Shown here: piece after piece, positions 1 through 40,956 of the stretch | Position numbering within the stretch: the first letter of the stretch is position 1 | How the letters are laid out: the number at the start of each line of letters is the position of its first letter | NCBI GenBank assembly: GCA_903847405.1 | Contig: CAINDP010000188.1 | Location: 1-40,956, forward strand | DNA: 40,956 bases | From: an uncultured Myxococcales bacterium | Lineage (GTDB): Bacteria; Myxococcota_A; UBA9042; DTJE01 | Direction of reading: 5' to 3' | The notes under the pieces: model-generated | Told to the model about the DNA's origin: nothing | The model's input: only the letters and a program-made list of their open reading frames with translations | The model's database searches: none | Position numbers and translations under genes: made by a program

Positions 1-426
1 GGCCGGCGCGGGCGCGGGCGTCCCGGCGGCGGGCGTGGCCGCGGCGGCCTCGGTGGTCGCTGCGGCCGGCGGCGCTGCGGCAGGTGCAGGTTCGCCGATC
101 AAGGTTCCGGACGGCGTCCCGGCCGAACTCGCCGGGGAGGTGGACGTGGCTGCCGGCAACTGCAGGGTGCCCGACGGCGTGCCGGGCTCGGGGGAGGCCA
201 CCACGGCCGGGGCTGCGGGAGCGACGGCGGCCGGAGCCGCTGCAGGAGCGGGAGCGGCAATCGCCGCCGGCGCAGGGGCAACGGCCGCAGGTGCAACGGG
301 CTCCTCGGCCCGGGCGGCGACCGACGCCAGCGACAGCGCCAGGATCAGCGCGATCCCCCCGGGCAACGCGGCCCGGAACGGCTGCCTCGCGAACCCCTCG
401 CCATGTACCGCGCGTCCCGTGCCCAT
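1..426 (-). CDS. Exported Ala/Pro-rich protein, N-terminal part
   Basis: The frame runs off the left edge, so only the first 142 residues are visible. It starts at ATG 426 behind GGGAGG (431-436). A basic N-terminus is followed by a hydrophobic stretch (about residues 21-38) ending in ARA, which looks like a signal peptide. After that comes a low-complexity Ala/Pro/Thr stretch in which the motif GTPSGTL occurs twice. Such linkers often tether a periplasmic or surface domain, but the domain itself lies outside the window and no family can be named. It is divergent from the flippase gene and has its own promoter-like sequence at 456-484. Signal peptide and composition are seen directly; the envelope location is inferred. 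Confidence 0.65.
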   Translation of the reverse strand, partial: MGTGRAVHGEGFARQPFRAALPGGIALILALSLASVAARAEEPVAPAAVAPAPAAIAAPAPAAAPAAVAPAAPAVVASPEPGTPSGTLQLPAATSTSPASSAGTPSGTLIGEPAPAAAPPAAATTEAAAATPAAGTPAPAPA

Positions 427-455
427 GCGACCTCCCGACCCAGCCGGTCCGAGCG

Positions 456-484
456 GTTGTATCGGGTTCGCGTGGGGCCGTCAA
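456..484 (-). promoter_or_regulatory. Sigma-70-like promoter for the Ala/Pro-rich protein
   Basis: On the minus strand TTGACG (484-479), a 17-bp spacer and TACAAC (461-456) lie about 30 bp upstream of the ATG at 426. The -35 matches 5/6 and the -10 4/6 positions of the consensus. Confidence 0.5.
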
Positions 485-513
485 GCGGGGCCGCGAGGCA
501 ACATCCCGATTTG

Positions 514-522
514 TGCTAGAGT
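514..522 (+). promoter_or_regulatory. Extended -10 promoter of the flippase gene
   Basis: TGCTAGAGT fits an extended -10 (TGn + TAGAGT). A transcript starting 7 nt after the box would begin at the GTG at 529, and no Shine-Dalgarno sequence precedes that GTG. No clear -35 is visible. Confidence 0.4.
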
Positions 523-528
523 CGCCCG

Positions 529-2103
529 GTGACACCGCCCGACGCCCCCGATGTCGCGACCCTGCCCGTCCCGGGGCCTTCTGCCGCCCCGGCCGCCTCC
601 CGGACCTCCAAGGCGATCCTGCTGGCCTTCAGCCAGGTCCTGAACATGGGCCTCGGGCTGGTGCTGTCGTCGGGTCTGGCCTGGATGCTTCCGGACCGGT
701 CCGTCTATGGATCCTTCCAGCAACTGCTGCTGATCTACTCGGTACTGGCCGGGCCCATGGCGGTGGGCCTGCCCGATGCCGTGTACTACTTCCTGCCCCG
801 CCTGGACCCGGCCCGCCGGAAGGCCTTCCTGGTGGCCGCGCACCTGGCGCTGCTGACCACGGGCGCCGTCGTTTCGGCCATCCTCTTCTTCGGCGCGGAT
901 CTGATCGCGGCCCGCTTCGGCAGCGAGCACCTGGCGCCCCTGCTGCGCGTCTTCTTCCCCCTGCCGCTGTTCCTGCTGCCGCAGATGATCCTGGACCCGA
1001 CCCTGGTCTGCCAGTCGCGCCTGTTCACCATGACGATCCTGCAGGCCACGTCCCGGGCGATGACCGCCGCGGCCGTCCTGATCCCCGTCTTCCTGGGGGC
1101 CGACCTGGGCGCGGGCGTGTTCGCCTGGGTGCTGGCGGGGGCGGTGGCGGAAACCGTCGCGGTCTTCGTGATCTTCCGTCCCCTGCGCGACGTCCGACCG
1201 TCCTGGCGGCCCGGCCTGGGACGCGAGATCGTGCGGTTCACCGCGCCGATCGTCGGGGCCACGCTGCTGGCGCCCCTGGCCCTGATGGGGGACAAACTGC
1301 TGGTTTCTGCTCTGTTCGGGGCCGCGACCTACGCCATCTATGTCAACGGCACGTACGCGGTGTCCCTGGCCTACACGTTCCTGCTGCGGGCCATGGCCGT
1401 CCTGATCGCCGACTTCTCGGGCATGATCCACGCGGGCCGCTGGGACGATCTGGTCGCCCTGTGGGGCCGCGCGTCCTTCAAGGCCGCCCTGGTCCTGTTC
1501 GGCATCGCCGGCGCGATCTCGGGCGGCGCCGACGAAGTGGTCCGCCTCCTGTTTTCCGAGCGGTACCTGGAAAGCGTGGACGTGATGCGCATCGCGATCC
1601 TGGGCGTCCTGCCGCGCGTCCTGTTCTGCAGTTCGATCCTGCAGGCGATGGGCCGCACCGGCTGGTACGCGTCGATCACGGTCGTGGCCGTGTTCACAGG
1701 CCCTCTCAGCGTCATCCTCTTCGGGTACGTGCTGGACATGGGCCCGGTGGGCGCCGCCCTGGGTTACGTGGTCGGGGAATACCTGCACTCGGCCTGGCAG
1801 GTGGGACTGGTGAAGTACGTGATCCGGCAGTCGCCGATGCGCGTCTACCCGGTCGGCCGCCTGGTCGCCCTGGCCGTCTGGGCCCTCGCCACCGGGTACG
1901 GGTCGTTCTTCCTGGTGCGCACCCTGATGCCCGAACCGCTCCCGGCCATCCTGCGCCTGGCGACGGGCGGCCTGCTGTTCGCCGCCCTCTACGGGCTGGG
2001 CATCCTGCGCTTCGGGATCGCCCGGTTCGACACGGAAGTCGCGCCCATGATGCGGCTGGTGCGCCTGAACCCCGACCGCGTTCCGGCCTGGCTGCGGCGC
2101 TGA
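529..2103 (+). CDS. Wzx-like polysaccharide flippase (MOP superfamily)
   Basis: This 524-residue polytopic membrane protein has the length and helix pattern of Wzx/RfbX-type flippases. These move undecaprenyl-diphosphate-linked oligosaccharide across the inner membrane. About 12-14 hydrophobic helices begin near residue 28, after a Pro/Ala-rich cytoplasmic head. The charged loops and the C-terminal basic tail are typical of the family. The GTG start at 529 has no visible ribosome site, and an extended -10 lies only 7 bp upstream, so the message may be leaderless. An alternative is a later start near the first helix. It converges on the SGNH hydrolase gene with a 3-bp gap. Its partners are the polymerase-like and glycosyltransferase genes further right. 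The family call is secure at superfamily level; the substrate is unknown. Confidence 0.85.
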   Translation: MTPPDAPDVATLPVPGPSAAPAASRTSKAILLAFSQVLNMGLGLVLSSGLAWMLPDRSVYGSFQQLLLIYSVLAGPMAVGLPDAVYYFLPRLDPARRKAFLVAAHLALLTTGAVVSAILFFGADLIAARFGSEHLAPLLRVFFPLPLFLLPQMILDPTLVCQSRLFTMTILQATSRAMTAAAVLIPVFLGADLGAGVFAWVLAGAVAETVAVFVIFRPLRDVRPSWRPGLGREIVRFTAPIVGATLLAPLALMGDKLLVSALFGAATYAIYVNGTYAVSLAYTFLLRAMAVLIADFSGMIHAGRWDDLVALWGRASFKAALVLFGIAGAISGGADEVVRLLFSERYLESVDVMRIAILGVLPRVLFCSSILQAMGRTGWYASITVVAVFTGPLSVILFGYVLDMGPVGAALGYVVGEYLHSAWQVGLVKYVIRQSPMRVYPVGRLVALAVWALATGYGSFFLVRTLMPEPLPAILRLATGGLLFAALYGLGILRFGIARFDTEVAPMMRLVRLNPDRVPAWLRR

Positions 2104-2106
2104 CCG

Positions 2107-2832
2107 TCAGGGCACGACGGCCGGAAGCCCCGGGAACCGTTCACATAGCCTGTCCCACAGCAGTTCGGCCACGCAACGATGCCCTTCGGCGGTCAGGTGG
2201 ATCCCGTCGGGCTGGATCTCCGGTCCCCGCTCGCGGACCAGCGCATGGATGTCGATCAACACAGCGTCCTCGTCCCGACAGACCCGCTCCATGATGGCGT
2301 TGTAGCGTTCCACGGCGGCGGTCATGCCCGGCAGGAGGCGTTCCAGGTCGGGCGTCGGGGGCCCCAGGTTCACCACCATGGGCACCGCCGCGCTTTCCTT
2401 GCGGACGATGCGGACCTTGTACCGCAGCCGCTCCTCGAAGCGCTTCGGCCCGATCCAGCCGCCGGCACGCGTCCAGCGCACCAGGTGGGGCTCCAGGCGC
2501 CCCTCGACCCGACGCAGGAGGGACTTGGCGGTTCCGTAGGCCTGGGGTCCCTTCAGCCACATCCACAGGGGGCGCGAGAGGATCCGAGGGGCCGCCTCGT
2601 TGATGCCGTACTGCAGGATCACCGCGTCGGGATCGTTGCGCTGGCAGTTCGCCATGAACTCCAGGTCGTCCTCGTCCACCAGGTTGCTGCGCCGTGCGAC
2701 GTTGACCACGGCCCCTCCCAAGGGCTCCAGGCGGCGGCGCAGGAGGTCGGCATAGGTGCCGGAATCGCGCCCCTCCCGGCGCGGCGCCACGTGAAGGGCC
2801 ACCGAGTTTCCCGCGACGACGACCCGCACCAT
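2107..2832 (-). CDS. SGNH/GDSL-type hydrolase
   Basis: The 241-residue protein carries the SGNH blocks: GNS near the N-terminus (Ser10 as nucleophile), GIN at 76-78 (block III Asn) and DGIH at 209-212 near the C-terminus (Asp and His of the triad). Family members are esterases or acetyl-hydrolases, and in polysaccharide loci they often remove or transfer O-acyl groups. There is no signal peptide, so it probably acts in the cytoplasm. ATG 2832 follows GGGAGG at good spacing. It lies 19 bp downstream of the RuBisCO-like gene and is probably co-transcribed with it. The fold call is strong; a role in acetyl decoration of the glycan is inferred from context only. Confidence 0.8.
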   Translation of the reverse strand: MVRVVVAGNSVALHVAPRREGRDSGTYADLLRRRLEPLGGAVVNVARRSNLVDEDDLEFMANCQRNDPDAVILQYGINEAAPRILSRPLWMWLKGPQAYGTAKSLLRRVEGRLEPHLVRWTRAGGWIGPKRFEERLRYKVRIVRKESAAVPMVVNLGPPTPDLERLLPGMTAAVERYNAIMERVCRDEDAVLIDIHALVRERGPEIQPDGIHLTAEGHRCVAELLWDRLCERFPGLPAVVP

Positions 2833-2851
2833 GGGGACCTCCCGGGGCGCC

Positions 2852-3976
2852 TCACGCGGGGCGCGTTTCGACCAGGGACAGGAAAAACGCCGCGTTGGCG
2901 GCCAGATCCGGCGACCTTTCGTACAGGGCGGAACCGATCAGGAACACCACGTCGCGACCGAAGACCTTCCGCAGATCCGGAACGTGGTCCAGCGACAGGC
3001 CGCCCGCCGGAACCGGGAACGCGGATCGCACGCCCCCCAGATCCTCCTTGAGGGCCCGGTCCACGGCCTGGCAACCCTCCCGGGTGAACGGGAACCGGCC
3101 ACCCCAGCCCGGGAAGACCACCAGGTCCGCCCCGGCCAGGCGCATCAGGGTCCCCAGCAGCGCCGGCAGCGCGATGCCGTGGTCGTCATGGGCGAAGAAC
3201 GCGCCGGTCAACGCAGGATGCGCGATCACGGGCAGGTCCGCTTCCCGGGCAACAACGCGCAGGAAGTCGGGCCCGACCACCATCGGGGACAGCAGCACGG
3301 CGCCGGCGCCGGCACCCCGGGCGAACCTCGCCCGATCCACGATGCGGTCCACCGGCCCGGTCACGGTGGGGCAGTACAGGCACCGTCGACCCGTTTCGCC
3401 GTTCGCCCGGGCCACGGCCGCGGATACGGCCTCGACCCGGGCCTCGAAGGGCGCGAAGACCTGGTCCGTGATGCCATGGTCGTCCTTGACCAGATCGATG
3501 CCACCCCGGGCCAGGTCGTAGGCAAAGGCCGCCAGCTCCGACGGCGACCGCCCCAGGGGCTTCACCGCGGACATCAGCAGGGGCCGCTCGGGGACGCCCA
3601 GGCGCGCCCGCACGCCCTCGATGCCGAACCTGGGACCACCGAGGCGGGCGGCGAGTCCCGGCGTGGGCCGAACCGCCGCCACGCGAACGCCGTCCCACAG
3701 GCTGACGTTGCCGAACACCACGCTGAACAGTTGGCCGAAATCGGTCCCCACCACGTCGGCCGGGAACCGGATCACCACCTCGCACCGGTCCGTGCCCACC
3801 GGCGCGATCGACTCGACGCGGCCCAGCACGCGGTCCTCGAAGAAGGCTCCCGCGCACAGGCTGGGGCTCACCTCGGCGGTCTGCTCGATGGCCAGCAGTC
3901 GGGCGCGGGCGGCACAACCCCCCGGATCGCCCTTCAGCACGTAGGTGACGACGAGTCCCTCGTCCTCGGCGACCAT
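2852..3976 (-). CDS. RuBisCO-like protein (form IV)
   Basis: At 374 residues it is shorter than true RuBisCO large subunits but has the same order of landmarks. SAVKP (Lys139) corresponds to the first active-site lysine. GGIDLVKDDH (Lys164, Asp166) is the carbamylated-lysine/metal motif, with His167 where RuBisCO has Glu. IAHP (His253) follows, then the loop-6 region GGRFPF with no lysine, then PAGG at 323-326. The second Lys of KPK is also absent. Loss of the loop-6 Lys and metal Glu rules out normal carboxylation and marks a form IV protein. Known form IV activities include enolase or isomerase steps in methionine salvage and sugar-acid steps of apiose catabolism. Which applies here cannot be told. 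ATG 3976 follows GGAGG. It sits between a WbpI gene and an SGNH hydrolase gene, an unusual setting. Confidence 0.85.
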   Translation of the reverse strand: MVAEDEGLVVTYVLKGDPGGCAARARLLAIEQTAEVSPSLCAGAFFEDRVLGRVESIAPVGTDRCEVVIRFPADVVGTDFGQLFSVVFGNVSLWDGVRVAAVRPTPGLAARLGGPRFGIEGVRARLGVPERPLLMSAVKPLGRSPSELAAFAYDLARGGIDLVKDDHGITDQVFAPFEARVEAVSAAVARANGETGRRCLYCPTVTGPVDRIVDRARFARGAGAGAVLLSPMVVGPDFLRVVAREADLPVIAHPALTGAFFAHDDHGIALPALLGTLMRLAGADLVVFPGWGGRFPFTREGCQAVDRALKEDLGGVRSAFPVPAGGLSLDHVPDLRKVFGRDVVFLIGSALYERSPDLAANAAFFLSLVETRPA

Positions 3977-4072
3977 CGCCAGGCCTCCATCTACGAAGTT
4001 GTCCCCGGAGTCCGGAACCCGAAGCGTTTGGACGTCACTGGGCAGGGGCGGTCGGGGCGGCGCCGGGACACG

Positions 4073-4327
4073 TCAGCGGTGCTCACGCCGGAACACCTTG
4101 TCGACGATGGCGCCCACCTCCTTGAACAGCGGAGGGACCTTCGACATCTCGAAGTCCCACTTCACGCGGTCCTGGAGGCGCTTCACCACCACGTCCCGGG
4201 CGACTCCCAGGTTCATCATCAGGCGGGCGCGCTGCTCGACCTCGACGCGCAGCGTCGAATCGAACCGACCCGCAAGGGTCTTCACGAAGGCATCGTTCCG
4301 CTTGGGACTCATCCAGTCGAACGGCAT
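4073..4327 (-). CDS. Small conserved-looking protein of unknown function
   Basis: An 84-residue, charged, probably helical protein without signal peptide or membrane segment. It has many Arg/Lys/Glu residues and a Trp-Asp-Phe-Glu stretch in the middle. ATG 4327 has a GGGAGG site 6 bp upstream, and the third codon positions are as GC-rich as in the neighbours, which supports a real gene. It is collinear with wbpI (81 bp upstream) and the RuBisCO-like gene (96 bp downstream). I do not recognise the family. Confidence 0.55.
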   Translation of the reverse strand: MPFDWMSPKRNDAFVKTLAGRFDSTLRVEVEQRARLMMNLGVARDVVVKRLQDRVKWDFEMSKVPPLFKEVGAIVDKVFRREHR

Positions 4328-4408
4328 TCCAGGCCTCCCTGCGGCGAATCGCCGACGGGATTATCGGCCCCCGGCGCCCGGACTGTCAATGCGACCGCCA
4401 CCCGGCTT

Positions 4409-5494
4409 TCACGCGCGGGCGGCCGCCTCCAGTTCGTCGACGATCCGCCGGGCTGCGTGACCGTCGCCGTACAGGTCGTCGGGCCTCGGGGGACGCGGTC
4501 GGCCGTCCAGAAAGGCCTGCGCGGCCGCCGCGATGCGTGCCGGGTCGGCCCCCGCCAGCGCGTTCCAGCCGACGTCCACCAGTTCGGTCCACTCGGTTTC
4601 TTCCCGCAGCGTCACGCACGGGACCGCGGCAAAGAAGGCCTCCTTCTGCAGCCCGCCCGAGTCCGTCAGCACCAGGGACGCACGCCCCAGAAGGGACAGC
4701 ATCTCCAGGTAGGACACCGGGTCGACGACATGCACGCCCGCCGGGGCATCGACCCCGGCCGAAGCCATCGCGACGCGGGTGCGGGGGTGGGCCGGCAGGA
4801 GGACCGGGAGGTCCCGCGACACCAGGCGGAGCCCCTCCAGGATCCCGGCGAGGCGGACCGGGTCGTCGGTATTCTCGGCCCGGTGGCACGTCACCAGCGC
4901 GAAGGGGCGCCCCGCGACGGATTCGACGTCGGCGGGAAGGGCCACGTCACGCCCGCCGAATGCGAGCACAGCGTCGTACATCACGTCCCCGACGCACCGG
5001 ACGCCCGACGCCTCCAACCGGCCCTCGCGAGCCAGCGCCGCGACAGCCGCCTTCGTGGGACACAGCAGCAGGTCGGCCACGGCATCCGTGACGACCCGGT
5101 TGATCTCCTCGGGCATGGCGCGGTTGTAGGAACGCAGCCCCGCCTCGACGTGGTCCACCGGCACGCCCAGTTTCACCGCGGCCAGTGCCCCCGCCAGCGT
5201 GGAGTTCGTGTCCCCGTACACCAGCACGCGATCCGGCCGGGCGTCCAGGATGGCCCTCTCCACGCCCTCCAGCATCCGCCCCGTCTGGACCCCGTGGGAT
5301 CCGGACCCGACGCCGAGGTTCCGCCACGGCGCGGGGATGCCCAGTTCGGAAAAGAACCGTCCGGACATCCCCTCATCGTAGTGCTGGCCCGTGTGCACCA
5401 GGGCTTCTTCGATCCCGCGGGCCGCCAGCGCACGGGCGACCACGGCAGCCTTCACGAACTGGGGACGGGCCCCGACAACCGTCAATATCTTCAT
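4409..5494 (-). CDS. wbpI: UDP-sugar 2-epimerase, WbpI type
   Basis: The 361-residue protein is a full-length non-hydrolysing UDP-sugar 2-epimerase. It opens with KILTVVGARPQFVKAA, then has YGDTNSTLAGAL, HVEAGLRS, MPEEINR and TDSGGLQKE. WecB proteins usually have GTRPE and HGDTTTTLA at the first two sites. The GARPQF/YGDTNST pattern is that of WbpI, which converts UDP-2,3-diacetamido-2,3-dideoxy-glucuronate to the manno form. I therefore prefer WbpI over WecB, and the other four enzymes of that route are also in the window. It starts at ATG 5494, divergent from an acyltransferase gene, with an extended -10 at 5527-5535. UDP-GlcNAc 2-epimerase remains possible. Confidence 0.85.
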   Translation of the reverse strand: MKILTVVGARPQFVKAAVVARALAARGIEEALVHTGQHYDEGMSGRFFSELGIPAPWRNLGVGSGSHGVQTGRMLEGVERAILDARPDRVLVYGDTNSTLAGALAAVKLGVPVDHVEAGLRSYNRAMPEEINRVVTDAVADLLLCPTKAAVAALAREGRLEASGVRCVGDVMYDAVLAFGGRDVALPADVESVAGRPFALVTCHRAENTDDPVRLAGILEGLRLVSRDLPVLLPAHPRTRVAMASAGVDAPAGVHVVDPVSYLEMLSLLGRASLVLTDSGGLQKEAFFAAVPCVTLREETEWTELVDVGWNALAGADPARIAAAAQAFLDGRPRPPRPDDLYGDGHAARRIVDELEAAARA

Positions 5495-5526
5495 CCGTTC
5501 GCCGCCTCACTGCCCCGGGGCCCCGG

Positions 5527-5535
5527 ATGATAACA
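5527..5535 (-). promoter_or_regulatory. Extended -10 promoter for wbpI
   Basis: The minus strand reads TGTTATCAT, a good extended -10 (TGn + TATCAT), about 33 bp upstream of the wbpI ATG. No clear -35 is seen, as is common with extended -10 promoters. Confidence 0.5.
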
Positions 5536-5550
5536 AGCACCTCCGGGTTG

Positions 5551-5559
5551 TGGTAGGTT
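5551..5559 (+). promoter_or_regulatory. Extended -10 promoter for the acyltransferase
   Basis: The plus strand reads TGGTAGGTT (TGn + TAGGTT), about 50 bp upstream of the GTG at 5609 and back to back with the wbpI -10. Support is moderate because no -35 is visible. Confidence 0.35.
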
Positions 5560-5608
5560 TCCCGGCGACGGGAACGGTCCGGATCGCACCGGGGCAAGGG
5601 AGCGCATC

Positions 5609-6628
5609 GTGGCCCAGCAGGCGGCAGACACGCAGATCCGCGGGACCATCCATTCGATCCAGATGCTCCGGGCCGTCGCCGCCGCCAGCGTGGTGTACTT
5701 CCACATCTCGAACCCCGTGAAGTTCGGGTCCTTCGGCGTCGACGTCTTCTTCGTCCTCAGCGGCTTCGTCATCGCGATGGTGATCGGGACGACCCGGCCG
5801 TCGGCGGCCACCTTCATGCGGGATCGGCTGACACGCATCATCCCGCTGTACTGGATCCTGTCGTGCCTGGTGTTCGCGGCTGCGTTCGTCGCGCCGTACC
5901 TGTTCAATTCGACGACCGCGGACCTCGGGAACCTGGTCAAGTCGCTGCTGTTCGTCCCCTACTACAAGGAAAACGGGCTGCTGTACCCGATCCTGTTCGT
6001 GGGCTGGTCCTTGAACTACGAAATCGTCTTCTACCTGGCGATGGCCCTGTCCCTGGTCCTTGCCCGCGCCCACCCGTTCCTGGTGGGCGGCACGATCGTG
6101 CTGGTGCTCTTCGGGGCCGCGCGTGCGATCGGGCCCGTGACTGCCATGACCGAGTTCCTGTCGAACGAGCGCGTGGTCGAGTTCGCCATGGGCCTGGCGG
6201 TCTGGCACGTCACGCGGAAGCGCTTCACGGTGCCGGGCCCTCTGGCCGCCGCCGGTTGTGCGGCATCCTACGGGCTGATGGCGTTCTTCGAAGCCGCGCG
6301 CGTGGATGCTCCCTGGCTGATCCTGTACGGCCTGCCGTCCGTCGTCCTGCTGATCTGCACCGTCCAACTGGACCGGTACGTCCGGAACGGCCGGGTCGTC
6401 CGGGTCCTGACCCACCTGGGAAACGCCAGCTACGCAACGTACCTCAGCCATCCCTACGTCGTCGAGCTGGCCAGGAAGGTCGCCCCGAGGCTGTCCGACA
6501 CCTTCACAATCAACACGGTGGCAGGGACGGTGATCACGCTGGCGGCAGCCCTCTCCGTCGGCTCGATCCTCTACGTCGTCCTCGACAAGCCGGCCGTCAG
6601 GCTGGCGCGTCGCCTCGTCGGGTCGTGA
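5609..6628 (+). CDS. Acyltransferase-3 family membrane protein
   Basis: A 339-residue polytopic protein of the OafA/ExoZ acyltransferase-3 family, which moves acetyl or other acyl groups from the cytoplasm onto surface sugars. The R-x10-H motif is present (Arg21, His32), followed by GVDVFFVLSGFVI, an RLTRIIPLYW stretch and GWSLNYE, all typical of the family. About ten membrane helices are visible, and there is no C-terminal SGNH domain. The GTG start at 5609 follows GGGAG. It opens a plus-strand pair with the polymerase-like gene. The natural target is probably the glycan made by this locus; the acyl group cannot be told. Confidence 0.88.
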   Translation: MAQQAADTQIRGTIHSIQMLRAVAAASVVYFHISNPVKFGSFGVDVFFVLSGFVIAMVIGTTRPSAATFMRDRLTRIIPLYWILSCLVFAAAFVAPYLFNSTTADLGNLVKSLLFVPYYKENGLLYPILFVGWSLNYEIVFYLAMALSLVLARAHPFLVGGTIVLVLFGAARAIGPVTAMTEFLSNERVVEFAMGLAVWHVTRKRFTVPGPLAAAGCAASYGLMAFFEAARVDAPWLILYGLPSVVLLICTVQLDRYVRNGRVVRVLTHLGNASYATYLSHPYVVELARKVAPRLSDTFTINTVAGTVITLAAALSVGSILYVVLDKPAVRLARRLVGS

Positions 6629-6692
6629 CGCCCCGGGATGGCACCCATCCCCTCTTTCCGCTATCCTCCGGACCGTCCCCGGGCGGTTGGCC

Positions 6693-8102
6693 ATGCTGCC
6701 GGTTCTCTATCTCGCGGCGTACTCCGCGGTCCTCGTCGTCGCCTCCCTGATGACGGTGCTGCGGCCGCGGTCGATGCTGGTCTTCCTGTGGCCCATCGTC
6801 CTGCTCCACCCGCATCCGGTCGTGCGCGAGTACCTGCCGTTCCAGCGCATGGGCCTGCAGAACTGGTACCTGCTGCTGTGCCTGGTCATCATCCTCGCGG
6901 ACCCCAGGCGCGTGCGACAGGGGCTGGCCACGTCGATGCCGGTCGTGCGGCGCACGCTCCTTCTGCTGCTGGTGGTCGGCCTTGCCCACCTCCACGCCGT
7001 GTTCGTGCTGTGGCTGCGCTATCCCTGGCTGCCCGATGTCGGCTGGGACAAGGTGCTGGAACAGTTGATGTCGGACCTGTTGTACGCGGTGCCCTTCCTG
7101 GGCGGCCTGGCATACGTCCGGGACCGGTCCGATCGCGTGGTGGCCATCCGGGCGTTCGCCCTGTCCCTGTTCGCGGCCTTTGCGCTGGTCATCGGCGACC
7201 GCCTCTCGCCGATCGTGTTCGATCTGTTCAACCACACGGGCTACGTGTCCACCTGGAAGATGCACGCCGAGCGTGCCGTGGGCGGGTTCGGCGGTCCCTG
7301 GGAGGTCGGCGGGATCGGGGCGTTGGGCATCGTGTTCGCCACCGTCGCCGCCCTGGGCCAGAGCGTGCTGGGTCGAGTCACGGCGATCGTCCTGCTGGTC
7401 GTGACAACGGCGGGCGTGGTGTTCGCCGTGTCCCGCGCCGGGTACGTGGGCATGGCCCTGGCCATCCTGGGCGTGCTGCTCGTGACCCGCGGCGGCGCCA
7501 AGTGGCGGGCGCTGGCCCTTCTGGCCGCGGCCGCGGTCGTCCTGCTCTTCCTGCAGGTGCAGGCCCCCAGCGGCGAGATGACCGACATCACCAGCATGGT
7601 GGAGCAGGGAATCGATCGAGCCTACGACGAGGGCGAGTTGAGAGGTTCGGCGGCCGTCCGGGCGCGGATTTGGCGGGACCACGTGGAATACCTGCGCAGC
7701 GGCAACCTGGAATGGAGCCAGATCCTGGCGGGCCTGGGGGGCCTGGAGGGCGTCGGCGTCACGCTGCAGTCCACCGGCCACAACGGCTACCTGGCGCCGT
7801 ACCTCTACTATGGCCTGCCGTGGGCCCTCCTGATGCACCTCGCGCTGCTGGGCGCGGTGCTGGCGTCGCTGCAGGGCAGGGTCTGGTCCACGCACCCGGA
7901 AATCTTCGTCATGTGGGCGACGGTCCTGGGCGGCATGGTGACCAGCGAGTTCCTGATCAGCAACTTGACGGCGTCGGTCCTGGCCTTCCTGGTCGTCGTG
8001 ACGGCGGCGGCAATCCCCGGGAACGGGGTCCGGGCGCCGCCGGTCGCCGGTCCGCCCGTTGCGGCCCCACCGCGTCTTCCACCGGCCCCTCGCCACACCT
8101 GA
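6693..8102 (+). CDS. O-antigen polymerase/ligase-like membrane protein (Wzy/WaaL family)
   Basis: A 469-residue protein with about 10-12 membrane helices and a long hydrophilic loop around residues 290-370. The SRAGYVG segment before that loop and GHNGYL after it are the conserved points of Wzy_C/WaaL-type proteins. These either polymerise repeat units on undecaprenyl diphosphate or ligate glycans to an acceptor in the periplasm. ATG 6693 is preferred; an in-frame TTG at 6687 is an alternative. TATCCT at 6662-6667 may be its -10. The C-terminus is Pro-rich. With a flippase in the window but a second, larger family member nearby, this one is the better candidate for the polymerase. Family call is good; polymerase versus ligase is undecided. 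Confidence 0.78.
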   Translation: MLPVLYLAAYSAVLVVASLMTVLRPRSMLVFLWPIVLLHPHPVVREYLPFQRMGLQNWYLLLCLVIILADPRRVRQGLATSMPVVRRTLLLLLVVGLAHLHAVFVLWLRYPWLPDVGWDKVLEQLMSDLLYAVPFLGGLAYVRDRSDRVVAIRAFALSLFAAFALVIGDRLSPIVFDLFNHTGYVSTWKMHAERAVGGFGGPWEVGGIGALGIVFATVAALGQSVLGRVTAIVLLVVTTAGVVFAVSRAGYVGMALAILGVLLVTRGGAKWRALALLAAAAVVLLFLQVQAPSGEMTDITSMVEQGIDRAYDEGELRGSAAVRARIWRDHVEYLRSGNLEWSQILAGLGGLEGVGVTLQSTGHNGYLAPYLYYGLPWALLMHLALLGAVLASLQGRVWSTHPEIFVMWATVLGGMVTSEFLISNLTASVLAFLVVVTAAAIPGNGVRAPPVAGPPVAAPPRLPPAPRHT

Positions 8103-8131
8103 ACCGCAGCGCCACTCCCGGAATCGTGACC

Positions 8132-10669
8132 CTAGGGAAGCCCCGAGCCCGCCCGGGCCGCCGCTTCTTCGGCCCGCAGTTCATCCAGGGCCTTCCGGGC
8201 GGACGCCGACGAAGGATCCAGGCGCACCGCCCGTTCGAATTCCCGGATCGCCTCGGCTCGACGCCCTTCCTCCCTCAGCAGGAAGGCGCGCTGAAAGGAC
8301 GTCGCCGGCACGTCGGGGAAGGCCCGATCCGCCCGGGCCAGTTCCTCGAACGCCCTGCCCGGATTGCCCAGCATGCGGGCCTTGGAGGCCAGCAGGTGAT
8401 GCACCAGGGCCGTGCGATACCGGTCCTTCGCCACCTTCGGCCACAGTTGCGCGATTTCGACGTCCATTTCGTCCCAGCGCCGCAACAGCAGCAGGCAGCG
8501 GGCGGCCCACAGGCCCGTGTCGGCGTCGCCGCCCCGCTGTTCGGCCTCGCGGAACATCGCCAGGGCCTCCAGGTGCGAATCGCGGGCCCAGTAGATCTGG
8601 CCCTGGAGGTACCACCCCCCGGGTCGATCGGGGTACTGGGCCAGCAGGCGGGTGGCCAACGGCTCGGCATCGGCCGGCCGCGCGGCGTCGAGGTAGGTCC
8701 GGGCCAGGCGCTCCAGGAGGTCCGGGTCCTCGGGTTGGACGGCCACGCGAGCCTCCAGCAGGGCTTCCAGGCGCGGCAACCGGCGCTCCCGATGCAGCCG
8801 CAGCAGGTAGCCCTCGAGGTCCTCGTCACGCCCCGAAAAGACCGCCAGGACGTCCGCCGGACGGAGGGGCGAAGCGTCCAGGGCGCGCCCGATTTCGACC
8901 CGCTTCAACGGGTGGGCATCGAGGACCTCCCGGTAGCGCGTCACGGCGTCCTCGAACCGGCCCGCGGCCGCGTCGAGGGCGGCGATGGTCAGCCCGGCGG
9001 GAAGCGATCCGGGGAACAGGACCAGGGACAGGCGGAACAGGTCCTCGGCCCGCTCCAGTCGCCCCTGGGCCAGGGCCAGTCGGCCGCCCAGCCACGGCAG
9101 CCGCGTGTCCACCGGATGCAGGCGCACCTCCGCGCGCAGACGTGCCTCGGTGGCCTCGGCGGCCGCCGCGGCGTCCAACGAGCCCTGCCCCGCCGCCTCC
9201 AACCGCGCTTCGGCCTCCCTCCGATCGTTCCGGCTGGCCCAGGAGGCAACGGGAACGGCAACCAGGGCCAGCAGCGCCAGGACGGACAGGGTCGCCACGG
9301 TCCGGATGCGGTCCGCGCGCGGGGACGACTGGACGGCTGGACCCGTCCTCCGGACCAGCACCCCGATCACGGCGGCCAGCGGCAGGGCCACACCCGGGAC
9401 TTCCAGGCTGAAGTCCACCAGGTTCTGGGCCGCGACGGCCAGCACGCCGAAGGCCGCGGCCATGTCGGCCGGGCGGCGGGAACTGCGCAGGACCAGCCTT
9501 CCCAGGAGGAAGGCGAACACGCCCGCAAGCGCCAGACCGGGAACGATGCCCCAGTCGGCCAGGGCCTGGAGCAGCCCGTTTTCGGCATAGTCGAACGTGA
9601 AATCCGGGGCGAAGTCGTTGTAGGCGGCGAACGCGGTCGCGAAGGCTCCCCGCCCGACACCTGCCAGCGGATGGTCCCGCAGCAGGGTCAGGACCGGGCC
9701 CCAGGGACCCGTCTTGGTCCGCCACTGCTCGGGCATCAGCGAGCCCTGCCCCAGTTGCTGCAGCAGTTCCTCGAAGCCCAGGACCACCACCAATCCCACG
9801 GCCGCCAGCAACAGCAGTTCCAGGACACGAACCGCCGTGCGCGGTGGCCGACGGCTGTCCCCGGGACGCAGGGCGCGGATGGCCAGGGGCAGCGCCAACG
9901 CCAGCGCCAGGAGGATCGCGCCCCCGCCCCGGGACAGCGTCGCGATGCTGCCGGCCGCCGTGGCAAGAGCGCCGGCGCCGAACAGCAGGCGCTGGCGGCG
10001 GGATTCCGTGTCGATGGACAGAGACAGGAAGACGAAGGTCGCCAGGTTCAGCAGGCCCGCGGCGTGGTTCCCGTTGACCAGGGTCGTCAGGAACCCGCCC
10101 CGGGCCGTCGTCGCACTGGCGTAGAGGCCCAGGAGGTCCCGGGCGCCGCTCATCCTGGACCAGGCCCCCAGGGCCGCCTCGGCCAGTCCCAGTACCGCCG
10201 TCCCGACCAGGATCCACCGGGCATGCCGCTGGCGGCCCGCGAGGTTCGCCGCAACGACCAGCACCAGGGCGCACAGAACCAGGTTCACGGCCTCCCGGGC
10301 CGAGGCCGGCGGATCGGCGGACAGGGCCCAGTAGGGGTCGGGAACCCCCACCTCGACCACCGACCGCAGGACCCGCTCGGCGGTCGTGCCGCCCAGGGCA
10401 TCGACCACGATCGGGCCCAGGGGCGCGGCCTGGAGCAGGGTCAGCGCGGCGGCGACCAGCGACAGGATGGCGAACCCGTCCACCGCCAGCCGATGCCGCC
10501 GGAGGATCCCGCGCAGGGTGAATATCAGGAAGGTGCCGGCGCCGAACGAGGCGATCAGGACGTGCGTCGCCGGAAGCACCCCGCCGAGAAGGACGACCGC
10601 GACCGCAAGGAACGCCAGAAGTCCCGCGAGGGCCAGGTTCGACAGGGTGAACCGGTCGTCACCGGGCAT
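8132..10669 (-). CDS. O-antigen ligase-like membrane protein with C-terminal TPR domain
   Basis: An 845-residue protein in two halves. Residues 1 to about 475 hold about 12 membrane helices and a periplasmic loop with the Wzy_C-type features (SRGGG, then HPLAGVGRGAF and ENGLLQALADWG). Residues from about 490 to the end are soluble and made of helical repeats with TPR periodicity, the last being clear (AFLLREEGRRAEAIREFERAVRLDP). Ligase/polymerase proteins with TPR tails are known, and some act as O-oligosaccharyltransferases on proteins. It overlaps the upstream glycosyltransferase gene by 11 bp, so the two are probably translationally coupled. ATG 10669 is preceded by GGAGC. The acceptor (lipid A core, lipid or protein) is unknown. 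Confidence 0.8.
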   Translation of the reverse strand: MPGDDRFTLSNLALAGLLAFLAVAVVLLGGVLPATHVLIASFGAGTFLIFTLRGILRRHRLAVDGFAILSLVAAALTLLQAAPLGPIVVDALGGTTAERVLRSVVEVGVPDPYWALSADPPASAREAVNLVLCALVLVVAANLAGRQRHARWILVGTAVLGLAEAALGAWSRMSGARDLLGLYASATTARGGFLTTLVNGNHAAGLLNLATFVFLSLSIDTESRRQRLLFGAGALATAAGSIATLSRGGGAILLALALALPLAIRALRPGDSRRPPRTAVRVLELLLLAAVGLVVVLGFEELLQQLGQGSLMPEQWRTKTGPWGPVLTLLRDHPLAGVGRGAFATAFAAYNDFAPDFTFDYAENGLLQALADWGIVPGLALAGVFAFLLGRLVLRSSRRPADMAAAFGVLAVAAQNLVDFSLEVPGVALPLAAVIGVLVRRTGPAVQSSPRADRIRTVATLSVLALLALVAVPVASWASRNDRREAEARLEAAGQGSLDAAAAAEATEARLRAEVRLHPVDTRLPWLGGRLALAQGRLERAEDLFRLSLVLFPGSLPAGLTIAALDAAAGRFEDAVTRYREVLDAHPLKRVEIGRALDASPLRPADVLAVFSGRDEDLEGYLLRLHRERRLPRLEALLEARVAVQPEDPDLLERLARTYLDAARPADAEPLATRLLAQYPDRPGGWYLQGQIYWARDSHLEALAMFREAEQRGGDADTGLWAARCLLLLRRWDEMDVEIAQLWPKVAKDRYRTALVHHLLASKARMLGNPGRAFEELARADRAFPDVPATSFQRAFLLREEGRRAEAIREFERAVRLDPSSASARKALDELRAEEAAARAGSGLP

Positions 10670-11918
10670 GGACGATGCTCCTGTCCGCGATGCATTGACG
10701 CAACAGATCCGCGAAGGCGCCTACGAAGGCCGCCTCCGAGAACCGCGCCTGGACCCGTTGCCGCGCCTGCGTTCCCAGGGCACGCCGTCGGTCCGGGTCG
10801 GCCAGGAGATCCACGACGCGTGCCGCCATGGCTGCAAAATCCTGCGGATCGGGCACCAGCAGCCCGGTGACCCGGTCCTCCACGATTTCGGCGACCGCGG
10901 CGGCATCGAAGGCCACCACCGGCACTTCGGCCGCGCCGGCCTCGGCCAGGGACAGCCCGAAGCCCTCCCGGTCGCAGAAGTGGACCAGCACGTCCATCCC
11001 CGCCAGCAGTTCGGGAACGTCGTCCCGGCGCCCGGCCAGCACCACCCGACCGTCCGCGCCGCCGGCCGCGAGTCCGTCGAGGATCGACCGGACGTAGGGC
11101 GACGGCCGGGCGCCGGGCGATCCGGGCGGAAGCGACGAGGGGTCGCCCAGGTCCGCCCCGACGACCAGGATCCGGGCATCCGGGCGCGCGGCCAGAAGGT
11201 ACCGGGCGAACTCCGGAAGCCGCTCCATGCGCTTGATGGATTCCAGGGTTCCCACCAGGCCCACGACGGGCCGGCCATCCAGGGGAACGCCCAGGGCCGC
11301 GAACCGCTGCGGATCCGGCGGCAGGGGCCGGAAGCGCGCCGTGTCGATGCCGTTCGGGATCACCCGGGGCCGCTGCCGGGCGGGCCCGCCGTAGGCATCC
11401 GCCACGGCGCGGGAGATCGCCACCACCGTGCAACCCGAGGCCCTGCACAGTGCCCGGTAGACGGGTCGCAGGACCTTGATGCGCTGGCCCGACTGCGCGA
11501 TCCCCTGCAGGTGGCAGATCGCCGGAATCCCCGCCGCCCGGGCCCCGAAGCCGGCGATGACGTGGAACAGGGGGTGGGCGATGTAGACGGCGTCCAGCCG
11601 GTGCTGCCGGAACAGCGTCGCGAAGGCGCCGACGGCCGCCGGAAGGGCAGCCGCGGTGGTCGCGAACCCGACAGGCGACGGAACGGCCCGACCGGCCACG
11701 CGGCGATACAGCGCTCGTCCCCGGGGCACGTCCAGCGGCGCGACCGATGCGCCCAGCGATCGCAGGATCGCCGGGTACCGGCCCTCGCCCCGAAGGAACA
11801 CCACGGTTTCGAAGCCGCAGCCGACCAGGCCCCGGACCAGGGCCGCGAGGACCTGTCGCGATCCGGCCTCGGCCAGATCCGGATCGTCGATGTCGTCCAC
11901 CAGTCCGATCCGCACCAT
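10659..11918 (-). CDS. Glycosyltransferase family 4 protein
   Basis: A 419-residue GT-B retaining glycosyltransferase. The N-terminal half is the acceptor domain. The C-terminal half has VIPNGIDTARF, VGLVGTLESIKRMERLPE, VVLAGRRDDVPELLAGMDVLV and the EGFGLSLAE signature (E-x7-E) that binds the NDP-sugar. It is soluble and probably works at the inner face of the membrane on lipid-linked intermediates. It overlaps the ligase-like gene downstream, and it is divergent from the GNAT gene. The sugar specificity cannot be read from the sequence. Confidence 0.87.
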   Translation of the reverse strand: MVRIGLVDDIDDPDLAEAGSRQVLAALVRGLVGCGFETVVFLRGEGRYPAILRSLGASVAPLDVPRGRALYRRVAGRAVPSPVGFATTAAALPAAVGAFATLFRQHRLDAVYIAHPLFHVIAGFGARAAGIPAICHLQGIAQSGQRIKVLRPVYRALCRASGCTVVAISRAVADAYGGPARQRPRVIPNGIDTARFRPLPPDPQRFAALGVPLDGRPVVGLVGTLESIKRMERLPEFARYLLAARPDARILVVGADLGDPSSLPPGSPGARPSPYVRSILDGLAAGGADGRVVLAGRRDDVPELLAGMDVLVHFCDREGFGLSLAEAGAAEVPVVAFDAAAVAEIVEDRVTGLLVPDPQDFAAMAARVVDLLADPDRRRALGTQARQRVQARFSEAAFVGAFADLLRQCIADRSIVHAR

Positions 11919-11995
11919 CCGCCGCCCGCTCCGATCGCGTCCGGCCTCTGGTGTATCATGATCGCGTCCAGGGAGACCAGCGGGGAGGGTCCGGT

Positions 11996-12685
11996 GTGAG
12001 TCGAATGCCTGCCGCGCGCGATTCCGCGTCCCGACGTCCCCCCGCGGCGCCCCGGTACACCGTGGTCGCCGGCAGTCCCGCCCACGTCCCGGGGATCGTC
12101 GCCTGCCATGCCGCGGCCTTCCCGGACCAGTTCATGACCCTGCTGGGCCGGGAGTTCCTGGCGGGCTACTACCGCTTCTACCTCTCGGCGCCCGGGGCGA
12201 TCAACTGCGTTGCCGTGGGACCCGACGGGACGGTCCTGGGGTTCGTCAGCGGCGGCGCTCCGGAACTGCGGGAACGATTCACCCGGGAACAGGTGCCGCG
12301 CCATGCCGTCCCGATCCTGCTGCGGGCGGCGCGGGATCCCCGGGTGCGCGCCCGCCTGGCCGTCCATGCCCGCGCAGCCCTGCTGGGCCTTGGCCGGCGC
12401 CTCGGCCTGAAGGTGCCCACGCCCGACGAGCCGCCCATGGATCCGCCGGGGACCTGGTCGTCGCTGCTGTCCATCGCCGTGCGCCCTGACGCCGGCGGGC
12501 AGGGGATCGGTTCGGCCTTGATGGAAGCATTCCGCCGGGCCAGCGCCCAGCGGGGCTTCCGGTGGATGCACCTGTCGGTGCACAACGACAATCCCGCAGC
12601 CATCGGCCTGTACCGCTCATCCGGCTGGCAGGTGCTGCTGGTCACGCCCGGCGGCACCTACTTCCGACGGGCGGTCGGCGCCTGA
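11996..12685 (+). CDS. GNAT-family N-acetyltransferase
   Basis: Starting at GTG 11996, behind a strong GGGGAGGG site, the protein has 229 residues; the open frame extends further upstream but that part overlaps the divergent glycosyltransferase. The C-terminal third carries the GNAT acetyl-CoA fold: SIAVRPDAGGQGIGSALM (motif A, Q/R-x-x-G-x-G/A type) and HLSVHNDNPAAIGLYRSSGW (motif B). The middle has a basic insert. TATCAT at 11954-11959 may be its -10. It precedes a glycosyltransferase gene by 16 bp. It might acetylate an amino-sugar for the local glycan, but GNATs are diverse and the substrate is open. Confidence 0.82.
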   Translation: MSRMPAARDSASRRPPAAPRYTVVAGSPAHVPGIVACHAAAFPDQFMTLLGREFLAGYYRFYLSAPGAINCVAVGPDGTVLGFVSGGAPELRERFTREQVPRHAVPILLRAARDPRVRARLAVHARAALLGLGRRLGLKVPTPDEPPMDPPGTWSSLLSIAVRPDAGGQGIGSALMEAFRRASAQRGFRWMHLSVHNDNPAAIGLYRSSGWQVLLVTPGGTYFRRAVGA

Positions 12686-12701
12686 ACCCGTGGAGAGCCC
12701 C

Positions 12702-13943
12702 ATGCGCTTCCTGTTCCTGACCCAGTACTTCCCCCCCGAGATCGGCGGGGCCCAGGTCCAACTGGGGGCCATCGTCCGCGAACTGCTGCGGCGCGGCCAC
12801 GAGGTCGACGTCGTGACCGCGATGCCGAACTACCCGAAGGGCCGGGTGTTCGACGGGTATCGGGGCCGCTTCTACTCCACCGAGGACTGGGGGGGCGCCG
12901 CGGTCCACCGGGTGTGGCTGCACGCGGCGGTGGGCGGAGGGCTCAACCGCCTGGCGAACTACGGGTCGTTCGCGCTGTCCTGCCTGTACGGCCTCGCGCG
13001 CAGTCGGCGGCCGGACTGGATCTATGTCGAAAGCCCGTCGCTGCTCCTGGGCGTCCCGGGCCGCCTGGCGGGGCTCCTGTGGAACCGGCCCTTCGTGTTC
13101 AACGTCGGCGACCTGTGGCCCGACAGCATCCGCGAACTGGGCGCCCTGAAGTCGCCGGCAGTCCTGAAAGCCCTGGAGGCCCTGGAGGCTTGGTCCTACC
13201 GCGAAGCCCGATTCGTCAACGCCGACACCGAGGGCATCTACGACACCCTGGTCGGACGCAAGGGCGTCCCGGCGGACAAGGTCCTGTTCTTCCCCATCGG
13301 CGTCGACGTGTCGCTGTTTCGGCCGGCCTCCCCCGACCAGGCCCTGGCCCGCGAACTGGACCTGGCGGGCCGCAAGGTCCTGCTGTACGCGGGCACCCTG
13401 GGATTCGCCCAGGGCCTGGAGGTGGCTCTGCAGGCCATGGACCGCCTGAAGGACTCGAATCCGGACCTGCTGCTGCTGCTGGTGGGCGACGGTTCCACGA
13501 AGGCCGCGATCCGGCGTCAGGCCGAGGCGATGAGGCTGCCGAACGTGCGGTTCCTGGACCCCCGCCCCGAGGCGGACATCGCCCGGTTGTGCACCCTGTC
13601 CTATGCCGGGTTCGCCTGCCTGAAGGACCTGCCGCTGTTCGAGGGCGCCCGGCCTTCCAAGGTCTTCCCCTACATGGCGGCGGGCCTGCCGGTGGTGTAC
13701 TCGGGGTCGGGCGAACTGCCCCGTCTGCTGGCCCGCGCGGACGGCGGCATCGCGGTCCACCCCGGGGATCCGGCGTTGCTGGCCGATGCGCTGGCCGGGC
13801 TGGTCGCAGACCCGGACCGGGCCGCGCAGATGGGACGCAACGGCCGCGCCTACGCCCTGCAGCACCTCGACTGGTCGACGATCGTGGGACACTGGCTGGA
13901 CTGCCTGGAGGGCCGGGCGCTCCCTACCCCCCCCGAGGCCTGA
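12702..13943 (+). CDS. Glycosyltransferase family 4 protein, WbuB/WcaI-like
   Basis: A 413-residue GT-B glycosyltransferase. The start RFLFLTQYFPPEIGGAQ and the segments VVTAMPNYPKG, VGDLWPDS and FEGARPSKVFPYMAAGLPVVYSG are characteristic of the WbuB/WcaI-like branch, which often transfers amino-sugars or fucose in O-antigen and colanic-acid synthesis. ATG 12702 is preferred, with GGAGAG upstream; GTG 12690 is in frame but leaves no room for a site. It is in one unit with the GNAT gene and converges on the next glycosyltransferase with a 7-bp gap. Donor and acceptor are not known. Confidence 0.87.
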   Translation: MRFLFLTQYFPPEIGGAQVQLGAIVRELLRRGHEVDVVTAMPNYPKGRVFDGYRGRFYSTEDWGGAAVHRVWLHAAVGGGLNRLANYGSFALSCLYGLARSRRPDWIYVESPSLLLGVPGRLAGLLWNRPFVFNVGDLWPDSIRELGALKSPAVLKALEALEAWSYREARFVNADTEGIYDTLVGRKGVPADKVLFFPIGVDVSLFRPASPDQALARELDLAGRKVLLYAGTLGFAQGLEVALQAMDRLKDSNPDLLLLLVGDGSTKAAIRRQAEAMRLPNVRFLDPRPEADIARLCTLSYAGFACLKDLPLFEGARPSKVFPYMAAGLPVVYSGSGELPRLLARADGGIAVHPGDPALLADALAGLVADPDRAAQMGRNGRAYALQHLDWSTIVGHWLDCLEGRALPTPPEA

Positions 13944-13950
13944 CCCGCGA

Positions 13951-14994
13951 TCACCGCCGCCGGGCGTCCCGCGCGCGCCCCAGCACATCCAGCCACGGCA
14001 GGCGCAGGCGCTCCCACCGATGGCGCGCAGCGACTTCCGTGGCACGGGCACTGGTCCGGGCGAACAGCGCGTCGTCCTCCAGGAATCCCAGCACCCGGTT
14101 GGCCGCGGCCTCGTCGTCCCCGGAGTCCACCTGGAAGCCGCCCTCGCCGGCGGCGAAGACGTGCGGCATCCCACCCGCGTTGCTGGTCACGGCGACCATG
14201 CCCGTGGACATCGCCTCGATCAGCGTCAGGGGCTGGTTGTCGAACCGGTTGGTGTGCAGGTAGATGTCGTGGGACAGCATCTCGTCCCGCAACTCCGAAA
14301 CCGGCAGGTTGTCCTTCAGCACGATCCCCTCGATGCCCCGTTCCGCGATGCGTTGCCGCACCTCCTCGAACAGCGGCCCGCGGCCGACCATCGTCATCTG
14401 CGCATCGGGCCTCCGGGCCCGGACGCGTTCGAACACCCGCAGCGCCATGTGCGGGTCGTAGATGTCGTGGAACACGCGGGGCCACAGGATGCGGGGCCGG
14501 ATCTTCGTCCGCGGCGGCTGGGGCACCCACCGGTCGTCCAGCACGTGCGGGACCACCGTCGACCGGACGCCGATTTCCTGCAAGGCGCCGCCCAGGTAGG
14601 GCGACGCCACCTGGACGTCGAAGGCCCGCCGGAACATCGGCACGAACAGCCACCGGTACTTCTGCAGCAGCGCCTGCGCAGATCCCAGCCGCGACCAGGA
14701 CCCGTGGTACAGAAGGATCACCGGAACACCGCTCAGCGCGCCGGTCATCACCGACAGCAGCCCGAAGGCGAACGAAAAATCCGTGTGCAACTGGGCGACG
14801 ACCACGTCCACCGCCCGGATCCCCCCGGCAGGCAGCGTCAGCGTGCGCAGGACGTCCACGCCCTTTTCCACCCGCCCGCGCCGGACCGACGTCCGCAGGA
14901 CCTCGATGCCTTCGGCCTCGAAGTGCCGCGCCAGCGTATCGATCTGCGTCTGGTAGTTCGATGGGGCGAAGTTCCCGATGACGACGATCCGCAT
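13951..14994 (-). CDS. Glycosyltransferase (GT4-like)
   Basis: A 347-residue GT-B protein beginning MRIVVIGNFAPSNYQ at ATG 14994 behind GGAGG. The frame is open upstream, but the extra part is the antisense of the methyltransferase gene and is not used. The C-terminal domain shows MTMVGRGPLFEEV, DIYLHTNRFDNQPLTLIEAMSTGMVAVTSNAGGMP, which is the donor-binding region of family 4. It lies 14 bp downstream of the methyltransferase gene, under the promoter at 15750-15778. Specificity unknown. Confidence 0.85.
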   Translation of the reverse strand: MRIVVIGNFAPSNYQTQIDTLARHFEAEGIEVLRTSVRRGRVEKGVDVLRTLTLPAGGIRAVDVVVAQLHTDFSFAFGLLSVMTGALSGVPVILLYHGSWSRLGSAQALLQKYRWLFVPMFRRAFDVQVASPYLGGALQEIGVRSTVVPHVLDDRWVPQPPRTKIRPRILWPRVFHDIYDPHMALRVFERVRARRPDAQMTMVGRGPLFEEVRQRIAERGIEGIVLKDNLPVSELRDEMLSHDIYLHTNRFDNQPLTLIEAMSTGMVAVTSNAGGMPHVFAAGEGGFQVDSGDDEAAANRVLGFLEDDALFARTSARATEVAARHRWERLRLPWLDVLGRARDARRR

Positions 14995-15008
14995 GGGCCT
15001 CCGTGGGT

Positions 15009-15722
15009 TCACTTCGCCAGGACCAGCAGGGAGTATCCCCCCAGCAGGCGGGCGGCAAGGTCGGGCTGGACCTTCGCCAGCGCCGCGCGAGGCCACTTCG
15101 CCAGGCGCGCCTTCCAGGACCTGCCCAGGTCGACCCCGCCCGCGGTGTAGAACCAGTCCTCGACCTGGTAGCCGGTGTCCCGCAGCGCCTGCAGCGCCGT
15201 GTCCTTGGTGAAGTAGTGCAGGTGCCCCGACCGCGCCCGGGCCTCGTTGATGGGCCAGGCGCGCAGCACCGTCTGGACCGACAGGTCCAGGGGGATGTGG
15301 AACAGCACGCGACCCGCCACGGTCCGCAGGTCCCGCAGGAAGCCCCGGTAGTCCTCGACGTGTTCGAAGACGTCGATGCACAGCAGAAGGTCGAAGGGGC
15401 CTTCGGCGGCCGGGGGCAGGCCCGCACAGGTGAACGCGAGGTGCTCGCTTTCGCGCTGGCGGCACAACGCGATCGCCTGGGGCGACACGTCGTAGCCATG
15501 CAACCGGGTCCCCGGCGGCAGGTGCTGTTGCAGTTGGTGCAGGACCTCGCCGGCGCCGCACCCGACCTCGCACACCGCGGCCGGCCTCAGGGAGTGCCGT
15601 TCCAGCATCCGGAGGATCTGCCGGGCCTTCCAGGGGGAGTCGTCGGTGTGGTACCCGGGATTCCGCTCGGCGTATTCGCCGCTGACGTACAAGTCGGCCC
15701 CGGAGCTGGAACTGGGATCCAT
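15009..15722 (-). CDS. Class I SAM-dependent methyltransferase
   Basis: A 237-residue methyltransferase (Methyltransf_23/11 type). CEVGCGAGEVLHQL is the SAM-binding glycine-rich loop; YDVSP ends the second strand with the acidic residue that holds the ribose; LLLCIDVFEHVED and HYFTKDTALQAL are the later motifs. Start is ATG 15722 (MDPSSSSGADLY). In sugar loci this type often caps a chain or methylates a hydroxyl of one residue. It is first in an operon with a glycosyltransferase and has a clear TTGACC-N17-TACGAT promoter. Substrate is inferred from context only. Confidence 0.85.
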   Translation of the reverse strand: MDPSSSSGADLYVSGEYAERNPGYHTDDSPWKARQILRMLERHSLRPAAVCEVGCGAGEVLHQLQQHLPPGTRLHGYDVSPQAIALCRQRESEHLAFTCAGLPPAAEGPFDLLLCIDVFEHVEDYRGFLRDLRTVAGRVLFHIPLDLSVQTVLRAWPINEARARSGHLHYFTKDTALQALRDTGYQVEDWFYTAGGVDLGRSWKARLAKWPRAALAKVQPDLAARLLGGYSLLVLAK

Positions 15723-15749
15723 AGGGAAGGTCCTCGGATTGCGGCCCCG

Positions 15750-15778
15750 ATCGTAGTAGGCGGCCGGGACCCGGTCAA
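15750..15778 (-). promoter_or_regulatory. Sigma-70-like promoter for the methyltransferase operon
   Basis: On the minus strand TTGACC (15778-15773), a 17-bp spacer and TACGAT (15755-15750) stand about 28 bp upstream of the start codon. Confidence 0.6.
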
Positions 15779-15799
15779 GGAACGCGCCCTGCGCTGCCG

Positions 15800-15828
15800 T
15801 TGTCAGGCTGTCCCACTTGCCGTAGGAT
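15800..15828 (+). promoter_or_regulatory. Sigma-70-like promoter for the glycosyltransferase at 15867
   Basis: TTGTCA (15800-15805), a 17-bp spacer and TAGGAT (15823-15828) lie 38 bp upstream of the ATG. It is divergent from the promoter at 15750-15778, with the two -35 boxes 22 bp apart. Confidence 0.6.
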
Positions 15829-15866
15829 TTTTCGGCGCTCCGCTGCACGCCAACCCAGGGTGAACC

Positions 15867-17201
15867 ATGAGTCGCCGCCGCATCCTGTTCATCACCGACC
15901 TGGACGTCTGGATGTTCCAGGAAGGGGCCGCGGCCGTGACCAGCGCCGGGAACCAGTCGTTCTACAACACGCTGCTGGGCTACGCCCGGGCCGGCTGGGA
16001 CGTCGAGGTCCTGACCGCGAAGGCCGTCCACGCAGGCACCGACACCCTGGCCGACGGGCGGATCCGCATCCACCGGGTGAACCTGACGCTGCAGTCGACG
16101 GTCCGGATCGCACGGCGCCTGCGCGGCGTCCTGGCGCGCCCCCCGGCCGCCCCTGTCGCCGCCGGGGAGCCCGCGACCGCCCTCGGGCTGGGCGAAATCG
16201 ACAACCCCAAGCGCTGGCTGGTCTTCCAGGCCGAGATGTTCGTCCGGGCCCTGGCGGAATGCCTGGTCCGGCGCCCCGACGTCGTCTACGGATACGAAAT
16301 CTACGGAGCCCCGGTCGCCGTGGCCCTTGGAAAGGTACTGCGCATCCCCAGCGTCACGCGGTTCCAGGGCACGCTGCTGGGCCAGTGGGCCGACGACCCG
16401 GCCAGCATGCGGCAGGTGCGAACCCATTGCGCGGCGATGCGGGCGCCGGCCGACCTGGTGATCATGGCCGACGACGGGACCCTGGGGGACGTCGTGCTGC
16501 AGCGCCTGGGCGTCGCGCCGGCGCGCGTCCGGTTCTGGATGAACGGCGTCGTGAAGGAGGACGTGCTGGCGGCGCAGACGCGGGTGGGTCCGCGGGCAAA
16601 GGTGGCCGACGCGCCCGTCCGGTTGTTCACCGCCAGCCGCCTGGTCCAGTGGAAGCGCGTCGACCGGGCGCTGGACCTGCTGGCTCGCCTCCCGGCCGAC
16701 CTGCCCCCCTGGTCGATGACCATCGGGGGCGACGGACCGGAGCGGGATGCGCTGGCACGCCGGGCCGAGGCGCTGGGCCTGGGCCGACGGGTGCGGTTCG
16801 CCGGTTCCCTGGGCCACGACGCGGTCCTCGACGAACTGGCGCGCAGCGACATCTACCTGGCGTTCAACGACATCTCCAACCTGTCCAACGGGGTGATCGA
16901 GGCGATCGTGGCCGGCCGGCCGGTGTTCACGCTGGACGTCGGCGGCACGAACCACCTGGTCCGCGACGGCATCAACGGCATCCTCGTGTCCCCGGACCGG
17001 CTGTTCGACGAGGGGGTGGCGTCCCTGGCATCCCTGATCGCGGACCCGAAGCGGCGCGCGCAGATCGGCCGCACCGCCCGGGTGTATGCGCGCGAGCACC
17101 TGGCGACGTGGGAGCAACGCATGGACCGCGAGGTCCGCGAAGTGTCCGCCCTGCTGCGCGGGACGCCCCCGCGCACCGGGCTTCAGTCGGACGATACGTA
17201 G
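15867..17201 (+). CDS. Glycosyltransferase family 4 protein
   Basis: A 444-residue GT-B glycosyltransferase. The N-terminus (RRILFITDLDVWMFQEGAAA) is followed by an acceptor domain with a Pro/Ala-rich insert near residues 90-110. The C-terminal domain has FTASRLVQWKRVDRALDLL, TIGGDGPERDAL, VRFAGSLGHDAV and NGVIEAIVAGRPVFTLDVGG, the family-4 donor site. It is the only gene of its transcription unit, driven by the promoter at 15800-15828. It converges on wbpE with 7 bp between stops. Sugar specificity is unknown. Confidence 0.86.
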   Translation: MSRRRILFITDLDVWMFQEGAAAVTSAGNQSFYNTLLGYARAGWDVEVLTAKAVHAGTDTLADGRIRIHRVNLTLQSTVRIARRLRGVLARPPAAPVAAGEPATALGLGEIDNPKRWLVFQAEMFVRALAECLVRRPDVVYGYEIYGAPVAVALGKVLRIPSVTRFQGTLLGQWADDPASMRQVRTHCAAMRAPADLVIMADDGTLGDVVLQRLGVAPARVRFWMNGVVKEDVLAAQTRVGPRAKVADAPVRLFTASRLVQWKRVDRALDLLARLPADLPPWSMTIGGDGPERDALARRAEALGLGRRVRFAGSLGHDAVLDELARSDIYLAFNDISNLSNGVIEAIVAGRPVFTLDVGGTNHLVRDGINGILVSPDRLFDEGVASLASLIADPKRRAQIGRTARVYAREHLATWEQRMDREVREVSALLRGTPPRTGLQSDDT

Positions 17202-17208
17202 CGTTCGA

Positions 17209-18336
17209 TCAGGCAGGCGCCTGGGCGAAGAACGCCCGGATGGCGGCGACGGTTTCGTCGATCTGCACCGGGGTCAGTTCCGGGAAGATCGGGATCGACA
17301 GGGCCTCGGCCGACGCGCGCTCGGCCTGGGGCATGTCGCCCGGCCGGTAGCCCAGGTAGGCGAAGCACTCCTGCACGTGCAGGGGCCGGGGATAGTAGAC
17401 CTCGGTGCCGATGCCGCGGTCCTTCAGGAAGGCCTGCAGCGCGTCGCGCCGCCCCGGGACCCGCAGCGTGAACTGGTTCCAGATGTGCCGCATCCCCGGC
17501 GGGTTGGACGGCAGGACCAGGCGGCCGTCGGCCTGCAGATCCGCCAGGCGCTCCCGGTACGCCGCGGCATTGCGCTGACGCCCGGCGGTCCAGTCGTCCA
17601 GATGCGGCAGCTTCACGCCCAGGACCGCCGCCTGGATCGCGTCCAGGCGGAAGTTCCCGCCGACCATCGCGTGGAAGTACTTCGGGTGCGAGCCGTGGTT
17701 GCGCAGTTGCGTCATGCGGGCGTGCAGCGCCGGATCGCGACACGTCACCAGGCCGCCGTCACCCACGCCCCCCAGGTTCTTGCTGGGAAAGAACGAAAAG
17801 CACCCGACGTCGCCCATGGAACCGGCGCGCCGGCCCGCGAACTCGGAACCGATGGCCTGGGCGGCGTCCTCGATCACGAACAGGCCGTGGCGTTTCGCGA
17901 TGTCCAGGATCGCGTCCATGTCGGCGCACCGGCCGAACAGGTGCACCGGAAGGATCGCCTTCGTCCGGGGCGTGATCCGGGCCTCGATCCCGGCGGGGTC
18001 CAGGTTGAACGAGGCCTCGTCGATGTCCACGAAGACCGGCGTCGCGCCCACCCGGTGCACGCACCCTGCGGTCGCGAAGAAGGAAAACGGCGAGGTGATG
18101 ACCTCGTCGCCCGGGCCGATGCCCAGTCCCATCAGGGCCAGCAGCAGCGCGTCCGTCCCCGACGACACGCCCAGGGCGTGGGGCACCGCGCAGTAGGCGG
18201 CGCACTGGCCTTCGAACGCCGCCACCGTGGCGCCCAGGATGAACTGCTGCGAGTCCAGGACGGCGGTCACGGCGGCCACGACCTCGTCACGCAACGCCGT
18301 GTATTGGGTCTTCAAATCCAGCAACGGAACGGCCAT
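17209..18336 (-). CDS. wbpE: WbpE-like DegT/DnrJ aminotransferase
   Basis: A 375-residue PLP enzyme of the DegT/DnrJ/EryC1/StrS group. PLLDLKTQY at the start, SSGTDALLLAL (phosphate binding), EDAAQAIG (Asp to the pyridine N) and FFPSKNLGGVGDGG with Lys186 as the Schiff-base lysine are all intact. The pattern resembles WbpE, which aminates C3 of UDP-2-acetamido-3-keto-glucuronate using glutamate. The adjacent acetyltransferase is WbpD-like, the enzyme that follows WbpE in the pathway, which supports the name. It has a near-perfect AGGAGGT site and lies 18 bp after wbpD in a three-gene unit. Other DegT specificities cannot be excluded from motifs alone. Confidence 0.82.
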   Translation of the reverse strand: MAVPLLDLKTQYTALRDEVVAAVTAVLDSQQFILGATVAAFEGQCAAYCAVPHALGVSSGTDALLLALMGLGIGPGDEVITSPFSFFATAGCVHRVGATPVFVDIDEASFNLDPAGIEARITPRTKAILPVHLFGRCADMDAILDIAKRHGLFVIEDAAQAIGSEFAGRRAGSMGDVGCFSFFPSKNLGGVGDGGLVTCRDPALHARMTQLRNHGSHPKYFHAMVGGNFRLDAIQAAVLGVKLPHLDDWTAGRQRNAAAYRERLADLQADGRLVLPSNPPGMRHIWNQFTLRVPGRRDALQAFLKDRGIGTEVYYPRPLHVQECFAYLGYRPGDMPQAERASAEALSIPIFPELTPVQIDETVAAIRAFFAQAPA

Positions 18337-18354
18337 GGGACCTCCTATGATGTC

Positions 18355-18999
18355 CTACGACAGGACCGGCTCGATGCGATCCGCCCAGGTCTTGCGGTAC
18401 CGCAGGCCGCACGGCGTTTCCCGGCCGTCCCGCAGCAGCGGCTGGGTGCAGGTGGCCTCGCTGTCGGTGAAATGCAGGCGCCCGCCGCAGCGGCAGACCC
18501 ACCCGATCACCCGGGCCGGATTCCCGGCCACCAGGGCGAAGGGGGGGACGTCGCGGACGACCACGGCGCCCGCCGCCACGAAGCAGGCCTCGCCCAGCTC
18601 GTGGCCGCACACGATCACGGCGCCCGCGCCGATGGAGGCGTCCTTCCGGACGATCGTGCGCTGGTAGGACCCGCGGCGGGCGATGGCCGCCCGGGGCAAC
18701 GGGGACGACAGGTTCGTGAAGGTCATCGACGGGCCGCAGAAGACGTGGTCCTCCATCACGACGCCGTCGTAGACGTTCACGTTGTTCTGCAGCTTGCAGC
18801 CGATGCCCATCACGACGTCGGCGCCGACAAACACGTTCTGTCCCAGGTTGCAGCCCGCGCCCAGGCGGGCCCCGGCCATCACGTGGGCGTGGTGCCAGAT
18901 GTGCGTCCCCGGGCCGATGTTCGGGTCGCAGCGGCCGTTGGCTTCGGTCTCGCCGTCCAGGATGGCGGTGCCGTGGGCGAAATAGGGCTTTGCGGACAT
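18355..18999 (-). CDS. wbpD: WbpD-like sugar N-acetyltransferase (left-handed beta-helix)
   Basis: A 214-residue hexapeptide-repeat acetyltransferase. The strip from about residue 25 to 150 has the beta-helix repeat, including GQNVFVGADVVMG, KLQNNVNVYDGV and FCGPSMTFTN, the run seen in WbpD proteins. WbpD acetylates the C3 amine of UDP-2-acetamido-3-amino-glucuronate. After the helix comes a C-terminal tail with Cys169, Cys171, Cys184 and Cys197, which may form a small metal-binding unit. ATG 18999 follows GAGGTGA; longer upstream starts would run into the epimerase gene. It sits between the epimerase (2 bp) and wbpE (18 bp). Confidence 0.85.
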   Translation of the reverse strand: MSAKPYFAHGTAILDGETEANGRCDPNIGPGTHIWHHAHVMAGARLGAGCNLGQNVFVGADVVMGIGCKLQNNVNVYDGVVMEDHVFCGPSMTFTNLSSPLPRAAIARRGSYQRTIVRKDASIGAGAVIVCGHELGEACFVAAGAVVVRDVPPFALVAGNPARVIGWVCRCGGRLHFTDSEATCTQPLLRDGRETPCGLRYRKTWADRIEPVLS

Positions 19000-19001
19000 G
19001 G

Positions 19002-20012
19002 TCACCTCGTGGGGCGTCCGGACCGGGCGCGCTCGCTGCGCACCGTCTGGACGATGTCGGGATGGTCCAGGAACCAGCGGGCGAAGGACGCGATTCCGTC
19101 CTGCAAGGACACCCTCGGCCGGAAGCCCACGGTCGCTTCCAGCGCCGAACAGTCGGCCCACGTCGAGGCCACGTCGCCCGCCTGGGCCGGCAGCAATTTC
19201 CGCAGGGCGGGCCGGCCCATCGCGGTTTCAATCAGGTGCAGCAGCGTGTCCAGCCCCTGGGGAGCGCCCGCGCCCACGTTGAAGCGCCGCGCGCCGTCCA
19301 GCCCGGGGTGGAACAGGGCAGCGCACACCGCGGCGACCACGTCGTCCACGTACGTGAAGTCCCGCTGCATGTTGCCGCCGTCGAACAGCGGCACGGGCTC
19401 GCCGGACGCGATGGCCTCGGCGAAGGTCCACACCGCCATGTCGGGCCGCCCGAAGGGGCCGTACACGGTGAAGAAGCGCAGGCCGATCGTGCACAGCCCG
19501 TGGGTCGCCGTGAAGGCATGGGCCATCAACTCGCCCGCGCGCTTGGTGGCCGCGTACAGGCTGACCGGCGTGTCGGCGCGGTCGTCCTCGCGCCAGGGCA
19601 TGGCCGTCGAATCGCCGTACACGCTGGAGGACGAGGCGTACACGACCCGGGGCCTGCCATGGAGGCGGGCCGCCTCCAGCACGGCCAGCGTGCCCAGGAC
19701 GTTGGACCGCTCGTAGGCGAAGGGATGCTCGACCGAGGTCCGCACGCCCGTCCGGGCCGCCAGGTGCGCGACCAGGTCGGGCCGGTGGGTCGCGAACAGG
19801 GCGTCGGTGGCCTCGGCATCAGCCAGGTCCTGCACGACGTCGGTGTACCCGGGGGTTTCCTGCAGGCGACGGTGGCGCTGGGCCTTCAGCGACGGGAACG
19901 CGCACGGGTGCAGGTCGTCCACGCCGACGACCTCGTGCCCGTCGGCGATCAACCGCAGGGCCAGGTGGTACCCGATGAATCCGGCGGTGCCGGTGACCAG
20001 GACCTTGGCCAT
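19002..20012 (-). CDS. NAD-dependent epimerase, UDP-glucuronate 4-epimerase-like
   Basis: A 336-residue extended short-chain dehydrogenase. VLVTGTAGFIGYHLAL is the NAD-binding loop; YASSSSVYG and YAATKRA (Tyr-x3-Lys) give the catalytic triad; LRFFTVYGPFGRPDMA is the stretch typical of UDP-glucuronate 4-epimerases. The product would be UDP-galacturonate, made in the cytoplasm as a precursor. Start is ATG 20012, and the promoter TTGACC-N18-TACGAT stands just upstream. It is first in a unit with wbpD and wbpE. UDP-glucose 4-epimerase or a related activity is possible but less like the motif. Confidence 0.83.
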   Translation of the reverse strand: MAKVLVTGTAGFIGYHLALRLIADGHEVVGVDDLHPCAFPSLKAQRHRRLQETPGYTDVVQDLADAEATDALFATHRPDLVAHLAARTGVRTSVEHPFAYERSNVLGTLAVLEAARLHGRPRVVYASSSSVYGDSTAMPWREDDRADTPVSLYAATKRAGELMAHAFTATHGLCTIGLRFFTVYGPFGRPDMAVWTFAEAIASGEPVPLFDGGNMQRDFTYVDDVVAAVCAALFHPGLDGARRFNVGAGAPQGLDTLLHLIETAMGRPALRKLLPAQAGDVASTWADCSALEATVGFRPRVSLQDGIASFARWFLDHPDIVQTVRSERARSGRPTR

Positions 20013-20074
20013 GAAGCGGTACCCCCCGGGGCCGGCACGCCAACCGCCCGTTGCGATGCGCCCGTGAAGGCAGG

Positions 20075-20104
20075 ATCGTACCCGTCGCGGGCCCGCCGGG
20101 TCAA
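20075..20104 (-). promoter_or_regulatory. Sigma-70-like promoter for the epimerase-wbpD-wbpE operon
   Basis: On the minus strand TTGACC (20104-20099), an 18-bp spacer and TACGAT (20080-20075) lie about 63 bp upstream of the start. The -35 overlaps the stop codon of the transporter gene. Confidence 0.55.
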
Positions 20105-21024
20105 ACTGCCGCAGGCGCGGAGCGTGACGCACCGAAGGCCGACAGGATCCCCGTCCCGATCAGCACCAGGACCATGGCGCCGATCTGCACGGCCATCGTC
20201 ACGGTGTCGAACCCCGCCCACTCCTGGAACAGGGCCACGCCGGCCAGGGCCGGCAGGATCACCGTCGCCACGGTATAGATGGGCGCCACCACCACCGCCC
20301 GCCCCTTCTGGAACCCGAACTGCTGCAGCACCATCGACCCCGCGTTGCCGCCGATGACCAGCACCAGCAACGGCAAGGTGGCGAACCGCGTGAACATCGA
20401 CGCGAAGAAGCCGCCTTCCACGTCGGTCCCCAGGCCCGCCATCATCAGGCGCGCCGCGATCGTCCCCAGGGAGGCCGCCGCGCCCGAGGCGATGCCGCAA
20501 GCCACGTCCGCCGCCCGCCACGACGCCTTCACGGAGGCCAGCACGGGCAGGATCACCAGGGCCATCATGCCCGCCAGGAACACCAGGGCGCGAGGCTGCA
20601 CGGCCAGGGCCAGGGCATCGGCCGCCGCCAGGGGCTGCGGGTCCACGGGATGCGTCGCGCCCAGGATCGCGATGCCCGCCACCACCAGCGCGATCCCGAA
20701 GGCCATCGGCCGCGAGATCGTCTCGTGCAGGTAGAAGTGCGAAAACGCCGCCAGGACGACCATGCCCACGCCGGCCATGGGCGCCACCAGGGACATCGTT
20801 CCCAGGCCCAGGGCGATCCACAGGAAGACGATCTGCACGTTCGTCAGCAGGAATCCCACCAGCCAGGTGCGGTTCGTCAGGAAGTTCTTCAGGCTGCGCA
20901 GGGCGCCGGCACCCTCGATCGAGGGCACTTCCGAGGCGCCCTTCTTTTCCAGCGCCAGGCCGACGTTCAGGAGGCTGAAGGCCAATGCCGCCAGGCCGAT
21001 CGACAACAGGGTGCGAGGTTCCAC
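20101..21024 (-). CDS. DMT-superfamily transporter (EamA/NIPA-like)
   Basis: A 307-residue membrane protein with about nine to ten helices in two similar halves, as in drug/metabolite transporters. The first half contains NVGLALEKKGAS and NRTWLVGFLL, the second has GGNAGSMVLQQFGFQKG. The EKKGA segment near the first helix is reminiscent of NIPA-type proteins. The start is GTG 21024 with GGAGGG upstream, and a TATGCT -10-like box lies at 21066-21061. The substrate is unknown; polyprenyl-linked amino-sugar export by small DMT proteins is known, but this one is larger and shows no specific link. Confidence 0.7.
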   Translation of the reverse strand: MEPRTLLSIGLAALAFSLLNVGLALEKKGASEVPSIEGAGALRSLKNFLTNRTWLVGFLLTNVQIVFLWIALGLGTMSLVAPMAGVGMVVLAAFSHFYLHETISRPMAFGIALVVAGIAILGATHPVDPQPLAAADALALAVQPRALVFLAGMMALVILPVLASVKASWRAADVACGIASGAAASLGTIAARLMMAGLGTDVEGGFFASMFTRFATLPLLVLVIGGNAGSMVLQQFGFQKGRAVVVAPIYTVATVILPALAGVALFQEWAGFDTVTMAVQIGAMVLVLIGTGILSAFGASRSAPAAV

Positions 21025-21069
21025 GAGCCCTCCGGATGGCCGTCACGGCCGGACGCGCGGAGCATAGCA

Positions 21070-22143
21070 TCACTGGTCGCCGAACCGATCCTCTTTGACA
21101 TGGCAGTAGGGCGTGCCGCCCTTGTGCTGATAGTAGTCCTGGTGGTAGCCCTCGGCGGGCCAGAAGGTCCCGGCCGGCACCAGGCGCGTGGCGACCCGCA
21201 GGCCCCGGCGTTGCAGGCGCCCGATCAGGGATTCCACGACGTTCTTCTGGTCCTCGTCCGTGTAGAACACGACCGACCGGTACTGGTCCCCGATGTCCGG
21301 CCCCTGGCGGCCCACCTGGGTCGGGTCGTGGATGTCGAAGAACAGTTTCGCCAGTGCCTCGTAGGTCGTCTTCGACGGGTCGTACACGACGTGGACCGTT
21401 TCGGCGTGGCCGGTTTCGTGGTTGCTGACCTGTTCGTACGTCGGCTTCTCGACGCGGCCACCCATGTACCCCGACTCGGCCGTGATCACGCCCGGCGCCT
21501 TGTCCAGGAAGTACTCGACGCCCCAGAAGCAGCCGCCCGCGAAATAGGCGTCGGCGGTCTTCGGCGTGTCCGGGTTCGCACAGGTCCCGGCCAGGGCCAC
21601 GCCCGGCGGGGGACTGGTCCGGGCGGCACCGGCGGCCGGGGTCGCGCCGTCCGTGGCCGCGTCGGGAACAAAGTCCAGCGAGATGGAATTCACGCAGTTC
21701 CGGGTGTTCCGGGACGTGAACCCCTCGCCCTTGAAGACGTGCCCCAGGTGGGCGCCGCATTTCGCGCAGACGATTTCCGTCCGCATGCCGTCGGCGTCCG
21801 GGATTTCCTTCACGGCGTCCGGCAACGCCGAATCGAACGACGGCCAGCCGGTACCCGACTCGAACTTCGCGGTGGACGGGAACAGCGGGACGCCGCAGCG
21901 CTTGCACTGGTAGGTCCCGCTGTCATGGGTCTTCCAGTACTTGCCGGTGAAGGGCATCTCGGTGCCCTTGTGCACGATCACCCGTTCTTCGTCCGCAGTC
22001 AGCTTCTTCCCGTCCATTCCGGATCCCTCCGCACCGCCGTGCCGGTCGTCGGCCCCGGCCGGTGAAATGAAGTCCACCAGCAGCATCGCCACGCCCGCCA
22101 GGGCCGCGGCCAGCAACACGGCCACGATCGTCCTGGGATTCAT
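21070..22143 (-). CDS. msrBA: Exported MsrB-MsrA fusion, peptide methionine sulfoxide reductase
   Basis: A 357-residue fusion. An N-terminal hydrophobic segment (about 5-25) looks like a signal peptide or anchor. Residues 45-160 form MsrB: four zinc Cys (80, 83, 126, 129), ESGTGWPSF and RNCVNS with the catalytic Cys150. A Pro/Ala linker leads to MsrA (from about 195): AGGCFWGVEYFL with catalytic Cys205, GYMGG and a C-terminal HKGGTPYCH. The two domains reduce R- and S-methionine sulfoxide. The order is B then A, and the location would be periplasmic. ATG 22143 follows GAGGG. Longer in-frame starts exist, but they arise from repeat sequence upstream and are rejected. Electron donor partners are not seen in the window. 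Confidence 0.9.
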   Translation of the reverse strand: MNPRTIVAVLLAAALAGVAMLLVDFISPAGADDRHGGAEGSGMDGKKLTADEERVIVHKGTEMPFTGKYWKTHDSGTYQCKRCGVPLFPSTAKFESGTGWPSFDSALPDAVKEIPDADGMRTEIVCAKCGAHLGHVFKGEGFTSRNTRNCVNSISLDFVPDAATDGATPAAGAARTSPPPGVALAGTCANPDTPKTADAYFAGGCFWGVEYFLDKAPGVITAESGYMGGRVEKPTYEQVSNHETGHAETVHVVYDPSKTTYEALAKLFFDIHDPTQVGRQGPDIGDQYRSVVFYTDEDQKNVVESLIGRLQRRGLRVATRLVPAGTFWPAEGYHQDYYQHKGGTPYCHVKEDRFGDQ

Positions 22144-22237
22144 GATTGCCCTCGATGTCAACGACAGCCGGCGATCCCGCGATCCCCGGAGCCAACAACG
22201 TGGAGTCGTTTCCTCGGAGTGGCAAGGCGTCGCCCCG

Positions 22238-22400
22238 AAAATGGGGACAGACACCATTTTTTCGAGCGTCAGCAGTCGGTCGTCAGAACAATGACTTACC
22301 TGAAACCACGAGGGAGGGAGGGGAGAACTTCCGGTTTCCATCGTGCCGGCGGTTGACTGTCGTTACGGGGACTTGCGAATAATGGTGTCTGTCCCCATTT
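22238..22400. repeat. Inverted pair of AAATGGGGACAGACACC repeats
   Basis: A copy of the repeat at 22238-22261 (reading AAAATGGGGACAGACACC) faces an inverted copy at 22381-22400 (reading GGTGTCTGTCCCCATTT). About 119 bp without a convincing gene lies between. The right copy touches the stop codon of wbpA. The layout resembles a small non-autonomous mobile element or a paired extragenic palindrome. Confidence 0.75.
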
Positions 22401-23698
22401 CAGCTCTTGACGACCTTGGGGTGGGGCTTGCGGTAGACGCCACGGGTGTCGATGACCAGTTTCGCCCGCTCCAGCAGGTCCACCCAGTCGATGCCGTCGT
22501 GGTCGGTCGAAATCAGCACGGCGTCGTAGTCGCCCGCCTTGTCCAGCGGCGTCGAAATCCGTCCGGCGAACTGGCCGTGCTCGCGGGAGGGCGGCACGAC
22601 GGGGATGAAGGGATCGTGGTAGGACACCTCGACGCCCTGGTGCTCCAGCAGTTCCCACAGTTTGTAGGACGGGGACTCCCGGGCGTCGTCCACGTTCTTC
22701 TTGTAGGCCAGGCCCACCATCAGGATCTTCGACCCCGCCAGCCCGCGCCCGCGCTTGGAAAAAGCCTCCATCGTCTGCATGACGACCCAGTGGGGCATGG
22801 ACGTGTTCACCTCGCCCGCGGTCTCGATGAAGCGCGACGCCACGTCGTACTCCCGGGCCTTCCAGGTCAGGTAGAACGGGTCGATCGGGATGCAGTGGCC
22901 GCCCAGGCCCGGCCCCGGCGTGAACCGCATGAAGCCGAAGGGCTTGGTCGCCGCCGCGTCGATGACCTCCCACACGTCGATGCCCATGCGGTTGAACACG
23001 ATCTTCAGTTCGTTCACCAGGGCGATGTTCACCGCCCGGAAGGTGTTTTCCAGGATCTTCGACGCTTCCGCCACCCGCGTGCTGGACACCGGCACGACCC
23101 GCTTGATGACCCGCCCGTACAGCGCCACCGCCGCCGCCAGCGCGTCGGGGTGATCCGCGCCGACGACCTTGGGGATCGTCACCGTCTCGAAGTCCGGGTT
23201 GTTCGGATCCTCGCGCTCGGGCGAGTACGCCATCCAGAAGTCGCGGTCCGCCTTCAGGCCGCTGCGCTCCAGGATCGGCCGCATCACCTCGTCGGTCGTC
23301 CCCGGGTACGTCGTGGACTCCAGCACGATCATCTGGTCCTTGCGCAGGTACGGCACCAGGCTCTCGCAGGACCCGACCACGTACGTCATGTCCGGCTCGT
23401 GGTTGGCCGTCAGCGGCGTCGGGACGCAGATCAGGATCGCGTCGCACTCCCGCGCCCGACGAAAGTCCGTGGTCGGCTGGAAGCCCTTGTCCAGGCACTC
23501 CCGGATGACCTCGTCCGGGATGTGCTGGATGTAAGTCTTGCCGCGCAGCAGGCTGTCCACCTTCGCCGCGTCGGTGTCCAGCCCGATGACCTTGACGCCC
23601 TTGCGCAGGAACGCCGCCGCCAGGGGCAGGCCGACGTAGCCCAGGCCCAGGACCCCCACGATCTCCTCGCCGCGCTCGATCCGTTCCAGCAGTTCCAC
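22400..23698 (-). CDS. wbpA: UDP-N-acetylglucosamine 6-dehydrogenase, WbpA type
   Basis: A 432-residue nucleotide-sugar dehydrogenase. GLGYVGLPLA (17-26) is the NAD loop; ESTTYPGTTDE, KILENTFRAVNIALVNE and GPGLGGHCIPIDP (catalytic Cys269) follow in order. The enzyme oxidises C6 of UDP-GlcNAc in two steps to UDP-GlcNAcA, the first step of the route completed here by WbpB, WbpE, WbpD and WbpI. The N-terminal MELLERIERGEEIVGV is characteristic of WbpA rather than Ugd. GTG 23698 follows GGGAGGAC. It is 46 bp downstream of the fused transferase/dehydratase. Related GalNAc dehydrogenase (WbpO) remains possible. Confidence 0.9.
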   Translation of the reverse strand: MELLERIERGEEIVGVLGLGYVGLPLAAAFLRKGVKVIGLDTDAAKVDSLLRGKTYIQHIPDEVIRECLDKGFQPTTDFRRARECDAILICVPTPLTANHEPDMTYVVGSCESLVPYLRKDQMIVLESTTYPGTTDEVMRPILERSGLKADRDFWMAYSPEREDPNNPDFETVTIPKVVGADHPDALAAAVALYGRVIKRVVPVSSTRVAEASKILENTFRAVNIALVNELKIVFNRMGIDVWEVIDAAATKPFGFMRFTPGPGLGGHCIPIDPFYLTWKAREYDVASRFIETAGEVNTSMPHWVVMQTMEAFSKRGRGLAGSKILMVGLAYKKNVDDARESPSYKLWELLEHQGVEVSYHDPFIPVVPPSREHGQFAGRISTPLDKAGDYDAVLISTDHDGIDWVDLLERAKLVIDTRGVYRKPHPKVVKS

Positions 23699-23744
23699 GG
23701 TCGTCCTCCCGGGCCCGCCGAATGCGGTCCCCTGGCCTCAACGC

Positions 23745-26222
23745 CTACGCCCCGTCCCGCCCCCGGTCCCCGTCCGCCCCGCCCACGTCGGGGGGCCGCA
23801 GCCCGATGTCCATCGCATCCATCAGGGCCCGGATCCCCGCCCGGTCCGCCCCCCGCGCCCGGTCCACCAGGTCGTCGACCTGCCGCATCCAGGCGTCGAA
23901 ATCCCGCAGTTCCGGCCGCGACACGAACACCTTGTCCACCTGCGTCGGCAGCACCCGATCGCGGTCCAGCAGCAGTTCCTCGAACAGTTTTTCCCCGGGC
24001 CGCAGCCCCGTGAAGGCGATCGGGATTTCGCCCTCCCGGAAGCCCGACAGCCGGATCATGTCCCGGGCCAGATCCACGATCCGGATGGGCAGGCCCATGT
24101 CCAGAACGAAGACCTCGCCCTCGCGACCGATGGTGCCCGCCTTCAGCACCAACTGGGAGGCTTCCGGAATCGTCATGAAGTATCGCACGACCTCCGGGTG
24201 TGTCACCGTCACGGGCCCGCCGCGGGCGATCTGGTCGCGGAATACCGGGATCACCGACCCCCGGGAACCCAGCACGTTGCCAAAGCGCACCGACGCGAAC
24301 CGGGTGCCCCCGCCCCGCGCCGCCAGCCCCCGGACGATCAGCTCCGCGACGCGCTTGGTCGCGCCCATGACCGACGTGGGGTTCACCGCCTTGTCGGTGG
24401 ACAGCATCACGAACGTCTGGGCGCCGTGGATCTGCGCCAGTTCGGCCACGTTGCGCGTGCCCGCGACGTTGTTCTCCACCGCCTCGAAGGGGTTTTCCTC
24501 CATCAGAGGCACGTGCTTGTAGGCCGCCGCGTGCAGCACGACCTCGGGGCGGTGCAGGGCGAACGCGCGTTCCAGCTTGTCCCGCGCCCGCACGTCCAGC
24601 ACCACGGCCACGGTCTGCAGGTCCGGCCGCAGCCACGCCATCTCGCCGCGGATGTGGAACAGGTTGTTTTCGTCCTTGTCCAGCAGGATCAGCAGGGCCG
24701 GGTCCAGCGCCGAGATCTGCCGGCACAGTTCGGACCCGATCGAACCGCCCGCACCGGTGACCAGCACGCGCTTCCCGCCGTACACGGGCCCCAGCAGCGG
24801 ATCGTCCTCGGCCAGTTCCTGGACCTCGCGCCCCAGCAGATCCTCGATGGCCACGTCGCGCACGGCGGCCACCTGGGCCTGCCCCGAGATCAACTGCGAC
24901 GCCCCCGGCAGGACCAGCACCCGCACGCCGCGCTGGGCACACAGTTCCATGACCTCGCGCTTGCGCTGCAGCGGCAGGTCCGAAATCGACAGCAGGACCT
25001 TCGAGAACGCGGTGCGGGCGTGCACGTCACCCAGGTCGTCCAGCGTGCCCAGGACCTTGCGCCCCTCGATCTCGCTGCCCAGCTTTTCCCGGTCGTCGTC
25101 CACGAATCCCACCAGGGACAGGCCCAGCGCCGGACGCAGGCGGATTTCATGGGCGATGGCGCGGCCGTTGTCCCCGGCGCCGACCACCAGGGCCTTTTCG
25201 GACGCGGTGGCGCTGACCGGCGCGGCGGTCGTCGCCTCGTGCAGCCAGCGCCGCAGGAAGCGGATGCCCATCATGCCCAGGAACGACAGGACGGCCTCCA
25301 TCAGGATGATGCTGATGGGGATGTGGTAGTAGGGGTTTTCGGTCGGCAGCAGCCGGAAGGCCAGGAAGACGACCGTCACGGACGCGACCGCCTTGGCGAA
25401 TCGCCCCACTTCGTACAGCGACACGTAGCGCCACATCACCCGGTACACGCCGAACACCAGGTTCATCGCCAGGCGCGCCAGCACCGTGTAGGGCAGCAGC
25501 AGGATCAACTGCTTGCGGGAGATGTCGGGCAGCGGGAAGTCGAACCGCAGGGCATAGGCCCCGGTGAAGGCGATCACCACCACCAGGGCGTCCGACACGA
25601 CCTGCAGGACGCGCCCGGTGCGGCCCGCCGCGTGGACCACGGCGATGTAGACCGTGGCCAGCAGGATCCGGATGTCCTCGACGAACGACCGGCGCTGCAG
25701 GTACAGGTGGTTCAGCCGCAACTTGTGCGGCATGATCTCGCGGATGTAGGTCCCCTCGGGGTCCGCCGACTTCGCCAGCAGGGCGTTTTCGTCGAAGTAC
25801 GTGATGGACGCATAGTCGGTGACACCCGGCCGCACGGACAGCACCTGCCGCTGCTCCTGGTCGTACAGGGCGACGTACTTCGGGACCTCGGGACGCGGTC
25901 CCACCAGCGACATGTCGCCGACCACGACGTTCCACAGTTGCGGGAACTCGTCCATCTTGCTGGCGCGCAGCACCCGGCCGACCGCCGTGATCCGGGGGTC
26001 GCCCGCGACCGTCAACTGCCCGCCCAGACGCGGGGCGTCCACGACCATGGTGCGGAATTTCAGGACGCGGAACTCGCGCCCGTTGCGGCCGACGCGCACC
26101 TGGCGGAACAGGACCGGCCCGCGGCTGGTGGCCTTGATGGCGATGGCGACCAGGACCAGGAAGGGGGACAGGATCAGCAGGCCCAGCAGCGACGCGACGA
26201 TGTCGAACAAGCGCTTCGCCAT
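23745..26222 (-). CDS. Fusion of monotopic phosphoglycosyl transferase and WbpM/PglF-type dehydratase
   Basis: An 825-residue protein. Residues 1-205 are a PglC-like phosphoglycosyl transferase: a membrane re-entrant helix near 5-30, FRQVRVGRNGREFRVLKFRTM, the Asp91-Glu92 pair in KMDEFPQLWNV, and SLVGPRPE. Residues 205-330 give about four membrane helices, as in CapD/WbpM. Then comes a nucleotide-binding region from about 343 (ALVVGAGDNG) and the dehydratase from about 484: VTGAGGSIGSE, STDKAVNPTSVMGATKR with Met619-x3-Lys623, the SMK pattern of WbpM/PglF. Each half would be complete on its own. The dehydratase makes a 4-keto-6-deoxy-HexNAc nucleotide, and the transferase places a phospho-sugar on undecaprenyl phosphate, the first step of chain assembly. 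ATG 26222 follows GGAGA. The upstream aminotransferase (6 bp) probably acts between the two activities. Confidence 0.9.
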   Translation of the reverse strand: MAKRLFDIVASLLGLLILSPFLVLVAIAIKATSRGPVLFRQVRVGRNGREFRVLKFRTMVVDAPRLGGQLTVAGDPRITAVGRVLRASKMDEFPQLWNVVVGDMSLVGPRPEVPKYVALYDQEQRQVLSVRPGVTDYASITYFDENALLAKSADPEGTYIREIMPHKLRLNHLYLQRRSFVEDIRILLATVYIAVVHAAGRTGRVLQVVSDALVVVIAFTGAYALRFDFPLPDISRKQLILLLPYTVLARLAMNLVFGVYRVMWRYVSLYEVGRFAKAVASVTVVFLAFRLLPTENPYYHIPISIILMEAVLSFLGMMGIRFLRRWLHEATTAAPVSATASEKALVVGAGDNGRAIAHEIRLRPALGLSLVGFVDDDREKLGSEIEGRKVLGTLDDLGDVHARTAFSKVLLSISDLPLQRKREVMELCAQRGVRVLVLPGASQLISGQAQVAAVRDVAIEDLLGREVQELAEDDPLLGPVYGGKRVLVTGAGGSIGSELCRQISALDPALLILLDKDENNLFHIRGEMAWLRPDLQTVAVVLDVRARDKLERAFALHRPEVVLHAAAYKHVPLMEENPFEAVENNVAGTRNVAELAQIHGAQTFVMLSTDKAVNPTSVMGATKRVAELIVRGLAARGGGTRFASVRFGNVLGSRGSVIPVFRDQIARGGPVTVTHPEVVRYFMTIPEASQLVLKAGTIGREGEVFVLDMGLPIRIVDLARDMIRLSGFREGEIPIAFTGLRPGEKLFEELLLDRDRVLPTQVDKVFVSRPELRDFDAWMRQVDDLVDRARGADRAGIRALMDAMDIGLRPPDVGGADGDRGRDGA

Positions 26223-26228
26223 GGTCTC

Positions 26229-27425
26229 CTAGGCCCCGCCCGGCGCCGATGCGGCGTCCAGGCTGTCGCGCACGGCCGAAATCACGCGGTCCACGTCGGC
26301 ATCCGTCATCCGCGGGTAGATGGGCAGCGACACCGACCGCCGGTACGACGCCAGGGCCGCCGGGAAGTCGTCAGGCTGCCAGCCGTAGCGCCCCCGCCAG
26401 TACGGGTGCAGGTGCAGCGGGATGAAGTGCACCGAGGTGCCGACGCCCCGGGCGCTCATCGCCGCCACGAAGCGGTCCCGATCCAGGCCCCGCAGGCGCA
26501 CCACGAACAGATGGTATGCGTGGCGCTCGCCGGCCGGCGCGTCGGGGGGCAGGTCCAGGCGTTCGTCGCCCGCGAATGCCGCCCGGAAGGCGTCCGCGAT
26601 GGCCTTGCGTCGCGCCCACATCGCGTCGCAGCGCGACAGTTGCCCCAGGCCCAGCGCCGCCGCCGGGTCCGTCAGGTTGTACTTGTAGCCCGGCTCCACG
26701 ACCTCGTAGTACCACTGGGGACGGTCGCTGACATAGCGATCCCACACGTCCCGGCTGATGCCGTGCAGGCGCATGATGCGCATGCGGGCCGCCAGCGCCG
26801 GATCGGCCGTCACGGCCATCCCGCCCTCGCCCGTCGTGATCGTCTTGGTGGCGTAGAAGGAAAACACCGTCACGTCGCCGATCGTGCCGACCATGCGCCC
26901 GCCCGACGTCGCCGGCAGCGCGTGGGCGGCGTCCTCGACGATGCGCAGGCCCCGGGCCGTCGCGATGGCCTGGATCGCCGCCATGTCGCAGGCCAGCCCC
27001 CCGAAATGGACCGGCAGCAGCACCTTCACCCGGGCCGCCTTCGCCGGATCGTCGTGCGCCAGGCGGTCCAGCGTCGCCTCCAGCCCGGCCGGATCCAGGT
27101 TCATCGTGACCGGGTCGATGTCCGACAGCAGGATGTCGCCGCCCAGGTAGCGCACCACCTCGGCCGTGGCGGTGAACGTGTTCGGCGTCGTGACGACCAC
27201 GTCGCCGGGCCCCACGCCCACGGCCTCCAGGGCCAGGTGCAGGCCGGACGTCGCCGAGTTCACCGCCACCGCGTGCGGGGCGCCGACGTACTCCGCGAAA
27301 GCCTCCTCGAACCGCTTCGCCCGGGGACCCGTCGTCACCCACCCGCTGCGCAGGGCATCCCCCACCGCGGCGATCTCGTCTTCCGAGATATCCGGCAGGG
27401 CGAAGGGCAGAAACGGTTGATCCAC
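26229..27425 (-). CDS. DegT/DnrJ aminotransferase, PglE/ArnB-like
   Basis: A 398-residue PLP aminotransferase. [13 protein letters not shown] and GWVTTGP at the start, [18 protein letters not shown], and [15 protein letters not shown] with Lys194 as Schiff-base lysine. The start and the GWVTTGP segment are of the ArnB/PglE kind, which aminates C4 of a 4-keto-6-deoxy sugar nucleotide. Its gene ends 6 bp before the fused dehydratase/transferase gene, whose dehydratase would provide that substrate. GTG 27425 has AAGGAG upstream. It is distinct from wbpE (17.2 kb), so the window encodes two aminotransferases for two sites. The exact sugar is inferred. Confidence 0.85.
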
Positions 27426-27439
27426 GGATGGCTCCTTCA

Positions 27440-27550
27440 GGAAAAATGGGGACAGGCGCAGTAAAAATGGGGACAGACACCAATTTCCTCAGGGGAAATT
27501 GGTGTCTGTCCCCATTTTTCTGTCCCCATTTTTCCTGCCCCCATTTTTCC
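27440..27550. repeat. Nested palindromic repeat cluster with a 26-bp perfect stem
   Basis: Arms 27463-27488 and 27494-27519 are perfect inverted repeats of 26 bp with a 5-nt loop. Outside them, a 16-bp arm at 27440-27455 pairs exactly with 27520-27535, and a one-mismatch copy of that arm follows at 27535-27550. All arms share the AAATGGGGACAG core. It fills the gap between wbpB and the aminotransferase gene. In RNA it would make a long hairpin that could end or attenuate transcription. Confidence 0.85.
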
Positions 27551-27552
27551 GC

Positions 27553-28584
27553 CTACAACTTCACGGGCCGACCCTCACGGGCCGATTCGTAGATGGCCAG
27601 GATCAGCGCCAGCGACCGGCGTCCCTCGCGACCGTCCGACGACGGTTCCGCGCGCCCCCGCAGCACGTCGATCACGTTCTTGTAGTACCCGGCGTGCCCG
27701 TGGCCGTAGACGGTCGGCGGCGTGTACCCGGCCTCCCGCACTTCCCGGTCCTCGTCCTGGTACTGATCGAAGTCCCACTGCTCGATGCGGTTCAGCGCGA
27801 TCCCGCCCACCCGGGCGGTCCCCCGCAGCCCCATCATCGTGATCGAGCCTTCCAGGTTCTTGGGGTATACCAGCATGGTCACGTTCAGCGTGCCGATGGC
27901 GCCGCTCTTGAACCGCACCACCGCCGCGCCCGTGTCCTCGGCCTCGATGTCCCGGCCCAGCGTCCCCGTCAGCGCCACGACCTCGTCCACGTCCCCGCCC
28001 AGCCACTGGGCCAGGTCCACGTAGTGCGACGCCTGGTTCATGAACGCGCCGCCGTCCAGCGCCCACGTCCCGCGCCACGGCGCCTGGTCGTAGTAGTCCT
28101 GGGGCCGCGTCCAGAAGACGTTGACCTCGACGAAGCAGGGCTTGCCGAACCGCCCCTTGTCCAGCGCCTGGCGCAGCAGTTCGATGGTCGGGTTCAGGCG
28201 GTTCTGCAGCACCGTGAACAGCCGCACGCCCTTCCGGTCGCACGTTTCAATCAGACGGTCCACCCGCGGCAGGTCGATCCCCACGGGCTTTTCCGTCAGC
28301 ACGTGGAACCCGGCCTCGGCCGCCGCCATGCCGTGCTCCGGGTGCAGCCCGGACGGCGTACACACCGACACCACGTCGAACCCGCCGGCCCGCAGCATGT
28401 CGTCCAGGTTCGTGAACCACGGCACGCCGCCCGCCTTCCGCGCCGCGGCTTCCGCGCGCTCGGGCACCACGTCGCACACCGCGGCCACCTCGGCCTCGTC
28501 CTTGTTCGCCGCCAGCGCCTCCAGGTGGAACCCGGAAATCCGGCCGCACCCCACGATGGCAAAGCGCAATCGCTGGTCGTCCAT
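27553..28584 (-). CDS. wbpB: UDP-N-acetylglucosaminuronate 3-dehydrogenase, WbpB/WlbA type (Gfo/Idh/MocA)
   Basis: A 343-residue Gfo/Idh/MocA oxidoreductase. FAIVGCGRISGFH is the NAD loop, LTEKPVG contains Lys99, and GGAFMNQASHYVD has His187; these are the positions of the catalytic Lys and His in WlbA. The enzyme oxidises C3 of UDP-GlcNAcA, giving the 3-keto substrate for WbpE. ATG 28584 follows AGGAG; the frame stays open upstream but that stretch is antisense to tatA. It lies 11 bp after tatA, and the palindromic repeat cluster follows its stop. Other family members have varied sugars, so the name rests on motifs plus the presence of the four partner genes. Confidence 0.82.
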   Translation of the reverse strand: MDDQRLRFAIVGCGRISGFHLEALAANKDEAEVAAVCDVVPERAEAAARKAGGVPWFTNLDDMLRAGGFDVVSVCTPSGLHPEHGMAAAEAGFHVLTEKPVGIDLPRVDRLIETCDRKGVRLFTVLQNRLNPTIELLRQALDKGRFGKPCFVEVNVFWTRPQDYYDQAPWRGTWALDGGAFMNQASHYVDLAQWLGGDVDEVVALTGTLGRDIEAEDTGAAVVRFKSGAIGTLNVTMLVYPKNLEGSITMMGLRGTARVGGIALNRIEQWDFDQYQDEDREVREAGYTPPTVYGHGHAGYYKNVIDVLRGRAEPSSDGREGRRSLALILAIYESAREGRPVKL

Positions 28585-28595
28585 CACGACTCCTG

Positions 28596-28946
28596 TCACG
28601 CGCGGAAGACGATGCGCTTGACCTGCACCAGGGGGATTTTTTCGTTGCTGCCGTCGGTCTGCAGCGTCGCCCACGACTGGTCCACCTCGACCAGCGTGGC
28701 GCCCTCGGGCAGGCCGATTTCCAGCGTGCCGTCCGGCATCAGCCGCACGTGCTTGCCCACGCCCGGCTGCAGCATCTGGGAAAGGGCCTCGTTGGCCACC
28801 GGCTCGTCGTCGCCCTTGAAGCCCTTCTTGAACTCCTTGATGCCCTTGCCCAGGCCGCCCATGACGGCGGGAATCCGCCCCGCTCCGAACAGCAGCAGGA
28901 TCACGATCACGATCAGGATCAATTCGGTCGTCCCGACTCCGAACAT
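28596..28946 (-). CDS. tatA: TatA-family protein with extended C-terminal domain
   Basis: A 116-residue protein. Residues 1-44 are a textbook TatA: FGVGTTELILIVIVILLLFGAGRIP, then an amphipathic helix with GKGIKEFKKGF. TatA forms the pore-like element of the twin-arginine translocase in the inner membrane. After a short linker, residues about 60-116 are not the usual disordered tail: they read as alternating short strands (KHVRLMPDGTLEIGL, ATLVEVDQSWATLQT, EKIPLVQVKRIVF) and may form a small beta domain. ATG 28946 with GGAGG 5-6 bp upstream is preferred over GTG 28958. No tatB or tatC is in the window. TatA versus TatE or TatB cannot be fully resolved, but the short helix favours TatA. Confidence 0.85.
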   Translation of the reverse strand: MFGVGTTELILIVIVILLLFGAGRIPAVMGGLGKGIKEFKKGFKGDDEPVANEALSQMLQPGVGKHVRLMPDGTLEIGLPEGATLVEVDQSWATLQTDGSNEKIPLVQVKRIVFRA

Positions 28947-28987
28947 CGAAGCCTCCACCGCGGGCCCGCACCCGCCTGCAACATCCC

Positions 28988-30241
28988 TCAGAACTTGATC
29001 TTGCCCAGGCTCTTCACGGCATCCCCGGCCTTGCCGGCCTTTTCGCCCAACCCCTTCACCTGGTCCAGCGTCTTGGTCACGGAATCCACGGACTGCTGCG
29101 GCTGGGACAGCACCTGGTCCGCCTTGGACAGGTACTCGTCCGGCCGCGCCAGCGCATCATCCTGGGTCTTCATCGCCGCGTCCAGGCGCTTGGTGGGGTC
29201 GTTCCCGTTCTTGTCCTTCTTGCTGAAGGAGTTCTTCGCGACCTTCTCGCCGTCCACCGTGTCCACCTGGTCCGCCCACGACACGATCAGATCGAACGGC
29301 GTGTCCCAGTCGATGGGCACCAGGCGCACCCGCGGGTGCCCCAGCAGCTTCATCAGGATGTAGGCCTGGACCTTGCTGTGCGCCTTGAACCACACGTGCG
29401 GCTGGGCCCGGGCGTGCTTGTCGTCGCCGCCTTCCTCCACCACCCAGCCCAGCTTCGGCGTCCGCAGGATCTCGACCAGTTTGAAGACGCTTTCCTCGCC
29501 CAGATCCTTGTCCTCGGCGGGCATGCCGTTCAGCACCTTCACCTTGGCGTATCCCGTGGCCCGCTTGAAGCCGGGCTCGTCGCGCATGGCCTCGAAGTCC
29601 TCGTCGGTCCGCGCCTTCTTCAGCCGGGCGATGGCGTCCGGCGTGGCCAGGTCCGACAGGCGCATCAGGTATTCCACCGCGTTGGGCCGATCGCCGTCCC
29701 GCGAGTACGAACAGGCCATGTCGTACAACAGTTGCGCGCTGGCCGGGTCCTTCCCCAGGCCCTCGCCGAACACCTCGATCGCGGGCCGCCACTTCTTGGC
29801 GCCATACAGGGCCATGCCCTTCTTGCGCAGTTCCGCCGCCGCCTTCTGGTCGCCGTCGGACGCCGCGTGGGCCCGGTATTTCTTGCGCTTGGCTTCGACC
29901 ACCGCCTTCGGCGCGTTGGGATCCTCGGACCCGGGCGCGAAGCCCAGCCGCCCCAGGGCGCCCTTCGCCAGGTGCCGGGCCTCCTCGTCGCCCTCGCGGT
30001 ACACCCGCTGGAAGGCCCGGGCCGCCACCTGCTTCTTGCCGGCGTCCAGCCCCGACACGTCGCGGTACGCCTCCCACAGCCCCAGGCAGGTCCGCAGATC
30101 GGGCAGCGGCGCCTGGTCGGGAGCCTGGAACAACGCGTCGCAGTTGCCCTTTTCGCGGGTCCAGGCCGGCTGGGCGGCTGCGGGCGCGGCGATCGAACCC
30201 ACCACCGCCAACGCGATGATCCCTGGCAGCAATCGACGCAC
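28988..30241 (-). CDS. Exported TPR-like protein of unknown function
   Basis: A 417-residue protein with a signal peptide (RRLLPGIIALAVVGSIAAPAAAQ). Residues about 140-190 hold one or two TPR-like repeats (AELRKKGMALYGAKKWRPAIEVFGEGL, then a second helix pair). A middle domain (about 265-335) includes HVWFKAHSKVQAYILMKLLGHP and IDWDTPFDLIVSW. The last third is Lys/Asp-rich and helical. I do not recognise the family. The start is GTG 30241 behind a G-rich site. It is collinear with the M3 peptidase (42 bp upstream) and tatA (41 bp downstream). Periplasmic location is likely. Confidence 0.7.
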   Translation of the reverse strand: MRRLLPGIIALAVVGSIAAPAAAQPAWTREKGNCDALFQAPDQAPLPDLRTCLGLWEAYRDVSGLDAGKKQVAARAFQRVYREGDEEARHLAKGALGRLGFAPGSEDPNAPKAVVEAKRKKYRAHAASDGDQKAAAELRKKGMALYGAKKWRPAIEVFGEGLGKDPASAQLLYDMACSYSRDGDRPNAVEYLMRLSDLATPDAIARLKKARTDEDFEAMRDEPGFKRATGYAKVKVLNGMPAEDKDLGEESVFKLVEILRTPKLGWVVEEGGDDKHARAQPHVWFKAHSKVQAYILMKLLGHPRVRLVPIDWDTPFDLIVSWADQVDTVDGEKVAKNSFSKKDKNGNDPTKRLDAAMKTQDDALARPDEYLSKADQVLSQPQQSVDSVTKTLDQVKGLGEKAGKAGDAVKSLGKIKF

Positions 30242-30283
30242 TGCACACCCCCACGCGAACAGCCGGATTCTACATGAAGGCGG

Positions 30284-32209
30284 CTACTTCGGCTCGGCCA
30301 GCACCTTCTCGATTTCGTCCAGTGTTTCCGCGAACAGGTCGAACGCCGCCTGCATGGCCTCCGTCCGCGTCAGGTCCACGCCCGCCGTCTGCAGCGTCTT
30401 CACGGGATACTCGGACCCGCCGGTCTTCAGGAACGTCAGGTACGACTCCACCGCGCCGGGCTCGCCGGCCAGGACCTTCCGGGACAGCGCGATCGACGAA
30501 ATCAGCCCGGTCGCGTACTGGTACACGTAGAAGTTGTAATAGAAATGCGGGATGTACGACCACTCGTAGGCGTCGTCGGCCCCCACCACGAACTCGGGAC
30601 CGTAGTACTTCTTGACCAGGGCCCCATACAGCTCGGCCATCCGCTCGGCCGTCAGCGCGCCGCCGCCCTCGACCTCGGCGTGCACTTCCCGCTCGAACTC
30701 GGCGAACATCGTCTGGCGGAACACCGTCGTGCGGATGCCCTCCAGGCGCCGGTTCAGCAGGTACAGGCGCTCGTCCCGCGTACGAGCAGCCTTCAGCAGG
30801 TGGTCCAGCAGCAGTTCCTCGTTGAACGTGGACGCGATTTCCGCCAGGAAGATCGGCGCGTCCGCGTTGACGAACGCCTGGGCCTGGTTCGCCAGGTGGA
30901 AGTGCAGCGCGTGGCCGAACTCGTGGGCCACCGTGAAGGCGTCCTCCAGTTCGTCCAGGTGGTTCAGGAACACGATCGGGTGCTCGCCATACGCGGCGTT
31001 GCAGTAGGCCCCCGGGCGCTTGCCCGCCGCGGGGAACACGTCCACCCAGCCCGACTTCGGGTCCAACCCCTTGGCCAGCACGTCCATGTAGGGCTTGCCC
31101 AGCACCTTGCACGCGTCCTTCACCAGGGCCACGGTCTGCGGGTACGTGGCCTTGTTGCGCGCCGACGGGAACATCGACACGTACAGGTCGTAGTAGTGCA
31201 CCGCGTCGATGTTCAGCAGCTTCTTCCGCAGCGTCACGTACCGGTGCAGCGTCCGCGGCAGGTTCTTTTCCGTGACCTGGATCAACGTGTCGTACACCGT
31301 CGTCGGCACGCCGTTGTCATCGACCGACGCCTGCAGCGCCGACGTGTACCCGCGGGCCTTCGCGATGAAGATGTTGCCCTTCACCGCCGCGTCCAGCGAC
31401 GCCGCGAAGGACCGGGCGTGGCCCTTCAGCGTGGCCAGGAACGTTTCGACCGCCGCCTTGCGGACGTCGCGGTTGGTCGACGACCGGAAGCGCGGGAACG
31501 ACGCGAAGGTCAGGGCCTGCTCGGCGCCCTGTTCGTCACGCACCTTGGGGAAGACGATGTCCTCCTCCAGGGCGCCGTGGATGAACTGCGGCGCGGCGCG
31601 CAGGTCCCCCGACAGGGCCAGGATCTTTTCCTGATCCCGGGTCAGCACGTGGGGACGCCGCCGGATCAGGTCGTCCAGGTAGTGGGCGTAGCGGGCCAGG
31701 CCCTTGTCTTCCGCCAGGCGGCCCTTCAGCACGGCCGGGTCCATGGCCAGCAGTTCCGGCTCGACCCAGGCCGCGACGTTTTCGTACCGCGTGTACATCG
31801 CCTGGGCGCGATCGGTCCGGGCCTTCGCCTCGGGCCGCGTGCGATCCGTGGTGAAGTCCGCGTCGGCATAGACCGAAATCCGGTTGACCTCCCGCTTGAC
31901 GTCGAAGATCAGGTCCAGGCACGTCCGCAGCGTGGCGGCGTCCTTCGACAGCGTCCCGACGCAGGGGGCCAGCGTCGCCAGGCGCGCTTCGACCTTCACG
32001 TACGCAGCCTCCCAGGCCGCGGTATCGGCGTACAGGTTCGCCAGGCTCCACCGGTAGTCGGCGGGGATGTCCGAACGTTTCGCGTCGCCCTTGGGGGCAT
32101 ACGCGGGCCATCCGGCGGCGGCGTCGGAGGGGGCCATCAGGCCGGCGGCGCACAGCACGCATCCGCAGGCAAAGAGGGGTCGGTGGTTCATCCTGCCAGG
32201 AAAGGGCAT
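30284..32209 (-). CDS. pepF: Exported oligoendopeptidase F-like M3 metallopeptidase
   Basis: A 641-residue M3-family zinc peptidase. VAHEFGHALHFHL holds the HExxH ligands and FLAEIASTFNE gives the third Glu about 25 residues on; the surrounding helices (RGYTSAL, YNFYVYQYATGLISS) are typical of PepF. Most PepF proteins are cytosolic, but this one has an N-terminal hydrophobic, Cys-containing leader (FACGCVLCAAGLMAPSDAAA), suggesting export. Four in-frame ATGs occur; 32209 is chosen because GGAG lies 6 bp upstream, while 32221, 32215 and 32191 fit less well. A -10-like TAGAAT for it lies at 32243-32238. It may trim peptides in the periplasm. Confidence 0.87.
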   Translation of the reverse strand: MPFPGRMNHRPLFACGCVLCAAGLMAPSDAAAGWPAYAPKGDAKRSDIPADYRWSLANLYADTAAWEAAYVKVEARLATLAPCVGTLSKDAATLRTCLDLIFDVKREVNRISVYADADFTTDRTRPEAKARTDRAQAMYTRYENVAAWVEPELLAMDPAVLKGRLAEDKGLARYAHYLDDLIRRRPHVLTRDQEKILALSGDLRAAPQFIHGALEEDIVFPKVRDEQGAEQALTFASFPRFRSSTNRDVRKAAVETFLATLKGHARSFAASLDAAVKGNIFIAKARGYTSALQASVDDNGVPTTVYDTLIQVTEKNLPRTLHRYVTLRKKLLNIDAVHYYDLYVSMFPSARNKATYPQTVALVKDACKVLGKPYMDVLAKGLDPKSGWVDVFPAAGKRPGAYCNAAYGEHPIVFLNHLDELEDAFTVAHEFGHALHFHLANQAQAFVNADAPIFLAEIASTFNEELLLDHLLKAARTRDERLYLLNRRLEGIRTTVFRQTMFAEFEREVHAEVEGGGALTAERMAELYGALVKKYYGPEFVVGADDAYEWSYIPHFYYNFYVYQYATGLISSIALSRKVLAGEPGAVESYLTFLKTGGSEYPVKTLQTAGVDLTRTEAMQAAFDLFAETLDEIEKVLAEPK

Positions 32210-32235
32210 GGTCATCTCCATACAATCACCCGGGG

Positions 32236-32282
32236 GGATTCTAGCGCACGTTTGCGATGTGCGGAGGCGACGCCTAGAATCC
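32236..32282. promoter_or_regulatory. Divergent promoter region with a 9-bp inverted repeat
   Basis: GGATTCTAG (32236-32244) and CTAGAATCC (32274-32282) are perfect inverted copies. Each includes a TAGAAT -10-like box, one per direction: minus at 32243-32238, plus at 32275-32280. For the plus strand TTGCGA (32252-32257) is a -35 at a 17-bp spacing. The symmetry may be simple promoter pairing or a binding site for a dimeric regulator. Confidence 0.5.
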
Positions 32283-32315
32283 CGCGTGATCCAAGCCCGT
32301 TCTGGGGAGGCGCCC

Positions 32316-33581
32316 GTGCCCGGTCGGCTCTTTGTCGGGGTGATGGCCGGAGTGATGTGCGGGCTGGTGGCCTGTTCGTCGCCGGGGCCCGACCCCGACC
32401 CGCTGACCGGCGTGGTGCGCGGCTCCCTTTCCTACCAGGCCCGCCTCCCGACCGTCCGCAACGGCACCCTCAACCTGGATCGCGTCGAAACGCTGCCGGC
32501 CGCCGGCGTGCTGGCGCTGGTGGTGGACGCGGACGGCTCGGTCATGGGCTCGGGCCGCCTGGGCGACGACGGGACGTTCGCCATCGACGTCCTCCCGGCG
32601 CCGAACGGGGACGAGCGCGTCATCTTCACGACCTTGTGGAGTGCGGCCCCGGACGGCGGGCGCGTGGACCTGGCGATCCTGAACGGCCCGGGCGGCACCC
32701 CCGGCACGGTCCGTTCGAACCCCTGGGCCTGGAGCGCGGCGGTCCCCGGCGACGGTGACGCGGGCGGCCTGACCATCGGCGAGGAGCAGGGCTCGGGCGC
32801 CATGTACCTGTTCCTGTTCGTGCGTGCGGCGATGCAGGTCATCCAGGCGGACCTGTGCGGCGGGGACGAATCGTGCCTGCGCCCCCTGGCCGTCCTGTGG
32901 CATCCTGGCGCGGCCTGGACGTGCGGTTCGTGCTTTGACCGCAACGCGACGCAGCAGGTCGGCCAGGGCGACAGCCTGACGCTGGAGCAGTCGATCTTCG
33001 TCGGCGGCCAGGACGGCGGCGCCTCGGCCTGGGGATACGCCGTGGTCCTGCACGAACTGGGGCACTACGCCGCCGCGAACTGGTCCCGGGACGATTCCCC
33101 CGGGGGCCCCCACGGCTATGGCGAACGCCTGCCGCCGCCCTTCGCCTGGAGCGAAGGCTGGGCCTCGTTCTTCGCAGTCAGCACGTTCGGCCAGTGGACC
33201 CAGGACCCCTTCCCCCTTTACTGGGACATCCAGGGCGGGACCTCGGTGTGGGTCGATTACGAGAAGGCCAACTACACGGGCGGCAACCTGCAGAGGCCCG
33301 ACCCCATGGGCCCGATGGATCAGGACCTGGACGAGTCCTACGTGGCCTGCATGATCTGGCGCCTGTGGGACGGCGGCCACGGCGGCGCCGGCCTGGGCAC
33401 CGCGCCGATCTTCGACGCGTTCGGATCCCGGCGGATCCGGGACTTCGACCGGGGCGCGACGGGCGCCGACTTCGTGGACTTCGTGGACGCGCTGACGTGT
33501 GCCGGCCCCGGCGGCCCGGTCCCGCGGACCGTGAAAGAGGGCATGGGCTTCCCGTACGACGACAGGCCCTTGTGTCCGTGA
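32316..33581 (+). CDS. Putative lipoprotein metalloprotease (HELGH)
   Basis: A 421-residue lipoprotein starting at GTG 32316 behind GGGGAGG. A leader of 19 residues ends in LVAC, with Cys20 for lipidation, so it is probably anchored in the outer membrane. Residues 31-150 look like a beta-rich domain. LHELGH (His246, Glu247, His250) is a zinc-protease motif, and WSEGWASFF 30 residues on offers Glu280 as third ligand, giving a gluzincin-like arrangement. The frame is open further upstream but the lipobox and ribosome site fix the start. Several Cys later in the protein could form disulfides. I cannot assign a peptidase family. It leads a plus-strand unit under the TTGCGA-N17-TAGAAT promoter. 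Confidence 0.72.
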   Translation: MPGRLFVGVMAGVMCGLVACSSPGPDPDPLTGVVRGSLSYQARLPTVRNGTLNLDRVETLPAAGVLALVVDADGSVMGSGRLGDDGTFAIDVLPAPNGDERVIFTTLWSAAPDGGRVDLAILNGPGGTPGTVRSNPWAWSAAVPGDGDAGGLTIGEEQGSGAMYLFLFVRAAMQVIQADLCGGDESCLRPLAVLWHPGAAWTCGSCFDRNATQQVGQGDSLTLEQSIFVGGQDGGASAWGYAVVLHELGHYAAANWSRDDSPGGPHGYGERLPPPFAWSEGWASFFAVSTFGQWTQDPFPLYWDIQGGTSVWVDYEKANYTGGNLQRPDPMGPMDQDLDESYVACMIWRLWDGGHGGAGLGTAPIFDAFGSRRIRDFDRGATGADFVDFVDALTCAGPGGPVPRTVKEGMGFPYDDRPLCP

Positions 33582-33619
33582 CGATGTCGGCGAAAATGAG
33601 GCCGCGCGTGGAGGCGGGG

Positions 33620-34144
33620 ATGTTCCGGGTTGTGGCGACGATGGTTCTGGTGACGGTCGTGACCGTGGGGGCCTTCCCGGCCCTGGCGGCCCCCGTTGCG
33701 AGCACCCAGGCGCCGCCCCCGCTGGCGCTGGCCGTCACGGCCGCGGCCGACGGCGACGTGGTCGAAGTCACCGCGACCGTGTCGATGCGGGGACGCCTGC
33801 CCGCGGACCCGGTCCTGCGGGTGCAACTGCCCGACGGCGCGCGCCTTCAGGAAGGCGCAGCGGAAGAAATCCTGGCGCGCCCGATCGATGGCGATGACCG
33901 TGCATCGGAAACCGACATCGTCCGCCGTTTCGTGGTGCGCGGCCTGGGCTCCGGGCGCCTCCACCTGACCGCCGACGCCCTCTCCCCGGCCTCGGGGGCC
34001 CACGCCCAGGCCGCGTGGCCGCCCCTCCAGACCGCCGCACTGCACGCGGCCCCCACCCCCGAACGAATCCCGCCCGTGATCGTGGGCGGCGTCCGGATCG
34101 ACCAGGCGATCCCCCTGGAACCCGCGAAGAGGCACGACCCATGA
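33620..34144 (+). CDS. Exported beta-rich protein of unknown function
   Basis: A 174-residue protein that starts at ATG 33620 with GGAGG 5 bp upstream. A signal peptide (MFRVVATMVLVTVVTVGAFPALA) is followed by alternating hydrophobic strands (DGDVVEVTATVSM, DPVLRVQLPDGARL, DIVRRFVVRGLGSGRLHLTADAL), suggesting an Ig-like sandwich. In-frame ATGs at 33584 and 33596 have no good site and would lengthen the basic N-terminus. It follows the lipoprotease by 38 bp, and its stop overlaps the PIG-L start (ATGA). Function not recognised. Confidence 0.65.
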   Translation: MFRVVATMVLVTVVTVGAFPALAAPVASTQAPPPLALAVTAAADGDVVEVTATVSMRGRLPADPVLRVQLPDGARLQEGAAEEILARPIDGDDRASETDIVRRFVVRGLGSGRLHLTADALSPASGAHAQAAWPPLQTAALHAAPTPERIPPVIVGGVRIDQAIPLEPAKRHDP

Positions 34145-35046
34145 TGCGCTTCCCGAAGTCCCGCGTGTCCCCCTGGCCCGGCCAGGTGCTGTCCCCCACC
34201 ACCCGCACCCTGGTGGTGCTGGCCCACCCCGACGACGAAATCGCCTGCGGCGGCCTGGCCCAGCGCCTGCCCCTGACGGCGCGCTTCCTGTGGGTGACCG
34301 ACGGCGACGGCCTGGCGGAAGCGGCCGGCATGCGGCGCCCCGAGTACGCGTCCGCCCGGCGCCTGGAAAGCGAGGCCGCGATGGCCACCCTGGGCATCAC
34401 CCCGGACCGCCTGCGCTTCCTGGGCAACAGCGAGGTCGAAATCTTCGAAACGCTGGCCCGGTGCGCGGCGAAACCCAACGCCCGCCACGACGTGTTCGAG
34501 CACGCCCGCTCCCTGGGCCGCCAGATCACGGCCGAAGTCCTGGCCTTCCGCCCCGAGGTCGTGTTCACCGTGGGCTGGCAGGGCGCCCATCCCATCCACG
34601 ACCTGGTCCACCTGCTGGTCCGCGCCTCGCTGGCGCAACTGCCCGACACGCAGCTGTTCGAAATGCCGCTGTTTGACGCCTGGGGCGTGGTGCCGTTGCG
34701 CTTCCCCCCGTGGCACGACGGCCCGGTCCACGAGGTCCGCCTGACGCCCGACGAAGCCGCCGCCAAGCGCCGCATGACGCGCTGCTGGCCCTCCCAGGAC
34801 GTCGTCCTCAAGCCCATCGAAACCGTGGTCGCCGTCGCGGGCCGCATCGCCGGCCTGGCAGGCCACCGCTTCGACCTGGATTCCCTGCTGGCGATCGAGC
34901 GCTTCGCCCCCGTCCCCCGGGACCGCAACTACGTGAAAAGCCCCCACGGCATGGAATTCCTGGACTACCCCCTGGACCGCTGGCAGGGCGCGCGCATTTC
35001 GCATTCCGCGTCGATCGCGCCGATTGCGCAGGCGTTGGCGTCGTAG
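34141..35046 (+). CDS. PIG-L family deacetylase (LmbE-like)
   Basis: A 301-residue protein with VLAHPDDEIACGG (residues 26-38), the zinc-binding AHPDDE motif of PIG-L/LmbE enzymes that remove N-acetyl groups from sugars such as GlcNAc. A second His-rich point, GAHPIHDLVH, supplies a third ligand. There is no signal peptide. ATG 34141 overlaps the stop of the previous gene by 4 nt, so it is translationally coupled. Residues 200-280 are less conserved. Its substrate could be an acetamido sugar of the neighbouring glycan or a small thiol glycoside. Function is inferred at family level. Confidence 0.87.
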   Translation: MMRFPKSRVSPWPGQVLSPTTRTLVVLAHPDDEIACGGLAQRLPLTARFLWVTDGDGLAEAAGMRRPEYASARRLESEAAMATLGITPDRLRFLGNSEVEIFETLARCAAKPNARHDVFEHARSLGRQITAEVLAFRPEVVFTVGWQGAHPIHDLVHLLVRASLAQLPDTQLFEMPLFDAWGVVPLRFPPWHDGPVHEVRLTPDEAAAKRRMTRCWPSQDVVLKPIETVVAVAGRIAGLAGHRFDLDSLLAIERFAPVPRDRNYVKSPHGMEFLDYPLDRWQGARISHSASIAPIAQALAS

Positions 35047-35136
35047 GGCGGGGTCGGGTCGCGGTGATTCTTCGCGTGTACCGTCAGGCCGAGCCTTCCT
35101 CGGTCCAGCGTTGAAAGGTCTGCCCGATTCCAGAAT

Positions 35137-35508
35137 TCATTGAGCCAACCGAGTCCTGGACCAGCGTATGGCGCTCCACACAACGATCGCCAGTGCAGCG
35201 AGGAACCGTAGCCCCGTAAGACCCAGATACTGCCCGACAATCGCCCCTCTGACTGCCACAGCAATCAACACATAACTGCCGCCAACCGCCTCCACCCGTT
35301 TTGGCGTGATCCAGGTCTTCCAGCGTGTCCGGGTCAGCCAACGTATGCTCACCCAAACTGCCAGTGCGTAGAGCAAGCCAACCAACGCACCCTCCAGAAT
35401 CGAATACTCGCCCACGAGGCAACCGCCGACTGCAGGAATGCTGACGATCCCTGACACAAACAGTGGGGAATCGAAGACTCCCGCGACAACAGAAAGAGCG
35501 CGTTTCAT
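35137..35508 (-). CDS. Small membrane protein, unknown
   Basis: A 123-residue protein with three or four hydrophobic helices and basic loops (RWLTRTRWKTW, RWSRTRLAQ). It has no motif I recognise. ATG 35508 has GGAGGGAG 7 bp upstream; an earlier TTG is in frame but less likely. The base composition here is lower in GC than in the flanking genes, and codon use is less biased, which suggests recent transfer. It lies at the left end of a toxin-antitoxin patch. It may be part of the accessory module or an unrelated import. Confidence 0.55.
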   Translation of the reverse strand: MKRALSVVAGVFDSPLFVSGIVSIPAVGGCLVGEYSILEGALVGLLYALAVWVSIRWLTRTRWKTWITPKRVEAVGGSYVLIAVAVRGAIVGQYLGLTGLRFLAALAIVVWSAIRWSRTRLAQ

Positions 35509-35545
35509 AAATCTCACTCCCTCCTCGCTTATGGACAACTTCCGG

Positions 35546-35761
35546 CTAAGCTCCCAATACCCGTTCCACCGATAGGCGCGGCACGTCGAAGTGGAAGAGG
35601 TTGAGGGCAGTTCCGCCCTTCAGGGCGATCCGGGTCTTCAGGAACGGGTGGCTGTGCAAGGCATCGAGGAGGGCCATCAGGCGGATGACCTTCTCGAGCG
35701 GCTCGGCGCCGAAACCGGTCGCCGCGACGGCGCCAGCCAGCGACTGGGGTGTCAGGTTCAT
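35546..35761 (-). pseudogene. abiEii: Truncated AbiEii-type nucleotidyltransferase toxin
   Basis: A 71-residue remnant. LEKVIRLMALLDALHSHPFLKT followed by RIALKGGTALNLF and RLSV is the start of AbiEii/AbiGii toxins, which are usually about 250-300 residues. In intact members RLSV continues into a DxD metal-binding pair; here it switches to ERVLGA and stops. The loss therefore begins at the catalytic site and removes about three quarters of the protein. The ATG at 35761 overlaps the stop of the antitoxin gene by 4 nt, the usual arrangement. The product should be inactive as a nucleotidyltransferase. Confidence 0.8.
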
Positions 35762-36564
35762 GTGACCTCCGCCCAGGTCCGACGAAGCACCCGTTCGGGT
35801 ACGATGAGGTTCCAGCGGTTCATCAACCTGCCGGGCTCGCGCCTGCCCCGCTCCAGGTACAGGGGCCGGGCCGGGATGCGCTGGTGCAGCCGGTCCAGGT
35901 GACGATCCTCCACCATCAACTCCTCGCGGTGCTGTTCCAGGTAGAAGCCGACCTTGGCGACGGTCACCGCCGAGCCGAGTTTGAACGCGTAGTCGATCAC
36001 CGCGTCCAGGTCGAAGAACTCCACGGCTTCCAGCGAGCGCCAGATTTCCTCCCAGCCCCCGCCGTGCCGCGGAGCATCCAGGACATCGACCAGGGTCCGT
36101 TCCAGGGTGGTCACCCGCACGGTGGCTCCGTTGCGGGGCATCACCAGGATTCCGCCCCCCTGGTCGGGCAGCAGCCGAAGTGGCGGGGGCACGGGCACCG
36201 GCACGAACTCCGACCCGCCGAACACGAACGGCTTGGCGCGGGTGCAGGTCAGGAAGGGCACCCTGCGAGCCAGCGAATGCGCCCTGCCGTGAAACTGGAG
36301 CGCGCCGTGGTAGGCGACGACGCCGTCCGGGGCGACCAGGCTTGCCACGACATAGGGGTCGACCGCCACCGTCCCCGGGGTCTGGCCCCGGGGAACCACT
36401 GCGTACAGGCCCCGTCGGATGCGCAGCAGGTTCCCCGCACGAACGTGCTGCTTGAGGGCTTCCATGCTGCTCGCCGGCCGGAAGGCGTCCCCTTCCCGGT
36501 GGGCCGACGCGAAATCGTCGAATCGGAAGACCGGGTGGGCGGCGAAGTAGTCGAGCGGCTTCAT
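35758..36564 (-). CDS. abiEi: AbiEi-type antitoxin (type IV TA)
   Basis: A 268-residue protein with the AbiEi layout. The N-terminal third is a winged helix (KPLDYFAAHPVFRFDDFASAH, RRGLYAVVPRGQ), and the remainder is the C-terminal antitoxin domain (VAYHGALQFHGRAHS, RVTTLERTLVDVLDAPRHGGG). AbiEi binds inverted repeats at its own promoter and counteracts AbiEii. ATG 36564 is chosen, although its ribosome site is weak; the open frame extends further upstream. The protein appears full length while the partner toxin is truncated. Transcription is minus, towards the remnant. Confidence 0.82.
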   Translation of the reverse strand: MKPLDYFAAHPVFRFDDFASAHREGDAFRPASSMEALKQHVRAGNLLRIRRGLYAVVPRGQTPGTVAVDPYVVASLVAPDGVVAYHGALQFHGRAHSLARRVPFLTCTRAKPFVFGGSEFVPVPVPPPLRLLPDQGGGILVMPRNGATVRVTTLERTLVDVLDAPRHGGGWEEIWRSLEAVEFFDLDAVIDYAFKLGSAVTVAKVGFYLEQHREELMVEDRHLDRLHQRIPARPLYLERGRREPGRLMNRWNLIVPERVLRRTWAEVT

Positions 36565-36809
36565 GAGACTTGCCGTTTCCACCTTCAACAGGGGTGGATG
36601 ATACCTGTTCCGGAGATGAGTGGCAACTTCCGGCCCATTCCAGCCGACCTCGTTCGCTCCCGACGCAGACTGTATCCGAAGAAGGACCGCGTCAGATGGG
36701 TTGGGAGGAACTCGATCGTCGAACCAAAGCCGCAGGGCTTCGCCCCGTGAAGCCTGATCGACCCTGCGCAATCAATTGCGCACCCCAGTGGACACGTCGA
36801 TCGGGTCGG

Positions 36810-37067
36810 TCAGCGGTAGACCTCACGACGATGACCAACCTTCACGACGATCACCACCAGCACCCGGTCCTGGACCTGGTACGTCACGCGGTAGTCGCCG
36901 ATCCGGATCCGGAAGATGTCCCTGAGCCCCGTCATCTTGACGCAGCCGCTCGGGCGAGGATCGTCGGCCAGTGCCTGGATCGCTGCCTTGATTCGGCCTT
37001 TATGCGGCTCCGCAACCGCAGCAAGTTCCCTGGCCGCGGCACGGGGGATATCGATTCGATACGACAT
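36810..37067 (-). CDS. relE: RelE/ParE-family toxin
   Basis: An 85-residue toxin of the RelE/ParE superfamily: a helical hairpin (PRAAARELAAVAEPHKGRI, AIQALADDPRP), then strands with FRIRIGDYRVTYQVQD and VVIVVKVGHRREVYR. The Arg and Tyr of GDYRVTY and the C-terminal RREVYR are the usual catalytic or conserved points of RelE mRNA interferases. ATG 37067 directly abuts the stop of the upstream antitoxin gene. It is expected to cleave ribosome-bound mRNA unless neutralised. ParE activity cannot be excluded. Confidence 0.87.
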   Translation of the reverse strand: MSYRIDIPRAAARELAAVAEPHKGRIKAAIQALADDPRPSGCVKMTGLRDIFRIRIGDYRVTYQVQDRVLVVIVVKVGHRREVYR

Positions 37068-37292
37068 TCAGATCCCGAATTCACGGCAGGCCGTTTCGAA
37101 CGGGATCGGCTTGTCGTCAGGGTCGTTGAGGCGGCTGCGGATCTGGGCCGCCTCTTCTGGAGTCGGCTCTTCGGCGGGGATGCTCGCCTGCCGGCGGCGC
37201 GCGAGTTTTCGGCCGATCATGACGAGCAGGCCGGCGTCCTCGTCGCTCAACTGGTCGGCCAACCGCTTCAACTGCGTCTTCGCGGGGCTCAC
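37068..37292 (-). CDS. Small antitoxin-like protein partnering the RelE toxin
   Basis: A 74-residue charged protein encoded immediately before the toxin, stop and start touching (TGA-ATG). The start is GTG 37292 with GGAGA 7 bp upstream. Its first half is helical and basic (KTQLKRLADQLSDEDAGLLVMIGRKLARRR), and its second half is acidic and Pro-rich, a common layout for antitoxins that wrap the toxin. It does not show a clear RHH or AbrB motif, so the DNA-binding class is uncertain. A TAAAAT -10-like box at 37329-37324 lies upstream. Confidence 0.72.
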   Translation of the reverse strand: MSPAKTQLKRLADQLSDEDAGLLVMIGRKLARRRQASIPAEEPTPEEAAQIRSRLNDPDDKPIPFETACREFGI

Positions 37293-37660
37293 GGGCGTGT
37301 CTCCATCTGCCAGGTTCCGTTACATTTTATCGCATTCCGCCGTCGTGCGCCACATGTGCCTCGCCAGAACTCCAGGCAGGCCGTCGTGCAGATGAACAGC
37401 AGATCCACCCCTATTCAGGACCCCGCCGTCCTCCTCGCCTGTCGGCCACGACGTCCATGCGGTCGCTGCGTGCGGCGCCACTTCGACGCATCGATGTTCT
37501 GGAAGTGGGCATCCACACTACCGCCTGCCCTCGCCCACCCCGCCAACCCGCCTGCCTGCGGCCCCGCCCGTCGCCGCCCCTCCAAACCACCCCCTCCAAT
37601 TGACCCCCGCACCCGACAGGCGTATCCTCCGGGCGACTTTTTCCCTCCCTGGAGGAACGC
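37293..37660. other. Intergenic stretch without a convincing gene
   Basis: This 368-bp gap between the antitoxin and the lipoprotein holds a possible antitoxin promoter at its left end (TAAAAT at 37329-37324, minus) and a good plus-strand promoter at 37600-37628. The middle has open frames on both strands, but none with a ribosome site or recognisable product. I see no tRNA, repeat or terminator hairpin in it. Confidence 0.5.
37600..37628 (+). promoter_or_regulatory. Sigma-70-like promoter for the lipoprotein gene
   Basis: TTGACC (37600-37605), a 17-bp spacer and TATCCT (37623-37628) lie 32 bp upstream of the ATG at 37661, with GGAGGA between. Confidence 0.6.
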
Positions 37661-39520
37661 ATGAAAGTGAATTCCCTTCGTTGGTTCGCGGTGCTGGCGA
37701 CGGTCATGGCGCTGGTCGCGACCACGGCGTGCAAGAAGAAGGACGGCGCGGCGGACGCTGCGGCCAAGGGCCCGCTGAAGGCCGAGGTCGGCGTCGTGGC
37801 GATGCCCGTGGACATCCTGGGCTTCGCCGGCGCGAAGTCGATGGACGACCTGACCGGCGTGATCACGTCGATCGCCACCAAGTTCGCGCCGGAGCTGGGC
37901 GCGATGATCGGCGCGCAGATCCCGGCGATGCTGCAGGGCAAGGTCCTGGGCGTCAAGAACCTGTCCTGGCTGGACACCCAGAAGCCGGTCAAGATCGTCG
38001 TGCTGGACTACAAGAAGTTCAACAAGCCGATGGTCATCCTGCTGCCCTTCAAGACCAAGGATCTGCTGACCGCGGCCCTGCCGGACAACAAGACGCCCGG
38101 CACCCCGGACAACGAAACGAAGTTCGCGTCGCCGAACGGCACGCCCCTGTTCCTGAACGTGATCGGCGACTACGCCGTCTTCACGCTGGAAGACAAGGCG
38201 TTCGCCACGGCCAAGGCCTTCCTGGAAGGCGACTTCGCGCGGTACGCATTTGCCGAGCCCCTGGACATCCAGATGTCCTCGGTGAACCTGCAGCAGGTCG
38301 CCGCCGTGGAACTGGCCGGCATCAAGGACACCCTGGCCCAGAACCTGGCCGCCACGCCCGCCACGGCGGCGATGCCCGGCATGTCCGACCTGATCAAGAA
38401 GGAAGTCGACCTGATGCTGGACGTCCTGAAGCAGACCCAGATCCTGCGCCTGGCCCTGCAGTGGGACAACGCGGACCTGACCCTGCTGGCGTCGCTGAAG
38501 GTGATCGAGGGTCAGGGCCTGGCGAAGTTCGCGGCCGAAACGCTGAACCGCAAGATGGAGCTGTACAAGACGTTCCCCGGCGACGCGTGGCTGGTGTTCG
38601 CCAGCAACGTGGACCCGAAGATCTTCGCCGGCTGGAGCGAACTGGGCTTCGATTTCTGGTCGAAGTCCCTGGTCCTGACCCCCGAGGAAACCGCGAAGCT
38701 GAAGGAACTGTCCACCCAGGCGATGGACGTCCAGACGGGCGACAACGCGCTGTACTTCGGCCGCGAGGGCGAGTTCCCGCTGCGCGTGCTGACGGCCACC
38801 GCGGTCAAGGACGGCGCCAAGGCCAAGGCCCTGACATACGCCCTGTACGGCATGCTGATGAGCAAGGCGGGCGTGGTCATCGAAAAGAACGCCGGCCCCG
38901 AACTGAAGGCCCTGCCGAAGCTGGACTGGACCTCGATGACGACCCTGATCGCCGGCCTGGCGCCGGTCCTGGCCACCACGGGCGTGTCCATGAACATCAA
39001 GGACGCGACCGCGGGCGACCTGACCGCCGACGTGCTGGAAGTCGGCGTGGACTACTCGAAGGTCCCCGGCGCCTCCTCGGGCGAAATGGAGCGCGTCGCC
39101 AAGATGATCGGCAACAAGGTCACGGGCGCCATCGCCTTCGACAAGAGCCGCATGTACTTCGGGTTCGGTCGTGACGCGGTCGCCGACCTGGGCAAGCTGT
39201 CCAAGGGCACCGTCGCCGGCGCCTCGCCCCTGACCGCCGTCATCGACAAGTCGGGCTTCACGCCGGCCATCGCCGCGTGGCTGTCCGTGGTCGACCTGCT
39301 GAAGGTCATCGCCTACTTCGACGAAGCCTTCGCCGTGAACCTGCCCGGCCTGGCGACTGCCAAGACCGACGCGGGCGTGTCGCTGGTCATCGGCGGCCAC
39401 GCCGGCAACGTCGTGGACGCGCGCCTGTCGGTGCCCGTCGCGCGCATGGCCGACCTGCTGCCGAAGCCCGGCCAGCCCCCTGCGGGCGGCGCCCCGATCG
39501 CCCCCGCCCCGCGCCCGTAG
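37661..39520 (+). CDS. Large lipoprotein of unknown function
   Basis: A 619-residue lipoprotein. The leader MKVNSLRWFAVLATVM continues to a lipobox TTAC with Cys24, followed by KKKDG. Lys and Asp at +2 and beyond do not give an inner-membrane retention signal that I can call, so outer-membrane sorting is likely. The mature part alternates hydrophobic strands and helices without recognised catalytic motifs. Around residues 370-390 (REGEFPLRVLTATAVKDG) and 430-470 the pattern repeats loosely, hinting at duplicated domains. The C-terminus is a Pro/Ala tail. It resembles large substrate-less lipoproteins of the DUF3352 kind, but I cannot confirm that. ATG 37661 follows GGAGGA. It stands alone under a strong promoter. 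Confidence 0.72.
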   Translation: MKVNSLRWFAVLATVMALVATTACKKKDGAADAAAKGPLKAEVGVVAMPVDILGFAGAKSMDDLTGVITSIATKFAPELGAMIGAQIPAMLQGKVLGVKNLSWLDTQKPVKIVVLDYKKFNKPMVILLPFKTKDLLTAALPDNKTPGTPDNETKFASPNGTPLFLNVIGDYAVFTLEDKAFATAKAFLEGDFARYAFAEPLDIQMSSVNLQQVAAVELAGIKDTLAQNLAATPATAAMPGMSDLIKKEVDLMLDVLKQTQILRLALQWDNADLTLLASLKVIEGQGLAKFAAETLNRKMELYKTFPGDAWLVFASNVDPKIFAGWSELGFDFWSKSLVLTPEETAKLKELSTQAMDVQTGDNALYFGREGEFPLRVLTATAVKDGAKAKALTYALYGMLMSKAGVVIEKNAGPELKALPKLDWTSMTTLIAGLAPVLATTGVSMNIKDATAGDLTADVLEVGVDYSKVPGASSGEMERVAKMIGNKVTGAIAFDKSRMYFGFGRDAVADLGKLSKGTVAGASPLTAVIDKSGFTPAIAAWLSVVDLLKVIAYFDEAFAVNLPGLATAKTDAGVSLVIGGHAGNVVDARLSVPVARMADLLPKPGQPPAGGAPIAPAPRP

Positions 39521-39649
39521 TTGCCCCATTTCCCCTTGCCGTGACTGACGATTCCGCCCATCCCCCTGTCGCGTCCTCCCGTCTTGCGGCACCGTGTAGA
39601 CTGAGCCCATTTTCGAAACAGGCGGACCCTTTCGCCTCCGGGAGGACGC

Positions 39650-40477
39650 ATGGAAAAGGCGAACCTGGTGCTGACCATCCCCCAGGGTTCCGTCATCGCG
39701 ACCAGCCTGGGCATCGACGGCCTGGCGAAGCACCTGAGCCCCGGCTCGGGCAAGCATTTCCAGGGCCGTTCGATCTACCTGGACCTGGCCGTGAAGGACG
39801 GGCATGCCGCGTTCGACTACCTGGAACAGGGCGGCTGGCGCGATGCCCAGGGCGACACGAACGCGGCCCTCGCGGGCGTGCTGGCCGGCAAGCGGACCAA
39901 GACCGCGCTGTCGAATTCGGGGTTCGGACCGACGCCGCTGGACGCCTGCAAGGCGGCCTACATCATCAAGACAGGCGGGGAGGTCCTGCCGATGGAGCCC
40001 TTCGTCGATCTGATGCGGTTCGCCCCGGGGGAGTGCCCGGACGACCTGACGCCGCAGGCTATCGCGGGCCTCATCGGCACGCCCGAGCCGATCAACCGCA
40101 ACCCGCGGATGTACCTGGTGTTCGCGCCGATCGAACTGCTGGTGCTGAGCAACCTGACGCCGATCGAGTACGCCTGGTACGCGACGCGGCGCCCGGGCAA
40201 GGTCTTCCGGCACGTCTGTTTCGCGGAACTGAAGACGCTGCAGACCCAGTTGGCGGCCCACGCCCGGTACGCGGAATGCTTCAATGAAATCCTGGAAAGG
40301 CCCACGAAGAAGACCAAGACGGTGGCGGTGATGAACCTGCTGAACAGCGTCCCGTTCCAGGCCTGGGTCGGCTATGACCGCAAGGCCGAGGGCGGCCTGT
40401 ACTTCGGCGACCGCCAGCACCTCCGCATCGCGCGGTTCCCCGCAAGCCTGCCGGATACCTGGGAAAAGGCGCTCTAG
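39650..40477 (+). CDS. Soluble protein of unknown function
   Basis: A 275-residue protein, no signal peptide, mixed alpha/beta, starting at ATG 39650 with GGGAGGA. It opens with KANLVLTIPQGSVIATSLGIDGLAKHLSPG. The middle has two Cys (DACKAAY, GECPDD), and the C-terminal part has a VMNLLNSVPFQAWVGYDRKAEGG segment. None matches a family I know. A TAGACT box at 39597-39602 could be its -10. Its stop codon falls inside the repeat hairpin at 40476-40517, which may end its transcript. Codon use and spacing support a real gene. Confidence 0.65.
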   Translation: MEKANLVLTIPQGSVIATSLGIDGLAKHLSPGSGKHFQGRSIYLDLAVKDGHAAFDYLEQGGWRDAQGDTNAALAGVLAGKRTKTALSNSGFGPTPLDACKAAYIIKTGGEVLPMEPFVDLMRFAPGECPDDLTPQAIAGLIGTPEPINRNPRMYLVFAPIELLVLSNLTPIEYAWYATRRPGKVFRHVCFAELKTLQTQLAAHARYAECFNEILERPTKKTKTVAVMNLLNSVPFQAWVGYDRKAEGGLYFGDRQHLRIARFPASLPDTWEKAL

Positions 40478-40517
40478 AAAATGGGGACAGACACCGATTT
40501 CCCGTCCCCATTTTTCT
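40476..40517. repeat. Single AAATGGGGACAGACACC repeat hairpin between convergent genes
   Basis: AAAATGGGGAC (40478-40488) pairs with GTCCCCATTTT (40504-40514) over 11 bp with a 15-nt loop; flanking bases extend the similarity with a one-base offset. The stem is followed by T-rich sequence on both strands, as in a bidirectional terminator. It touches the stop codons of both flanking genes, so it fits exactly in the gap. Confidence 0.75.
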
Positions 40518-40956
40518 ACCAGTAGTACCGCAGCCGGAACTGTCCCTGGATCAGCAACTGGCTGTTGCCACCGGCATTCGACTGCGTGGCGACGACCTCC
40601 ACGCCCAGGGCCAGGTCCTTGCGGCCGGTGTACCACAGCCCGCCGCCGCCGTAGTGCTGGAGGTCCTTGGTCCCGGTATACGACTTCACCAGTTCGTACA
40701 CGCCCTGCAGCCCGATCGGCACGGACAGCACCGTGTTCAGATCCAGGCTGAGGGCCAGGCCCCAGTCCAGCAGGTGGTCCGTCGCACCGCCGTCCACGTG
40801 GTTCCAGACATACCGCAGGCTGCTCATCAGCCCGATCACCTTGTAGGGCGACACGGCCAGCGACAGCCCCGGGGACAGGTCCGTCGTGTTCGACTTGGAC
40901 AGCAGGCCGCTGGTGCTCAACCCGCCCTGGTTCAGGGAGTTCTGCAGCGCCGTCAA
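40516..40956 (-). CDS. C-terminal part of a putative outer-membrane barrel protein
   Basis: The frame runs off the right edge; 146 residues are visible. Alternating amphipathic strands separated by turns (LSLAVSPYKVIGLMSSLRYVW, GLALSLDLNTVLSVP, GGGLWYTGRKDLALGVEVV, LLIQGQFRLRYYW) and a terminal aromatic residue (Trp) are what outer-membrane barrels show at the C-terminus, which the BAM machinery recognises. The true start is outside the window. The family cannot be named; a porin- or transporter-like barrel is the best guess. Confidence 0.65.
   Translation of the reverse strand: MTALQNSLNQGGLSTSGLLSKSNTTDLSPGLSLAVSPYKVIGLMSSLRYVWNHVDGGATDHLLDWGLALSLDLNTVLSVPIGLQGVYELVKSYTGTKDLQHYGGGGLWYTGRKDLALGVEVVATQSNAGGNSQLLIQGQFRLRYYW

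Follow-up and report, generated by a model that had tools for sequence, protein, structure and literature searches.

The window, by which we mean the whole 40,956-nucleotide stretch of DNA analysed here, carries on its minus strand a gene of 825 codons (23745..26222) encoding an 825-aa protein, predicted to be bifunctional, in which a phosphoglycosyl transferase (PGT), four membrane helices, a CoA_binding_3 domain and a dehydratase follow one another, as judged from the open reading frame, Pfam matches, orthologues and AlphaFold2. The frame is unbroken from its ATG at 26222 to its stop codon at 23745-23747; a ribosome-binding-like AGGAG can be read directly just 5' of the ATG, and 6 bases separate that ATG from the end of the preceding aminotransferase gene. 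Third-position GC lies between 0.89 and 1.00 in all 55-codon blocks of the gene, the junction included, so there is no sign of a frameshift. That an assembly or sequencing error joined two genes, conceivable in that the window's genome is a draft in 273 contigs, is extremely improbable given the same joined frame in five separate assemblies and uniform codon usage over the junction. The frame-error check proposed in a preliminary description of the locus accordingly fails to refute the fusion, which five other genomes also hold in one frame: it is real, conserved and lineage-restricted.

The N-terminal domain is recognizable as a monotopic PGT. Pfam Bac_transf covers residues 3-193 (25644..26216, minus strand; E 3e-59, 199.8 bits against a cut-off of 27), and the structure of this domain matches WbaP (Z 20.3, rmsd 1.4 Å over 152 residues) and PglC (Z 19.0). 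AlphaFold2 and motif positions predict a re-entrant membrane helix at residues 2-32 (26127..26219, minus strand) with a Ser19-Pro20 break, and motif positions and the orthologue alignment place the catalytic Asp91-Glu92 dyad at 25947..25952 (minus strand); Ser19-Pro20 is present in the window protein, while P20, D91 and E92 are invariant across six orthologues. Domain score, Asp-Glu dyad, re-entrant helix and fold thus all fit the monotopic PGT superfamily (PF02397), whose activity we predict for this domain.

At the other end of the protein, residues 486-768 (23919..24767, minus strand) form a PglF/WbpM-type UDP-GlcNAc 4,6-dehydratase domain, assigned by Pfam (Polysacc_synt_2, E 3e-113), by its best PDB sequence match (PglF/WlaL, 298 bits) and by Foldseek, which matched it to C. 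jejuni PglF 5bjw with a TM-score of 0.94 by target length and 42% identity. The active-site signature TDKxnMx3K, which has been tabulated for PglF/WbpM enzymes acting on UDP-GlcNAc (PMC8987622), lies at 24354..24398 (minus strand) by motif position, and its residues T609, D610, K611, M619 and K623 are invariant across the six orthologues. With this signature, an N-terminal module of the expected kind and the catalytic fold, the protein fits the PglF/WbpM dehydratases, and activity on UDP-GlcNAc is predicted. The preliminary description had named a complete PglC-like domain at the N-terminus with Asp91-Glu92 and a complete dehydratase at the C-terminus with Met619 and Lys623; both domains are indeed complete, and all four residues lie where it had placed them.

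The same description spoke of residues 205-480 as linker and membrane part and called for structure prediction there. This region is not a mere linker: it comprises four predicted transmembrane helices within residues 203-332 (203-227, 233-256, 269-291 and 303-332; 25227..25616, minus strand; AlphaFold2 and hydropathy), followed by a Rossmann-like CoA_binding_3 domain at residues 340-462 (24837..25205, minus strand), for which Pfam gave a match at 257-428 (E 3e-9) and structure comparison a match to 3nkl (Z 18.5). Pfam, AlphaFold2 and the structure matches together indicate that this four-helix and CoA_binding_3 module is what a PglF/WbpM protein natively carries as its N-terminal half. The structure-search lists were filled by matches to the PGT and Rossmann domains, and none of those matches paired the four-helix part with WbaP. 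AlphaFold2 gave a mean pLDDT of 87 and a pTM of 0.59 for the whole chain, and 89 and 0.64 for residues 1-473; with pTM in this range, the relative placement of the domains is uncertain.

Directly upstream of the fusion gene lies a gene for a DegT-family sugar aminotransferase (26229..27425, minus strand), characterized by profile and PDB comparisons and predicted to aminate the dehydratase product. Its PDB scores were 279 bits for ArnB, 216 for Spr1654 and perosamine synthase, and 83 for 4ztc, whose C. jejuni chains we take to be PglE; on that assumption, PglE is not among its closest solved relatives in the PDB comparison. Against the PseC model it scored 380 bits, below the cut-off of 423.5. 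A sugar aminotransferase is therefore present, as had been described, but it is ArnB/PseC/Spr1654-like rather than PglE-like. The residue that corresponds to Spr1654 Tyr84, PseC Phe84 and ArnB Trp89 is Phe in this enzyme; whether a 2-acetamido sugar fits is reported to depend on this position (PMC5936713). The aminotransferase gene adjoins the fusion in every one of the five fused loci for which flanking sequence is available (the sixth, in G005, falls outside this count owing to a contig edge at its flank), and is divergent in one of them, in G007.

The gene next downstream of the fusion encodes a UDP-sugar 6-dehydrogenase of the nucleotide sugar dehydrogenase family (22400..23698, minus strand; profile matches), which presumably belongs to a different sugar branch. 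This second UDP-sugar branch in the window comprises the dehydrogenase, a Gfo/Idh oxidoreductase, a second DegT protein and a hexapeptide acetyltransferase; the window also encodes a Wzx-like flippase, Wzy-like proteins and several glycosyltransferases, and from these genes together a Wzx/Wzy-type surface polysaccharide is the likely product.

The domain order given in the preliminary description is correct, and homology searches found the fusion in one frame in six genomes, all in one Myxococcota family and spanning three genera. The five orthologues, from genomes classed as Myxococcota/'Deltaproteobacteria', share 89, 76, 69, 68 and 67% identity with the window protein. No further single-frame fusion was found among the approximately 1,870 genomes sampled from five phyla (Myxococcota and the phyla of Roseateles, a Flavobacteriales genome, Moorella and an Acidobacteria genome), a survey that would miss fusions made from very different PGT subfamilies. 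Likewise, when GTDB species genomes were scanned with the junction region, the fused loci recovered were those same five, with separate genes elsewhere; and in 20 regions checked ORF by ORF, most of which were matches with open frames of at least 900 codons, PGT and dehydratase never shared an ORF. A Rhizobium plasmid match that covered 93% of the query proved to be two genes.

Within the family, six of 13 genomes carry the fusion, one (G008) carries an unfused dehydratase, one (G004) an SDR only, and five are without such a dehydratase; the supposition that all close homologues might be separate proteins therefore does not hold. The unfused dehydratase of G008 is 66% identical and is accompanied in the same region only by a different PGT. 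The equivalent cluster of G004 holds a 353-aa SDR dehydratase and is without the PGT, the membrane part and the adjacent aminotransferase. In phylogenetic trees the fused proteins group together by their PGT parts (88/82), and the fused dehydratase parts form one clade with the G008 protein (100/100). G008 falls inside the fused clade with partial support (91/96), but a tree holding all fused proteins together was not rejected (p-AU 0.365), so that the data fit both a secondary loss of the PGT part in G008 and a G008 lineage that never had it. The simplest reading is that the fusion arose once, in one Myxococcota family, when a PGT gene was joined to the dehydratase gene following it.

Unfused relatives present the same arrangement with separate genes. 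In many bacteria the gene of this PGT subfamily is followed directly by a PglF-type gene, both with ordinary stops and starts, and among 71 unfused loci with enough flanking sequence a DegT aminotransferase gene is directly upstream of the PGT in 63 and a dehydratase downstream of it in 27. The order aminotransferase–PGT–dehydratase recurs in Pseudomonadota, Acidobacteriota, Bacillota and Thermodesulfobacteriota; operons of Roseateles, Rubrivivax, Moorella, Syntrophaceae and Acidobacteriota have the same gene families, order and direction as the window, but there PGT and dehydratase are separate, each with its own stop and start, whereas in the window the last two are joined. In many Burkholderiales pairs the two genes are in frame with each other, separated by one stop codon (for example in Roseateles, G379). 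Programmed read-through of this in-frame stop was considered and ruled out by the features of the junctions: ordinary TGA, TAA or TAG stops, variable spacing, a new ATG and, in a near-identical relative, a different frame. In loci from Bacteroidota, Deinococcota and Bacillota (L061-L113), the PGT gene of this subfamily is preceded directly by a DegT gene even when its surroundings hold no PglF-type gene, and this suggests a PGT subfamily for 4-amino sugars. From the conserved gene order, a UDP-4-amino-6-deoxy sugar can be predicted as the substrate of this subfamily, which occurs in several phyla.

We consider it probable that the fusion protein is an inner-membrane enzyme with two activities, separated by an aminotransferase step, and that it initiates a surface polysaccharide by way of a UDP-4-amino sugar. 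The C-terminal dehydratase would convert UDP-GlcNAc to UDP-2-acetamido-2,6-dideoxy-xylo-hexos-4-ulose (UDP-4-keto-6-deoxy-GlcNAc), the aminotransferase of the adjacent gene would place a 4-amino group on this product, and the N-terminal PGT would transfer the sugar phosphate from the UDP-4-amino sugar to undecaprenyl phosphate. Because the dehydratase product is a 4-keto sugar, which is not a usual PGT substrate, the fused activities would be steps 1 and 3; and because the aminotransferase step intervenes, the product of one domain would not be handed straight to its partner. The preliminary description held that the fusion links the making of the precursor with the first step at the membrane, and to that extent we agree, but the fused steps are not consecutive, amination by the product of the neighbouring gene falling between them. 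Both activities, the order of the steps and the substrate, along with dimerisation and any channelling, are what we infer.

There is a precedent for these reactions in separate proteins: PglF, WcfR and WcfS together produce undecaprenyl-PP-AATGal in E. coli (PMC13063421). The B. fragilis set of PglF/UngD2, WcfR and WcfS, which makes the AATGal start of capsular polysaccharide A, has the same three activities as those predicted here, in three proteins rather than two. The favoured PGT substrate is UDP-2-acetamido-4-amino-2,4,6-trideoxyhexose, with its C4 configuration lying beyond what the sequence can specify; this choice follows from the relatives of the aminotransferase and its Phe site, the absence of any PglD-type acetyltransferase over the cut-off in the fused genomes and the PglF/WcfR/WcfS precedent. 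A hexapeptide acetyltransferase and an epimerase of the same cluster could alter the sugar first.

Two other routes from the 4-keto sugar were weighed against this one. WbpM-type enzymes can feed FucNAc or QuiNAc synthesis, so the keto group might be reduced rather than aminated, with the SDR encoded at 19002-20015 making UDP-QuiNAc or UDP-FucNAc for the PGT and the aminotransferase serving another branch. The SDR is epimerase/reductase-like and is kept in three fused relatives, but it is the aminotransferase, not the SDR, that is kept directly beside the fusion and beside the PGT subfamily across phyla, and we regard reduction as improbable. Nor do we think it likely that acetylation of the 4-amino group precedes the PGT step, giving UDP-diNAcBac, as in the Campylobacter PglF–PglE–PglD–PglC route, even if this prospect is somewhat better. 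A PglF-type dehydratase, a PGT domain that is PglC-like in structure (Z 19) and the hexapeptide acetyltransferase in the cluster (18355-19161) would all suit that route. However, this acetyltransferase scored 64 bits against a cut-off of 160.8, and no NeuD/PglD-type protein (TIGR03570) exceeded the cut-off in any of the six fused genomes, which are drafts; in G004, which is without the fusion and its aminotransferase, the acetyltransferase is still accompanied by the UDP-sugar dehydrogenase and the second DegT protein; and the adjacent aminotransferase is not PglE-like. Its resemblance to ArnB, PseC and Spr1654, together with the absence of a PglD-type protein over the cut-off, makes a free 4-amino sugar likelier than diNAcBac.

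Fusion of a PGT to a sugar-modifying enzyme, which the preliminary description took to be known, is indeed a described class: Bi-PGTs are PGTs fused to other functional domains (PMC10942596, citing O'Toole et al. 2021). The window protein belongs with them in having a second functional domain in the same polypeptide, encoded by a single ORF in six genomes. Like Neisseria PglB, in which a PGT is joined to an acetyltransferase, it fuses a PGT core to a sugar-modifying enzyme, but its partner is a complete membrane-bound PglF/WbpM dehydratase that would act at an earlier step, with amination between. The literature that we searched gave no account of a PGT–dehydratase fusion; the 2021 catalogue of PGT fusions lay outside that search, and a prior mention there is possible. 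From PglF, WbpM and CapD, with which it shares four membrane helices, CoA_binding_3 and an SDR domain with TDKxnMx3K, the protein differs by the addition of a whole PGT at the N-terminus. With the large PGTs (WbaP, WcaJ and EpsZ) it shares a PGT core and a module of the four-helix and CoA_binding_3 kind, but its order is PGT–module–dehydratase, in contrast to module–PGT without a dehydratase; with the module C-terminal rather than N-terminal to the PGT domain, it is not a large PGT.

The sharing of this module between large PGTs and PglF-like dehydratases, whose functions are unrelated, has been called puzzling, and UMP inhibition has been reported for WbaP (PMC10942596). Since the two kinds of enzyme that use the module here flank a single copy, the fusion is a natural construct in which to ask if the module links the two steps or controls them. 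It is a speculative and on balance doubtful proposal that the protein is a two-enzyme assembly whose one module serves both catalytic domains. If it were true, and if CoA_binding_3 senses uridine nucleotides as has been reported for WbaP, by-products would feed back on both the entry step and the step that commits the sugar to the membrane, with the aminotransferase docked between them.

The strongest competitor to a bifunctional enzyme of this kind is that the genes were joined by an accident of operon structure without functional effect, the two halves working as if apart; adjacent unfused genes are common, and in G008 a close relative has an unfused dehydratase. Against this, the fusion persists in six genomes from three genera, with orthologues 67-89% identical and all catalytic residues invariant, and we see neutrality as a credible but less probable account.

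Three other genes of the window were noted. At 21070-22341 (minus strand), the methionine sulfoxide reductases MsrB and MsrA are encoded in one protein with a hydrophobic leader in front, and this gene is found, whole or in part, at the equivalent position of the cluster in three relatives. A NIPA-type transporter family protein (PF05653) is encoded within the polysaccharide cluster at 20101-21024 (minus strand) and is kept in G001. Finally, the gene at 8132-10669 (minus strand) encodes an 845-aa protein that combines a Wzy_C-type ligase/polymerase region with C-terminal TPR repeats.
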